From Luidia sarsii (Eukaryota; Echinodermata; Asteroidea; Paxillosida; Luidiidae), in the NCBI GenBank assembly GCA_949987565.1, contig OX465101.1:28794775-28858774 (forward strand): DNA of 64,000 nucleotides, written 5' to 3'. The first letter of the stretch is position 1; each line of letters begins with the position of its first letter. This document shows, one piece after another, positions 1-64,000 of this stretch. The translations under genes were made by a program, and so were the position numbers. The notes under the pieces were generated by a model. The model searched no databases. It was not told where the DNA came from and saw nothing but the letters and a program-made list of their open reading frames with translations.

Positions 1-530
1 TTACTGCCTTCCTCCCTCCTCTGTAGTTTTCCTTCTTCCTCTCCTCCCTCCCCTATCTCTACCTCTCTATTTTTCCTCTCTCTCTCCTTCATCTTTCTCC
101 CTCTCTCCTCACTCTATCCCTTTCTCCTCCCTCTCCCTTTTTCGCTCTCACCCCACATCTCTCCTCCCCTCTTCCTTGTCCCCCCTTCCCTGTCTCCCTC
201 CCTTTTCTACTTTTCATTCTCCCACTCCTCCCAGTCCCTATCTCTAACTTCCTATATGTTCTTTCTCCCTCTCTCCCTCATCTATCTCCCTCTCTCCCTC
301 ATCTCTCTCCCTCTCTCATCTCTCTATCCCTCTCTCCTCTCTCTCTCTCCCTCATCTCTCTCCCTCTTTCCTCGATCTACCTCTTTCTCCTCTTTCTTAT
401 ATCCCTTTCCCATCTCCCTCTCCCATCTCTCTCACCCACACCTCTCCTCCCTTCTTTTCTTCTTCTCCCTTCCCTTTCTCCCCCTCTCTTACATTATCCA
501 ATTGTTGTCAATCCCCCTCAGAGAAAAATG
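1..530. repeat. CT-rich (polypyrimidine) simple-sequence tract
   Basis: The + strand is almost purely C and T, built from degenerate CTCTCC, TCCCTC and CATCTC words without one strict period. The + frame across 256-579 is open only because Ser, Leu, Pro and Phe codons contain no stop in such DNA. I see no gene. The tract starts before the window begins. Confidence 0.9.
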
Positions 531-1600
531 TCGCGGTCCAGACAAATATATGAATATGTATATTCTGCCCATGACCTAATAATCTAGAATGTCGTCAACT
601 CCCCAACCAACTTGCACCCTACAGAATGAATTGACGTAGCACCCAGAACAAGAAAGGTCCTAATGTCGGGATCGTATCCACCCACCGCCCCAACCCTCAT
701 CCCCGTCTGCCGAACTGTTATTCTTCCAGGAGTCGGTGTTGTTTCACCTGCCGTTCTCCAGAGCCACGGGTACGGGTTCGGGGAATGGGTTGCCGAACAA
801 AAAGGGTCCATTTGAGGGGAGGGGAGGGGAACTGATAGGGGGAGAGGGCGGGGTGTTTTGGGCGAGAGGAGAGAGGGAGAGCAGTTTTCTTGGGATTTTG
901 CCTGATGATGCACTGCTGAATGACCTGTGGCGTGCTGCGGTCGTGTCGTCTGTTACCAGCGTATAGCTCGTTGGGGCGAGATGGGGGGGGGGGAGGTGGG
1001 GGTGGGGGGTAGGGAAGAGGGGGGATGGGGAGAACCCCGGCTGTGTTTTTCCACTCTCCCGGACGCGCCGGGGACCCGCTATTTCTTGTTATTGGGGGAG
1101 CCATCGCCGCCAATACGAGCTCTCTGCAAACTCCCTCACTGCAACGGTACCCAACGTGCACGGGGAACGGTGAAAGCAAACGAGACGCGCTACGAATAGA
1201 GGATAGGAGTCCTTCACGCACAGCCCTTTCCTGCGCACATGTCGACTGAAAGTTGTGGGGTGAAAAAACATCTATCCGAAAATAAATGTTCTTACTAGAT
1301 TGATATTTGTTGTTTTAGTATCCATATTTTTGGTATTTGCTGATTGGCAACTCGATCTTTTTTTTACCGTATTCATCAGATACATCGATATCGATCTAGA
1401 CCAGTCTCAATCCCGGGACCACTTTGTACTGGCCTCGGTCTCGGACGTTCAGGTCCTCGGTCTCGATTCTTGAACCGTTGGGTCTCGACTGCTGTAATAC
1501 ACGCAATTTTGAGATTGTGCACTCCGCATAGACATCAGCCTATTGTTCTCAATGCCCCAGCGCTTTCATCAGGCATATACACCAGCGATAGTTGGAATCC
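531..1600. other. Unassigned low-copy DNA with a G-rich patch
   Basis: No gene was recognised. 820-860 and 980-1040 are G-rich on the + strand, with several runs of four or more G. 1400-1490 repeats the word CGGTCTCG several times. The overlapping short open frames on both strands show no recognisable domain. Confidence 0.5.
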
Positions 1601-1604
1601 AGCA

Positions 1605-1722
1605 GTCTTCTGACAACGGCCAGAGTACACACTACCCGAAACGTTCAGTAATACCGGCTCTTTTCAGAGCCATGCTCCTTCTTGAAAGAGAAGATATACA
1701 TGGTGTCACCGCAAACCTTCAA
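1605..1722 (+). repeat. Family H dispersed repeat with histone-type stem-loop (copy 1)
   Basis: This copy reads, in order, a CTGACAA word, a GCCAGAGTA stretch, CGAAACGTTCAGTAAT, the perfect hairpin GGCTCTTTTCAGAGCC at 1656-1671, a spacer, the purine-rich CTTGAAAGAGAAGAT, and the end motif TACATGGTGTCACCGCAAAC. The hairpin has the 6-bp stem and 4-nt TTTC loop known for replication-dependent histone mRNA 3' ends. The GAAAGA that follows resembles the sea urchin histone downstream element that pairs with U7 snRNA. No histone open frame lies upstream, so this is a repeat carrying the signal and not a histone gene. Other copies lie at 6545-6655, 26926-27075, 40861-41017, 61268-61420 and 63725-63845. 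Confidence 0.7.
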
Positions 1723-1729
1723 CTATGCC

Positions 1730-2150
1730 GTGCTGGAAAAGCGTCAGGCCATAATATGGCTATAATACGATTACAATGATAGATATTAAGTTGGCAATTG
1801 TTTTAGTAGCTTTTTATAGGTTTCAGAGGCAGTTCGTCAGTGTGCACAACCGGGATGTCCTTCGCGGTGCACGGCGTCAGTAGCACGGTACATCCTGTAC
1901 AGCATGACCTGCCATGGCCAAAATAATGACAAATCCTCCCTGTCCCTAAAAAAAACCCAGACTATAGAAATAAGGTTTAACAAGTCACGCGGGAGGCCGA
2001 CCAGAATGACCAGACGGCCAGGCGGACGGGAAGGACGGTGCAATGACACCGGCCCATTTGCCTTGGCTGGCTGCTCACCTAAAATAGCCGCCAGACTGTA
2101 ATCCCAAAAGGTTTCTCCCAAACCGAACCCTTCCCTTGACGCTGAGTATT
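1730..2150. other. Unassigned low-copy DNA
   Basis: I see no gene, RNA or clear repeat. The overlapping open frames on both strands (for example 1837-2121 minus and 1904-2101 plus) have no recognisable domain. Confidence 0.4.
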
Positions 2151-2410
2151 ATGGGGACGAGGGTCTCGTTTTGCCCGACCCGTCGGATCGGATTGCGGCG
2201 CACAGAAGGCCGCGCGTCTAGACCGCGGAACGCCCGTCGGAGGATCGGGTCAGCGGGTCGGCGCGGGTCAGCCCGCCGATGACAGGCGGGTTCATCGCCG
2301 GGTGACGGTCGTCGGCGACACTATCGGCGAAGTCGTGCCATGGGCATGGGTCAGGATCGAGGCGCCGAGGGAAATGGACCAGACTTGTTGTGTTCCAAGT
2401 TGTCGGACTC
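2150..2410. promoter_or_regulatory. GC- and CpG-rich patch
   Basis: This stretch is clearly richer in G, C and CpG than its surroundings, with repeated CGGGTC, CGTCGG and GGCG words. It could be a CpG-rich regulatory region or merely a GC-rich repeat. No start site, TATA box or adjacent exon could be recognised, so a promoter role is only a possibility. Confidence 0.2.
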
Positions 2411-2718
2411 GACTTGGACTCCGGGTCACAAGTCATACAATCTCGGGCCTATACTGACTCAGACTTTGTCTCGGGTCTGCCTGACATGACTCGACAAAGT
2501 GAATTCTCAGAATTTGATTTTAATTTGTTCCAGACCGTCGAGCTCCGACTGGACCAATGGTCACCTCTTCTCCGATCCCCGCTCCTTCGAGCAGCTCAAT
2601 ACGCGCCCGGCACGTTCGTATCGTGTCCTGGCCGATACATGCGAATGTGCTTATACCAACGAAACCAACCCTCATGATTAGACAGATTGCGCGATGACGT
2701 CATCACGTGACGTAGCCT

Positions 2719-2880
2719 ATATAGACCCTTTTTTCATCCACGTGACCAAAACACCTAAAACCAAAACACGGAAAGAACGGAACGAAAGCGTACGCACAAC
2801 CACATGGTACAACTGATGTTTACACTGTGCACTGCCATTGTAAGGCGGCATGATGACGTCACGTGAAAAAAGGTCTATAG
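2719..2880 (+). mobile_element. MITE with CTATAGACC ends, copy A of an inverted pair
   Basis: The 162-bp element begins TATAGACCC..TTTTCATCCACGTGACC and ends GACGTCACGTGAAAAAAGGT followed by CTATAG, so its own ends are inverted repeats. The interior (CACATGGTACAACTGATGTT, then a stretch around TTTACACTGTGC) reappears in opposite orientation at 3055-3220. The right end carries TGACGTCACGTG, which merges a CRE-like and an E-box-like word. No coding capacity is present. Confidence 0.75.
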
Positions 2881-3054
2881 TGTGTATTACGGTAAGGTTT
2901 TGGGTTCAAACTCCAGAATGTTCTTCGTAGATTTCGAAAACGAAAAAAAACCTTTATAGAACAAACAAGTGCAACAATCACCATGTACCGGTACTTTACA
3001 ATATTAGGCACCTTGATATGGGGGCAGCCATGTTGGTTGGTTGTTTGATACCCA

Positions 3055-3220
3055 CTATAGACCTTTTTCACGTGACGTCATGCTGGACCGCCTTACAATG
3101 GCAGCGCACAGTGTAAACATCAGTTGTACCATGTGGTCGTGCGTACACCTTCCGTAAAAAAACGGTCTAACGTGGCGGCAGTGTTTTTGTTTGGTCACGT
3201 GGGCGAAAAAAGGTCTATAG
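3055..3220 (-). mobile_element. MITE with CTATAGACC ends, copy B of an inverted pair
   Basis: This is the reverse-complement partner of 2719-2880. It starts CTATAGACCTTTTTCACGTG, contains the complement of the copy A interior, and ends GGTCACGTGGGCGAAAAAAG then GTCTATAG. The two copies flank about 175 bp of unrelated DNA, so the region could form a long cruciform or a foldback transcript. Small indels between the copies suggest two insertions or an old foldback element. Confidence 0.75.
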
Positions 3221-3559
3221 GTCACGTGCCCTATAGGGCGCAATCGGTCAATTCACGACGAGCAATGGAGGGCGGGGGGTTGGTTATTAAGGCCCACATT
3301 ACCCGCCCTTTCGACTCATTATTTCAAATTTCTGTCACCGCCGCCATTCTCTCCAGCCCAGAACGGCATGTGTGTTTAAACGACCTTGTTTAGTCTGCGC
3401 CGGTACGGTATGTATATGGCTTGCCGAGGGAATACTTTCTCCCCGACCCTTTAATCCGAAGGGCGAACTTTGATCGCGCTGAGGTCTCGCTGCTTCTTGT
3501 GCACATCGCACGTTCCCGAAATCCTCAGAGCGGCGGCTATGCGTCCGACACATACAGCG

Positions 3560-3760
3560 TGTTTCTACCGACGAAGGTTGCCGGGTGTTTCAGGGTGGAG
3601 TGTCCAGTAGAAACAACCCAACGGCAACCCAACGCTCCCCAGCAACCACCTATTGAGGTCGATCTTGCCGGGTGTCTCCGGGTCACACTCGCAGTAGAAA
3701 CACACTCGGTTGCTGGTTCGCCGGGTGTACCGGAAATGATTCGGTGATTTGGTATTTGGT
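3560..3760 (+). repeat. Two-copy imperfect direct repeat with GCCGGGTGT words
   Basis: The segment beginning TTGCCGGGTGTTTCAGGGTG near 3580 and ending AGTAGAAACA recurs near 3667 as TTGCCGGGTGTCTCCGGGTC..AGTAGAAACA, giving a period of about 88 bp. A third GCCGGGTGTACCGG lies at 3721. Related CCGGGTG and ACCCGG words continue to 3985. In one + frame this gives two similar peptide stretches (VAGCFRV and LAGCLRV), but I find no gene. Confidence 0.5.
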
Positions 3761-3989
3761 GATTCTCAACGGATTGTGTGCCGTGTTGGATTGTAAAGCA
3801 AGATGAAAGTTGACAGCAAACTGACCAAGTCTGCTTTTGATACTCGCGTCATCTTGCTCGTTTACATCGCGAAATATTCCCCACAATTCCTAGCGTTGAC
3901 CTGCAACGTGACCCGACTCATTCCGCACGTCCGGTCTAACCCGGATCACCCGGAACACCCGGAAAATGGTGGGTGAGAAATACCGGGTG

Positions 3990-4800
3990 TTAGCGTGGGC
4001 CTCAGAGGCTCGAGTCCCGCGATGTACGGAATTCCTGATATTGATTCAGGGTCGAATAAACTGAATGAGTCAGAAGTGACTGATGGACACGCTTAATCCT
4101 CTCGGACATGGAGGATTATCGTTGCATTCTCCGCGGTATGTCGGCGTTCCCATGAGGATATAATACATACTGCTGCACATGCTGCGAATGAAAACCAAGT
4201 TACTCATCAGATTCAGAGTACTGTACATGACAGTCGCCAGAACCGTGGGTTGGTCGGTCGAGCCATGGAGCTCCATGGTCGAGCCCATACCACCAGGCGT
4301 TGTAGACCCATATATTTCTGTATTCTCGTGAAGACATTGCTTTGTTATCGTGCAGTATACAACCGAGTGAGAAACGATGTTTTAAAAAGGCTCCCATTTC
4401 AACCATATTCGATTTCCTGGATAGACATTTTGACCGTATGTCCTGTCCCTTATTACGTAACTCTTCAATTTCCGAGGGATTCTTACCCATCTCAAATTTC
4501 ATGTTTCTAAATACCAGTTTCGTGAAAATCTTGTGTAGACCTATGCACCTTTACGATTTCCCTGTGGAGACCTATTCAACCTATTGGACTAGGTCCCCAG
4601 AAGGCACTGGAAAAGCACACCAAAAGCCACAAAGCCCATCCAACATCCACCGATCCAGAGACATCGCACTTCATTTCATAACACGCGTTGAGCTACCATT
4701 CAGTGATCAGTGTGGGGAATAGGAATCAAAGGACGTATAAATTAAGAGACTAGTATATTCTTCAACACAGTAGTTCTGACCAGGCGCTAATCGTCTTGCG
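3990..4800. other. Unassigned DNA with fragments of a dispersed element
   Basis: 4300-4560 resembles, partly in reverse complement, sequence at 10380-10510 (TTACCCATCTCAAATTTC against a complementary stretch) and, in direct orientation, 50715-50790 (GAGAAACGATGTTTTA). It is probably an old repeat. No gene was recognised. Confidence 0.4.
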
Positions 4801-4812
4801 ATTGATCGTATG

Positions 4813-5179
4813 TTTAAGCCCCTACACAACATTGGTAAGATCGAAAAACAGAAATGTTCACAGATTTTTCATGAAACTTATACATTTTGAAGATGGTTTT
4901 AGTAGAAACCTCTCGCTGAAATATTTCTGCCTTAAACGTTGTATTTTGGGAGAAATGAGTAAAAGAAATAGTTTACGTCTCACCGAGATCTAAACTATTT
5001 TTCGAAACAGTACGGCTTTGAATGCAGCATTTTCGCGAAACAAATGAAGCGATTTCTCGAGACTCGGTTGGCGGATTGAGCTGAAATTTTCACAGGTGTG
5101 CTATTTCATGCATATGTTGGATCAGACAACGTATGGATGCTATTCTTTGACCTCGACCAATGTTGTGTAGAGGCTTTAA
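4813..5179 (+). mobile_element. Family T' MITE (GCCCCTACACAACATTGG ends, TTTAA flanks)
   Basis: The element runs from 4818 to 5174. Its left end GCCCCTACACAACATTGGT is nearly the complement of its right end ACCAATGTTGTGTAGAGGC, and both ends are flanked by TTTAA (4813-4817 and 5175-5179). The flanks suggest TTAA-type targeting like piggyBac or other TTAA users. A second copy lies at 16640-17152 and shares the stretch around GTGCTATTTCATGCATATG. It has no coding capacity, so movement would need a transposase from elsewhere. Confidence 0.75.
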
Positions 5180-5440
5180 GATGAGTTTGGTAAAATCGAT
5201 TACAGGTCACTGCAGAGCGCGTTGATACAAGCGGCAGGCGGGGAAGCGTACATACATCAGGTCTCGCATCCGGCCGGCCGGGGAGAGAGATCATGATGTA
5301 CAGGCCGCGCCACCACGCGCTCGTTTTGAAGTGTTTTGAGTCATCACACTGCCAGGCTCGGTTACTTCTACCACGGTCTCCGTAAAAATAAATGTTCCCG
5401 TGTCGAAAGTCCAACTGCGGACAGTGGTTACATTTGGCTA
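5180..5440. other. Unassigned low-copy DNA
   Basis: I see no gene or repeat that I can support. The minus-strand frame 5106-5414 has no recognisable domain. Confidence 0.35.
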
Positions 5441-5441
5441 T

Positions 5442-5640
5442 AATATTTCGCAGCGGCTGTTGTTACGGCAGTCGTCCGTGTGGTTCCCTGACTTGATTGT
5501 ATTTCGTCAGCATTGCAGGCTGGTTGAACCAGTCTAATAGCTGATAGTCTTGTTCCAAGAGCTAAACATCCTGACAAATACTGTGAAGTCAGGGAACCAC
5601 ACGGACGACTGCCGTAACAACAGCCACTGCGATAATATTT
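5442..5640. mobile_element. Foldback inverted repeat, arms about 70 bp
   Basis: The left arm 5442-5512 (TAATATTTCGCAGCGGCTGT onward, through GGTTCCCTGACTT) is matched by its reverse complement at 5571-5640. The central 45 bp or so of the arms look identical by eye, and the spacer is about 58 bp. The long, nearly perfect arms imply a young foldback element or a recent inverted duplication. No coding capacity is present. Confidence 0.8.
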
Positions 5641-5744
5641 ACAATCGTCTCCGTATGATCTTCCAAAAAAGTCCAGTCCGGAACGGCTTACGATATGTCC
5701 TGAAAAAATGTAACCTCGGGGTCAAAAAGTCGAGCCGGAACAAT

Positions 5745-5962
5745 GGACTAATCTTCACTCAAACATCTATAAATAGTTTATTACTAGCAAATAATAAGCT
5801 TTTTCTTACACTACAGAATGGTGCAAAAGCCGTGACGGTTTTTTATCTCTACTTTCTCAGATAACCATTTGAGCTAAAACCTTCGCAGGATTGCTTTTGA
5901 GGATGTTAAATGGTTTAACACACAAACTGTCGCAATCTTTTGACCTTTACCTGTCAAGCCAA
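5745..5962 (+). mobile_element. Family T fragment, both ends missing
   Basis: From AATCTTCACTCAAACATCTA through the degenerate centre TTTATTACTAGCAAATAATA, GTGCAAAAGCCGTGACGG, and ATGGTTTAACACACAAACTG this matches the internal and right part of the elements at 45553-45898 and 48031-48396. The TTAA-flanked ends are absent. The next 50 bp are unrelated, so this is a decayed copy. Confidence 0.75.
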
Positions 5963-6470
5963 ACCTTACACGCGTTAATTCCGCGTATAGCCAAAGTTGG
6001 CGCACCCTGGGAGAGGACGCAAGAGCTTCAGAAATGTTTTTCACTTGACTGTTGTGGTCAGCCTTGTCGTAAAAAAAACCCCGGCGGAAATGAACTGTGG
6101 AATGTTCTTTTTCAAACGGGCGTTTCTGCGGTGGGAGGGGCTCGTGGAATTCCCCAGATCTTTTATCACAACCCAAAACAATGCGAGGTCCCCCCTCTTA
6201 AAAGAATTCCCGACCTACCTCCACCCTTCACCCTCCCTAAGACCTTGCTTGTGTCACTACAGAGAATGGGACCGCAGTTAAATGTTTTTATTATTTTTCG
6301 GCCACAAATTTGCATTTAAAGCTAATAATATTTGCCCTCGCTATTCAATCTCCATGCGGTAGTTTCAGCGACGCCGTCCGACGCGTGTGTCACTGTGAGA
6401 CCCCGGCCCTTGCATGGGGTCACGGACGCGGAGTGAAAGTCGCAGTGCAGTGCTGTCGGGGTTTGGGTCA
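5963..6470. other. Unassigned low-copy DNA
   Basis: I see no gene or repeat that I can support. Two overlapping + frames (5891-6319 and 5997-6281) begin inside or next to the family T fragment and have no recognisable domain. Confidence 0.35.
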
Positions 6471-6473
6471 ATC

Positions 6474-6530
6474 CACGGATTGACTCGTCAATCCACGGAT
6501 TGACTCGTCAATCCGTGGATTCGACGGGAG
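6474..6530. repeat. Short tandem and inverted words TCAATCCACGGATTGACTCG
   Basis: TCAATCCACGGATTGACTCG occurs twice in tandem, followed by an inverted variant, TCAATCCGTGGATTCGACGG. Each TCAATCCACGGATTGA is close to self-complementary, so the stretch can form several alternative hairpins. Confidence 0.6.
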
Positions 6531-6544
6531 AACTCCCGATGACA

Positions 6545-6655
6545 TTTCGGCCGGTTTATGCTCTATATACCGGCCGGAACGTCGAGTTACCACTCGGGTT
6601 CTTTTCAGAACCACACCTCTCCTCTAAGAGACCTTATTATATACATGGTGTCACC
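6545..6655 (+). repeat. Family H repeat with histone-type stem-loop (copy 2)
   Basis: The copy contains the hairpin GGTTCTTTTCAGAACC at 6597-6612, followed by ACACCTCTCCTCTAAGAGAC and the end motif TACATGGTGTCACCGCAA. Compared with copy 1 the third stem pair is T-A and not C-G, so both strands of the stem changed together. Upstream a CGGCCGGT/ACCGGCCG stem precedes GGAACGTCGAGTT, the position where other copies have GAAACGTCGAGTT. Confidence 0.7.
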
Positions 6656-6675
6656 GCAATCCCTTCTATAGTTTA

Positions 6676-6797
6676 AACTAACGCAATTGGCTTCACATCG
6701 CCAGTGTGGTTTATAATCGTATTGCAACTAGGGATACATTTGCATGCTTAGCAGATTTCGATACTATACAACGCTCCATGAAATTGGACCGTGGTCT
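6676..6797 (+). mobile_element. Family S MITE, right half only
   Basis: CTAACGCAATTGGCTTCACA through TGCTTAGCAGATTT to the end motif CTCCATGAAATTGGACC matches the right half of the full element at 13048-13291. The left half is replaced by family H copy 2, so this is a truncated or interrupted copy. Confidence 0.6.
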
Positions 6798-7002
6798 TTG
6801 GGTCTCATAGCTGCCTATGCCGTATCAAATGATTATAAAGATCCATTTGCTTCTGGTGGTTCGGAAGAAGCTCATCGTGTAGAAAGGCTGCACGATCCTT
6901 CCCGGCTGATGGACGCTTCGTACTCAAGAAGATTTACACGTTCAGGCAGTAAGCAGCTGTAAGGAATGGGCTCCTGCATCGGGGCCGAATCATCTGGGGG
7001 GC

Positions 7003-7262
7003 ACTTTCATAGAGCCGCTTATGTAAGCACCAACATTTGCTGACGCAGGAAAAAAAAATTCTTGATAAAAAAATCAGGTTGCCGCCAAAAGTGCAATGTG
7101 TTCTGTAAATCCATGCGCAGCACCTAATATCAGTATCCAAGTCACTAACTCAGCTATAACATCATTTTGGACCTTGGTTTGCGATCTGGTTTTGACAGAG
7201 GAAGGATGATCGTGCTGAGCAGATTTTCCGGCGCTTAAGCAGCTTCATCAAATTGAACCTTG
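7003..7262 (+). mobile_element. Family S MITE, diverged full-length copy
   Basis: The left end TTTCATAGAGCCGCTTATGT and right end GGCGCTTAAGCAGCTTCATC then AAATTGAACC are inverted repeats of the type seen at 13048-13291. The interior differs more and includes poly-A runs. No coding capacity is present. Confidence 0.55.
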
Positions 7263-7311
7263 GATCCATCTGGCCCGTGGTTAGATGAGATGGGGGCTAT
7301 ATAGATAACTA

Positions 7312-7395
7312 AGACTTGAAGGTTTTCGCGGTGGAAGTGCCAAGTGAAAGGTTTGCTGTGACGCCGTGTGAAATACCGTATGAAAAGTATATTCG
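7312..7395 (-). repeat. Family H fragment lacking the hairpin
   Basis: ACTTGAAGGTTTTCGCGGTG and AAAGGTTTGCTGTGACGCCG match the outer end of the minus-oriented family H copies. The hairpin region is not recognisable after 7395. Confidence 0.5.
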
Positions 7396-7747
7396 GCTAA
7401 AGTACAGCGTTCACTTAAAACACAAACTATAAGGGAGCTTTAATCACTTTGCACTCTAGGTGGTTCTACAACGGTGACATCGACGCATCGGGCCATCTGC
7501 GCAAGCGTCCACATTGAGCGTTCATCTGCCCGTGATTTCAGCAACGGTACCCACGCACGAGTCCGCCTTGTGCCGAAAATGACCACGAACTTTTGCCTTG
7601 CACAAAGCGAAAACCTTTTAGGGGCACGCGATTCTTCTTGCACAGAATGTGTCCCCTGGTGTACATCTGCATCCCACTCCCTTCCCTTTTTGTCCTTCCT
7701 CTGTCATTTGTGTAAGGGCTTTCCTTCCCCTGACTGTTTGTGAATGT

Positions 7748-7860
7748 CCTTGTCACTTTGCCTTTGCAACGGTCCTGCTAGGATCGAAACGTCAGGCCCT
7801 CTAACTTTTGAGATTTATGTATTGCAGGTCCCTTAAGTCAATGAGCAGTTTGCAACAGTT
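7748..7860 (+). mobile_element. Family G element, right half
   Basis: The core GGTCCTGCTAGGATCGAAAC then GTCAGGCCCTCTAA is followed by GAGATTTATG and the terminal GAGCAGTTTGCAAC. The end matches the inverted terminal repeat of the complete element at 8345-8630. The left end is missing. Confidence 0.65.
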
Positions 7861-7874
7861 TTTTGTTTATAATA

Positions 7875-7925
7875 TAAAACGGTTTACGGTGACACCCTGT
7901 AGATCAATTCTTTCGAAGGGAATAG
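7875..7925 (-). repeat. Family H end fragment
   Basis: ACGGTTTACGGTGACACCCT matches the outer inverted repeat of family H. Nothing further of the element is visible. Another short piece (GGTTTACGGTCACCGCAAAC) lies near 8681. Confidence 0.4.
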
Positions 7926-8344
7926 TGATGCAGAGTGAACTGTTCACAGCAGTACCACCTTACGAGATGGCGTATGGCGTTTACCGGGAATATTTCACAC
8001 ATTGAAATTCCCCCACACAAACCTCCAAGTCTTGGAGATTCCTGTGGCGAGAGACAATCGTTCAGCAGCCATTGTGTAAAAACAAAAACTCGCGGCCGCC
8101 CTATATAGATCCCGTTTAAGCGCTCCTCGTCGCAAACATGTTTGTCTGGCGTGCCTGGGGGTGGGGATGGAGCGGTACCTCTGCCCCCCCCCCTCCCCAG
8201 GCTAATCACGTCACCTCAATCTCCCGTTACCACGCCCATTATGTCACGCTTGAGTCAACCTCGTTCTCCTGATCGATGGATCGCTCATCAGCCCCCGCCC
8301 ACGAATCCCGCCCTCGCTCACGGTGAGATTGAATACAAACAACT

Positions 8345-8630
8345 GTTGCAAACTGCTCACCGACTAAAATGACCTGCAATACAATGAATCTCAAAATGTT
8401 AGAGGGCCTGACGTTTCAATCGATCCTGGCAGAACCTTTTCTCAAAGGCAAGGTGAGATTTTTAAAGAACAATATTTCGACTAGATTTTTGAGGGCCTGA
8501 CGTTTCGATCCCAGCGGGACCTTTCTTGTAGGCTGAAGGGCATTGTGGTACCGCTGCGATCGAAACGTCGGCCACTCCTACCTCTGGAGATTTACATAGT
8601 GGTCATTTTAATCAGTAAGCTATTTGCAAC
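8345..8630. mobile_element. Family G element, complete copy with terminal inverted repeats
   Basis: The left end GTTGCAAACTGCTCACCGAC then TAAAATGACC pairs with the right end GGTCATTTTAATCAGTAAGC then TATTTGCAAC. Inside are two minus-oriented cores (GGGCCTGACGTTTCAATCGA at 8404 and GGGCCTGACGTTTCGATCCC at 8492) and one plus-oriented core (GATCGAAACGTCGGCC near 8559). The 286-bp element has no coding capacity. Related pieces occur at 7748, 11225, 20286, 25440, 50155 and 63865. Confidence 0.75.
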
Positions 8631-8779
8631 ATGTTTGCATTTTTCTCAAGATTTCGAGTAATATTCAAGAACGTTGGATGGTTTACGGTCACCGCAAACC
8701 CCCCTGCATTGTCTCACCCACCATGCAAAGACTTAAGTCTTATTTTACAGTTGGCAAGAATGTTGCAAACTTCTTACCG

Positions 8780-10060
8780 ACTAAAATGCCCGAAATCGAC
8801 ACAAACAGATATTAATGCGAAGAGGCGATAGGATACGAGAGGACAAAAGCTGGCAGACATACAAGGCTGAGACTGATAGCTGATATTGACTTCCGGTATG
8901 GTATATCAAGTAACCCGATACACTATAGGTTGATTTAATTGCCGCGGTCCTGACGAATAAGTGCCTGGCGTTCCAATCGTAGCCAGGAAGGTCCTGCTTG
9001 TATCGGAATCTCTTACTCAATGATAAAAATGAAGAAACTATAAGGTGACACATTCACATCCCCGTGCCCCCGCAAAAATGTAAGATCATGATTGTAAATG
9101 TGACCGATTTAATATGGCCTAGGACCGTCAACTCTGCTTAACATATCAACATTCCCTAACGTCGTGTGCGGTCTGCATTACTTCTATTTCTCTCCACTCG
9201 CCCCTGCCCCCTCTCCCCAACCCCCCCCCCCCCGAAAAATGTGAAAACAAAATAAAGAGTGAATTCAGCCGCTTATATTTCCCCCAGATTGATACTGACA
9301 TGTGCTCGGAGAGGGATGCGTAGCGATCTGTACCGCCCAACACCTGCGTCTTGTTACATCGACAAGCCAGCTGTGGATTGGAAACAAATGATCCCAATCA
9401 AGTCATTCGTACGCCTCCATCGAATATCGGTGCCGCAACTTTTGTTTGCCGCGGTCAAGTCCATTTTCGGAAACGATAAAATAAAAACGGGGTTGGTATT
9501 TGTCTGTGGTGGGTTTTTTTTTGGGGGGGGGTTGTTCTTGATATTTTTGATATAAAAAAAAAAATGGGGCCAAGGTAACTTGCACAGCGTGATTTAACGC
9601 ACTTTTGGGACTGGACCGCGAGTGTTGCAGCTGCGCTTTCGACCACATGAGGATTCCGATTACCCCTTCAACCACCTCCCTGCCAAAAAAAAAAACACCT
9701 CCCGAGATGGTACCCGCCCTTTCAGCTCTCGCCTAGAAGGAGACCACAAAATACCACGCAAAAGCCCTGGGTTGAGAAGAAAGAATGTAGGGGAGGGGGA
9801 GGAGGGAGAGGGGGACGAGGAGGGGGAATAAGTGGCTTTTTTTTCAAGGATCACTGCGAGGTTGCCGAATGTCAAAGACTGTTGGACTTCACAAGTCAGA
9901 ATTCATATTTTTTGTCTTGTTTTCCTGTGGAATGCGAGGGACCAGGGGGGGATTATTAGAAAAGGGTTGTGTGTGAGGGTGTGTGTGTGTGGGCAGGCCT
10001 TGTGAAGACCTTGGTTGAATAGGTCTCCTCAAGGAATTTGTAATAAAGGTGGGTGTACGT
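8780..10060. other. Unassigned DNA with homopolymers and a GA-rich patch
   Basis: I found no gene. Visible landmarks are a poly-C run near 9218-9235, G and A runs near 9517-9565, a GGGGAGG/GAGGGGGA stretch at 9788-9830, and a GTGTGTG stretch at 9965-9992. Confidence 0.45.
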
Positions 10061-10068
10061 AAGGTGGA

Positions 10069-10375
10069 TTGTGGGGTACCGGAACAATGGGTGGGTACTC
10101 AGAACAACGGGACCGCTCCTTGTGGGGTACATTTTTGGTACCCCATAAGGTTTTCACGAAACTGGTTATTTGGAATTATCTCACAAAGGAGGAATTTCCG
10201 AGGTATGTTTATCCGTCGCAAATAGAACTAGGCCTATTTGATATAAGGGACGTTTGCTAGAAATTTCAGCCTAGGAAAGTGATTCTGGTTCGAAAGGGAG
10301 CGCTTTGAATTAGGCTTTTCTGGGAGTGTTTTTTTAGTACACGAGAACAAAGGGAATACCCCACAAGTATACGCG
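10069..10375 (+). repeat. Dispersed repeat (GGTACCCCATAAGG type), copy 1
   Basis: This is highly similar to 56424-56735 in the same orientation, sharing GGGACCGCTCCTTGTGGGGT, GGTACCCCATAAGGTTTTCA, GAGGAATTTCCGAGGTATGT and AATTTCAGCCTAGGAAAGTG. GTGGGGTAC and GTACCCCA form an inverted pair near its left end. No coding capacity was recognised. Confidence 0.75.
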
Positions 10376-10520
10376 TGTAAGGTTGTGTGTGTAGGCCAAG
10401 GTCTCCACAAGGATTTTAAGAAACTGGTATTTGGAATTAACTCAACGAGGGAACATTGTGATGAGTAAGAATCCGTCTCAAATTGCAGTGTTATTATAAG
10501 GGACACACGGTCCAAATGTC
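10376..10520 (-). repeat. Related repeat fragment
   Basis: AAGGATTTTAAGAAACTGGT and GATGAGTAAGAATCCGTCTC are approximately the complement of sequence at 4430-4560. Part of it (GAAACTGGT..TTTGGAATTAACTCA) also resembles the neighbouring element at 10161, so this may be an extra, older copy. Confidence 0.45.
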
Positions 10521-11200
10521 TACCCAGTACCAGGAAAGTGAATGTAATTAAATGAGGTCTTGCCCTTGCTCGACGTGATAAACATGAAATATTTAGAATG
10601 CCGTCCGAACGCAGCCGGGATACTCAGACAGCACTTCGAATACCCAGGAGCGTGCAAGGACTGTTCATTCCATCGGCTCGTTCCCCCCTTTATCTAGAGC
10701 CTGTGTGTTTAACTGGCCGTGTCTCCTGTCACGTCTGTAGACCTACCAGCATATAACTAAACGGGAACAATTGAAGCTACAACTCAACTGAAACGATCCA
10801 GATTGTATTGATTGAGAACCGTCTGTTCGCGGGGGAATCTGCGGCATGTCGTCGGCGGGAGATATTATGCTTGCGATTCCGACGAAGAAGCAAACAATGA
10901 TATACCAGGTCCCCATCATTTGCTTCTGAGTGTCTGTCATCGCTGTTGGCCTATCATCGTTTAAACCAAGGCAGCCGATCTGTGCGGTGCGGGAGGGACT
11001 GACACTTGTCGACGGTGGCACTCTGTCATCGTATACCTGGCACGTCCCAGTATTCCCGTACTTTCGACCGTGCCAAGTGCTTTGTGTCCACTGCGCTTCC
11101 ATTGTATCGTTTTCTAAGCCAGGCGTTTGAATGGGAGTTCTCCACCTGTCTTTGGTTGAGAGGCTAGTCCTGTACTTCGTTGGCGTTCATGATATCACTC
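10521..11200. other. Unassigned low-copy DNA
   Basis: I see no gene, RNA or clear repeat. The minus frame 10743-11102 (119 aa) has some hydrophobic residues in the middle but no recognisable domain, and the opposite strand is open too. Confidence 0.35.
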
Positions 11201-11224
11201 TTAAGCTGTGTGTATATTGCATTG

Positions 11225-11362
11225 TAATTCTGAACGAGTTGGGGGTCTAACAAGTGAGAGGGACCGACGTTTCTCAAAGGCAGAATTATATACTTTTATT
11301 TTCAGATTTGCATTTTGGTCATTTCTAGTCGGTAAAGCAGTTTGCCACATTTTTGTGTGTAC
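11225..11362 (+). repeat. Family G fragment
   Basis: GGGACCGACGTTTCTCAAAG, then TTCAGATTTGCATTTTGGTC and AGTCGGTAAAGCAGTTTGCC, resemble the core and right end of the 8345-8630 element. It is decayed and lacks the left end. Confidence 0.5.
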
Positions 11363-11434
11363 ACCACTTTTTGTCCAAGTTCTAAAAAGAAGCATTTCTG
11401 ACTTCTATCGGTATTCTTGCTTCTATTTCTTAAA

Positions 11435-11525
11435 CATAATGATTGATTGATTGACAAATTGGCAAATAAAACTTTGACTCGACCGGGACTTGAACCCGAG
11501 ACCTCTGGATTAACGTACCAATGAT
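11435..11525 (-). repeat. tRNA-derived SINE fragment with simple tail
   Basis: On the minus strand, GGTCTCGGGTTCAAGTCCCG then GTCGAGTCAAAGTTT reads as a B box (GGTTCAAGTCC) followed by a 3' region. Downstream it ends in repeated AATC/ATTG words. The 3' region AGTCAAAGTTTT is shared with 17735-17825, and CGGTCAAAGTCT occurs at 27315-27415. No complete tRNA fold or A box is visible, so this is a SINE remnant and not a tRNA gene. Confidence 0.55.
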
Positions 11526-11559
11526 TGATTTATTGTGTGTGCATTAATATCTGTCTGCT

Positions 11560-12395
11560 GTGGGTTTTGTATATATTTCAAAAGATAGTCTTTTCAGTTA
11601 GTAATATTTGTTTTATTGTCAGTATCATAGTCTCTTTCTCTTTCTCGCTTGACATCGAGATTTGGTGATCAGTTTGCCACATTCTTGTATTATTACTGCA
11701 GGCCAGGGGAGAGCATGCAGGCCTGTCCATGGCTTGGCTTGCGTCCAAACCTAGAGCAAGACTCAGGTAAGTACGCTACGATGTGGTGTTCCAAGTCGAA
11801 GATTTGGGGTTCTGTGTCACGAAGCGGACCGATCAAGTGGAGAAGAAACAAAAATGCTTGTTTGTGAGAACAGAATCGTTAAATCGTTTCCGTGCGGAAA
11901 GAGCAACATCGGATTGCAGTTGCAATCTCTCTAGTGGCAGGTGGGTTTTTTCAGATTTATAGTGTTACAGGTACGGGTGGGTTTCCGCGCGCTGCTGCTC
12001 CTCCACCGAAAAACAGGACATTCGACCCACCTGCGCAGCCCCGAAGCCACCGCGAGCGCGTCCCCTCGGAGCGCCTGTCTGCTCAGGTGGGGGGAGGGGG
12101 AGGGGGAGGAATGGAAGGCTAGCTGCATGGGGTACGGGGATTGGGATTGACACTCCCGATGTCGGTGGGGGAGGGGGAGGGGGAGGAGCGAGGGACGGGG
12201 GTACCGCGTCAACAACAGAAGGCGGGGCCCAGAGTAGATTGAGATGTCAGACCGTGCATGGGCCGCGAAGACAGTAGGGGACGGGCAGAGCGGATAGGTC
12301 TCCGAGCGAGTCCGGGGCCGGCCATGACGCGGTTGCTTTTATGAAGGCAGTCCGCGATTCACGCAACTCGGAACGCATCGGAGTACGGACGCCAG
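11560..12395. other. Unassigned DNA with a GGGGGA-rich patch
   Basis: I found no gene. 12085-12195 is rich in GGGGGAGG words on the + strand. Around 11640-11700 GATCAGTTTGCCACATTCTT resembles the end of the family G fragment 300 bp upstream. Confidence 0.4.
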
Positions 12396-12401
12396 ATGCC
12401 G

Positions 12402-12775
12402 GTGTTCCTGCCAAAAAGTGTCCCTGCCAAATACTGTCCGCTCATTAGCATACTGATCGCTGATTGGTTAGCGTTAGGACTAGGATTAGGGTCGTTAGGG
12501 TTAGGGTTTGGATTAGAATTAGGATTGGGATTAGGGTTAGGGTTAGGATTAGGGTTGTTTGGGTTAGGGTTAGCGTTACGGTTACAGTTAGGGTCCAACG
12601 GTACCAAAGTGCCCAACGTTGCGTGTGTTAGGCCAGCAACCATACACAATGCGTGTGTATAGTGCGCAACCATACCCCAACCACGGTGGTTGAATGTCAT
12701 ACGTATTGGACCAATCAGCGATCAGTATGCTAATGAGTGGACACTATTTGGCAGGGGACACTATTTGGCATGACA
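12402..12775. mobile_element. Inverted-repeat element with a telomere-like interior
   Basis: The left terminal repeat 12402-12467 (GTGTCCCTGCCAAATACTGT, ATTAGCATACTGATCGCTGA, TTGG) is matched by its reverse complement at 12711-12775. Each terminus begins with two tandem words of the type GTGTCCCTGCCAAATA. Between the arms lies degenerate TTAGGG DNA. It looks like a non-autonomous DNA transposon that carries or has expanded a telomere-like array. No coding capacity is present. Confidence 0.75.
12466..12597 (+). repeat. Degenerate interstitial telomere-like (TTAGGG)n
   Basis: Words GTTAGG, GATTAGG, GTTAGGG and TTTGGATTAGAATTAGG repeat for about 130 bp in one orientation. The animal telomere unit TTAGGG is present many times among variants. 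Both strands are open here (a Leu-Gly frame on plus and an Asn-Pro frame on minus) purely because of the repeat. Confidence 0.85.
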
Positions 12776-12990
12776 CCGGGCGCGGGAGAGGAGGGCGGAA
12801 GTTCGTGTAAGCGGTGTGCATCCCCCAAGCGGGGATCATTTTGCATTGTATTGTATGTCGCTACTTCCATCAGCAGTCTTCTCCTGTCGTGTCCGTCATG
12901 CATGAACTAGGTCATAATGTTTGGCCATACAGGCTCAGGCTCTTGCACAGCGAGGAGCCTTCTCATTGTAGCAGTTGCATAGTATTCCAG

Positions 12991-13018
12991 GCTGCACTTA
13001 TTTTTCAATAAGTGCAGC
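12991..13018. other. Perfect 12-bp hairpin
   Basis: GCTGCACTTATT, a TTTC loop, and AATAAGTGCAGC form a perfect 12-bp stem. It stands 30 bp left of a family S element. It is not followed by a T-run and has no adjoining gene, so a terminator role is not supported. It could be the relic of a small inverted repeat. Confidence 0.7.
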
Positions 13019-13047
13019 ATTTCAGTACCGTAGGTCTTGCTTGATCT

Positions 13048-13291
13048 GGGGCCAATTTCATAGAGCCGCTTAAGCGCCAAAATGTGCTTAAGCGCAAAAA
13101 CTCATGAGCCACAGGATCCCCTTGCCAACCCAAACTTCGCTTTTGTTTCATGCTAAGCAAAGAAGAGTGGACTACAAGTCTAAAGCAATTGGCATCACAT
13201 CGCAGTGCAGTTTGTATTCCTGCTTACACGAGGAAGACCTTTTCCTGCTGAGCACATTTTCACGCTTAAGCGGCTCTATGAAATTGGACCC
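13048..13291 (+). mobile_element. Family S MITE, full-length reference copy
   Basis: The left end GGGCCAATTTCATAGAGCCG then CTTAAGCG pairs with the right end CGCTTAAGCGGCTCTATGAA then ATTGGACCC. The 244-bp interior has no coding capacity. A second TTAA lies 27 bp inside the left end. The terminal TTAA words are the sites used by family T insertions in other copies at 44.8-45.9 kb and 48.0 kb. Confidence 0.8.
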
Positions 13292-13299
13292 TTCTCTGA

Positions 13300-14420
13300 G
13301 GTCCCGCGTCCACAGGCTGTATCTGCTGCATCTGAGCATAGCCCCATTGACTCAATGTGTTTTGCTGCAGCCCATATACCCGGCCGTGCGGGGTCTTTTG
13401 AGGGACTTTCATTCTGATTCGTGGCCAGGTGCTATAGTTGTTCATTGGTCAGGATTGGCAGCTTTGCTAGGTGCCGTTTGCCAGTTCGTTGTTCCTCCCA
13501 CAGTCCTATAGAGTCTCGCTGTCTGAGGCGGTTGTGACAGTGGCATGGGCTGCAGGCGAGGAAGCCCTGCCTGGATTCCAGGCGGCCTGGGGCTGGTTTG
13601 GCTGTCATGGCAGAGATGGGGGAGCGTCATCAGGGGAGGGGAGGGGAGGGGGAGGGGAGGGTAGGGTAGGGGAGTGGAGGACATCAGGAGCTGTTGGCAT
13701 GTTGGTACCATGCCCCACTCACCCACTGTGTACCGTGGACGGCAGAACTATAGCCACACGCAGTACCTTCGAAAGCACACGCACAAAATGAATGCGGCGC
13801 ATGTATGACCCAAATACCTGCGATGATGGGTGATTTACAGATCGGCCAATGTCTTCAGGTATGTATCAGCCCAGGCGATGGAGGTCAGGGTTCGAGGCAT
13901 TCCCGGAGGAAGCGCGCAGCGTTCTCACGAGAGAAACAAAAATACATGTCAAAATCCATGATAACATGTGTACAATGTTGCATCCATTCCATGTCTTCGC
14001 GTTGTTTCCGTGAACTTGGCATGAAACAAACAACTTCGGGTCAGTCATGTTTCTTCTTTGCGTCATAATGATTGTACTCCACCACAAGCCATTCGGTGTA
14101 CGGGGGGGGGGTCGATCTACTTCTGTCAAATGGATTATAGCTGTGCATGATTTTCACTTCGATTGGGAGTCGTTTCGGCTGATCAGTGTATTCCCTGGCG
14201 GGGCTTCGAAGGCCTGCCATGGGCAGATCCATAAGTCAACGTGCTTTCTCGGCTGCCAATCATGCATGCGTTTTTTCTCGTCTGACGAGCTTGGCTGTGT
14301 CCATTGCGAAAGAGTTGAGGTGAGGGAGGCACTCTTCAGAAACAGAAATCTGTAATTGTCTCCAGTGAAACAAAAGTTTAACTTCAGTACTCTGCGCGCT
14401 GTCAAGGTATAGGGTCACGA
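13300..14420. other. Unassigned low-copy DNA
   Basis: I see no gene. 13628-13680 is GGGGA-rich, and a poly-G run lies near 14101. No protein domain was recognised in the frames 13104-13511 or 14047-14355. Confidence 0.4.
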
Positions 14421-14424
14421 CATT

Positions 14425-14575
14425 TGCTTAGGTCAAAGAATCGCTTACATACTTTGTCAAACTCAACGTGTACATGTTGAAATATCCCCCGTCAACCATG
14501 CCATGAGACAAACCTTGGAAACGAAATTAAATGTTTTTTCTAGACATAGAGGGCGGTATTATGTGTTGATCCATT
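14425..14575 (+). repeat. Dispersed repeat (CTTTGTCAAACTCAACGT type), copy 1
   Basis: GGTCAAAGAATCGCTTACAT, CTTTGTCAAACTCAACGTGT and GACATAGAGGGCGG are matched in the same order at 38981-39135. Both copies share an AAATTAAATG stretch before the GACATAGAG word. This is a diverged, unclassified element. Confidence 0.6.
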
Positions 14576-14624
14576 TCGTGTCAAAGGGCCACTGATCACC
14601 TGAATGACGCTTAAGTCGAGTTTC

Positions 14625-15066
14625 TTGTGATCCCCGAGCTGAACTAGTCGTGTGATCCCCGAGCTGAAATAGTCATGTGATTCCCGAGCTGAACTAGTCG
14701 ACGTGTGATTCACCAGCTGAACTAGTCGTGTGATCCCCCAGCTGAACTAGTCGTGTGATCCCCCAGCTGAACTAGTCGTGTGATCCCCGAGATGAACTAG
14801 TCGTGTGATCCCCCAGCTGAACTAGTTGTGTGATCCTCGAGCTTAACCTGTCGTGTGATCTCCGAGCTGAACTAGTCGTGTGATTCCCCAAGCTGAACTA
14901 GTCGTGTGATTCCCCAGCTGAACTAGTTGTGTGATCCCCCAGCTGAACTAGTCGTGTGATCCCCGAGCTGAACTAGTCGTGTGATTCCCCGAGCTGAACT
15001 AGTCGTGTGATCCCCGAGCTGAGCTACTCGTGTGATCCCGAGCTGAACTAGTCGTGTGACCTCCGA
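14625..15066 (+). repeat. 25-bp satellite, about 17-18 copies
   Basis: The unit is GTGTGATCCCCGAGCTGAAC plus TAGTC, so each repeat contains GAGCTG and the palindrome ACTAGT. Copies vary mainly at CCCGAG, CCCCAG or TTCCCGAG, and a few have one-base indels. It ends 160 bp before a tRNA-like SINE. There is no coding or tRNA feature inside the array. Confidence 0.9.
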
Positions 15067-15221
15067 ACGTCTGTTGCCAGGTTGAAAACAAAGTGTAGTT
15101 TTCGTCTGAAGTGAATATGGGGGCCTGATCCCTGGAGATATGTGGCAGTTATTGGTTGCATGCTTCTGACTGGCGCCTCCATCCCGGCAAAGACTCGGCC
15201 TATAGTTGACTATTTTGGGAA

Positions 15222-15295
15222 GGGCTGGATAGCTCATGTGGTAAGAGCGCTGGTAGTACGCTAAACCAGAAGTCCGGATCCGCTCAAATGGTCTT
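15222..15295 (+). repeat. tRNA-derived SINE head
   Basis: GGCTGGATAGCTCATGTGGT then AAGAGCGCTGG has an A-box-like TAGCTCATGTGG and a D-arm and anticodon-arm layout. The B-box position reads GTCCGGATCCGCTC, which is off the consensus GGTTCGANTCC. It is more likely a SINE or tRNA pseudogene than a working tRNA. Confidence 0.5.
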
Positions 15296-15299
15296 TGCT

Positions 15300-16120
15300 T
15301 AAATTTTGTTTACAAAACTTTCAGTGGCTGGGTAAAAAATGTGACAAAGTGCTGGTTTTTTTTCTCGTACCCAGAATTTCAAAGAGAATTCCCCTCAACT
15401 ATATAAGCAGCTTTAAACCAAATATTGGTATATGACTATAAGACTGTATCCGTCCAGTAGTAAGTTTTGTTCGGTTGAAATTTGAGCCAGCTGATGAAGG
15501 CAAGAGTTGACCAGTAGTTCATAGCGCCGCATTCTGCGTGCGTCCGTCCGCACATTTCTTGTAAAATAAGAACAAACCACGAACATTCGTCGTGCCAGGA
15601 CTTGCCGTTTGATTTTTAAGGGTCAGAAAGCACAGCTGGTTATCTTGAATCAGACTCGGTTTTAATAATTACGGTTTTCCTTCGGCGTCTGTGCGCCACA
15701 TGTCCATGCTGTCATGTGATTATTAGGCAGCTGCCACACCCGTTTTTTCCGACCCCCATGCTGGCTTCATTGGTGACGCCAATAACCAGTGTATTGGTTT
15801 AATTACAACTGACGTTCATGGCGGATTTCTCGCATGTTAAGGCATGCATCACCGTCATGATCGCCATGCAGCACTCGTGGTTGAAATCTCATATAAAGTG
15901 CACCGGCGCGTCCTTCTCGCGCAGCGTTCTAGTACCGTGCGTTCTGCGCCCGCATCGTTTCGTGTCCCGACTCGAAAAACTGAAACTGACATCACCCTCC
16001 CTGGCCGCATTTCCTGGTCATCCATTCGTGTATCCCTTTGGGATCAATTTCATTGTCTGCCGATTACACGGTGATTGAGTTGAGGAGAACTTGGGGAGCA
16101 GATTGCTGGTGTTGGACACT
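15300..16120. other. Unassigned low-copy DNA
   Basis: I see no gene that I can support. The + frames 15818-16078 and 15844-16074 overlap out of phase and show no known domain. Confidence 0.35.
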
Positions 16121-16128
16121 CTCTCCGT

Positions 16129-16136
16129 CTATCTCT

Positions 16137-16189
<53 letters not shown>

Positions 16190-16566
16190 CTCTCGACTCT
16201 CTCTCTCTCTCCCTCTTCTCTTTATCACCCTTTCTGTCTCCCTTGCTCTCTCTCCTCCCCCTCTCCTCTCTCCGTCTCTCCCAACGTTTCTCTTTCCCTC
16301 TCTAGCCCATTCGCTCTCAACCTCTCTTTTCCTTTCTCTCCCCGCCCCTCTCCCTCACTTCCTCTCTTTCTCCCGTTCACTCTCTCTCAACCTCTCTCCC
16401 TCTCTAACCCCTCTCTGTTTTCCCCCTCTATATCTCTCTCTCTCCGCCTTTCGTTATATGCCTTTCCCTCTCTCCCTCTCTCCCTTTATCACTCTCTCTC
16501 TCTCCACCCCTCTCTCACCATCTCTATACCTAGTGCCTCCCTCCCTCCCTCCCTCTCTCCCTCGAT
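16129..16566. repeat. CT-rich microsatellite and polypyrimidine tract
   Basis: A pure (CT)n run near 16149-16185 passes into degenerate CTCTCC/TCCCTC DNA. Two + frames of 177 and 201 aa cross it and are low-complexity Ser/Leu/Pro. Confidence 0.9.
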
Positions 16567-16639
16567 ATTAGACTCAATGAATCTAAACCACCCAACCACG
16601 TGTGTCTCACGCGTCCTATATAATTATTCGCAACACTCA

Positions 16640-17152
16640 AAGCCCCTACAGACCATTTTGCACAACTCCAAATTTCGACCTCAAGAATTTTGTTAAAGTA
16701 ACTTACTCAAGTGGAAGTAAATACCAGTAGCAGACACGCTGTGAAGTTTTAGAGCTTAAAAGGCTTCCATTTTCATGAAAAGTGGAATTTGGATGAATTT
16801 CCAAGGGTCGTTTTAAAACGACAGCACTTTTGAAGAAAAAAACCCATGGTTACCTGCCTTAAAGCCCATAAAGCCCATCTGAAATGGTCCATTCGCAATT
16901 ACCGACGACTGTTTCGAGATTTATTCGCAATTTTCCGGGTTAAACCTATTGAAAATTCTGCTAGGTGCATTTTACGATCCTCGAAGCTGACAAAGTTTGA
17001 CAAAAAAAATGAGCCAGTTTTTCACGATTTTCTCGCGACATGGTTGACAGATTGAGTTGATACTTTCACAGGTGTGTTATTTCATGCATATGCTGGATTA
17101 GACAAAGTATGGAAGTGTTTCTAAAACCTTTACCAATGGTGTGTAGGGGCTT
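16640..17152 (+). mobile_element. Family T' MITE, second copy
   Basis: The left end AAGCCCCTACAGACCATTTT and right end ACCAATGGTGTGTAGGGGCT pair as inverted repeats. The right 110 bp (GATTGAGTTGATACTTTCAC, TTTCATGCATATGCTGGATT) closely follow the copy at 4813-5179. This copy is about 150 bp longer, with extra interior sequence. Confidence 0.7.
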
Positions 17153-17159
17153 AGGGGCT

Positions 17160-17730
17160 TAGAGGGTAGAAGGGCTCGGGGAAAAGAGAGAAGGTGGTTG
17201 TGAATGTGTGGCAAGGGGTGGGGATCATAGATCAGAGTTGCTTTCATGTTCCATGGTACGCTGGATCCAGTTGCCCCCGCATACCGTCACGTTAATTTGA
17301 TGTCGTTGACTCATTTTGTCCCCCTTCCAGTCTGTGCACTTGCCCGCCACCTCGTGGTCTTAATTACCTTTCCGGTCTTGCGGAACATCTCGTGGGCCGG
17401 GTCCCGCCGGAGAGTCCATCTGGGGGGAACATGTGTGAAATGTGTCCACCCTCTGCTGGCCCTCGATCGTGCACTTTCGTTCGGAGGGGGGGGGGGATTT
17501 CATGCACGGAAGACGGCTCTTCCGCTCCATTCAATTGATTCCTTTTTTTTTCTTGCCATCTACAATTGGATTCGGTGACGGGATCGGAGATGGCTCATGG
17601 GTTTGAATGATCTGAGGCCCATCTCAGAAGTGCAGCGGCCGACGAAAGCGAGCGAAGCATGCAGAGGATGGACTATACCTGACCTGTCGTTTTCAAAGTC
17701 TTGAGAAAAGGGAACTGAGGCTCTAGCCCA
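17160..17730. other. Unassigned low-copy DNA
   Basis: I see no gene or repeat that I can support. There is a G-run near 17486-17495 and a T-run near 17542. Confidence 0.35.
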
Positions 17731-17734
17731 ATTT

Positions 17735-17990
17735 CCGGTCAACTGAGCGATCATAAAATGAGCGCTGGTACACAACGCCAGAGGTCTCGGGTTCAAGTTC
17801 CGGTCCAGTCAAAGTTTTTTCTTTTGCCGAGAGAAATAAAAACGTCGATTATTCACGGTTTGGGTCATCTCATCTGATCTCATTTGATCTGATCTCATCT
17901 GATCTCATCTGATCTCATCTGATCTCATCTGATCTGATCTGATCTGATCTCATTTGATCTGATCTCATCTGATCTCATCTCATGTATAGG
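17735..17990 (+). repeat. tRNA-derived SINE followed by a 10-bp GATCTCATCT array
   Basis: CAACTGAGCGATCATAAAAT and GGTCTCGGGTTCAAGTTCCG then GTCCAGTCAAAG give a tRNA-like head with a clear B box (GGTTCAAGTTCC). After about 45 bp the sequence becomes repeats of CATCTGATCT and CATTTGATCT from 17865 to 17982. The same 3' region (AGTCAAAGTTTT) is present at 11435-11525, also next to simple repeats. This suggests a SINE family with simple-sequence tails. Confidence 0.6.
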
Positions 17991-17991
17991 G

Positions 17992-20000
17992 TATGAAATG
18001 AGAAAAGAAGATAAGGAAAAGTGACCCACCCCTAACGGATATACCAAAAAAAAACCTCAATCACTGCCTAGTGGTTCTCCTCGGTACTGCCACCAAAATG
18101 TAAGACTGCCACTGATGTTTATCACACCTGCAGTAAACCACGGATACGAGTTTAAATCAAACTTAGGAGAGGATTAGATTATGTACATATCATAGCACGA
18201 TGTTAAGCACAGGTATACTAAATGTTGTGTTTGCAAAACTGCCAATACCGTGACCATTTTCTGGTGGTTTTCCCTGCATTAAACACAGCGGGTTCGGCGT
18301 GTGCTGTTTCAGTTACCCCAGATCTACTTTTTCCCCCTTCATAATCGTATACTAATGTTTTCCGAAGAGGCTTTAAATTCTGGCTCTTGCCTATGGTAGT
18401 CAGCCATTGGCCTAACCCCCATGTATAGGTCCTATATTTTACAACATACAGATCCCCTCTCGGGTGGTCTCGGGCGTCCCTCCTTTTGAGGCGGGTACCA
18501 CGAATTATCCCGCCCGGCTAATGCTACTCGGAGATGCCAATATATACAGGCCGACAATCGTCCTGGCGAGTGAAGGACCCAGCTCGACCGAATGGGAGGC
18601 ACCGTCCGATGTTCCTCCCGAGAGCGATTCCAAACTGCGAGCCTTAGATCCCCCACTCACCCAGCCCAATGAGGTCTTTAAAAGTGGGACAGATAGTTAT
18701 CGACGACAACGGGTTGATGGATAATGCAATTTTCGTCAGGTCACCCTGCCAAATCCTTCGGCACACTTGCGCGAATTTGAATCAGATTTTGGAGCCGTGA
18801 GATAATGATGCCGTATTGCCTGTGTTTTGCACTGTACCTTGGTCAAGTTAGCAAGACAATGCCCTTTTCTCCGGTACAGTCCGGTTGATGCGCTACCCCC
18901 AAATCGTTCTGTCAGCGATTGGTCATCTGCATTCAACAAAACAATCCCCGAAACCTCCCAGCCTCCGCTCATTGTAATCTGGCAGTCGGAGAAGAATAAA
19001 TTGTAACGCAAATTCAGGATATAATATCGAGAGTCCTTTAAAGAATTATCCTGACAGCGACCACCCGGACATTGTCTAGTTTAACTTGAATCCTCGTAAG
19101 TATAGAATACCGGCACTATCGACAAAGATAAATATCAGTAAAACCTCTTACTCCGGGGGCTTCTCTTAATAAAAGTGGACAAACTGCTCTCCTTTTTATC
19201 ATACAAAAAGGTGACTGAATTGATAGAAGTATAATCGTAGCAACATAAATAACAACACTTTAGTCCAATGATTTTTTTTTATTTTATTTTTTTACTGATG
19301 GTGAAGTTGCATGACTGCCTGATATGGCCTACGGGGATGTCTGATTTTTTTTTAAAGGGGTCAGTTTTGTTGTCACAATGCACCCACCCTCCACCATCCT
19401 GAAATCTGCAGGGGTAGGGGGGGGGGCGGGCTCTGTAAATCTATTCGTTCTTTTCTGACGGCACAGATAAAAGCCTTTAGCCACAATGGGAACGCGTTTT
19501 GATGTACAGTATAGCACAGACTAGATGTCGCCTCCTCGCTAGATCTAGACCGCGCTGTCCGTTCCAGTGGCCCCGACCATTGCTTAGCATCGCGCTGGGA
19601 GAGCCAGCACAGCGGTCAATGTCAGTCATGGATTGTCCAATGCCGTCATCACACACCCATCGTCTCGATCAACGCGGGTCCTTCGAATGCACCCCCGGCC
19701 CCCTTCTCCCTCCTCCCTTCCCACATTTTGAGTCAGTCCTTTCTGCGTTTCTTGACAATAGATTTCGCGGAATCCGTACGGCAACCATTGTTAGTTACCG
19801 CACTAAAAAAAAAAATAATAGGCCTAACTCTAACGATTGACACTTCGGTCAATTTGGTCAAGGCGGTTTCCATCGAGAGAAATTAAAAACAGAATCCTCA
19901 GATTGGCTTCAGTAATAGAAAATATGGCATGGATAATGTCTTTTCATTATTTCTGGTCATTATTAGTAATTTCTGGTTTGTTTGACTGCTTAAATAGAAT
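17992..20000. other. Unassigned low-copy DNA
   Basis: I see no gene, RNA or strong repeat. Visible items are A/T-rich stretches (19270-19300, 19805-19820) and a G-run near 19420. The + frame 18464-18724 (86 aa) is unlike any family I recognise. Confidence 0.35.
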
Positions 20001-20003
20001 TCT

Positions 20004-20189
20004 TACGGAGCCCCTAAAAGGACATTCGTTGAAAATAAACTCTAAAGCAAATTAGAAATTCAAAATGATTTCGAGCGCACGAAATAATTATTTGCAGCGC
20101 TCGAAATGATTTCGTGCACACAAAATAACAAATGGATTTATTTTTGTTTTAGAGTTTGTTTTAAATGAATGTCCCTTTGGGGCTCCGTA
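20004..20189. mobile_element. MITE with TACGGAGCCCC ends
   Basis: The left TACGGAGCCCCTAAAAGGAC then ATTCGTTGAAAATAAACTCT is the near complement of the right AGAGTTTGTTTTAAATGAAT then GTCCCTTTGGGGCTCCGTA. The arms are about 45 bp in a 186-bp element. The centre contains two more inverted words (GATTTCGAGCGC and GCGCTCGAAATG). Flanking TA is compatible with a Tc1/mariner-type target, but the TA could also belong to the element. Confidence 0.8.
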
Positions 20190-20285
20190 TATTCGATAGA
20201 GCGAATTGAAAGCAGCTCACAGAGGGCTATAACATCAAAATAAAAAAATATCAGAACGAAATACTGAAGAAAATACAAAAATAGT

Positions 20286-20392
20286 GTTGCCAACTACTCA
20301 CTGACTAAAATGACCTGCAATGCATAATCTCGAAAGTTAGAGGGCCTGACGTTTCGATCTTAGCAGGACCTTTCTCCTAGGATCGAAACGGG
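20286..20392 (-). mobile_element. Family G element, left half
   Basis: GTTGCCAACTACTCACTGAC then TAAAATGACC matches the terminal repeat of the 8345-8630 element. It is followed by GGGCCTGACGTTTCGATCTT then AGCAGGACC and the inverted CTAGGATCGAAACG. The other end is missing. Confidence 0.7.
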
Positions 20393-20394
20393 TT

Positions 20395-20804
20395 TAGACA
20401 TTCGGCGTTTCCACAGGACTTGGATATTGTCATTCTTCCACTCGGCCTCGGTAGTTTGACAAGCTTAAGTCCTGTGCAAATACGGCTTTAGCCTCATCAC
20501 GCTCTTGTTATGATTGAAGCTAGCCTGCTCGTACCGTAAGTCCCACAACAACAACAACAACAGTCAGTTCCTCTGATCTTCCAAACCTTGGCCCCGTTCT
20601 GACGCTGTTCGGGTCGCGTCACGTTCTGAGCATAATTATCATTTTATACGGTACAATGGAGGAAGGAATTGCTCGGTTTGTTTGATCGCTCGGGATCGAT
20701 TCGTCCATCCCATCCGGTCCCTGAAGTCCGTAAAGACCCCGAGCCGACAGCGTGGACCGACTCAACTAGACTGAGTGGGTCGGTGACGCTCGGAGCAACC
20801 CTTG
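20395..20804. other. Unassigned low-copy DNA
   Basis: I see no gene or repeat beyond a short ACA run near 20546. Confidence 0.35.
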
Positions 20805-21157
20805 TCAGATCAATCAAGCGGACCCATATAGTACTGTCTCAAGCAAAACCGTTGCCATTTTTTTGGTCTTTCTCTCTTTCTCTCTCTCTTCTGAGTTGGT
20901 ATCTGACCATCTGTTTTTGTACCGATGCCTCTTTTTTTATTATTTTGTGGGAAAGCGGCCTGCTGAGCGTTCCGCGTCTCGGTAGGATGTGTGGCCGAAT
21001 TAGAGACAGGTGACGCCATGTTTTGTTACGTGCCACGGGAGACGGACTGTCACAGAAATTATCGATGATGACCGGCGGTCTTGTCAGAGTTCATAACCAC
21101 TCCTCGCTGTTTAAGACATCATCAAGCCATTCTCTCCTTTCCTCTGTCTCTCTCACT

Positions 21158-21209
<52 letters not shown>

Positions 21210-22083
21210 TTCTCTGTCTCTCTGTTTCTCTCGATCTCTGTCCCTCTCTTCCTCTAACTCTTACTACCCCTCTCCCTCCCTTTCTCTGTCTCTCCCCGTC
21301 TCTCGCCCCTCTCCTCATTTCTCTTCCATCCTCCGTTTATCTCATTCCTTGTCTCGCTCTACTTCTCTCTGTCTCCCCTCCCTCCTTCTCTATTTCCCTC
21401 CCCTCGTTCACTATCTCCGTCCCTTTCCTCCTACCTGTCCCTCTCTGACTCTCTCTGTCTCCCCTCCCTCCTTCTCTATTTCCCTCCCCCTCGACCATTC
21501 ACTCTCTCCGTCCCTTTCCTCCTACCTGTCTCTCTCTGACTCTCTCTGTCTCCCCTCCCTCCTTCTCTATTTCCCTCCCCCTCGACCATTCACTCTCTCC
21601 GTCCCTTTCCTCCTACCTGTCTCTCTCTGACTCCCTCTGTCTCCCCTCCCTCCTTCTCCATTTCCCTCCCCCTCGACCATTCACTCTCTCCGTCCCTTTC
21701 CTCCTACCTCTCTCTCTGACTCTCTCTGTCTCCCCTCCCTCCTTCTCTATTTCCCTCCCCTCGTTCACTCTCTCCGTCCCTTTCCTCCTACCTGTCTCTC
21801 TCTGACTCTCTATGTCTCCCCTCCCTCCTTCTCTATTTCCCTCCCCTCATTCACTCTCTCCGTCCCTTTCCTCCTACCTCTCTCTCTGACTCTCTCTGTC
21901 TCCCCTCCCTCCTTCTCTATTTCCCTCCCCCTCGTTCACTCTCTCCGTCCCTTTCCTCCTACCTGTCTCTCTGACTCTCTCTGTCTCCCCTCCCTCCTTC
22001 TCTATTTCCCTCCCCTCATTCACTCTCTCCGTCCCTTTCCTCCTACCTGTCTCTCTCTGACTCTCTCTGTCTCCCCTCCCTCC
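20805..22083 (+). repeat. Tandem duplication unit 1 (1,279 bp)
   Basis: The 5' part (20805 to about 21340, starting TCAGATCAATCAAGCGGACC) is ordinary DNA ending in a (CT)n tract. The rest is minisatellite. The 5' part returns at 22084 and appears identical by eye except for CT tract length (the offset falls from 1,279 to 1,276 bp across it). The near-identity implies a recent duplication, probably by unequal exchange within the minisatellite. Confidence 0.85.
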
Positions 22084-22436
22084 TCAGATCAATCAAGCGG
22101 ACCCATATAGTACTGTCTCAAGCAAAACCGTTGCCATTTTTTTGGTCTTTCTCTCTTTCTCTCTCTCTTCTGAGTTGGTATCTGACCATCTGTTTTTGTA
22201 CCGATGCCTCTTTTTTTATTATTTTGTGGGAAAGCGGCCTGCTGAGCGTTCCGCGTCTCGGTAGGATGTGTGGCCGAATTAGAGACAGGTGACGCCATGT
22301 TTTGTTACGTGCCACGGGAGACGGACTGTCACAGAAATTATCGATGATGACCGGCGGTCTTGTCAGAGTTCATAACCACTCCTCGCTGTTTAAGACATCA
22401 TCAAGCCATTCTCTCCTTTCCTCTGTCTCTCTCACT

Positions 22437-22484
<48 letters not shown>

Positions 22485-24385
22485 TTCTCTGTCTCTCTGT
22501 TTCTCTCGATCTCTGTCCCTCTCTTCCTCTAACTCTTACTACCCCTCTCCCTCCCTTTCTCTGTCTCTCCCCGTCTCTCGCCCCTCTCCTCATTTCTCTT
22601 CCATCCTCCGTTTATCTCATTCCTTGTCTCGCTCTACTTCTCTCTGTCTCCCCTCCCTCCTTCTCTATTTCCCTCCCCTCGTTCACTATCTCCGTCCCTT
22701 TCCTCCTACCTGTCCCTCTCTGACTCTCTCTGTCTCCCCTCCCTCCTTCTCTATTTCCCTCCCCCTCGACCATTCACTCTCTCCGTCCCTTTCCTCCTAC
22801 CTGTCCCTCTCTGACTCTCTGTCTCCCCTCCCTCCTTCTCTATTTCCCTCCTCCTCGACCATTCACTCTCTCCGTCCCTTTCCTCCTACCTGTCTCTCTC
22901 TCTGACTCTCTCTGTCTCCCCTCCCTCCTTCTCTATTTCCCTCCCCCTCGACCATTCACTCTCTCCGTCCCTTTCCTCCTACCTGTCTCTCTCTGACTCT
23001 CTCTGTCTCCCCTCCCTCCTTCTCTATTTCCCTCCCCTCGTTCACTCTCTCCGTCCCTTTCCTCCTACCTGTCTCTCTCTGACTCTCTATGTCTCCCCTC
23101 CCTCCTTCTCTATTTCCCTCCCCTCATTCACTCTCTCCGTCCCTTTCCTCCTACCTCTCTCTCTGACTCTCTCTGTCTCCCCTCCCTCCTTCTCTATTTC
23201 CCTCCCCCTCGTTCACTCTCTCCGTCCCTTTCCTCCTACCTGTCTCTCTGACTCTCTCTGTCTCCCCTCCCTCCTTCTCTATTTCCCTCCCCTCATTCAC
23301 TCTCTCCGTCCCTTTCCTCCTACCTGTCTCTCTCTGACTCTCTCTGTCTCCCCTCCCTCCTTCTCTATTTCCCTCCCCCTCATTCACTCTCTCCGTCCCT
23401 TTCCTCCTACCTCTCTCTCTCTGACTCTCTCTGTCTCCCCTCCCTCCTTCTCTATTTCCCTCCCCTCATTCACTCTCTCCGTCCCTTTCCTCCTACCTGT
23501 CTCTCTCTGACTCTCTCTGTCTCCCCTCCCTCCTTCTCTATTTCCCTCCCCCTCATTCACTCTCTCCGTCCCTTTCCTCCTACCTCTCTCTGACTCTCTC
23601 TGTCTCCCCTCCCTCCTTCTCTATTTCCCTCCCCCTCATTCACTCTCTCCGTCCCTTTCCTCCTACCTCTCTCTCTCTCTCTGACTCTCTGTCTCCCCTC
23701 CCTCCTTCTCTATTTCCCTCCCCCTCGTTCACTCTCTCCGTCCCTTTCCTCCTACCTGTCTCTCTGACTCTCTCTGTCTCCCCTCCCTCCTTCTCTATTT
23801 CCCTCCCCCTCATTCACTCTCTCCGTCCCTTTCCTCCTACCTGTCTCTCTCTGACTCTCTCTGTCTCCCCTCCCTCCTTCTCTATTTCCCTCCCTTAGTT
23901 CACTCTCTCCGTCCCTTTCCTCCTACCTCTCTCTCTGACTCTCTCTCTGTCTCCCCTCCCTCCTTCTCTATTTCCCTCCCCTCATTCACTCTCTCCGTCC
24001 CTTTCCTCCTACCTCTCTCTCTCTGACTCTCTCTGTCTCCCCTCCCTCCTTCTCTATTTCCCTCCCCTCGTTCACTCTCTCCGTCCCTTTCCTCCTACCT
24101 GTCTCTCTCTGACTCCCTCTGTCTCCCCTCCCTCCTTCTCTATTTCCCTCCCCTCGTTCACTCTCTCCGTCCCTTTCCTTCTCCCTGTCTCTCTCTGACT
24201 CTCTCTGTCTCCCCTCCCTCCTTCTCTATTTCCCCCCCCCTCGTTCACTCCCTCCGTCCCTTTCCTCCTACCTCTCTCTCTGACTCTCTCTGTCTCACCT
24301 CCCTCCTTCTCTATTTCCCTCCCCCTCATTCACTCAATCACTCTCTCCGTTCCTTTCCTCTATACCTGTCTCTCTCTGACTCTCT
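21342..24385 (+). repeat. Pyrimidine minisatellite, 84-91 bp unit
   Basis: Units contain, in order, CTCTCTGACTCTCTCTGTCT, CCCCTCCCTCCTTCTCTATT, TCCCTCCCC, a CTCGACCATTCACT, CTCGTTCACT or CTCATTCACT variant, CTCCGTCCCTTTCCTCCTAC. Starts at 21430, 21521, 21612, 21703 and 21787 give periods of 91, 91, 91 and 84. The array is interrupted at 22084-22620 by the duplicated flank, then runs to 24385. The minus strand is open in places (Arg/Glu/Gly-rich) through composition only. Confidence 0.9.
22084..22622 (+). repeat. Tandem duplication unit 2, non-minisatellite part
   Basis: This is the second copy of 20805-21340. Its left junction cuts into a minisatellite unit (CCCCTCCCTCC, then TCAGATCAATC). 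The same small open frames appear in both copies at a constant 1,279-bp offset. Confidence 0.85.
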
Positions 24386-24394
24386 GTCTCGCTC

Positions 24395-24605
24395 TCCTTA
24401 TCCTCGTTTCACTGTCTCTGCTCTCCTTCTCTGTCCGTGTACCCGTCTCTCTGTCTGTCTGTCTCTGTCTATCTCTATCTCTGTCTCTAACTGTCTGTCT
24501 GTCTCTGTCTCTGTCTCTGTCTCTGTCTCTGTCTGTCTGTCTATCTGCCTATCTCTGTCTCTGTCTTTGTCTGTCTGTCTGTCTGACTGTATGTATGTCT
24601 CTTTC
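24395..24605 (+). repeat. TCTG/TCTC microsatellite
   Basis: Runs of CTGTCTGTCTGTCT and TCTCTGTCTCTGTCTC follow directly after the minisatellite. The minus strand is open with repeated Asp-Arg-Gln-Thr residues due to composition. Confidence 0.9.
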
Positions 24606-24619
24606 TTACACAGCAAAAC

Positions 24620-25435
24620 ATTCATGCGATATTAACACATAAACATGTACTATGTGCATTTGAATAGTCTCGGCTGCCGAAATTCGATTCTAATCACCAA
24701 AACAAGAAACTCCTCGGTTGGCTGGATCTGTGCAGTCTCTCCGGAGTATACTCGGGGTATCGGGCGACCCGCTGAACAGCCTCAGCCTCCCAGGTGGCAT
24801 TTGAACCTTTTTTTGGTACACAAAGCTGGAATTGTTTATTTGTTTTGCCCTCCGTTTTCGGCCGTAAATCGTTCCGAATGATTTCACAAGCCAAGCTAGC
24901 TATTCCCCGGGCGCAGGGTGGAACGAACAAATATTTGGTCTGGCTCTAATTTAGGGGAATGAAAATATAGAGAAGAGGGAGAGAGAGAGCGAAAATTGCG
25001 CCAGGGGCTCTGGGATTTCGTCCTGCCAATTACAGGTTAAAAAGTTAGGGTACGTTGACCCGGAGATGTAGTCCCTTTGTTGTGACGCCGCCAAGCCGAA
25101 ATAATGTCTTTATGGTGCGGGGCGTATCCGGTTTGATGGACGACCGCGTTTATGAGGTACGAAGTTATCAACGACAGACTAATTGTCCTTGGGCGAGCGT
25201 TGGGCCCCGGCCTAGCTAGCTAGGGGGTTACGGTCCGCTGGATTCACGCGGATCCCTCTCTTTCTTTCGTCCTTCCTCCCAATCTTTTAAGATTGATCGA
25301 TGACTGAATTGATCTGCTATGATTTCCAATAGGTTGGTGGTCTTAGCGGGGGGGGGGTGTTTCAAACAGAGTTCCTCCTCCGGAGAAGAACGAAAAAAAA
25401 AACTAATTCGGCGACACAATTATTATAATATCAAG
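24620..25435. other. Unassigned low-copy DNA
   Basis: I see no gene. A GAGAGAGAG word lies at 24975-24990, and G and A runs lie near 25350 and 25395. Confidence 0.35.
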
Positions 25436-25439
25436 CAGA

Positions 25440-25525
25440 TATTGTTGCCTGCCTTTGAGAAAGGTCCTGCTAGGATCGAAACGTCAGGCCCACTAAATTT
25501 TGAGATATTGTTGTCACTGCAAGTG
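25440..25525 (+). repeat. Family G fragment
   Basis: CCTTTGAGAAAGGTCCTGCT, AGGATCGAAACGTCAGGCCC and TTTTGAGATATTG match the plus-oriented family G core. The terminal repeat is not preserved. Confidence 0.6.
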
Positions 25526-25529
25526 TGTT

Positions 25530-25925
25530 GAACACAGTGATTTTTGTAAAAGTGGGAGACATTTATGGAGTCGGAGGACCTGATCTTAAAACTGGCCCCA
25601 TATTCAGGCAGCGTCTAATCTCCGTCATTTTCTTTTCTCGGTTGGCCGCGCTGTTCCCGACGAAATCAGAAACAGCTTTCGGCGCGAACCCATTTTCCCC
25701 CCATTCACGTGTCCCGAATTATTTGGAGAGCCCGATCCCCGCCCACTTCATTTTCTGCTGCAATCGGTGACTCTGGCAAATCCATTTATCAAATTTGGTT
25801 GCCTATAATGCGGAATTGAAAACAGATTGGGACTATAGTGGGATTTATTGCCCTAACTGATGTACCGGCCTGCTGCTAGGGTATACGTCCCTTCCATCCC
25901 TTAGGGGTATAGTAAGAATCAAGCT
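25530..25925. other. Unassigned low-copy DNA
   Basis: I see no gene or repeat that I can support. Confidence 0.35.
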
Positions 25926-25927
25926 AC

Positions 25928-26534
25928 CTGTTTCTCTCCCTCTCTCTCTATATATCTCTCTCTCTCTCTATTCCCCCCTCTCTCTCTCTCTTTCTCTCTT
26001 CCTCTCTCTCTGTCTTTCCCCTCTCCCCTTCTCCCTCTTTCTTCCTCTTTCTCAAATCTCTCTCCTTTCCTCTCTCCCCTCTCCCCTCTCTCATTCTCCA
26101 CCTTTCTTTCTCTCTCTCTCTCTCTCTCGTCCTCCCTTTATTTCCTTCCCTACCTCGCCCTCTCTCCCCTCTCCCCTCTCCCCTCCCCTCTCCCTGAGTC
26201 CCTCTATTTCTCTCTCTCCTCCTCTAATCTTCCTCTCCGCTCTCTTCTCCTCTCTCCCCCTCATCACTCTTCCTCGCAATGTCTCTGCATATCTTTGTCT
26301 CTGTCCCCCTATACTTATTTCTCTCAATTCCTCTCACTCCCTCTTATACACTTTATCCCCTATATCTCCTTTCACATCTCCCTCTCTCCCTGTACTCTCC
26401 CTCCTCTCCTCCTCTCTCCCTCACCTCCCCTTCCACCTGAAATCCGTCTCCCCTCTCGAACTCTGTCTGTCTCTCTCTGCCTCTGTGTGTCTCGGTCTCT
26501 CTCTCTCTTTCTCTCTTTCTCTCTCGCTTTCCCT

Positions 26535-26579
<45 letters not shown>

Positions 26580-26645
26580 CCTCGCTATCCCTCCCTCTCT
26601 CTCCCCCTCACTCCCTCTCTCTGTCGCTCTCCATCCTTTCCCACT
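25928..26645. repeat. CT-rich polypyrimidine tract
   Basis: Degenerate CTCTCC DNA with purer (CT)n runs near 26110 and 26550. Open frames on both strands (Arg/Glu-rich on minus, Ser/Leu-rich on plus) reflect composition. Confidence 0.9.
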
Positions 26646-26925
26646 CCCTATAATTTATGACCCCACCCCCGTTCGTTCAACAGATTGCCATCATAAGCCA
26701 ATGTTAGCGAATGCTTCCGTTTCATCAGTGCCCGCCCAGAGAACATTTTATCAGCATCGGCACGTTCCTCCGGAAGAAAAAAATCAAACAAACACAAATT
26801 GATTATCGAGGTAATGTAGATGAAGTGTCATTCACAGAGACTCCTCTATACAACCGACTTGCGTAGGAACATGGTGGAACTGCTTTATTGTCTTCGCTGT
26901 GTGTGGAATCTTGTACAACATCATG

Positions 26926-27075
26926 TTAATACAGGAAGGTTTGCGGTGACACCATGTATAAAGTCTCTTAAAGGAAGAGGTGTGGTCCTGGAAAAAACCT
27001 GAGTGGCAACTCGACGTTTCGACCAGTATGCTCTGGCCGTCATCAGGAGAAATCAGTTCCTTCTGATGACGGCCA
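26926..27075 (-). repeat. Family H repeat (copy 3), with hammerhead-like core
   Basis: The + strand starts AAGGTTTGCGGTGACACCAT (the outer motif). The degenerate hairpin position 26984-26999 reads GGTCCTGGAAAAAACC. Then come AACTCGACGTTTCGACCAGT and the inverted pair GGCCGTCATCAGGAG / CCTTCTGATGACGGCC at 27033-27072. Read on the minus strand it gives CTGATGA, a GGCCAG/CTGGTC helix and GAAACGTCGAGTT. Confidence 0.65.
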
Positions 27076-27314
27076 TGCAAAGCCTTAAGTCTTATTTAAC
27101 ATCATATTATCTACACGAATTGTGTTTTTTCGCTGTCTTTTCGAGTTGGCAGAAAGAAGGAGATCTCTAAATCGATAAATCTACTTGAATCAGGAGTTAT
27201 CCCGAGTTTTGGCCGATTCCCCTCCCTTATGAGTCTTGCAGTATCGTTCATTCGTATAAAATGCTATCGTAGAGAATCTTTCTTCAGAAAAAACTGACAG
27301 CCTAGGGAACAGCG

Positions 27315-27415
27315 AACAAAAAATGGCCAATCAGACTTTGACCGGGCTGGGAATTGAACTCCAGACCTCTTGCGTAGCGGCACACTTACCATCTGAGTGT
27401 TCATATCAGGCAGAT
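27315..27415 (-). repeat. tRNA-derived SINE
   Basis: On the minus strand CTCAGATGGTAAGTGTGCCG is A-box-like, and GGTCTGGAGTTCAATTCCCA then GCCCGGTCAAAGTC has a B box (GAGTTCAATTCCC). The distance between boxes fits a tRNA head. The following GGTCAAAGTCT is like the 3' region of the SINEs at 11.4 and 17.7 kb. No good acceptor stem is visible, so a functional tRNA is unlikely. Confidence 0.6.
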
Positions 27416-27419
27416 TCAA

Positions 27420-28080
27420 ACTCAAAGGCAGCTTGTACCTCAGGGAATTGGCTACGATTGTGGACTTCCCCTTAGGGAACCACAACGTTTGAGATTCTGG
27501 CCAGACACGTCCTTGCAAGTGCTGTTAAACATTTGACACGTTGCATACCTGTAAGATGGAATATGTGTATATCAATTCAATAAACACCACTCTCCCAGGG
27601 GTTACGTCTGCAGAAACGAGTGGCAATGGTCCATCCATCACGCTCACCTGTAATATGAAGCTTTTCGGGTTTTTTTCTTCTTCTCAGGAATAAAACCCAT
27701 TGACCGGGGACAATCACTCTCTCGCCAAAACAAGCGTTTCGCTGGTATACGCGCCGTGAGCCGGTTGCTTGCGCCACTCGATCGATCGCTGGTAACTCGG
27801 AAAGTCTCCCTGCTTGGCTGGCGGGGACGTTCGCTGTACCACGTGATCGGGGCGAACATATGTGATGCAGGAACTGGGTCTCGAAGGGTCTTGGCACTTT
27901 TTTGTTTTAAATCGTTCACAGCGAACAGGTTTTTGTTTGTCGGCGTTTGGTAGCTATAATGGGTGAACATTGGATCTTTGTCGAGTGTATCAGTGCATTT
28001 TGTAGGGATCGTGACGGCTGAGGGAGATCTTATGAACGTGCACAAATTGAAGGACTCTTTGGGTCCAGCTCGGGAACCAA
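27420..28080. other. Unassigned low-copy DNA
   Basis: I see no gene that I can support. The overlapping minus frames 27577-27897 and 27644-28123 show no recognisable domain. Confidence 0.35.
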
Positions 28081-28084
28081 TCGC

Positions 28085-28830
28085 GTGCCCCATACACCTA
28101 TACAGCCTCCTTCCTCTATACACCTATACAGCCTCCTTTCTCTATACACATATACAGCCTCCTTTCTCTATACACATATTCAGCCTCCTTTCTCTACACA
28201 CATATACAGCCTCCTTTCTCTATACACCTACACAGCCTCCTTTCTCTATACACCTACACAGCCTCCTTTCTCTATACACCTACACAGCCTCCTTTCTCTA
28301 TACACCTACACAGCCTCCTTTCTCTATACACCTACACAGCCTCCTTTCTCTATACACCTACACAGCCTCCTTTCTCTACACACCTACACAGCCTCCTTTC
28401 TCTATACACATATACAGCCTCCTTTCTCTATACACCTACACAGCCTCCTTTCTCTACACACCTACACAGCCTCCTTTCTCTATACACCTATACAGCCTCC
28501 TTTCTCTATACACCTATACAGCCTACTTTCTCTACACACCTACACAGCCTCCTTTCTCTACACACCTACACAGCCTCCTTTCTCTATACACCTATACAGC
28601 CTCCTTTCTCTATACACCTATACAGCCTACTTTCTCTACACACCTACACAGCCTCCTTTCTCTACACACCTACACAGCCTCCTTTCTCTACACACCTACA
28701 CAGCCTCCTTTCTCTATACACATATACAGCCTCCTTTCTCTATACACCTACACAGCCTCCTTTCTCTATACACTTACACAGCCTCCTTTCTTTATACACA
28801 TATGCAGCCTCCTTTCTCTATACAACTAAG
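28085..28830 (+). repeat. 26-bp minisatellite, about 28 copies
   Basis: The unit is CTTTCTCTATACACCTACAC plus AGCCTC. The variable sites are CACCTA/CACATA, TACACAG/TATACAG and TATACAC/TACACAC. Because 26 is not a multiple of 3, a frame passes through all three phases every 78 bp and still meets no stop. This yields two overlapping + frames of 288 and 279 aa with a 26-residue period. I read this as an open satellite and not as a gene. Confidence 0.9.
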
Positions 28831-28834
28831 TGTC

Positions 28835-30065
28835 CAAAGAAAACTTCGTGGGGCGTCGGTCGAAAACATGGTGCGCAAGTCTTGCTCTGGGATATCACGG
28901 CTGGCTTCGAAGACACGTATATGATCTTGTGTAAGGACGGCAAGACTCCTAAATGTGATTTGCAACATCTCCGACCAGCCGTGCGGGTTTTTTCTTCTTG
29001 AGAGAGAGAGAGAGAGGAAGGGGGGAACATTCAAAACAACGAGAATTGGGTTGGACAGTGAACGAGAAGCCATTGAGGACGCTTGCATTGCAAGGGCAGC
29101 CAGATGTTTTTTTTTGTCCATGGGTAGCGACGTGGCGGCATGGCTTGGACGTGACGGGCCGCAGTCACTGATGTGCTGACAGTGATGTAGCGCTGACAGC
29201 GCGGTATCGGATTTGCAGATGAACGCCGTGGACTCTTGCCAAGATTGCTAGATTTTCCCAAGGAGGGAAAAAAGAAAGGAAGAAAGAGCGAAAGCGAGAA
29301 AGAGAGAGAGAGAAAACCCGGAGGAAGGTGGGGGGAGTGGAGGAGGAGGAGGAGGGGAGATCGACAGGTGGTGGCCCATGCTGGTGTTGTTGATCCGCGC
29401 CGAAAGGTTTGAGGCCTCTAGGTGTCTCAGAAAAGGTGACGGGGATATAGTTCGTACAATGAGGCCATCATCGATGCGTGGTCGCAAAATGCAACGCTGT
29501 GCACCGGTGTTATACTTCCAGTCCGAGTCCCCCATCACCCTATACCGCACGGCCACGGTGGCCAATTCGAGACTTCTGTCCCAGTTCTGGGTCAGGGTTT
29601 TATACTTGGCATGCCCTGCCCCTCCGGGGTCTCTCGTTTTTGGGTTATGAATATAGGCCTATATAGGCAAGCTGGATGCGACGTCTCTACGGAGTTTTGT
29701 GGAGGTGTTAAGATCGTGCTAATGCTCAACCACCAGTGCCGAGGAGGGGGCCTTGCTGTCACCATGGGGCCGAGGGCGACCGTTTTACCCGATCAGCGAG
29801 CTTACCGAAATATTCATCATAATGTGAACCCTCCTGACCCTCAAGGTTGTAGGTGGAGGGAAAGGGCGAGCTTCGGGACGCCAAGGCAGCGAGTGGGGAG
29901 TATGCGAAGTGTCGCTCTGATTCTGTGGTCTTTCGGGAAACCATTGAAAGACGTTGCACGTTTGGAGCGCCGTGTGCTTTGATTAATGTGTGGAGCAAGC
30001 TCTTGGTACTAAGTCTGTGATGATAGTCATATCAACCGAGGAAACGGTACCACACGTTGTTGAAA
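28835..30065. other. Unassigned DNA with a purine-rich patch
   Basis: I see no gene. 29000-29025 and 29265-29360 are GA-rich on the + strand. A poly-T run lies near 29106. Frames on both strands overlap and none shows a known domain. Confidence 0.4.
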
Positions 30066-30068
30066 AAA

Positions 30069-31302
30069 GGGACAACAACAGCAACAACGACCACAACAAC
30101 CACGATAACCGCAACAACCACAACAACCACAACAACCACAACAACAACAACCACAACAACCACAACAACCACAGCAATCACAACCCCCACAACAACCACA
30201 ACAACAACAACACCCACAGCAATCACAACACTCACAACAACCACAACAACCACAATAACAACACCACCCACAGCAAGTACAACAACAACACCACCCACAG
30301 CAATCACAACACTCACAACAACCACAGCAGCCACAGCAACCACACCAACCACAACAACCACAACAACCACAATAACCACAATAACCACAATAACCACAAT
30401 AACAATAATAACCACAATAACCACAATAACCACAATAATAGCAGCAACCACAACAACCACAACAACAACAACAACAACAACAACACAGCAATCACAACAC
30501 TCACAACAACCACAATAACAACACCACCCACAACAACCACAACATTACCACCACCCACAGCAAGCACAACAACAACACCACCCACAGCAATCACAACACC
30601 AACAACAACCTCAACAATCACAACAACCACAACAACCACAACAACCACAACAATCACAACAACCACAACAACCACAACAACCACAACAATCACAACAACC
30701 ACAACAACCACAACAACCACAACAACCACAATACCAGCAGCAACCACAACAATCACAACAACCACAACAACCACAACAACCACAACAATCACAACAACCA
30801 CAACAACCACAACAACCACAACAACCACAACAACCACAATAACCACAACAACAGCAGCAACCACAACAATCACAACAACCACAACAACCACAACAACCAC
30901 AACAACCACAACAACCACAACAACCACAACAACATCAGCAACCACAACAATCACAACAACCACAATAACAGCAGCAACCACAACAATCACAACAACCACA
31001 ATACCAGCAGCAAGCACACCAACATCAGCAACATCAACAACATCAACAACATCAACATCAACAACATCAACAACAACATCAACAACATCAACAACATCAA
31101 CAACATCAACAACATCAACAACATCAACAACATCAACAACATCAACAACATCAACAACATCAACAACATCAACAACATCAACAACATCAACAACATCAAC
31201 AACATCAACAACATCAACAACATCAACAACATCAACAACATCAACAACATCAACAACATCAACAACATCAACAACATCAACAACATCAACAACATCAACA
31301 CA
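30069..31302 (+). repeat. (CAA)n/(CCA)n/(CATCAA)n trinucleotide array
   Basis: From 30069 to about 31012 the + strand is CAACAACCACAACAACCA-like with CAGCAA and CAATAA variants. From about 31020 to 31300 it becomes a regular CAACATCAACAACATCAA array. For over 1.2 kb the + strand has hardly any G except in occasional CAG words, an extreme strand bias. All frames are open over long distances, including a 461-aa + frame of Asn/His, then Thr, then Ser/Thr. That frame starts and ends in unrelated DNA, with no conserved flanking protein sequence. Confidence 0.9.
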
Positions 31303-31367
31303 CCATCTTGGTCCAGAGTCAGAAAGGGATTGCGTGCCGTTGTATGTGTCCCTTGCATGTTATCCCT

Positions 31368-31517
31368 ATCATTGAATATCATTCCTATCATTGAATGTTA
31401 TGCTTATCATTGCATGTCATCCCGATCATTGAATATTTCCCCTATCATTGAATTATATGCTTATCATTGTATGCCATTGCGATCATTGAATGTTATCACT
31501 ATCATTGAATGCTTTGC
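31368..31517 (+). repeat. 19-bp minisatellite, 8 copies, no indels
   Basis: The unit is ATCATTGAATGTTATGCTT, with substitutions in the second half (ATCATTCCT, GTCATCCCG, TATTTCCCC and others). Start positions advance exactly 19 bp from 31368 to 31501. The ATCATTG half is nearly invariant. Confidence 0.85.
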
Positions 31518-31751
31518 TTTTTTGTTTCTCATTTATTTTTCTACAAAAATGAAAAAAAAACAGTTTTCCATTATGGAAAATTCTTCTGTTTCTTCTTCTC
31601 CTTTTTCTTCAACACATGAGAAGCCAGTTTGTTCAGCGCGCGTGCCTTTGCCTCATGTAATCGAAGTCATCAAGATCGAATCTCCATCCCTTTCCGAACC
31701 CCCCCCCCCCCCCGCCTGTCTCCCTCACTCTCTCATCCGGGATTAGAGTTA

Positions 31752-32970
31752 AGCCCGTTGCACACTAGACGAAATCGCCGAGGTCCCTGGCGATGAAATC
31801 GCAACCATGTCATGAAATCGCAAATCTGTGGTGTGTGCAAGTGACCCTTGCGAAACAAATCGCCAGGGACCTTGGTTTTTGATCTCCGAGGTCCAGACCT
31901 CCTACAAAATTTCGCACCCTTGTCAAAATCGCCGTGATCGTGTGTGTGAAACGTGAACAGTGTTCGTAACCACGGACCCTGGTTTTGGCAGGGACATTGG
32001 GCATGCGCACTGCGCGTGTTTATGCTTGGAACCAGTGTCAAAGCTGCGCTGGTCGGCGGGCGGACGGGGCTGACCACCACGGGTAATCTCCGTCCACCAC
32101 TCCTTGTGAAAAACAATTCTTCTGATCGGCACTGTGTTCACCCCATTATTATCCCAATCTATATCATGGTTTCGGTAGTAAAATAAATTGTACTTTTTTT
32201 GTAGCGTAACCGAGTTCCGATCAGGCTTGAGCCTATATAGCGCAGCGTGATCGTAGTCGTAACTCGTATGCAGCCATGCGGTCGCTGTGCACGTGCACTG
32301 TGCAGTATACAGTTTGTGCAAAGACGTGTTGTGTCATGTCACATGTGCCGCGCGTAGGCTGGTTTCGGCCCTACTGCTCCTGTAGTGTCACTATGGCTTT
32401 ACCTAAAGGCGGAAACCACACCCAGACTTGCCAACCTCGCTAACGTCGCGAAGGGAAATCGGTCATAACAAAAAACAAATAGTGTACGCTACTCATCGTT
32501 TGTCTCCGAATGTTGTTTCCGCGTAGTTTAATATTATTCCCTTCGTTACTATTGTGGTATGAATAGTGGTATGAATAGAAAGAAGGGGAACACAGGCTTC
32601 AATTTGAGGGTAAAATTTTGCAATGTTTAACTTCCGATATCTCAAGAAATGAATGAAAAATTCCTTCTCAAATTTTCTAGAATTCTAGAAAATACACTTT
32701 GGTTGACCGCGAAACTTAAAACATCGCTAGTATAACTGTAATAAATATTAGTTAGAAAACAACTCAAGTGTAAGGGCTGCGCTGGCAGAAGTCTACTAAT
32801 CATTGCACACGTACTGAGTGCACGTAAAGTTCCGAAACGGGGGAAGTTGGTGTTTTGGTGACAGCGTTGTGTGTGTAAGCTCGGTTCGTGATCGCTAACG
32901 ACCTAGGTGACAGACAACTGGCGCCTGTAACCAAGGACCCTAGTATTTCGGTCGTGTGTGAAATGGGCTT
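31752..32970. mobile_element. 1.2-kb element with AAGCCC..CACAC terminal inverted repeats
   Basis: The left end AGCCCGTTGCACACTAGACG, with AAATCGCCGAGGTCCCTGG following, is an imperfect inverted match to the right end CCAAGGACCCTAGTATTTCG then GTCGTGTGTGAAATGGGCTT. The flanks are TTAA at the left and TTTA at the right. Near the left end GAGGTCCCTGGCGATGAAAT and ATCGCCAGGGACCTTGG form an internal hairpin of about 140 bp. No transposase was recognised, so it is probably non-autonomous. Confidence 0.6.
32672..32693. other. Perfect 22-bp palindrome
   Basis: ATTTTCTAGAA followed immediately by TTCTAGAAAAT forms a perfect palindrome without a loop. It sits inside the 31752-32970 element. The following CACTTTGGTTGACC resembles GCACTTTGGTTAACG at 39272. 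A protein-binding site is possible but unsupported. Confidence 0.6.
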
Positions 32971-32971
32971 T

Positions 32972-33355
32972 AGAGAGGGCACCGGCCCGAGGAAACTCCC
33001 TAATGGATAACAATTGGTCGGCGCACTCACAGGGCATTTCGCGAATACACTCTGGGGTAATTCCCGCAGTCTGGTGGCGGTACACTAACCAGCCGCCATC
33101 AAAGCAGTCGGCCCCAAATTTTCCGCCGGACCTTTCTTCCCGCAGCCCGGTGGACTGCTAGCGTCGCTCTCAAACGAGATCTATCCCGACGAGACCGTAG
33201 GCCCGAAGTTCCCCTCCGCTATCCCCTTGGGGGGGGGGGTACCTCCGCTGATAGGATTTTTTTGGCAACGAGGAGAATGAGTGTGGCCTACTCAACGTAA
33301 TAAGCACTGACTACTCAGTGCTTTGCCCGATTGCCTGCTGAAAAAAGGAATACAG
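32972..33355. other. Unassigned low-copy DNA
   Basis: I see no gene. A run of nine or ten G lies near 33230. Confidence 0.35.
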
Positions 33356-33359
33356 GCAG

Positions 33360-33640
33360 CTAGGGCGGGATTCGAGCCTACGACTCCTGCTTTCTAGTAC
33401 AGCTCCTCGGTGTCAACACGCTCTTCGGAGTCAACATGCTCCCTAGTCCTCCAATACTTTGGTCAGGTAGTACCCGTGCCGCACAGCGAGCGCGCTTGGT
33501 CCCCGCTGTCCCACAATATTGTTTAGGCAGCTAGGGGAGCATGTTGACACCGAAGAGCGTGCTGACGCCGAGAAGCTGCACATGTGTCTTAACCGCTGGG
33601 CCACCGAGCTGTTCGAGGTCGTGTGGCGGATTCGTAAAGC
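33360..33640. repeat. Palindromic pair of tRNA-like (SINE) sequences
   Basis: Arms at 33408-33449 (CTCGGTGTCAACACGCTCTT onward) and 33531-33572 are reverse complements with few differences. Outside the left arm the minus strand reads AGGAGTCGTAGGCTCGAATC then CCGCCC, a B-box-like T arm. Outside the right arm the minus strand reads CTCGGTGGCCCAGCGGTTAA, an A-box-like segment (TGGCCCAGCGG) as in Leu or Ser tRNAs. The two tRNA-like parts are thus separated by an inverted repeat. No functional tRNA is supported. Confidence 0.5.
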
Positions 33641-33727
33641 GGCGGCGGATACCTCGTGTATACCATAGAGGTAATGTTTTGTTTTCAGTGTGCTTAGCAC
33701 GTCGAGTAGGCCAAACCCTCATCGGAT

Positions 33728-33967
33728 TTGGTTTCCCCCACAGGTAAGGAGAGAAGTCGAGGGAGCCATATTACGCATGGCTTGGACCATGAAGCAAGGA
33801 CTTTCTTTGCTCGGTGCTTGGATCGAATTGATACGGGCGCGAAGAGGACCATAACACGCCTCGTCCTACAGGGATCTACACCAGTCATCTATCATGCGGC
33901 ACAGTCTACAGCATATGCTCAGTCTTTTGGCTATGGCAAAGGAGATGGCCTCCCATATCCGGTCTGA
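33728..33967 (+). other. Weak coding-like stretch, unidentified
   Basis: The frame starting 33728 is open for 79 codons. A second + frame read from 33752 gives a peptide with hydrophobic and charged spacing (MAWTMKQGLSLLGAWIELIR, one stop, then MRHSLQHMLSLLAMAKEMAS). A pyrimidine run and CAG/GTAAGG occur at 33738-33756. I recognise no family. It could be a decayed exon or retroelement fragment, or chance. Confidence 0.15.
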
Positions 33968-33969
33968 TC

Positions 33970-34980
33970 CCACCTGAGGGTCGTTTCGGGGCGCCTCTGG
34001 TGGGTACAAAATAGTCAGCGACGCCAGTAAGGTCCTGGCGAGGCTTCGCTGACAAGCGGTTCACCCGCAATCCCCTTCTATCGGTGCATCGCTTACCCGG
34101 TCGATTAATCTGTCATTTCGTTCAAAGACGGTGTGAGTGATGAGGGACGTCGGTTGCTGGGTGGAGGTGTGTGTGTGTGTGGGGCCGGGGGGGTGTATGG
34201 TGAAAAAAAAATACTGACAATATTACAACCCCGGCTTCTGAGGGAACTGCCGATCGAGGTAAATTTACGAACGCTCGACTAGCACAACAAGGGGGATTCG
34301 TTTTCCCTCGACCCTTTGTGCGAGCCGGAAGCTTGATGTTAACATTCTCAAGTCCGCCATTTCCTTTCAACTCCCATGGGGGGTGGGGGGTATGATATAC
34401 GGGACCCGACCTAGAGCTATAGTTACTGTACTATACTGCGCGCCAACACTTAGCCGTTGACAAAAAAAATACGCCGTCCATCTGATGATTGGTTTTTACC
34501 ATTATCTGCCCAATCAACATAAGTCTGTTCCACTCTACCCCTTCATAAAGTTGTGCTACAACTGTCTTCCTCGAGACGGAAGCAGACCCGTTGCTAGATC
34601 CCAACTGAGCAATGTCATCTCTGTCGTTTCTTTATCCTGGAATTTCTTTGAATTAAATCCGGTCACATTATGGGGACCATTGCATGAAGGAGTTCTTCCA
34701 GTCCACGCACTATTACTGATGACTGAATCAGTGAATGAGCCCAGGCTCAATATTGACTGTCGAGGAGAGGCGCCCTGGACTCCCCGCCCGGCAGCTCGGA
34801 GACCGGCAAGTCCTGAATTAGCACCCGTTGCCGTTGCCTCGTGACGGCGGCCTCGCACTTCTGAGATCTCCCGGGCGCCATCGATGCCCTCCATGCCCCC
34901 TGTCCGCTGGTTATAGCTGCCCGGCATGATCCGCGGGTCCGCCGGGACCGCCTCGTCGGCTGGCTGCATGGCTGGCTGGC
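33970..34980. other. Unassigned low-copy DNA
   Basis: I see no gene. There is a GT run near 34167-34180. The + frame 34485-34844 and minus frame 34556-35068 overlap and neither has a recognisable domain. Confidence 0.35.
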
Positions 34981-34984
34981 TCCG

Positions 34985-35070
34985 CCCGGAGAGAGGCCGG
35001 TTGCACCGGGGGAGTCGAACCGTCAAGTGCGGTAACCGGCAGCCGTACCCGGTGATTACTGCCCTCACTG
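34985..35070 (-). repeat. tRNA-like 3' segment, possible SINE
   Basis: On the minus strand GCACTTGACGGTTCGACTCC has a good B box (GGTTCGACTCC), followed by CCCGGTGCAACC. The preceding ACGGCTGCCGGTTACC resembles the sequence before a similar B box at 51380-51440. No acceptable A box or acceptor pairing is visible. Confidence 0.35.
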
Positions 35071-35074
35071 CTGC

Positions 35075-36740
35075 AGGGTCTTATGCAATTCCCGTGGAAC
35101 CTTCCGCATCCCTCCCAAACCCTCAACTTCCGCTGCTGCTGCTATTGCCACTGCTACTTCTGCTACTTTGTCCGCTACTACTTCTACTGCATGTATTTCG
35201 AGGGGCATTTAATAAAATAATGCCTATACTCGTGCTCCATGATTGTGCTTTCTCCACACTAGCCTTTCTAGCGTGGCACAGTTCATTAGCAACATCCAGG
35301 CCTGGGCCTCTCTTCAGCATGTCTACATATACCAGGTGATTCTACACCTACGGCCTATAGTCCTATACCACAGCTGCTAGCACTCCATTGAGATGGCTGC
35401 CAAAGAATGAGTGGGACATGCGGGAATTTCGGGGATGCCTCGGACACAATGACCGGCAAGCACAGTGGATCCCATCAGCAGCATCAGTTAGGATACCACC
35501 GTGCCCACTACTCCCAGAATCCTGCCGGAATGAATTCTCGTTCGACCCTTGCCCGCTGCATCGAGTCCCGTATAGGCACGGGGGAAGAGGAGAATCTCAT
35601 CTTCTAACAGCGAATGGGAGCTATAGGCCCTTGAATTCCTCTTTGAGGTGGATGACGGTGATCGCCATCTCCCTCCTCCCCGCAATACACTCCCCGTCCG
35701 GAAATGCTATTCTCGGTCCGAGTCTCTCTCCCAGCTTGCCACGAGACGACGGAGTTAGGAAGCATGCAGGGGCTCATTACGTCGGAGATAGGCCATCGTA
35801 ATTGGGGAGGGGGGTTAATTGCGATTATAGAGGAAATGTCCCGACCCAAAAAAAGTTTTTGACAGCGGGGGGGGGGGGGGAATGAGGAAATGAAGCACTT
35901 TGTCTCTCGACAGAGCCTGTCCGTACAACGGAAAACCGCAGGGACATTGCTCATCGACTGATGTAAAAACGTGGATAGCAATTATTGTGACAGGATTTGT
36001 GAATGTGCCCGCACGCGGCCCTCTTGTTACTTCCCTCTTTGATGGACGCGGATTGACGCTTGGTTTCATGCGTCGCCAAGTCGACCGGATTCCAGCGTGA
36101 GCTGTGCGTGTTACTTGTACCAAGCAGTTTCCCCGCACGCTGGGAATCCAGTCTCAGAATGCCCGCCTCCAAATGAAATCTGCTCGCAGCGGGGTTTATT
36201 GGGGGGGGGGGGGGTGGGTTGGAGTCTTGAGCATGATGCATCGGCCAGCCGTCCCAGGGCAACATGAAATTTTGCCGCAGAGATCACTTAGCAGCTGCCT
36301 CTCCTCTCACGTCCATGACCCAAGCCTCCCCCCCCCCTCAGCATGACAAGAAGAAGAAGACGAAGAAGCAGTTGAAAGAAGGAAAACCCTTATGTTTCCT
36401 GATCTTTTTAGCCTTGGTGGTCGTGTTAATGTGGTGCTTGGAACTTTCTCGAGGTCAACAAGGTCCAGAGTAGCTCTCTAAACCTCGTCAGTTTAAATCC
36501 TCATTTCCTCCTTTTTTTTCTTCTGAGGACACTAGAGGCCCCGGGGTACGGGTGCGGGTGGGGGGAAGGGTAGGTGTATGGAGCTCATGTCGTCAATGTG
36601 TGTTTTGCTGTCATGTGCTGACGTCGGCTGAATTGCTCTTTGACGAAATGGTCGCAGCCGGTTCCCCCTTGCTCACAGTTACTCGAGAGCGATTAGAGGT
36701 AGACCAATGATGTATAGACAGAAGTACACCTATACAAACA
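35075..36740. other. Unassigned DNA with G-runs
   Basis: I see no gene. There is a CTG/CTA-rich stretch at 35132-35190, and long G-runs lie near 35867-35880 and 36200-36213. Frames such as 35388-35801 plus and 35604-35981 minus overlap without known domains. Confidence 0.4.
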
Positions 36741-36754
36741 GAGATAGGGTGGGA

Positions 36755-37015
36755 GGGGAAGAAGACAGAGAGAGGGGGGGAGGGAGGGAGAGAGATCGAG
36801 ATGAGGAGAGAGAGGGAGAGCGAGGGAGAGGGAGACGGAGAGTGAAGAGCGAGAGAAAGAAAGAGAGAGAGGGAGAGAGAGAGACGGAGGGAGAGGGAGG
36901 GAGAGAGATAGAGATGGGGGAGAGATAGAGATGGGGAGAGGGAGAGAGAGGGAGAGAGAGGGAGAGAGAGTGAGAGAGAGGGAGAGAGAGGGAGAGAGAG
37001 AGAGAGGGGGAGCAG
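36755..37015. repeat. GA-rich polypurine tract
   Basis: The + strand is GAGAGAGGGAGAGAGA-like for about 260 bp. The minus-strand Ser/Leu/Pro frames that cross it are compositional. Confidence 0.9.
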
Positions 37016-37039
37016 TACAGTGATGCTCGCGGCCGTATA

Positions 37040-37545
37040 CAAAGGCTAAGCTCCCCTGCCTCCCTGCCCTACTACCTCCCTGCCTTCTTCTCTCCTTTCT
37101 CGCCCTCCATCCCTGCCTCCCTGCCCCACTGCTTCCCTGCCTTCTTCTATCCCTTCTCACCCTCCATCCCTGCCTCCCTCCCTCTCCCCTGCCTCCCTGC
37201 CCCCAGCTCCAATGCCTCCCTCCCCATGTCTCCACTGCCTTCCTCCCTGCCTCCCTCTCTCCCTTCTCGCCCTCCCTCCCTGACTCCCTGCCCCACTGCC
37301 TCCCTGCCTACTTCTCTCCATACCTCTCTCTCGCCATGTCTCCATCTCTCCCTGCTTCCCTCCCTTCCCTGTCTCCCTGCCTGTCTGTCTGCCTCCCTCC
37401 CTGCATTCCCTCCCCTGTCCTCCATGCATCTCTGCCGTCCTGCCTCCCTGCTCCCTGCCTCCCTCCATGACTCCCTCCATGACTCCCTCCTTCTCAGACT
37501 CTCTCCCCTTCAGACTCCCTCCCTCCCTCCTTATCTAACCCAATT
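37040..37545. repeat. CCTCC/CCTGC-rich polypyrimidine tract
   Basis: Repeated CCTGCCTCCCTGCC and CTCCCTCCATGACT words follow directly after the polypurine tract, so the purine-rich strand switches at about 37.03 kb. A 40-60 bp irregular period is suggested by recurring CTTCTCTCC..CTCGCCCTCC. Open frames on both strands are compositional. Confidence 0.85.
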
Positions 37546-37549
37546 CCTC

Positions 37550-38065
37550 GTCACATGCCGCTCTGGTCGTTCCTGGCTGAGAATGTGACGCCATGGCAGA
37601 TTCCAAATAGAAACTGCTTCGCATCATTCTCGTATTCCCTAGAGACGCTGCGATGTGGGTGGAAGGAGGGGGGCGGCTCGTCGCCATAGCAGCAGAACAT
37701 ACTGGCTATAGACTTCATTCGAGTCGCCCAACAATGACTCCGACTCACATTTCAACGGCAGAGACCTGCCCTAAAGGCAGAGAAAGACCCTGCTTTTGAG
37801 AGAGGTGCTGTTAGGATAAAAAAAGCCAGCCCCCACCCCCGAAAGATTTTAGCACACTTCTCCAGACTGCCCATAGGGGGTGGATTTAGAGTGCAGTGTA
37901 CCTTGTTCCAACCATGTTCGTATCGAGCGAGCATTCTAATAAAAGACTAACGTAGAAACACAGACTGTCTCTTGGCAATGGTGTTGTTCGGCTTCCAAGT
38001 GTGCATTACAGCCACGGTAGACACGCAAAGGGAACATGGACCCGTAAACATTGCGATGCACTCCG
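37550..38065. other. Unassigned low-copy DNA
   Basis: 37785-37830 (TGCTTTTGAGAGAGGTGCTG then TTAGGATAAAA) may be a very decayed family G piece. Nothing else can be supported. Confidence 0.35.
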
Positions 38066-38066
38066 A

Positions 38067-38371
38067 ACGGCCCGCGATATTTGTTTCCGTACCACATAAT
38101 TAGTCGCTATGGGCCCATAATTTACGGTATGTTTGTGCACAAACAAAGTATGAAAAATTGAGTCTCAGGTCACGCAGATTGTTCACGTACGTTGTATTCG
38201 CTGTGCAGACAGAAAGCCTTTATGGCTGTGCAGAAAGCCTATCCCTAGCTTTAACTTCAACTGGTATAGCCCCCTCCCCCTTGCCCCCCACCCCGTAAAT
38301 TGTTTGTGCACAAACATAATGGGCCCATAGCGATTATGTTGTACGGAAAAACCGAAATCGCGTACGGCCCA
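38067..38371. mobile_element. MITE with GGCCCGCGAT..CCGTAC ends
   Basis: The left arm includes TTTCCGTACCACATAATTAG, GCTATGGGCCCATAATTTAC and GTTTGTGCACAAAC. The right arm includes GTTTGTGCACAAACATAATG, GGCCCATAGCGATTATGTTG and TACGGAAAAAC, its reverse complement. Arms are about 75-85 bp in a 305-bp element. GTTTGTGCACAAAC is itself a perfect palindrome present in both arms. No coding capacity is present. Confidence 0.8.
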
Positions 38372-38950
38372 CGCCACGGGTCCATTTTGGTAGGTAGGCA
38401 ATACAACAACTGGGCTGCCAATCCCTCGACATTCTGTCAGACCAGCCAGCACGTGATGTTATGCAAGACTTGGGTTAGGAGGGGGGGGGGGCTGAGATGC
38501 AGCCCATGTTTTGTTTTCGTCCCCATAGTCCTCCGACCTTCCCCCCACATAATGCATGTCATGAATGTTGAAGGCTGGAACGGATGGTTTCAAGTTCTCT
38601 GCCCATGTGGTCCGACCCCCGTATGCATCGGGGCTGAATGTTCTCTTTCGTTGTCGCTTTTTTTCTTTCGTTCGTGTTGAAATTCAATATCATCACCAAG
38701 GATGGCCCGTTTGTATACTTGTTACACTGAAATCTAGAACATTCGGCTCTCGTGTGAGCTGGAAGCCCAGGACTCAGTCTAGGTATTGAATTCAATCAAT
38801 GCATGGCCAATCGAAGATAGGGTCCCGAGTTGATGCAATTAGTCACGGCACGGCTTGATACGTCAGACTTATATTCTGTTCCCCTGGCGTGGCGCTCTCC
38901 TTCATATACCCACCGTGCTAGTTCGGGACCGGTTTTAGTGCCTCTGCAAT
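38372..38950. other. Unassigned low-copy DNA
   Basis: I see no gene or repeat that I can support apart from a G-run near 38480. Confidence 0.35.
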
Positions 38951-38954
38951 CGCG

Positions 38955-39310
38955 TTTAAAGGTAGGGTACACCATTTGCGAAGGTCACAGAATCGGTTCT
39001 ATACTTTGTCAAACTCAACGTATCCATAAACAATCCATAGCCGTTTCAGCTCAACCCGTCAATCATATCATGAGAAAAATCGTGGAAATCAAAATTAAAT
39101 GCTACATTTTTTTTTACAGACATAGAGTGCCATCATTGGGAACTCAACAAATTTCCTCTTTTCTCGAAAACGGCAGATATTCGAGCGCTAAAAAAAAATG
39201 TCTGAAACCATTTACAAACTTCCTGATGAGTAAGTTATACCTTCTCAAATTTGGAAACGTGTCCGGAAATGTGGCACTTTGGTTAACGGTGGTACTCTCT
39301 TTAAATTCCG
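38955..39310 (+). repeat. Dispersed repeat (CTTTGTCAAACTCAACGT type), copy 2
   Basis: GGTCACAGAATCGGTTCTAT, CTTTGTCAAACTCAACGTAT, AAATCAAAATTAAATGCTAC and GACATAGAGTGCC correspond in order to 14425-14575. It continues with CCTTCTCAAATTTGGAAACG and CACTTTGGTTAACG. A long + frame crosses it (38830-39420), but the same frame is not kept in the other copy, so it is not a gene. Confidence 0.6.
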
Positions 39311-39314
39311 TGTC

Positions 39315-40835
39315 AACTGGTTCATCGGGGCCACCGGTGGCGTTGACTCATTCTGTGGAGAGCCCGGACGAAATGGGTCTCCCAAAATATTGGCAAAAAT
39401 CTGGGCCCGCGTTCGATTGACGTGAAGAAAATGCGGGCTGCAAAAAAAATCAAAAACAAAAACCGCCACAGGATAAGGAAAAGGCTGAGGAGGTCGCACT
39501 CTTACCCGCTGCCTGGTATAGTCCCACCAAATAAACAGCAATAACCGATCGAAATTTGCCGAAGTTCGCATTTACAAACCATACTCATCTCACCCTGATT
39601 TCACCATACACACTCTGCCCCAAGGTGTAGAACGGACAGTTTCTTCCCTCGTTCTGCCTCCATTCACTTCCTAGTTCTTGCTTTCCCTCAGCCTACGATC
39701 TTGCCCTTTTTTTAAAGGAATGGTTAATTCCTATCTCCAGCCTTCCTGAGCCCCTCTCTATCTCCTTCTTTCTCTAGCCCTTAACCTTGAGTGGGTTTTT
39801 CAGCCTTGTTTTGGGCGATTTTGCCTAAAAAAAATCCCTCCTCCCCCCCCCAAAAAGACAAAAACAAATGGAGATTCTCCGAAGCAGCGTTCGATTCCCA
39901 TTCAAGTATGCGCCAGAGCTGTTGCCCCCCAAAAAACAGACGAAGATTTATTTTGACGGTGTCAGCACTTTTCTCCCCCCACCGCTAACCTTTCCCCTCC
40001 TCTTCTAGATTTCTGGGCATCGCCTAGGCAACGGACGAGCGGTTAGTACGACACTCGCAGCACCCATACTACACACTGCGTGGTGAGCAACAGGCCTGAT
40101 GAGCCGGGCTGGGACATTATCGTATACGAATAGCATCAAGGCATTCAATTGTGGGCCGGCTACGGTGAGATTCCTCGGAACTTGGGCGTGATCGCTTCCA
40201 GTTTTTCGTCCGAGAGAGATCTCTCAAGCCGTGAGTATACATTAATTTTGGCTTACCATTTTGACCACGCTATCCGTTCGTAGTTTCCCCTTACTGAATG
40301 ACGTATACGAAGTCCGGAATCGTGGAATATAGGCATGGATTTCGCACTGTGAATCTGATCTCTAGTGTGGGTATACTGGGATCATGTCTTCAGGGTTTTG
40401 CGTCGGGAATGGTAGCTGAGAGGGTATAGTGTATAACTTATAAGAAGACATATGTTGCAGTCATTCGTCTTGCCATGCTTTCTCGCACCGCCGCTCGGAT
40501 CTGGTCAGACTGGTTCACGGCCGTTGGGAACTGGCCGTATATACCAGGTCAGACGGTATAGTGCGGTCATCGGGTGCATCGTCCGCGAGGCCGGAACTAG
40601 ACAACAACCGAAGCTCGGGGCTTCATCTTGATCGTCGTGCATGACGCGCGTATAGCTTCCGGAACCGCCCGCTTGCAACGGTGAACGGACACACGATGAG
40701 ATTGCATTCATTATCTTGATGGTACCCGATCCATTAGGTCGGGACACCCGAATGGCCTGCGTGCATGGCCAAGGTCCGAAGCCTTGTGATAGCTGCCTGA
40801 TAGACTCGGTGTGACTGAGGAGATGTGAAGGTTCG
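39315..40835. other. Unassigned low-copy DNA
   Basis: I see no gene, RNA or clear repeat. Poly-A and poly-C runs lie near 39440, 39826-39855 and 39926. Confidence 0.35.
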
Positions 40836-40860
40836 CATGCATGGTGGAAATGCCAAGTGC

Positions 40861-41017
40861 AAGGTTTGCGGTGACACCATGTATTAAAACACATTTAAGA
40901 CGGAGTGTGGCTCTGATTCTGAAAAGGGCGGATAACTCAACGTTTCGGGCCGTGTGAACTCTGCCCGGCAGACGTCTCTCTAGAAGAGATGTATTACATG
41001 GTGTCACCACAAACCTT
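40861..41017 (-). mobile_element. Family H element, complete by its inverted termini (copy 4)
   Basis: The left end AAGGTTTGCGGTGACACCAT then GTA and the right end TACATGGTGTCACCACAAAC then CTT are inverted repeats of 23 bp, so at least this copy has DNA-transposon-like termini. The hairpin site at 40909-40929 is disrupted by an extra GATTCT between GGCTCT and GAAAAGGGC. The GAAAC core is present as CAACGTTTCGGGCC on plus, with a GGGC/GCCC helix beside it. Confidence 0.7.
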
Positions 41018-41024
41018 CCACTCG

Positions 41025-42110
41025 TGTATGAAGGAGAATATTGGTTATCGAAGGAAATGCACATGCATGCACCGGCTGTGAGTTAACCAGGCTGGCACTT
41101 TAGGCATCACAAATCAATTCAATTCAATTCAATTAGGAAAAAAAACAATCCACACACAATAGATATAGAGGCTATACAAGTTCATATGGAATGGAACACG
41201 TGTGGAGGTATCATCCTGAAAGCCAAGGCTTGTGGCGGATGAGCCGAAGAACATATACATAAAGTCATATTAACAACAAGCCGGAACATTGAAGTTATTT
41301 AGTGATTATGATGTAAGGCGTAGGACAAACAGGGACAGACAGGTATACAACAAAGAATACGAAAATGATAATAACGATACAAATAGAGTGTATCAGAATG
41401 ATGGACCGGTTACCAGGCTGTGAGGTCAATATTACTATGGGGTCTTGGCGGCCTTTCGTTGTATGTAGCTATAGTACTATTAGCCTACGGGGTTCTTGGG
41501 GAGGCGGGGCTCAGTCAAGAAGGATGAGGGGGCGTGGTGAATACAATCCCACATACATTTCTTTGTCTGCGCTCAAGACCGCTTGCGTATTGAGTTATAA
41601 ACCACACAGCAAGACACCGTGTATAAAAAAAGCCCCCCCCCAAAAAAAAAACCAACAACCAAGAATCGGCACTGCTTCCACTCTGTCACCACTCGATCAA
41701 TAAACATAGTGCAGGAAAGGCTTGGAGATATGCAGCAAGGCCGAAGATGCGCTGGCCTTTACATCGTACAGGATCGAAGGTCCACGATGCCGCGATATTT
41801 CACGAACGGCGGGCGTCTTGACCTTAACTCGCTCTTAATTGGAAGCGGAGGGGGAAGTTTTTTTCTCGACTCGACCGCGTCCTTCCTGTTGTTGACGGCC
41901 AGAGGTTGTGGGCGGCTCCGTGACTTTTCATCTGTGTCCAGATGTTGGACGGATAGCATTAAGGTGCCGGTTGTGTCGGCGTGCGTGCGTGTTGGCACGC
42001 TATTGGCGTGCGACGGGATAATTCGATCGAAGATGGCCGCATCCGGGGGCTGATTATCAGGAATTGCGGAACCAAATAAGGGGTCTTTGGAGGCAAATCG
42101 ACTGGTGTGT
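41025..42110. other. Unassigned low-copy DNA
   Basis: A short (AATTC)n run lies at 41113-41135. GACACCGTGTATAAA at 41613 may be a family H end. A C/A homopolymer block lies at 41631-41655. I recognise no gene. Confidence 0.35.
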
Positions 42111-42114
42111 TGTT

Positions 42115-43200
42115 GAAGTTAGTAACGCTGAAGACAGCCCGGCGGTCTAACGTGTATTTGTGTGTGGGGGCACACTGTGAAAAAGGTGCTCACATCATGC
42201 ACAATGGATGAAGTATGTTGAGGCACATGGTGCACGATACATGCGCACGAGGTGATGCTTACTTTCACTCCATGTGCTTGTGGCACAATAAATATAGAGA
42301 TATTAATGCACCTCATCCGATTTTCGCTCAAGTGACTGCAATGCCCCATATGCTTGAGCTACAGTATTTCATGTGCATGTATAGTACAGTAGGTGCCCCA
42401 AGTGTTCATGATTCTGGGACAAATATGTGCCATTGCAGAAGTGCACGAGGTGCGGTTTGTTTTTACAGTGGATGCGTGGGAGAATCGGAAGATTTGGTTT
42501 TCGATTTGGCTCTGTGGACGCGGAGGGATGCTTCCCAAAATCACTGCCAAATGTCGGCTTGGACGTTGTTTTTTCTGGGGGTAATCAGCAGAAAATGCAA
42601 TCGGCTACGAACACAAATATTGGAAAGAATCTGAGAGATGAAGGTCCAAACTACAGTTTACAGTATAGCCACAAGAAGTGAGGGGCTTTTGTTAAATAAT
42701 AATGGAATGTTTCCTCTGGTTAAAGTGGGAGATTTGTTTCCACAGACTGCATTTTATGGATGAGAGATCGATTTATTGATGTGCACCGATTGGGCAAGAC
42801 TCGGCTAGCACTTCTAGCACGACCCCCCTCTCCTCCTCCTCCTCCTCCTCCTCTGCCCCCTCTCCTCCCCTCTCTACACCTTCCCCTTCCCTTCCGGAGT
42901 CTCTGGGAATCCAGTTGGTCGACTCGTTTCACGGACACTGCAGTTATACGTTGGCGTCATCGTCGTGGCTCTAGGCGTCAGAAGGCTTCCTCCTTCAATC
43001 TGCTCGGCTGCGCTCGGCTAAGCGTGAGGTCTCGGCACAGATTAAACGCGCATGCATTCCTATCCTCGAAAACCGATTTGATCGATTTGAGCATGCAAAC
43101 TCCATCTTGATTTGCGATCAATGGTTATCGTACGACGTTCGGCGATGCACGGAGACAATAATACGGTGTATCACAACTTGCGATTGGTTATCAGTGTGTG
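42115..43200. other. Unassigned DNA, small CTC repeat
   Basis: 42180-42460 is rich in GTGCA, GCACATG and TGCATG words without a clean period. 42826-42852 is a short (CTC)n run. Three overlapping + frames near 42.4 kb have no known domain. Confidence 0.35.
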
Positions 43201-43204
43201 AGTT

Positions 43205-43500
43205 GAAATGCGATGCGTCGTAAAGGCTTTGTGAAATCCGGCCTCGGACCTTCCCATCCACCGCGCGTCACGCGGCCGGAGCGTTGCTGCGTTCCGTGTA
43301 CCCGCGAGTTTACACGTGATTTTCAAAATCTCGCGCTCGTCGGCGCTCTCTCGAGAACGGGACCGTGCGGGCGCGCTGCAGCCAGCAGCTCGCCGGGCCG
43401 CGGGGCGAGTTGGCAACGCGACTCGTGAACGCGCCCCGAGGCCTCGTGGGAATCCACGAGTCTGCGTGAAGTACTCGCAGCCGCGTATAGCTCTCTAGGG
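43205..43500. promoter_or_regulatory. CpG-rich island-like stretch
   Basis: CG dinucleotides are dense (for example GCGCGTCACGCGGCCGGAGC, CGCGCTCGTCGGCGC, CGGGCCGCGGGGCGAG), far above the flanks. In an animal genome this could mark a promoter, but no downstream exon was recognised and start position cannot be set. The short frames on both strands are probably by-products of GC richness. Confidence 0.25.
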
Positions 43501-43519
43501 CTATAGCGCTGACTGCCCG

Positions 43520-43620
43520 TATACTCGTGTGCGATCCTAAGCCGTAGCCAATGAATTGGAGGGCTACGGCTTGGTGCTGCCCTCCAACCACGTTAGGTGC
43601 TCGTGCTCACGAGTTATAAT
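43520..43620. other. Overlapping, mutually exclusive hairpins
   Basis: AAGCCGTAGCC and GGCTACGGCTT (43539-43572) form a perfect 11-bp stem. TTGGAGGGC and GCCCTCCAA (43556-43587) form a 9-bp stem that uses the same GGAGGGC bases, so only one can form at a time. CTCGTG and CACGAG words further out give a weak outer stem. No gene adjoins, so a riboswitch-like role is only speculative. Confidence 0.45.
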
Positions 43621-43659
43621 GATCTCAATCACTGGTGTACTGCAGTAGGTAGATTTATA

Positions 43660-43843
43660 GGGCGTTTACGAAATGAAGGCTTAGGCTCGGGCTTAGGTTT
43701 CAATCGTATTTTCTCGTACCCGTTATGATATCACAGCCAACAAACTTTCAAATTGGGCCACAGACCACAGCCTGGATTTTCAGGGTTTGTCAGGCGGAGA
43801 CGAAGCCTGAGCCCGAGCCTGATCCATGGATTCGTAAAGGGCC
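43660..43843. mobile_element. MITE with GGGCGTTTACGAA ends
   Basis: The left GGGCGTTTACGAAATGAAGG then CTTAGGCTCGGGCTTAGGTT is matched by the right AAGCCTGAGCCCGAGCCTGA then TTCGTAAAGGGCC in reverse complement. The arms are about 45 bp in a 184-bp element. No coding capacity is present. Confidence 0.75.
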
Positions 43844-43844
43844 A

Positions 43845-44800
43845 TTGACTCAGATGTACTCAGTGGAGGTTGAGGTAGACTCGACGCGTGACGCGCTATG
43901 CTCGTGCGTAAACGCATTGGCGAATACGAGTCGACGGGAATTTCGGATGTCACCCAACATGTCAGACGGGATTCTTCTGCAAACCACTCCCACTAAACGC
44001 AGACTGACGATTACAAAAGTTACGAGTACAAACGCCAGAACTTGCACTGAGCTGAGCGTTGTGACATCCGTATTTTAGCATGCATCCTTTGTCCTAACAC
44101 AATACTTCCTTGTAGCGGCAAAATCCTTTTGGAAACGCCTGGCATAATGAAATATTACGCCTGGAAAATGTTAAATAAAAAAGGCCATTTTTCTTGCATC
44201 GATGCCCGTGTAAGCCTATTCTCACGTTCAAGACATCAGTTTTCAATTTGCACACCAGAAGATGGATCACGATATTTCTATCAGGGATAAGTGTATAAGT
44301 GTGCTGCACATGTCAACGTTATACACGTCTGTCTTGGGAATCGAGTTGTCTCCCCCTTGAGAACCAACTGCGTTTCCTCCCTCTCAATGGTATGTCTTAA
44401 TAATAATTGTCAACTGGCAAGGATATTTTGTCCGGGACATTAGAGCATGCCCTTGAGAGATTTGATTGAATGTCAACCAAATGGGCTGTATATAGGAAAT
44501 ATCAAAAGGCCAAAGGGTCCCCCAGTCTGCAAGCTTCATTACACAGTGCACAAATATTGCCTGTAATGGACTGTATAGCATGATTGGAAAACCAGCCAGC
44601 AGGTGGCCAGGGGAGAGAGAGAGAGGGGGGGGGGTTCATGCCAACCAAATTAACCGAGATCTCGGAGAAGAGTCGGGAAGAGTAATTCCCCACTTGTTTT
44701 TAAAGAGATTATATTCTTTCCGAGTCAGTGCCGTCATAGTGGGGAATTGGGAGGATTCATTCGGCAGTGCGGATGCTGTAATCAGGAGCCAACTATGTCG
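43845..44800. other. Unassigned low-copy DNA
   Basis: I see no gene. A GAGAGAG/G-run lies at 44614-44634. Confidence 0.35.
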
Positions 44801-44955
44801 CAGAAGCTGCTTAAGCACCCAAGTTTTACTTAAAGGCCCCTATACAACAGTTTGTGTGTTAAACCATTAACCATTACACATTGAACAAAATCCTGTGAAG
44901 GTTTTAGCTCAAATGGTAATCTGAGAAAGTAGAAAAAGGCAAAAATCCGTCACGG

Positions 44956-44987
44956 AATAGTTTATTACTCGCGAGTAATAAACTATT
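44956..44987. other. Perfect 32-bp palindrome at the centre of family T
   Basis: AATAGTTTATTACTCG is followed directly by its reverse complement CGAGTAATAAACTATT. Near-perfect versions lie at about 45715-45746 and 48185-48216, and a decayed one at 5777-5800. Its place inside the element and not at an end is unusual. Confidence 0.85.
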
Positions 44988-45066
44988 TTGTCGATGTTTG
45001 AGTGAAGATTTCCCGAGAAGCACAGCATACATGATTCCATCATGACTATTTACAAACTGTGTAAAT

Positions 45067-45311
45067 GTGACCCGGAACAGCATAATGAGGAATAACCCCA
45101 TTTATGAGATTTGGAGGTTTTCTAATGATGTGAAAGAGTATACCATTAGCTTTCAAATGATATCAAAATATAATATCCTCAAAAAAATTCTGAAAATACA
45201 AAAAAAAGGAAATTGATTTGTAATCGAATTGTGGAGATACTTTAACTTCAGGCGTTGTTTACTCAAAAAGTGTTTTGTTTGGATATTTCTCATGTCGTTG
45301 TGCCGGGTCAC
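45067..45311 (-). mobile_element. Family P MITE inserted in family T, AAAT target duplication
   Basis: The ends are GTGACCCGGAACAGCATAAT and GACATGAG-type sequence closing with TGCCGGGTCAC. AAAT at 45063-45066 and 45312-45315 flanks the 245-bp element. Joining the flanks restores the family T sequence ACAGTTTG..AATTT seen at 48090, which supports a simple insertion. A second copy, in the opposite orientation, lies at 54955-55206. Confidence 0.8.
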
Positions 45312-45552
45312 AAATTAGAAGGAAATCTGTGAACATCGATGTTTGCCGATCTTCCCATTGTCGTATTGGGCCTTTAAGCGCGAAAAGTCACGATTCACAA
45401 GATCACGTTGCCAAAGCTCAAACGTCACGTTTGTTCCAAGCTAAGCAGAGTATAGTGGAATTCAAGTCAAAAGCAAATGGCATAATGTGCTATGGGAGTA
45501 ATTCTGTTTACATGCGGAAGACTTTACATGCTTTGCAGATTTTCACGCTTAA

Positions 45553-45898
45553 AGGCCCAATACAACATTGGAAGATCGGTGTCCACATATTTCCTTCTAA
45601 TTTACACAGTTTGTAGATGGTCATGATAGAATACTCATGTTGAAAATCTAGGCTACGGTCTGGTATGCTGTACTTACCTAGAAATCTTCACTCAAACATA
45701 GACAAATAGTTTATTACTCGCAAGTAATAAACTATTTTTTACACTACAGAATGGTGCAAAAACCGTGACGGCTTTTTACCTTTGTTCTACTCTCTCAGAT
45801 CACCGTTTGAGCTCAAACCTTCGCAGGAAAGCTTTTTGGGGATGTTTAATGGTTTAACACACAAACTGTTTGACCTTTACCAATGTTGTATAGGGCCT
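45553..45898 (+). mobile_element. Family T MITE, TTAA insertion near the right end of family S
   Basis: The 346-bp element starts AGGCCCAATACAACATTGGA and ends CCAATGTTGTATAGGGCCT, flanked by TTAA at 45549-45552 and 45899-45902. The TTAA target is inside the family S terminal repeat (CGCTTAAGCGG). The interior contains the central palindrome and GTGCAAAAACCGTGACGG. No coding capacity is present. Confidence 0.85.
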
Positions 45899-45924
45899 TT
45901 AAGCGGCTCTATGAAATTGGGCCA

Positions 45925-46650
45925 AGAGCACGGAGGAATCCAGCCCTTTTTTCTCAGTCTCCTCAAGTTGGGAAGAAAAATGATCCCAGGACATCGACGT
46001 CAGGGTCCACTGAGCTGTTCGCTCACGCGTTCTCCCGTAGGCGTATATTATATAGGGGCCTACGTCATGCGCAAGTGATGGCATGCTGATTATCATCTGC
46101 GTTTCTCATCCTCTGGATGCGTGCAGAATGTACTCATTTTCCAGCAGTTGTGTCATCGGCTTTCAACTTATTTCCCGAACGCTTGGGTGTCCATCCTATA
46201 ATTAAACTCCAGATCGGGCGGCAGCGCATGCATGCAGTTCCCGTGACGAGTTGGTGGCGTACCCGTCGCAGGGCACGTGTTGAGCGCGCGGCTTGGTTGG
46301 TGCTTTTTTCCTTCTTAATTCTCCGCCTTGAGCCAAGATAATGAATGATCGTGGCCGCTTTCTGTCAAAGCGCAATGTGACTCAATCCACGGTGTACTGG
46401 TTATCTAGAGCTAGGTATACCAAGGAGGTATGGTTAAGACAGGCTGGGGGAGCTGCTTACCGTTACGCGCCAGACCGTGACGGCACCATACTTTGCTGGT
46501 AGGTGTATATCAAGTTCTCACAGAGAAAAGCGCTCGGAATGACTGTCAGGTCGCACTCACTAAGACGAGATGACATTTCTGTTCTGGTCTGCTGCTCTAC
46601 CGACCACCATGCCCTACGGTACGCTGTGACGCAACAGCAGAGTAGCGACA
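45925..46650. other. Unassigned low-copy DNA
   Basis: I see no gene, RNA or repeat that I can support. Confidence 0.35.
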
Positions 46651-46654
46651 GGAA

Positions 46655-47305
46655 GCTTTAACTCTTCTCTCCCTCTTTCTCTGTATCTCTACCCACCTCT
46701 TTCTCCATCTCTCTCCACCTCTGTCCTCTCTCCTTTCTCTCTCCACCTCTCTCTTTTTCTCCCTCTCTCTCTCTCTCTACCCACCTCTTTCTACACCCCT
46801 CTCCTCTCTCCCTCCCTCTCTCCTTCCTCTCCCGTATCACTTCCTCTATCTCTCCCCGTCTCTGCCTCCTCTTCTTTCTCTCTTAATTTCTCTCTGCATA
46901 TGTCTCCTTTCTTTCCCCCATCTCTCTCCACCTCTCTTCTATCTCCCCCTTCATCTCTCTCTCTCTTCATCTCCCTCCCTCCCCTTCTTCCTTTCCCCTC
47001 TCTCTTCTCTCTCTCTGTGCAAGTTTCCCTCCCCATTTCCACTCTCTCTCCCTCTCTCGTTCCCTCTCTGCCCTCTCTTCTCTCTCTGTCTCTTAAGCTA
47101 CCCCTCTTTCCCTCTATTCCTTCCTCTGCCCCTCTCTGTTCCCTTTCGTCTTCCTTCTCTCTCTCTTCTATCCCCGTCTTTCTCTTCTCTCTCTCTTCCT
47201 CTCTTTCTCCCCTCTCTCTCTGTTTCTCTTCCCAGCTCCCATGCACCCTCTCTTTCTCCCTCTCTCTCTCTCTCGCTTTCTCTCTTCCTTCTCTTTTCTC
47301 TCGTG
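46655..47305. repeat. CT-rich polypyrimidine tract
   Basis: Degenerate CTCTCT/CCTCTC DNA. A 232-aa minus frame (Arg/Glu/Gly-rich) and a 187-aa plus frame (Ser/Leu/Pro-rich) cross it and are compositional. Both run on into 47305-47480 before stopping, without a known domain. Confidence 0.9.
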
Positions 47306-47309
47306 TCTT

Positions 47310-47810
47310 ATTGTCGCGTGACACACCTATATTGACTGTCTTCTCTCCTCTACGACTCTTGTTGGTATCAGTTTCATCCGTCACTCGGGCAGCAGAGGGG
47401 CCGGGCCTTCTTGCTGTATCGTCCCGTCTCCATTCCGGATGTCCCCTTATCCCGTTTAATTGAGAGTCGATCAGTTTCTTGTGAATCACTTCGGTTTTTA
47501 GTCCTCGGGCAATTCGACCTCATCACGCTGGGAATTGGTCTCTGTCATCTCTCTGTCGCAGTCACGGGGGAGGGGGTTGTATAACGGTGTTTACATTATG
47601 ATAGGCATCGCTTCAATACATTCACGTTGCAATTACTCATGTTTGACGATGTTTGTTGATGCGCCTCTCTAGCGTTCATCAGAAAAACCTCGCATCAAAC
47701 CACAAACAGCAATTATTACTCGTCCCTTTGACAATTCGGCTTGTGCTGTATTACTTGCCATCTTTTAGCCATCTTGTTTTTTTTCTATTTGGGCCCAATG
47801 GGGCCCAATG
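47310..47810. other. Unassigned low-copy DNA
   Basis: I see no gene or repeat that I can support. GGGCCCAATGGGGCCCAATG near 47790 is a short direct repeat. Confidence 0.35.
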
Positions 47811-47812
47811 TC

Positions 47813-48420
47813 GTGCAGCCGCTCAAACGTGACAATCTGCTAAGCAGGGAAAGATTCCCTCGTGTCAACAGGATTACAAACCGCACTTTGATGACATGTA
47901 AATCGCTTTTGACTTGTATTCCACTCTCCAGTACTTAGCGTGAAAGAGTGAAACAATAGTGAAGTTTGAGTTGGCAAGTCGATCCTAGGAATCATGATCT
48001 CTTGCGCTTCAGCCAATTTTCGGCGCTTAAAGACCCTATACAACATTGGGAAGATCGGAAAACATCGATGTCCACAGATTTGCTTCTAATTTACACAGTT
48101 TGTGTATACGGTCATGATAGAATGATAGAATCTTACGGTCTGGGATGTTGTACTTCTCGAGAAATCTTCACTAAAATATTGACAAATAGTTCATTACTCG
48201 CGAGTAATAAACTCTTTCTTACACTACAGACTTGTGCGAAAACCGTGACGGTTTTTTTTTTTTTTTTACCTTTTTCTACTTTCTCAGATTACCATTTGAG
48301 ATATAACCTTCGCAGGATTTCATTTCCTGAATGTTTAATGGTTTAACACACAAACTGTGGCAATCTTTTGATCGTTACCGATGTTGTGTAGGGCCTTTCA
48401 GCAGCTCCATGTAAGACGGC
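47813..48420 (-). mobile_element. Family S MITE with a family T insertion
   Basis: 47813-48030 is the reverse complement of family S (ATCTGCTAAGCAGG, GGATTACAAACCGCACTTTG, CTTTTGACTTGTATTCCACT, TTTGAGTTGGCAAG). The element resumes after 48396 with a stretch around CAGCAGCTCCATG. The interruption 48031-48396 is a family T element. This is a second, separate case of the same host-guest pair as at 44.8-45.9 kb. Confidence 0.7.
48031..48396 (+). mobile_element. Family T MITE at TTAA/TTCA
   Basis: It starts AGACCCTATACAACATTGGG and ends GATGTTGTGTAGGGCCT. The left flank is TTAA (48027-48030) and the right is TTCA, one base off. The centre TTCATTACTCGCGAGTAATA is close to the 32-bp palindrome, and GTGCGAAAACCGTGACGG precedes a T-run. 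Confidence 0.8.
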
Positions 48421-48424
48421 TCGA

Positions 48425-49425
48425 GGTCTGTGCTCATCATTCCAGACTGATCCCACAGGTGTACTTCGGTCGTTAGAATTCTCGGTTAAATTTGACCGAC
48501 TCAAAAGTCCAAGTGGGAACGACGGTCAAATTTGACTATTATAAATGTAACCATCATCTCGGTTAAATTTTAGTCCAGTGGAAACGCGGCTTATCAGTTC
48601 GTGCTAAGGATACTAGACCCATCCTCTGAAGTCCACACGGAGTTCTTTGATGGTGGGGAACCAAAGGAATCAATTTGAGCTGCGTGGTAAATGTAATGCC
48701 ACAACAGTGAGATGGTAACCCTGTGTAACAATCTCAGACGGGTTCCCGTGCTGGGTTGAGCCGTGACGTCACTGGCTCACCTCAGCAATGATCACAGCTG
48801 CTCAGCGTGCTCAGATTGCGTCAGTGAACCAAGCACCTGGGGGCGCCCTTCATTTGACTGTTGTTTATGATTATCCGAGAACGAACACTGTATGGAAAAC
48901 TATGATTTTGCTTTTCAATCGATACACCCTTATTACGGGGGAACAACTGTAGCATTTCCTCCCCAGTGTAAAACAATGCAAGTTCTAGGCCTATGTACTA
49001 GGCTCCGTACCGAGCTAGTAGGCCTACGGATCAACGTACGTGCCTGAAAGCGCTGCGTTGCCAATGGCCGTATCGACTCAGCACGCCCTTCAAAATTGAC
49101 AACTACCATACGCGCTGCGCATGACGTTTTTTTTTATCCATATATGGTAACGGTCTCATCTGAGCATGGGACCCGGATCAGATCCCTACACCGGCTCAGA
49201 TGTTCAACATTTCGGAGAGTGCGCACTAAGCGCCTTCAAGATAAACACGCGACAAGAGACAGCGGCTCGTTCCAGGGCACGGACTGTAGTTGGGTTTGCC
49301 TATAATCCCCATTCTACCAAGCTGTGCCACTCACAGATTAATTCTGGGAAAGGATATGGTGGCTGTAAGATCGTCGCTCTGCCGTCTCATTCGATTCCTT
49401 GGCCCGGCTAGACTTGATCTAAATC
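48425..49425. other. Unassigned DNA with a small inverted repeat
   Basis: TCGGTTAAATTTGACCG near 48482 and CGGTCAAATTTGAC near 48525 pair as an imperfect hairpin, and TCGGTTAAATTTTAG repeats at 48559. I recognise no gene. Confidence 0.4.
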
Positions 49426-49430
49426 TCTCG

Positions 49431-49652
49431 TGAAGTTTCGGAAGTGCAGACTTGCCCCCCCCCCCCTTCCCCGTAAACTCAGCCAGATTGACCTTCCGGG
49501 CCGAAAGCTTCCGAGTGACCTGGTGTGAGGGGTGAGAGAGCGTTGGGTGTAGCGAAGTTTCGGAAGTATAAAACTTGGCCCTTTTCCCCATCAACTCGAT
49601 CAGATTGACGTTCCCTGACCGAAGGCTTCCGAGTGACCGGAGTGAGGGGTTG
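49431..49652 (+). repeat. Two-copy tandem repeat, 122-bp period
   Basis: GAAGTTTCGGAAGTGCAGAC, AACTCAGCCAGATTGACCTT and AAGCTTCCGAGTGACC recur 122 bp downstream as GAAGTTTCGGAAGTATAAAA, AACTCGATCAGATTGACGTT and AGGCTTCCGAGTGACC. The two copies differ at several sites, so the duplication is not recent. Confidence 0.75.
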
Positions 49653-49659
49653 GTAGGGG

Positions 49660-50150
49660 TGGGGGTGGACGCGGGGTGCGGGGGAGGGAGAGGTTCAGGG
49701 TGTCCTTTTGGAGCGCGGTATGTACATGTAGGCTTCGGTGCCGCGGGGAGCCCAGGATGCATGGCCTTGACGGTTAAACTCCGCTAATAGGCGTCGCTTC
49801 CTATAATGTGTCATTAATTACCTTCGAAGGATCTTGGCGGGGAGGGGGAGGGAGGAGGGTGGAGGAGGGTGGAGGGGGTCATGCGAGGCGATCGGGGCCA
49901 AGGAAATGTCACTCGTTATGCGGGCTATTCACGTCACTGCAGGGGGTCCCGTGACCCACGTCATACCTTCCTCAGTGGTCATATCATGGTCATACATACA
50001 TCGCTCGCTTTGTCGGGTTGCCCGTCTTTCGGTATGAGCCTCGTGCAGTTTTGTGTTTGGCTCACCCGAAGACTCATCTGGTTATCTTGTCCGAGCTTGA
50101 TAATTCTCGGTTTACACGTGCACTCATTGATGCAACCCCCCCCCCCTTAA
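49660..50150. other. Unassigned DNA with GGAGG-rich patch
   Basis: I see no gene. 49838-49880 is GGAGGGTGGAGG-like, and a C-run lies near 50135-50147. Confidence 0.4.
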
Positions 50151-50154
50151 TTGT

Positions 50155-50290
50155 TCGTATAAAAATAGGAGGGCCAGACGTTTCGATATAAAAGGTCATG
50201 ATGCCAGGCCAGTATCGAAATGTCAGGACCTTCTAAATTTTGATATTCGCTTTTTTGGTCGTGTTAGTCAGTAAAAGATTGCAACATTTC
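50155..50290. mobile_element. Family G element, decayed
   Basis: GGGCCAGACGTTTCGATATA and the inverted AGTATCGAAATGTCAGGACC form the core pair. The right end GTTAGTCAGTAAAAGATTGC then AAC matches the family G terminal repeat. The left terminal repeat is not recognisable. Confidence 0.65.
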
Positions 50291-50294
50291 TGTA

Positions 50295-51375
50295 TATCAT
50301 TAGGCCTACTGTGTTATCTGGGCGACGCGGTCGCTCGTCCTCAGTACTGTGGTGGAATAGTTTTGTACGGCATCCTTAGACTATAGAAGTTCAGAGCAAG
50401 TTTGTATCACCCGCCTAAAGAATCTATAGCTTCCCAACTGTTATCTCCACCGATGCACGAGAAATAGCCTATAGGGACCACCGAAAAACAGCCTGTCCGA
50501 CATCGTGCAGCACTCTATCGTTGCATGCAAGCTACACTTTCCAATCGTTCGTCTTGGGTGAGCGAGGCACGTCGGAAGTCCCGTCCCCACGCCGGCGAAC
50601 CTCGCCTAGACTATAGAAGACCGTTGTGCTTGGCCATCATGCAAAATGATACCGTAGATCTGGATCTGGTCCTGATCACCCTACTCGCGTACACACATAG
50701 CCTACTCATTTTGGTATCCTTGTGGAGATGTTGCTTTGTTCTCGTGCACTATACAACTGTGTGAGAAACGATGTTTTATCAAAATTGGCAACGTTGGCAC
50801 CGTCGTGCTGATGGAAATAGCGCCGCCTTTGACAAAATGCAGAAGGCAGACTGGGGCCTTCTCGGCCGTGTTGGTGATCCGCTAATAAAGTCGAGCTTCG
50901 ATCCAATAGGCCTATACAGACCGTATTATACAATTCCCACAAGCTGTTACAAAAAGCGTCAATATTTTAGTCACCGTATCTAATGACCGTTCCCCCGCCA
51001 GCCCTTTTCTCCGTTTCCCCCATTGTTGCTCAGAGCAGACCTGTCAGGTGTATTATTGAATACTTCCTTGCGTTTTCCCATCCGTCTTTTTCCCCCAAGC
51101 GATACCTGCAGCTTGAAGAGAGGTAGGAAGGAAAAGAGAGAGTCGACGGCGGCAGACCGTGTTACGGTATGTGTGGCAGTGGCGCAGAGAATGCACGGTG
51201 CTTGGCCGACGATCCCCTCGGGCATGCACGGTCGTTTGTCATTAATGTTGTCGAGCTCCTCGATTTCCCTAGCTCCTCCCACCCCCTCCCCCTCCTCCTC
51301 TCCTGCGAGACGGATATTGATATTATGACGGGATTTACGGCTCGGGACTACGGCAGGAGATAGGCATATACTCAC
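50295..51375. other. Unassigned DNA with a dispersed repeat fragment
   Basis: 50715-50790 (TTGCTTTGTTCTCGTGCACT, GTGAGAAACGATGTTTTA) matches 4335-4385. I recognise no gene in the remainder. Confidence 0.4.
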
Positions 51376-51379
51376 TGGC

Positions 51380-51440
51380 GGGTGTTACCGCGGGGAACCG
51401 AACCGTAAGGCCCCAACGGGGCGGGCAGCCGCTATCACGA
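51380..51440 (-). repeat. tRNA-like 3' segment, possible SINE
   Basis: On the minus strand GGCCTTACGGTTCGGTTCCC has a B-box-like GGTTCGGTTCC, followed by CGCGGTAACACC. Upstream it reads GCGGCTGCCCGCC. The layout resembles 34985-35070. No full tRNA fold can be drawn. Confidence 0.35.
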
Positions 51441-51625
51441 CAGTCAACCTTTAAGGCACAAGTGACATTATGTGGCGAATGAGCATAGCTTGAAGATCCT
51501 CGGTTTTTAAGCTGATTTGGGTCGTAGAATAATTGTACTGGTTTCTACCGATCCCTTAATCGATCCTATTTGTAAGCAATGTTTGTCCTATCATGTCCTG
51601 CACTATTCTGATCTGGTATGCCCGC

Positions 51626-52133
51626 CCTGTTCTTTCCTCTGTCCTGTCCTGTCCTGTCCTGTCCTATCCTGTCCTGTCCTGTTCTGTTCTTTCCTGTTCT
51701 GTCCTGTCCTGTCTTGTCCTTTCCTGTCCTGTCCTGTCCTGTCCTGTCCTGTCCTGTCCTGTCCTGTCCTGTCCTGTCCTGTCCTGTCCTGTCCTGTCCT
51801 GTCCTGTCCTGTCCTGTCCTGTCCTGTCCTGTCCTACCCTGCCCTGCCCTGCCCTGCCCTGCCCTGTCCTGTCCTGTCCTTTTTTTTTTATCTTGCCCTG
51901 TCTTGTCATGTCCTGTCCTGTCCTGTCCTGTTCTGTCCTGTCCTGTCCTGTCCTGTCCTGTCCTTCCCTTTCTTGCCATGTCCTGTCCTACCCTGTCCTG
52001 TCCTGTTTTATCTTGCCCTGTCTTGTCCTGTCCTGTCCTGTCCTGCCCTGTCCTGCCCTGTCCTGTCTTGTCGTGTCCTGTCTTGTCCTGTTTTGCCCTG
52101 CAGTCCTGACCTATATTCTGTCCTGTCCTGTCG
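51626..52133 (+). repeat. (TCCTG)n pentanucleotide array, about 500 bp
   Basis: TCCTG repeats, with pure runs (for example 51725-51830) and variants TCCTT, CCCTG, TCTTG and TTCTG, plus a T-run at 51880. All frames of both strands are open across it, producing Cys/Pro/Val/Leu/Ser frames on plus and Gly/Gln/Asp/Arg/Thr frames on minus. None is a gene. Confidence 0.95.
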
Positions 52134-52139
52134 ACGCCT

Positions 52140-54945
52140 ACAAAACTGCCCACTGGAAATTCTGCCATAATATTGTTCATGTCATGTCACTGCCCCCGTA
52201 ATTGACCGTTGGACTTTTCCCGGTTGCTTAGCCAAGCCCAAAAGAGTGAGCTGAGACGGAGCGATTTCGGAAGCATAATACTTGTGATTAAGGTTTCCGA
52301 TGATCCCCATGTAATGACCACGATGGTATTTCGATTAGGGCGTACGTGGTGTGGTGCTCGTACGGGGCACGCAAGCGGACACACGGTCGTCATCGTGCGT
52401 CTAACAAGGGAAGCATCTTGTTTCTTGTTGATGTCACGCTGTGTGATCCTGAGCGTGAACACTTTATTAGCTCGGTGCCTGCACGCGGCTTGCTGACGGT
52501 TCCACCCGGACTAGCCAAGAGACGTGTCTCTGTATCTTAGGGTCACGCACGGGGCTCGTCACTATCCGAGAACTTGACTTATACGGCTCAACGGCTACTG
52601 TTTATTTCTTGCAGCAACTTATCGCACTTTTGATTTGAGCTGGATATATAACGGAGTCCTCGTTTGTCTTCAATGCGATCTTGACGCAACGATCTTGCCC
52701 AGCTTGTGCAAAACGTACAATAATTCAAACACCGGTAGCGTCTTCTCCGGTAAAGCTATTTGCCAAGTCTAATTTAATAAGTATTAACAACATCATTGTT
52801 TCTTTTCGGCCATTTTGTTTGTGTCTTGGTGGATGTGAATGGAAGTGCGTTTTGTATTTATCGATCGTGGATAATGATTTCCACCAGATATTCCTCTCTA
52901 GTTGCCCCCATTCATGGCGTTTTGCAGTTTCACTATAATGCCATTAACGAGGTTATCTCTCTTTCTTTTGAGGGGGCGTATCACCTCTTCTTGGAACCCG
53001 TGTGGTCATTTTGGGGGGCTGGTCGTCCTTTGATCAAATCCTGTGATGATTGATGCAGAAGGTTAAAAATGGTTGGTACTGTGCCAAGTTGGAATCTAGT
53101 TTACCCCACCGAGGGTATCTATGCAGATTGTTTAGCGAAAAAAGAACTTGGTCGAACACCTTGTGAGCTTTTTTGTTGTTTAATTTAGAACGGTTTTTTT
53201 GTGTGCTTATTTTGTCAAACATGGGACTATCTGTTTTATCAGATGAGATCTGTTTTATGTACTATCAGAACTAAAGCATGCAAATAGGTTGATGAGCAGT
53301 GAAAATAGTTCCCTAATGTACTTATATTAAAGTACACAAACCTCGCATCCAAGCTAAAGCGCTTAGGCTATAGCACATGACATCACCTCAACTGCCTACC
53401 CTGACTGGATTCGTCTTTTTTTTCGGTACAGCCGTCTTTAATGTGGAGTTCGTGGTCCTAATCTACGCGGGAATGCCCCCAAAAAAATATTCATTCACTC
53501 AGTGTCACCCATTTCAGAATCCCGAAACTCGGGTGGTGCAAACCGTTTCGAGATTGCCCCCATCCGCTTTGAACAGCAAAATGATTTTTCAGTAATGATT
53601 AAAGACAGCAAACTCCACTCAGGGCACATGCAGCACTGCTTTCCATAGAGGTTATAATATCAGTACAACAATACCAAGATAGTCATACCAATGGAGCAAT
53701 ACGCACATTATGAACGGATTCGGTATGTGAACGGTTTCCCCTTGTATACAGTAAGGTACAGATATTCGAACTAGGTACAGCCTTCAAGAGCACCCCAGCC
53801 ATCACGTATAGCGATGGAGATCGGCCCAAATAACAGCCTTGACATTCATCTTAAGCCAAGATTACAGTTGAAAAATTCCACATCAGATTTCTATAAAACC
53901 GGGGTTCCTTACTGTCGACCCACTATAAATAGAGTTCCGTGCTTGCCTTCTGTGTGAGGGCGCCGGTGGGGTTAATATCAATTTGCCCCCAGGGATTTCC
54001 GCTCTAATTCAAATCGGAAACCCTGTCCATTTTTTTTTCTCTTCATAAAATCCGGGCGGTATTCCCATGGGTTGAGTTGGCCCTTGAAGTCATCACAGCG
54101 GCTATTGTAATTTGTAGTGGATTTGATTTGCGTGTATGGGTGTGTGTGTGTGTGTTGTGTGAGTGCTTGTTGTACACGCATTATTTTGTTCGTAGTCGTG
54201 GATGCACGTATGCTGTATCTTCCTGCCTAGCGGCATCGTATCTGAACGTTTGCTGCTGTGGTAGACCCGTTTCTGTGAGGTCTTCGACTCCCTGCTTTGT
54301 TGCGAGCAAACAGGCGTTCAACGACCGAAAGTTCGCCAAAAAATGCCAGTCACTCCTTCCGATCGGGCCGGTGGAGAGTGGTAGGGAGGGGCGGGGGGGC
54401 ATGGGTAGAATAGGGATGATGGATGGAATAATTGAGTCTGTTTAGTTTTGGCTGAGTGCATTGTGTATACATTTGGACGCTCATGTCAGTCATGATGATG
54501 ATGATTTTCGGGGAATAAGGCTGATTTCTCAACCACCGATATACAGCCTCTCTTGGAAGGCTGCAACGCCGTCGACCCGGGGTGAATGAGCCCATTAGGC
54601 TGCCCAATTTGGTGGGACACGACTCGGTCATTAGAGCGCTTCTAATAATGAACACTATATCTCATCCGTTTGAGCGATGACGCGCGTGGTATTTTTTTTT
54701 TTTCTTCAGAGCGGCCCGTCCTGTCGAATTGGAGGGACCGAAACAAACAAACCTTGAAATCTCGTTTTGCCGCGAGCTTGTGGTGTTGCTTTTCGCTTCG
54801 ATCAACTCGGTCGTGGTTGGAACAGGGGGAAGAAACAATAACGACGAAGGATTAACGCGTCTCTTGTCGATGACGAAATGTCCGGGTGTCTCCCCCGCTG
54901 CCAGCGAACGGCGCGATGACGTTACTTGCCATCGGTGTTTTTTTA
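52140..54945. other. Unassigned low-copy DNA
   Basis: This 2.8-kb stretch is one of the least repetitive parts of the window. I found no gene, RNA or clear repeat beyond a GT run near 54140-54155 and T-runs near 53411, 54031 and 54693. A spread-out exon could be missed by eye. Confidence 0.35.
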
Positions 54946-54954
54946 TACATATAT

Positions 54955-55206
54955 TTGACCCGGCACAACGACATGAGGAATATCCCACTAAAACACTTTT
55001 TGAGTAAACAACGCCTGAAGTTAAAGTATCTTCACAATTCGATTACAAATCATTTTTTGTTTGTTTGGTATTTTCGGAAATTTTAAGTATTAGAGGATAT
55101 TATATTTTAATATCATTTGAAAGCTAATGGTATACTCTTTCACATCGTTAGAAAACCTCAAAATCTCAAAAGTGGGGTTATTCCTCATTATGCTGTGCCG
55201 GGTCGC
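54955..55206 (+). mobile_element. Family P MITE, ATAT target duplication
   Basis: The left end TTGACCCGGCACAACGACAT then GAGGAATAT pairs with the right end ATTCCTCATTATGCTGTGCC then GGGTCGC. ATAT at 54951-54954 and 55207-55210 flanks the 252-bp element. The sequence is the reverse complement of 45067-45311 with modest divergence. Both copies show 4-bp, A/T-rich target duplications. I cannot assign a superfamily. Confidence 0.8.
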
Positions 55207-55319
55207 ATATATCGACATGCTGTAGTGCGTGCGTGCGTGTCAATCTGCAAGGGTGGTACTTGACAGTGATCTGTAAGATTAGCGCGCATCGCTTGCGTCA
55301 AACCACGAGGTATATTTGT

Positions 55320-55410
55320 GCTGGGGTGGGGTGGGGTGGGGGTTGGGATGGGGGTAGGGGTGGGTTTGATGGTCGGGGTTGGGGTGGGGGGTTGGGTTGG
55401 GGGTGGGGGA
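55320..55410 (+). repeat. G-rich tract with quadruplex potential
   Basis: GGGGTGGGGTGGGG, GGGGGTAGGGGTGGG and GGGGTTGGGGTGGGGGG words give many G-runs of three or more within 90 bp, enough for several G-quadruplexes on the + strand. Confidence 0.7.
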
Positions 55411-55414
55411 TGTC

Positions 55415-56420
55415 CACGCCCACCGTCATTTTTGTTCAATCGCCTTTTGGGCGGTTCGATCGTGCGCAACTGCAGGTGCATTACTTGGCGCACTGTGGGT
55501 CAAATTTCTCAAGACACCAGGGTCAAAAATACGCCTCGATCCGCAAATTTGTAACGGTTAGATGAGATTCAGCCTAATCATCTTCATCCCGACTGGGACA
55601 TTAGAGCTTCAATAATACCCTTCTACTTAATCGTGTCCTCATGGCGATGATTCGTGCCTGTCCCCGTGTTCGGTTCATCCCAGCAAGCCTCCGCCATCAC
55701 TGTTCTTCACAGGTAGTGTTTGGTCTTGAGCAAGGTGTTGGTCGCCGATTTAGAAATCGAAATCCGGCCTAGTAGCCTAGTAGTATGGTGCTTTGCGCAA
55801 CATCATTGCGAAATGCAGCCCCATTGATCCGCTCATAGCTTTCGCACGCGGTGCACCATGCCCCGCCCGTAACTTGCGTGCGTATCATGCCGTGTGCGCG
55901 TCTTGCCTTGATCCTGACGTCCGTCTTGCTACTCGAGGGCGGCCAGGACAGCTGCGTACAGGCTCGTACACATGTACGCACACAGACTATTGCGTGTGGT
56001 ATGGCAGCGTTGCGGTCTGCGAGCCGTGTACAGCTTGCACCCGGCGTCGTATAGTGCCGTTGTGCCGTGGTTTGCGTGCGTTTGGCCCGGATCTCTGATG
56101 CTGACCGGAGCCGTACCGGAGAGGCCGCCTCGGACAAGGCTAGGTAGTGTTGGGCCTCCCTCGTGTTCCCTCTCCAGGTGGTGTCTGACCCAAAGCACGT
56201 GGCCCAGCCATCGGATTAGGTCGGCGTTTGCTTTCCAACGACGCCCTCACAAAAACACCCACATACTCCCCAAAATGCCCAATGGCTGGTGGTCATGCAT
56301 GATGAACGGGGTCGAATGGCGTCTACTGCTGTCGGGTAGTAGGAATGGCCACTTCAGAAAAGAACTCGACGCGCTGGATCCTGCTCAGTGCACTACCGTG
56401 GGCTTACATACATTGTACGG
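55415..56420. other. Unassigned low-copy DNA
   Basis: I see no gene that I can support. The frame 55972-56535 plus runs into the dispersed repeat at 56.4 kb. Confidence 0.35.
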
Positions 56421-56423
56421 TTG

Positions 56424-56735
56424 GTTGCTGGGTACCAGAACAATGGATGGGTATTCAGAACAATGGGACCGCTCCTTGTGGGGTACTTTGTTGGTACCCC
56501 ATAAGGTTTTCACGAAAATGATTATTTGGAATTAACTCAAAAAGGAGGAATTTCCGAGGTATGTTTATCCGTCACAAATAGAACTTTTTAAAATAAGGGG
56601 CGGTCGCTAGAAATTTCAGCCTAGGAAAGTGATTCTGGTTCGAAAGGGAACGATTTGCATTAGGCTTTTCTGAGAGTGTTTTTTGTGTGTGTACACGATA
56701 ACAAAGGAAATACCCCACAAGTATACGGTTGTTGG
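56424..56735 (+). repeat. Dispersed repeat (GGTACCCCATAAGG type), copy 2
   Basis: This is the second copy of 10069-10375, same orientation, sharing GGTACCCCATAAGGTTTTCA, AAAGTGATTCTGGTTCGAAA and ATACCCCACAAGTATACG. Scattered substitutions and small indels (including a GT-repeat expansion near 56684) separate the copies. Confidence 0.75.
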
Positions 56736-57002
56736 CTGGAAGCTGCATGACAGGCCCCGGTTTGTTTTGCACCGAGAAACCATTGTGCTGTGGCCATAAC
56801 AAAAACGATCCGGCGAGGTATTGTCGAACCCGATGACTGTTTGCACAAGCCATAACCCTCATATTTGAGTTGGTGTGTGTGTGTGTGTGTGTTTTGGACG
56901 CGGTTCTATAGAGGTGACGAGACGATAAAAGGGTCAAAGCAAATTCAATGGCACAGCTACCGTGGGGATATTTGACCCCGCGTACAGCACACCCTTCAAT
57001 TC

Positions 57003-60000
57003 TGAGCTCACTCACGCCAATGAGACCCGTGATCTCACTCACGCCAATGAGACCCGTGATCTCACTCACGCCAATGAGACCGTGATCTCACTCACGCCAA
57101 TGAGACCGTGATCTCACTCACGCCAATGAGACCCGTGATCTCACTCACGCCGATAAGACCCGTGATCTCACTCACGCCAATGAGACCCGTGATCTCACTC
57201 ACGCCAATGAGACCCGTGATCTCACTCACGCCAATGAGACCCGTGATCTCACTCACGCCAATGAGACCCGTGAGCTCACTCACGCCAATGAGACCCGTGA
57301 TCTCACTCACGCCAATGAGACCCGTGATCTCACTCACGCCAATGAGACCCGTGATTTCACCCACGCCAATGAGACCCGTCATCTCACTCACGCCAATGAG
57401 ACCCGTGATCTCACTCACGCCAATGAGACCCGTGATCTCACTCACGCCGATGAGACCCGTGATCTCACTCACGCCAATGAGACCCGTGATCTCACTCACG
57501 CCAATGAGACCCGTGATCTCACTCACGCCAATGAGACCCGTGAGCTCACTCACGCCAATGAGACCCGTGATCTCACTCACGCCAATGAGACCCGTGATCT
57601 CACTCACGCCAATGAGACCCGTGATTTCACCCACGCCAATGAGACCCGTCATCTCACTCACGCCAATGAGACCCGTGATTTCACTCACGCCAATGAGACC
57701 CATGAGCTCACTCACGCCAATGAGACCCGTGATCTCACTCACGCAAATGAGACCCGTGATCTCACTCACGCCAATGAGACCCGTGATCTCACTCACGCCA
57801 ATGAGACCCGTGAGCTCACTCACGCCAATGAGACCCGTGATCTCACTCACGCAAATGAGACCTGTGATCTCACTCACGCCAATGAGACCCATGAGCTCAC
57901 TCACGCCAATGAGACCCGTGATCTCACTCACGCCAATGAGACCCGTGAGCTCACTCACGCCAATGAGACCCGTGATCTCACTCACGCCAATGAGACCCGT
58001 GAGCTCACTCACGCCAATGAGACCCGTGATCTCACTCACGCCAATGAGACCCGTGAGCTCACTCACGCCGATGAGACCCGTGATCTCACTCACGCCAATG
58101 AGACCCCTGATCTCACTCACGCCAATGACACCCGTGATCTCACTCACGCCAATGAGACCCGTGATCTCACTCACGCCGATGAGACCCGTGATCTCACTCA
58201 CGCCAATGAGACCCGTGATCTCACTCACGCCAATGAGACCCGTGATCTCACTCACGCCAATGAGACCCGTGATCTCACTCACGCCAATGAGACCCGTGAT
58301 CTCACTCACGCCAATGAGACCCCTGATCTCACTCACGCCAATGACACCCGTGATCTCACTCACGCCAATGAGACCCGTGATCTCACTCACGCCGATGAGA
58401 CCCGTGATCTCACTCACGCCAATGAGACCCGTGATCTCACTCACGCCGATGAGACCCGTGATCTCACTCACGCCAATGAGACCCGTGATCTCACTCACGC
58501 CAATGAGACCCGTGATCTCACTCACGCCAATGAGACCCGTGATCTCACTCACGCCGATGAGACCCGTGATCTCACTCACGCCAATGAGACCCGTGATCTC
58601 ACTCACGCCAATGAGACCCGTGATCTCACTCACGCCGATGAGACCCGTGATATCACTCACGCCAATGAGACCCGTGATTTCACCCACGCCAATGAGACCC
58701 GTCATCTCACTCACGCCAATGAGACCCGTGATCTCACTCACGCCAATGAGACCCGTGATCTCACTCACGCCGATGAGACCCGTGATCTCACTCACGCCAA
58801 TGAGACCCGTGATCTCACTCACGCCAATGAGACCCATGAGCTCACTCACGCCAATGAGACCCGTGATCTCACTCACGCAAATGAGACCCGTGATCTCACT
58901 CACGCCAATGAGACCCGTGATCTCACTCACGCCAATGAGACCCGTGAGCTCACTCACGCCAATGAGACCCGTGATCTCACTCACGCAAATGAGACCTGTG
59001 ATCTCACTCACGCCAATGAGACCCATGAGCTCACTCACGCCAATGAGACCCGTGATCTCACTCACGCCAATGAGACCCGTGAGCTCACTCACGCCAATGA
59101 GACCCGTGATCTCACTCACGCCAATGAGACCCGTGAGCTCACTCACGCCAATGAGACCCGTGATCTCACTCACGCCAATGAGACCCGTGAGCTCACTCAC
59201 GCCGATGAGACCCGTGATCTCACTCACGCCAATGAGACCCCTGATCTCACTCACGCCAATGACACCCGTGATCTCACTCACGCCAATGAGACCCGTGATC
59301 TCACTCACGCCGATGAGACCCGTGATCTCACTCACGCCAATGAGACCCGTGATCTCACTCACGCCAATGAGACCCGTGATCTCACTCACGCCAATGAGAC
59401 CCGTGATCTCACTCACGCCAATGAGACCCGTGATCTCACTCACGCCAATGAGACCCCTGATCTCACTCACGCCAATGACACCCGTGATCTCACTCACGCC
59501 AATGAGACCCGTGATCTCACTCACGCCGATGAGACCCGTGATCTCACTCACGCCAATGAGACCCGTGATCTCACTCACGCCGATGAGACCCGTGATCTCA
59601 CTCACGCCAATGAGACCCGTGATCTCACTCACGCCAATGAGACCCGTGATCTCACTCACGCCAATGAGACCCGTGATCTCACTCACGCCGATGAGACCCG
59701 TGATCTCACTCACGCCAATGAGACCCGTGATCTCACTCACGCCAATGAGACCCGTGATCTCACTCACGCCGATGAGACCCGTGATATCACTCACGCCAAT
59801 GAGACCCGTGATTTCACCCACGCCAATGAGACCCGTCATCTCACTCACGCCAATGAGACCCGTGATCTCACTCACGCCAATGAGACCCGTGATCTCACTC
59901 ACGCCGATGAGACCCGTGATCTCACTCACGCCAATGAGACCCGTGATCTCACTCACGCCAATGAGACCCGTGAGCTCACTCACGCCAATGAGACCCGTGA

Positions 60001-60230
60001 TCTCACTCACGCCAATGAGACCCGTGATCTCACTCACGCCAATGAGACCCGTGATCTCACTCACGCCAATGAGACCTGTGATCTCACTCACGCCAATGAG
60101 ACCCGTGATCTCACTCACGCCAATGAGACCCGTGATCTCACTCACGCCAATGAGACCCGTGATCTCACTCACGCCAATGAGACCCGTGATCTCACTCACG
60201 CCAATGAGACCGTGATCTCCCTCACACCAA
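57003..60230. repeat. 27-bp satellite, about 119 units, with a 1,134-bp higher-order repeat
   Basis: The unit is GATCTCACTCACGCCAATGA plus GACCCGT. The interior has no indels for about 3.1 kb; only the edge units (near 57080-57110 and 60210) drop one base. Variants include CCGATG, GAGCTC, CACCCACG, GTCATC, CCCTGATC, GACACC, CATGAGC and CACGCAAATG. Landmarks repeat at exactly 42 units: GACACC at 58127 and 59261 and at 58343 and 59477, GTGATTTCACCC at 58674 and 59808, CATGAGCTC at 57701 and 58835. A shorter 10-unit spacing (270 bp) separates 57351 and 57621. Both strands are open for over 1,030 codons. Confidence 0.95.
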
Positions 60231-60234
60231 TGGG

Positions 60235-60515
60235 GTGGCCGGCCTGCCGACGTACGTACGCGCGCATCCGTCAATGGGATATCGGGGTTGGAGCGCCCTC
60301 ACGCGCCCAGGCCTCCCCCGAGACCGTGGCTGCTGAGGCTGAATCATCCGCCCCTGCGGACAGCCCAGTCTGAGCCATCCGTACCACGGTCTCTCATACG
60401 GTATACGCCTATAAAAAAAGAACCCCTCCTCCCGTTCCATTCAGATACAAATACAGATCAATTGCTATCGCGGTTTGGAATGAGCACCACACGTCATATA
60501 GCCACCCTGAGTAAG
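60235..60515. other. Unassigned DNA right of the satellite
   Basis: I see no gene. The minus frame 60222-60440 starts in unrelated DNA and ends at the satellite edge. It has no known domain. Confidence 0.35.
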
Positions 60516-60518
60516 ACG

Positions 60519-60592
60519 CTTCCCTCTTTTCAAAGCCCCACTCCGTCTCCAAAGAGATGCGTCACCGCAAACCTTCGACTCAACAATAATAC
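60519..60592 (+). repeat. Family H fragment with decayed stem-loop
   Basis: CTTCCCTCTTTTCAAAGCCC corresponds to the hairpin region with a broken stem. CCACTCCGTCTCCAAAGAGA matches the downstream purine-rich part, and GCGTCACCGCAAACCTTCGA is the end motif. Confidence 0.5.
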
Positions 60593-60599
60593 ATTACAA

Positions 60600-61255
60600 A
60601 TTGTGACCAATGTTGCACTTACTTTTGAGCCAGTGTCGATCAGAGGTTTAACCAGTAGGTCTATCATTATCAGACACTAAACACCAAACTGATTGTCTTG
60701 ATCAGAACCGATTACGAACTTCCCTCATTTTTTTCGGATAAGACCTGGACAAGGTACTGGGCGGGAGATTTTAAACCCAACGTTCGACTGTAATTTGTAG
60801 GCTACGATTTTTCGAGCCCGGGATGTGTTCTATCCTGCATGGCCGGGACCGACACTATCGTACAGTGGAAGACATTCAAACCTGCCCATGCATGCCGCGT
60901 GCTAAATTAGATTATTACACGTGGCTCCAGCCTTGGCCTTATCTCGGCCGAAAAGGGATTAAAGCGTTGACACGCTGCGTCACAACGATCCGTCAAACAC
61001 GTCCTACATTGCCCTAATTAAGGTCGCATTCATGTATCCAGCTGGTCGAGTTTCATTTGGCGAGGGTGGGTTTTGTTGTTAACCAGAAATGTTTTCATGT
61101 TGTGGTGATTTTCGCAGTTTTTCTCTGAGCAGGTACGGGGGCTTATGTTCCCATCCATGGGGATTTAGATCAGATCTCTCTATTTAAGTAGGACTTTGGT
61201 GGCGTCAAAAATACGCTTCATAGACTAAATACAAACCAAATAAGCAAACAAGAGA
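60600..61255. other. Unassigned low-copy DNA
   Basis: I see no gene or repeat that I can support. Confidence 0.35.
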
Positions 61256-61267
61256 ATTGTGAAAATG

Positions 61268-61420
61268 AGACTTGAAGGTTTTCATGGCAGGAGTAATGCG
61301 TTTTGCGGCGACACCATTTAAAGTTATCTTTTGTGATTATGTGTGGTTCTGAAAAGAACCGGAGGAACTTGACGTTTCGCATAGTACATACTCTGTTCGT
61401 CTTCAGGAGAATTGTGAATT
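61268..61420 (-). repeat. Family H repeat with histone-type stem-loop (copy 5)
   Basis: GACTTGAAGGTTTTCATGGC and TTTTGCGGCGACACCATTTA give the outer end. The perfect hairpin GGTTCTGAAAAGAACC lies at 61345-61360 (minus strand GGTTCTTTTCAGAACC), and CTTGACGTTTCGCATAGTAC follows. On the minus strand the hairpin is followed by ACACATAATCACAAAAGATA, where CAAAAGAT resembles a histone downstream element. CTGAAGA occurs 5' of GCGAAACGTC on that strand. Confidence 0.7.
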
Positions 61421-61424
61421 GGGG

Positions 61425-63720
61425 CGATATACATGTAGGTGGGCAGTGTTTCAAGCTATGGAGCCATGGAGGAGTTATAATGGTGAATAATGGGAGTTTT
61501 CCTCAACAAGTTAAACAATCAATTACACTTCTTTATAGCCTAACATAGAGTGCCAAAAAAAAATTGGCCTTCCTCCAAATTAATACACACACTGCTTGCC
61601 ACTGACGTGCCAGCACTTAACGCTTTGCCTATGCTAGGACTGGACACAGTACCAGCGCTATAACTATAAGACTTTTCACATTTGTTCTTCATCTGTGGAT
61701 AGTTGCCTTCTGTCGATAGCTGCATCCGTGCCTGGAAAGTGACCCTCCCGAGAGAGACGCGGGAAAGGATCCAACCAATTTCACGTCCTGTGCAGAGTCA
61801 TCGGCGAGATGACTGTTGCCTCGTCCGCTTTCTACATCACAGGCTTGACCCTTAAAGTGATCGGGTATATGTGGCAGCAGATACGATCGCGTTTCCAGTT
61901 TCCTAAAGATCACAGAATCACCTACACGCGACCGTAATAGGGCTCTGTGGGGTAACTGCGTATATACACCGCAGCCAGCGTTTGTATAACCAACAAGCAA
62001 TTTCAACTATCTCCCACACTGTATTTCGATGTTAGTAAAAACATGTATGCTCCCTCTTTTAAATAGTTGATCTTGTATGAAATGGGCTACTTCTTTTCAG
62101 CTTTGTAGTTGACCAACCTCTGAGATCGTCCTTGAATCTTCACCGGAGACGAACATTGCACGCGGGAGACACCCGCTCAATCCTTTGAACTTAGTTGGCA
62201 TGCCAGTACGACAGTCGCCGCTTGGAACCTCCGCCACCTCCCCGGTCCGTTTTGGACACACTCACGGCGTTGATTGGATCTCGCGTGAATATCGGAGCTT
62301 AAAGAAGCTCGTCGTACCAGTAGCTGATTGGAATTCCATCCTGGGGCTTTTGCTCCTTGAATGGGAGGAGTTCCCAGGGGGATGGAAGGGTGGTGGTGGG
62401 GGCGACTCTTACCGACGGAATGCCGCTCCACCTGTCTGTGGTTTGATGAAGACTACAGACGGATATCCGTAGATTATGTTCGGCCTTCTTCACCGACCCC
62501 CCTCTCCCTTCCCTTAATTCCCTCCTTGAAATTCCGCGCGATCGCCCTTCACTCTCACTTATTTTATTCCTCCTTGCACGCTGGGGATGGCCGTGGCGTT
62601 CTTGAATGATGATGACTCGGGCGCCTTCAAGACCCCCAAGAGCCTTCACATTTTTACGATGCGTTTTACAGCGGTCGCATTCCGACACTTTGTCGAGGGA
62701 AGGGGGGTCACAGTGTAGCCTACATTATCGGCGTTGGGTCCAAAAAACCCGGCACAAACCTTTGCCAAACACTTGGTCTGGGTCCATCGCAATAGACCGT
62801 ATAAGTCTCGTGGTGAAAAAGGTCACCGTACACTTCCGGGCACCTCCGCGCCGCCTGCTATAGGAGATTAACACGTGCCCAATTTTGAATGCATTATTTC
62901 ATAATGAAGAAAGCCTCTGTTCAGCTAAAAACCCAGTTTTATGGATTAAGTATATTAAAAATATACGAATGAGCAAAACAAACCTACAAAAAATGAGAAT
63001 ACGGCTGAGAAAATAATAAATACAACCTGACCTTCATCTTCCGGTTGTAAGTACAGTATTGCGAATACGGCCCGACTGTGGTACGCGAAATGAGCATTAC
63101 CGTACTACTTGTATCGCGCCGAAGTTGGTGTGGTTCCCGTTCGGGCAACAGTACATTGTGGATGCCGTACATGTAAAGAAAAAAATACAAAATCAAAACA
63201 CGATCAACGTAACGCGCGACGTTAGACAGTACACGTATGTACACATGCATTTATAAGTTTAAGGTAACAAGTTCGCTCGTCTGGGAACACGACTATCACC
63301 TCTTGTTGTATAGGTTCTACGGTTTGAAACGTGAAAACGAAATTTTTTTTAAAACTATTTTTGTCTGTAAAACGTGCAAAATCACTTACTTCACACATTG
63401 TATTTTAATATTTTATTCCTAAAAGACTATTCTAATAGTTTTTACTGCTTCAATCGGCGCGATACAAAATATTTTAACAAAAACGTTCGACGCTCCACGC
63501 TTTACCTCCTATCCGAGGAGCCCGGAAGTCAGGAATCTCGCGGTAACACGTACATTCTCGAGGCCAACTTACACGGTCTATACCGGGAGTTGATTGATTG
63601 TGACCCACGCAAGATAAGCAACATTATGAGTTATCAGAAAAAATACCAATAACGTTTGAAGAGATATGTAAATAGGCCTATTGCTCAACATTTGTTCACG
63701 AAAGATAAGATTTGAAGATT
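61425..63720. other. Unassigned low-copy DNA
   Basis: I see no gene that I can support in this 2.3 kb. The minus frame 61689-62006 and overlapping frames near 62.2-62.7 kb have no domain I recognise. 62940-63000 and 63170-63480 are A/T-rich. Confidence 0.35.
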
Positions 63721-63724
63721 TGCA

Positions 63725-63845
63725 TTGTGGAAATACCAATTTAGAATAGGAGGTTTGCGATGTCACCATGTATATCACCTCTTAAAAAGAGTACTGCGTG
63801 GCTCTGAAAAGAGCCGGTAACTCAAGGTTTTGGGTATAGTGTGTA
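63725..63845 (-). repeat. Family H repeat with histone-type stem-loop (copy 6)
   Basis: GGAGGTTTGCGATGTCACCA gives the outer end and the perfect hairpin GGCTCTGAAAAGAGCC lies at 63800-63815 (minus strand GGCTCTTTTCAGAGCC). The following GGTAACTCAAGGTTTTGGGT corresponds to the GAAAC core, which is decayed here. On the minus strand the sequence after the hairpin is ACGCAGTACTCTTTTTAAGA. Confidence 0.7.
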
Positions 63846-63864
63846 TACTCAAATACGTAACAAT

Positions 63865-64000
63865 TTTGCAAACTGCTTACTGAACTAAAATGACCAAAGT
63901 ATAAATAATAACCAATTAAGAGGGCATGACGTTTCGATCCCAGCATGACCTCTCCCAAAGTCTATTCCTGCTTTTGAGATAAGTCCTGCTAGCATGGAAA
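63865..64000 (-). mobile_element. Family G element, cut by the window end
   Basis: TTTTGCAAACTGCTTACTGA then ACTAAAATGACC is the terminal repeat. GGGCATGACGTTTCGATCCC then AGCATGACC is the minus-oriented core, and TTTTGAGATAAGTCCTGCTA begins the opposite core. The other end lies beyond 64000. Confidence 0.7.

Follow-up and report, generated by a model that had tools for sequence, protein, structure and literature searches.

The explanation towards which we lean, if only slightly, is that the pseudo-LTR (pLTR) of a Penelope-like element (PLE) family in the genome of Luidia sarsii took up a complete histone 3′-end signal and uses it to make a non-polyadenylated, S-phase-biased message. The repeat in question has the anatomy and the ends of a pLTR-like unit and carries an AAGAGA motif at histone spacing, and the same genome holds matches to the SLBP RNA-binding domain. 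PLE-pLTR identity and the reality of a two-part histone signal we regard, taken jointly, as very probable; use of the signal for 3′-end formation we would put at about an even chance.

The stem-loop and the repeat that carries it

In the window, the 64,000-nt stretch of DNA analysed here, the GGYTCTTTTCAGARCC hairpin is found at four sites: GGCTCTTTTCAGAGCC at 1656..1671 (plus strand) and 63800..63815 (minus strand), both of subfamily C, and GGTTCTTTTCAGAACC at 6597..6612 (plus strand, subfamily A) and 61345..61360 (minus strand, subfamily B). All are exact matches, and the 61345 copy also has an Rfam Histone3 match at 61320-61365. The subfamilies, A, B, C and D, were named by hand from the flanks and the stem type. 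The initial annotation had given the position, strand and letters of each hairpin exactly, and it was right that the four share one position in a single dispersed repeat family, upstream of a ATGGTGTCACCGCAAACC-type tail; the Penelope-like pLTR anatomy described below is an addition to that account. Could such a hairpin be a chance product? Dinucleotide shuffles of the window gave 0 matches to GGYTCTTTTCAGARCC in 100, and the 16-mer is present genome-wide in 15,628 exact copies (7,912 + 7,716) in 470.9 Mb, real histone genes counted in, against 0 copies of its reversed control in the same 470.9 Mb. A chance hairpin is thereby ruled out.

The sample examined closely amounts to 264 kb; besides the window it comprises 20 stretches, each 10 kb long and picked for a perfect hairpin. 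In it we counted 37 perfect hairpins and a further 12 that differ by one mismatch. By hand tally, the third pair of the perfect hairpins is C-G in 13, T-A in 22, C..A in one and T..G in one; the mixed C..A form accounts for 283 of the 15,628 genome-wide copies. The window, which was not selected for the hairpin, shows seven family copies. The hairpin is perfect in four of these and has three mismatches in each of the other three, which were recognised by profile match at 26926..27065 (minus strand, decayed stem-loop GGTTTTTTCCAGGACC), 40838..41023 (minus strand, CGCCCTTTTCAGAATC) and 60522..60583 (plus strand, CCCTCTTTTCAAAGCC).

The core shared among 35 copies runs from ~60 nt before to ~100 nt after the hairpin start. 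In its 5′ part the element comprises, in some copies, a TATA-like stretch and AGTTGGAATCCAGCAGTC, followed by CTGANGACG, a stem of 6-7 pairs and GAAACGTCGAG; the 3′ part consists of the hairpin, ACAC, an HDE-like element, ATGGTGTCACCGCAAACC and, in some copies, further CACCATGCAAACCTTCAAGTCT. Copies are about 115-155 nt long, somewhat shorter than the pLTRs of Adineta vaga. Their 3′ end falls at one of two places separated by ~30 nt, either 52-56 or 76-90 nt beyond the hairpin. The Adineta vaga pLTRs are described as units of ~180-220 bp that occur in inverted copies with duplications of 8-10 bp; one member of an inverted pair may carry a 31-bp tail, a TATA box with initiator is present, and the junctions are mostly head-to-head and palindromic (PMC3846280). 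In our sample, five of ten head-to-head inverted pairs have an 8- or 12-bp direct repeat, with one short end and one long end each; four of these repeats are clear and that of L021 is one of three candidates, and the other five pairs have no direct repeat or nothing at the expected ends. Duplications of 8-13 bp around the 21 single copies are clear in five, plausible in three, inconsistent in three and absent in ten. The clear cases include the 61345 window copy as well as L012 and L015, both of which also hold a piece of an inverted copy on the 5′ side.

On our best reading of this anatomy, the hairpin repeat appears to be built like solo and head-to-head PLE pLTRs. A DNA transposon or MITE whose inverted terminal repeats contain the hairpin by accident would account for the frequency of the head-to-head pairs, some of which have target-site duplications. 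However, some single copies have duplications of their own, a pair has the ~30-nt tail at one end and lacks it at the other, and the layout resembles that of a GIY-YIG retroelement of the same genome, and we consider a transposon origin very improbable.

The four window copies illustrate this structure. The first, delimited by the extent of profile matches at 1595..1725 (plus strand), has its hammerhead-like stem module, CTGACAACG..GAAACGTT, upstream of the hairpin at 1610..1645 (plus strand; hand count and alignment) and an HDE-like AAGAGA 14 nt past the stem-loop at 1686..1691 (plus strand; spacing analysis). The second, at 6545..6683 (plus strand; profile match and alignment), has its upstream stem (window 6545-6596) replaced by a different paired stem, GGCCGGT..ACCGGCC, and an HDE-like AAGAGA 13 nt past the stem-loop at 6626..6631 (plus strand; spacing analysis). 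Duplication analysis identifies the third as a solo pLTR-like copy with the long 3′ end, that is, with the tail, at 61264..61406 (minus strand). It is bounded by a 12-bp target-site duplication, TTCACAATTCTC, at 61407..61418 on the 5′ side and 61252..61263 on the 3′ side, and its upstream module occupies 61371..61406 (minus strand; alignment and duplication analysis), so that the copy starts at the module's first core base, the first base of CTGAAGA. The fourth, a profile match at 63746..63815 (minus strand), has mostly lost its 5′ part. A 'GAAACGT' stem module lies upstream of the hairpin in three of the four copies and is mostly lost in this last one.

Several other features were seen along the way. 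A 29-bp minisatellite at L019:6987-7844, beside an inverted hairpin pair, resembles a multiplied tail unit of the family (CAAACCTTCCACTTGGTACTCCCACCATG) and looks like a case of a pLTR tail seeding a satellite. The stop-to-stop frames of the window are mostly low-complexity, as far as the frame list goes. From 56971 to about 60.2 kb the window holds a 27-bp minisatellite of ~115 steps with several frames open (HANETRDLT repeat). The arms of an inverted repeat at 45062-45315 / 54951-55211 measure 122 and 134 nt, with complementarity of 93% and 85%, and lie ~9.6-9.9 kb apart.

Penelope-like relatives and the hammerhead-like module

A coding relative, PLE-A, is represented by L049 (G000:C1:20916500-20920500), found among the 150 scored of 1,354 candidate GIY-YIG matches in the genome. 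Its 943-residue open frame has a GIY-YIG domain above the Pfam cut-off and a reverse transcriptase match at E 1.3e-5, below the Pfam cut-off. Many genome matches share L049's 29.8 bits, so PLE-A was probably active recently. The PLE-A pLTR has a similar module, CTTTGAGAAAGGTCCTGCTAGGATCGAAACGTCAGG, in which the CTGANGA is degenerate, and a tail; it occurs in many solo copies within the 264 kb and lacks the histone hairpin. Solo PLE-A pLTR fragments lie in the window at 7745-7870, 8333-8456, 20273-20376, 25449-25506, 50208-50299 and 63859-63960, the last of them upstream of the fourth hairpin copy. Since PLE-A combines a similar module and tail with no hairpin, the pLTR of the hairpin family seems to be of a sister type, with a histone signal added.

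The resemblance extends to the pLTRs of known elements (Adineta vaga Pen2, Anolis PAc), which share with the hairpin family short pLTRs, an optional ~31-bp tail, inverted head-to-head copies, short target-site duplications, a hammerhead-like module and solo copies. A PLE with a histone 3′-end signal did not turn up among the papers listed, and for the hairpin family a coding partner with the hairpin was not seen. The 3′ regions of five of the 150 scored GIY-YIG matches (L049-L053), all PLE-A, contain no coding PLE with the hairpin; by hand comparison, no hairpin is listed within 5 kb of the four GIY-YIG matches listed for C1 below 2.9 Mb; and the PLE-A protein used as a query against the 264 kb found two PLE-A remnants only, a search that a divergent PLE could escape.

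The upstream stem sits in a hammerhead-like CTGANGA..GAAACGTC frame. Compared with the hammerhead core (CUGANGA, stem II, GAAA, UH), 20 of 29 copies have at least 10 of the 11 core letters, and stem II is preceded by one extra base. By hand count, the stretch that opens with stem II and closes with GTC measures 26 nt in subfamilies A and B; in the Anolis PLE, the ORF of the hammerhead begins at stem II and the cut site lies 26 nt past the start codon (PMC11167929). Minimal type I hammerhead variants are reported from PLEs in passages of PMC7229834. The Rfam hammerhead models gave no match at gathering score in the window or the 14 scanned loci, nor in one copy at E up to 10. Retrozymes and other non-autonomous retroelements that bear hammerheads are likewise small non-coding repeats around such a module, but the hairpin repeat has no Rfam hammerhead match and one extra base before stem II.

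Histone-type signal and stem covariation

How closely does the repeat match the histone genes of its own genome? A search in which the best 150 of 253 candidates were scored showed that the histone genes form a tandem cluster and scattered genes; the cluster lies at G000:C18:6790790-6974565 and on C52, with units of ~4.2 kb. The 21 hairpins of twenty H3 loci all read GGCTCTTTTCAGAGCC; they occur in five contexts, 17 of the 21 being identical. Compared with the replication-dependent histone mRNA 3′ end (RF00032, SLBP/U7), the repeat has the same 16-nt stem-loop, identical in its C-G form, but its T-A form at pair 3 is missing from the 21 histone-locus hairpins inspected, and its hairpins lie outside histone genes, in a mobile repeat of thousands of copies. 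The real H3 genes share the layout of stem-loop, ACAC and AAGAGA, for example GGCTCTTTTCAGAGCC ACACATTTTCAAAAAAGAGA. Their AAGAGA starts 14 or 15 nt past the stem in 20 of 21 cases, and the remaining one is cut by the locus end. In the repeats it starts 13, 14 or 16 nt past the stem in 26 of the 37 perfect hairpins, the random rate for a start 10-18 nt away being 0.5%, and ACAC adjoins the stem in 25 of the 37. As an outside control, the 66 sites in IMG/VR contigs that match the 16-mer included none with AAGAGA at histone spacing and none with adjoining ACAC, from which we conclude that many copies of the repeat carry both cis parts. Against our preferred explanation we count the 11 of 37 copies in which AAGAGA is missing at 13-16 nt; in one of these it starts 2 nt past the stem and in ten it is missing within the 40 nt searched. 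Within the window it is present at 13-16 nt in two of the four copies and missing there in two. We also count against that explanation that neither a coding element with the hairpin nor U7 RNA turned up in the searches described here, that copies extend beyond the histone cut, that 10 of the 21 single copies gave no duplication and 3 gave inconsistent ones, that Rfam recognises no hammerhead, and that the two window fragments folded alone are no more stable than shuffles, the 61345 copy even losing the hairpin in its lowest-energy fold.

The Rfam Histone3 model (RF00032) reaches its gathering score at one of the four window sites (61320-61365, minus strand, 37.6 bits), the other three scoring below the threshold, and at seven sites in the 14 loci scanned of the 20 10-kb loci. 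In the copies as displayed, histone coding sequence does not lie upstream of the 37 hairpins, that position being taken by a hammerhead-like module, by an inverted copy or by other DNA. A histone retropseudogene is ruled out by the copies inspected, which are without histone-like sequence upstream and have a conserved non-histone tail downstream. The SLBP RNA-binding domain gives two matches at one locus, the second of which holds internal stop codons, as across an intron. U7 RNA was not found in the genome by Rfam RF00066 or by one pattern, the Rfam answer being no proof of absence and the search tool's own controls giving no hit anywhere. The initial annotation's proposal of a histone-style 3′-end signal is thus strengthened by AAGAGA at histone spacing, by the layout shared with H3 genes and by the SLBP domain matches, and it loses its argument from compensatory changes.

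That argument held that paired changes preserve the hairpin stem. The C-G/T-A switch at the third pair is real. In an alignment of 29 copies, biased towards the hairpin as 20 of them have it perfect, 21 copies have T-A and 6 have C-G at pair 3, and the hairpin varies on both sides at this pair only, in those 6 copies, all of subfamily C. A double change confined to one subfamily calls for one event and no more. Stem types track subfamilies, the pattern that the initial annotation had itself set against a functional reading, and imperfect copies differ in the stem or the loop by single uncompensated changes; that compensatory changes recurred in the hairpin is unsupported. The stem that does covary is the upstream one. 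It has two-sided changes at four of four outer-helix pairs and one of three inner-helix pairs in the same alignment; taking the whole structure, 90% of cells pair, compared with 29-47% when slid, cells with double changes number 34 against 13.7 in shuffles, and the covariation score lies above all 500 shuffles. The number of pairs with double changes (6 vs 4.7) and of pair types (17 vs 16.8) does not exceed the shuffles. RNAalifold unaided recovers only the hairpin. When fragments were folded alone, the hairpin was in the best fold of four of five, the lowest-energy fold of the 61345 copy being without it. Stability relative to shuffles gave z of -3.1, -2.3 and -2.5 for three fetched copies and of -1.0 and -1.3 for two window copies, which are not more stable.

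These data bear on two alternatives. The pLTR might have picked up a histone 3′ end once and copied it ever since as an unused part of the repeat. The subfamily pattern of the C-G/T-A switch and the uncompensated changes in imperfect copies would fit such a history, as would inserted copies that extend beyond the cut. However, subfamilies A, B, C and D, whose upstream stems and flanks differ widely, all retain the hairpin and the HDE-like spacing, and pair 3 takes its T-A form in 21 and its C-G form in 6 of the 29 copies; an idle signal seems to us unlikely. Alternatively, the hairpin could be kept to bind SLBP or a protein of the element itself, in transport, nuclear re-entry or template recognition, rather than for 3′ cleavage. 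SLBP domain matches in the genome, the position of the hairpin within the RNA that templates insertion and the covariation of the neighbouring stem all speak for binding of this kind. It leaves AAGAGA at histone spacing and ACAC unexplained, and we hold it to be rather improbable.

Proposed use of the signal and its implications

What would a histone 3′-end signal do for a PLE? In the mechanism that we favour, the stretch of the pLTR that separates the hammerhead-like module from the 3′ tail gained the stem-loop, ACAC and, downstream of them, a purine-rich element. A coding donor of the form pLTR-ORF-pLTR would exist or have existed. Processing of its downstream pLTR by SLBP/U7 would yield a message that is not polyadenylated and is biased towards S phase, and its upstream pLTR, near the transcription start, would be read through. 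The distal poly(A) signal alone is used in retroviral LTRs, which offers an analogy for the distal pLTR. The short copies may have arisen as by-products when reverse transcription began within the tail of the unprocessed upstream pLTR. Copies contain sequence past the histone cut, and the RNAs that templated them were therefore not cut there. This is consistent with a pLTR-ORF-pLTR transcript that is read through at the start-proximal pLTR and finished at the distal hairpin, and initiation in the proximal tail would yield short solo copies such as those seen. For the Anolis PLE, reverse transcription in vitro begins internally on the template, at two sites that flank the tail (PMC11167929). 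We tentatively suggest, in the fullest form of the idea, that a PLE lineage hijacked the histone 3′-end pathway, its RNA being finished by SLBP/U7 rather than by polyadenylation and thereby tied to S phase, and that solo pLTRs spread more than 15,000 hairpins.

In animals, the combination of histone stem-loop and HDE is, to our knowledge, considered almost confined to replication-dependent histone genes. Among the papers listed by searches of the open-licence literature, titles and abstract openings yielded no transposable element with a histone stem-loop or HDE. A passage on a tunicate genome reports 326 loci with the histone stem-loop and is itself silent on repeats (PMC8704543). Annotators should be aware that Rfam Histone3 matches can be repeats. 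Potential histone-type cleavage sites occur here at ~1 per 30 kb, many with the downstream element, which, if our explanation is true, raises the question of how host transcripts tolerate so many of them. A mobile element that carries both signal parts in thousands of copies would then represent a selfish use of a cell-cycle-tied mRNA pathway, and would illustrate one way for a retroelement to tie its message to S phase although that message lacks a poly(A) tail.
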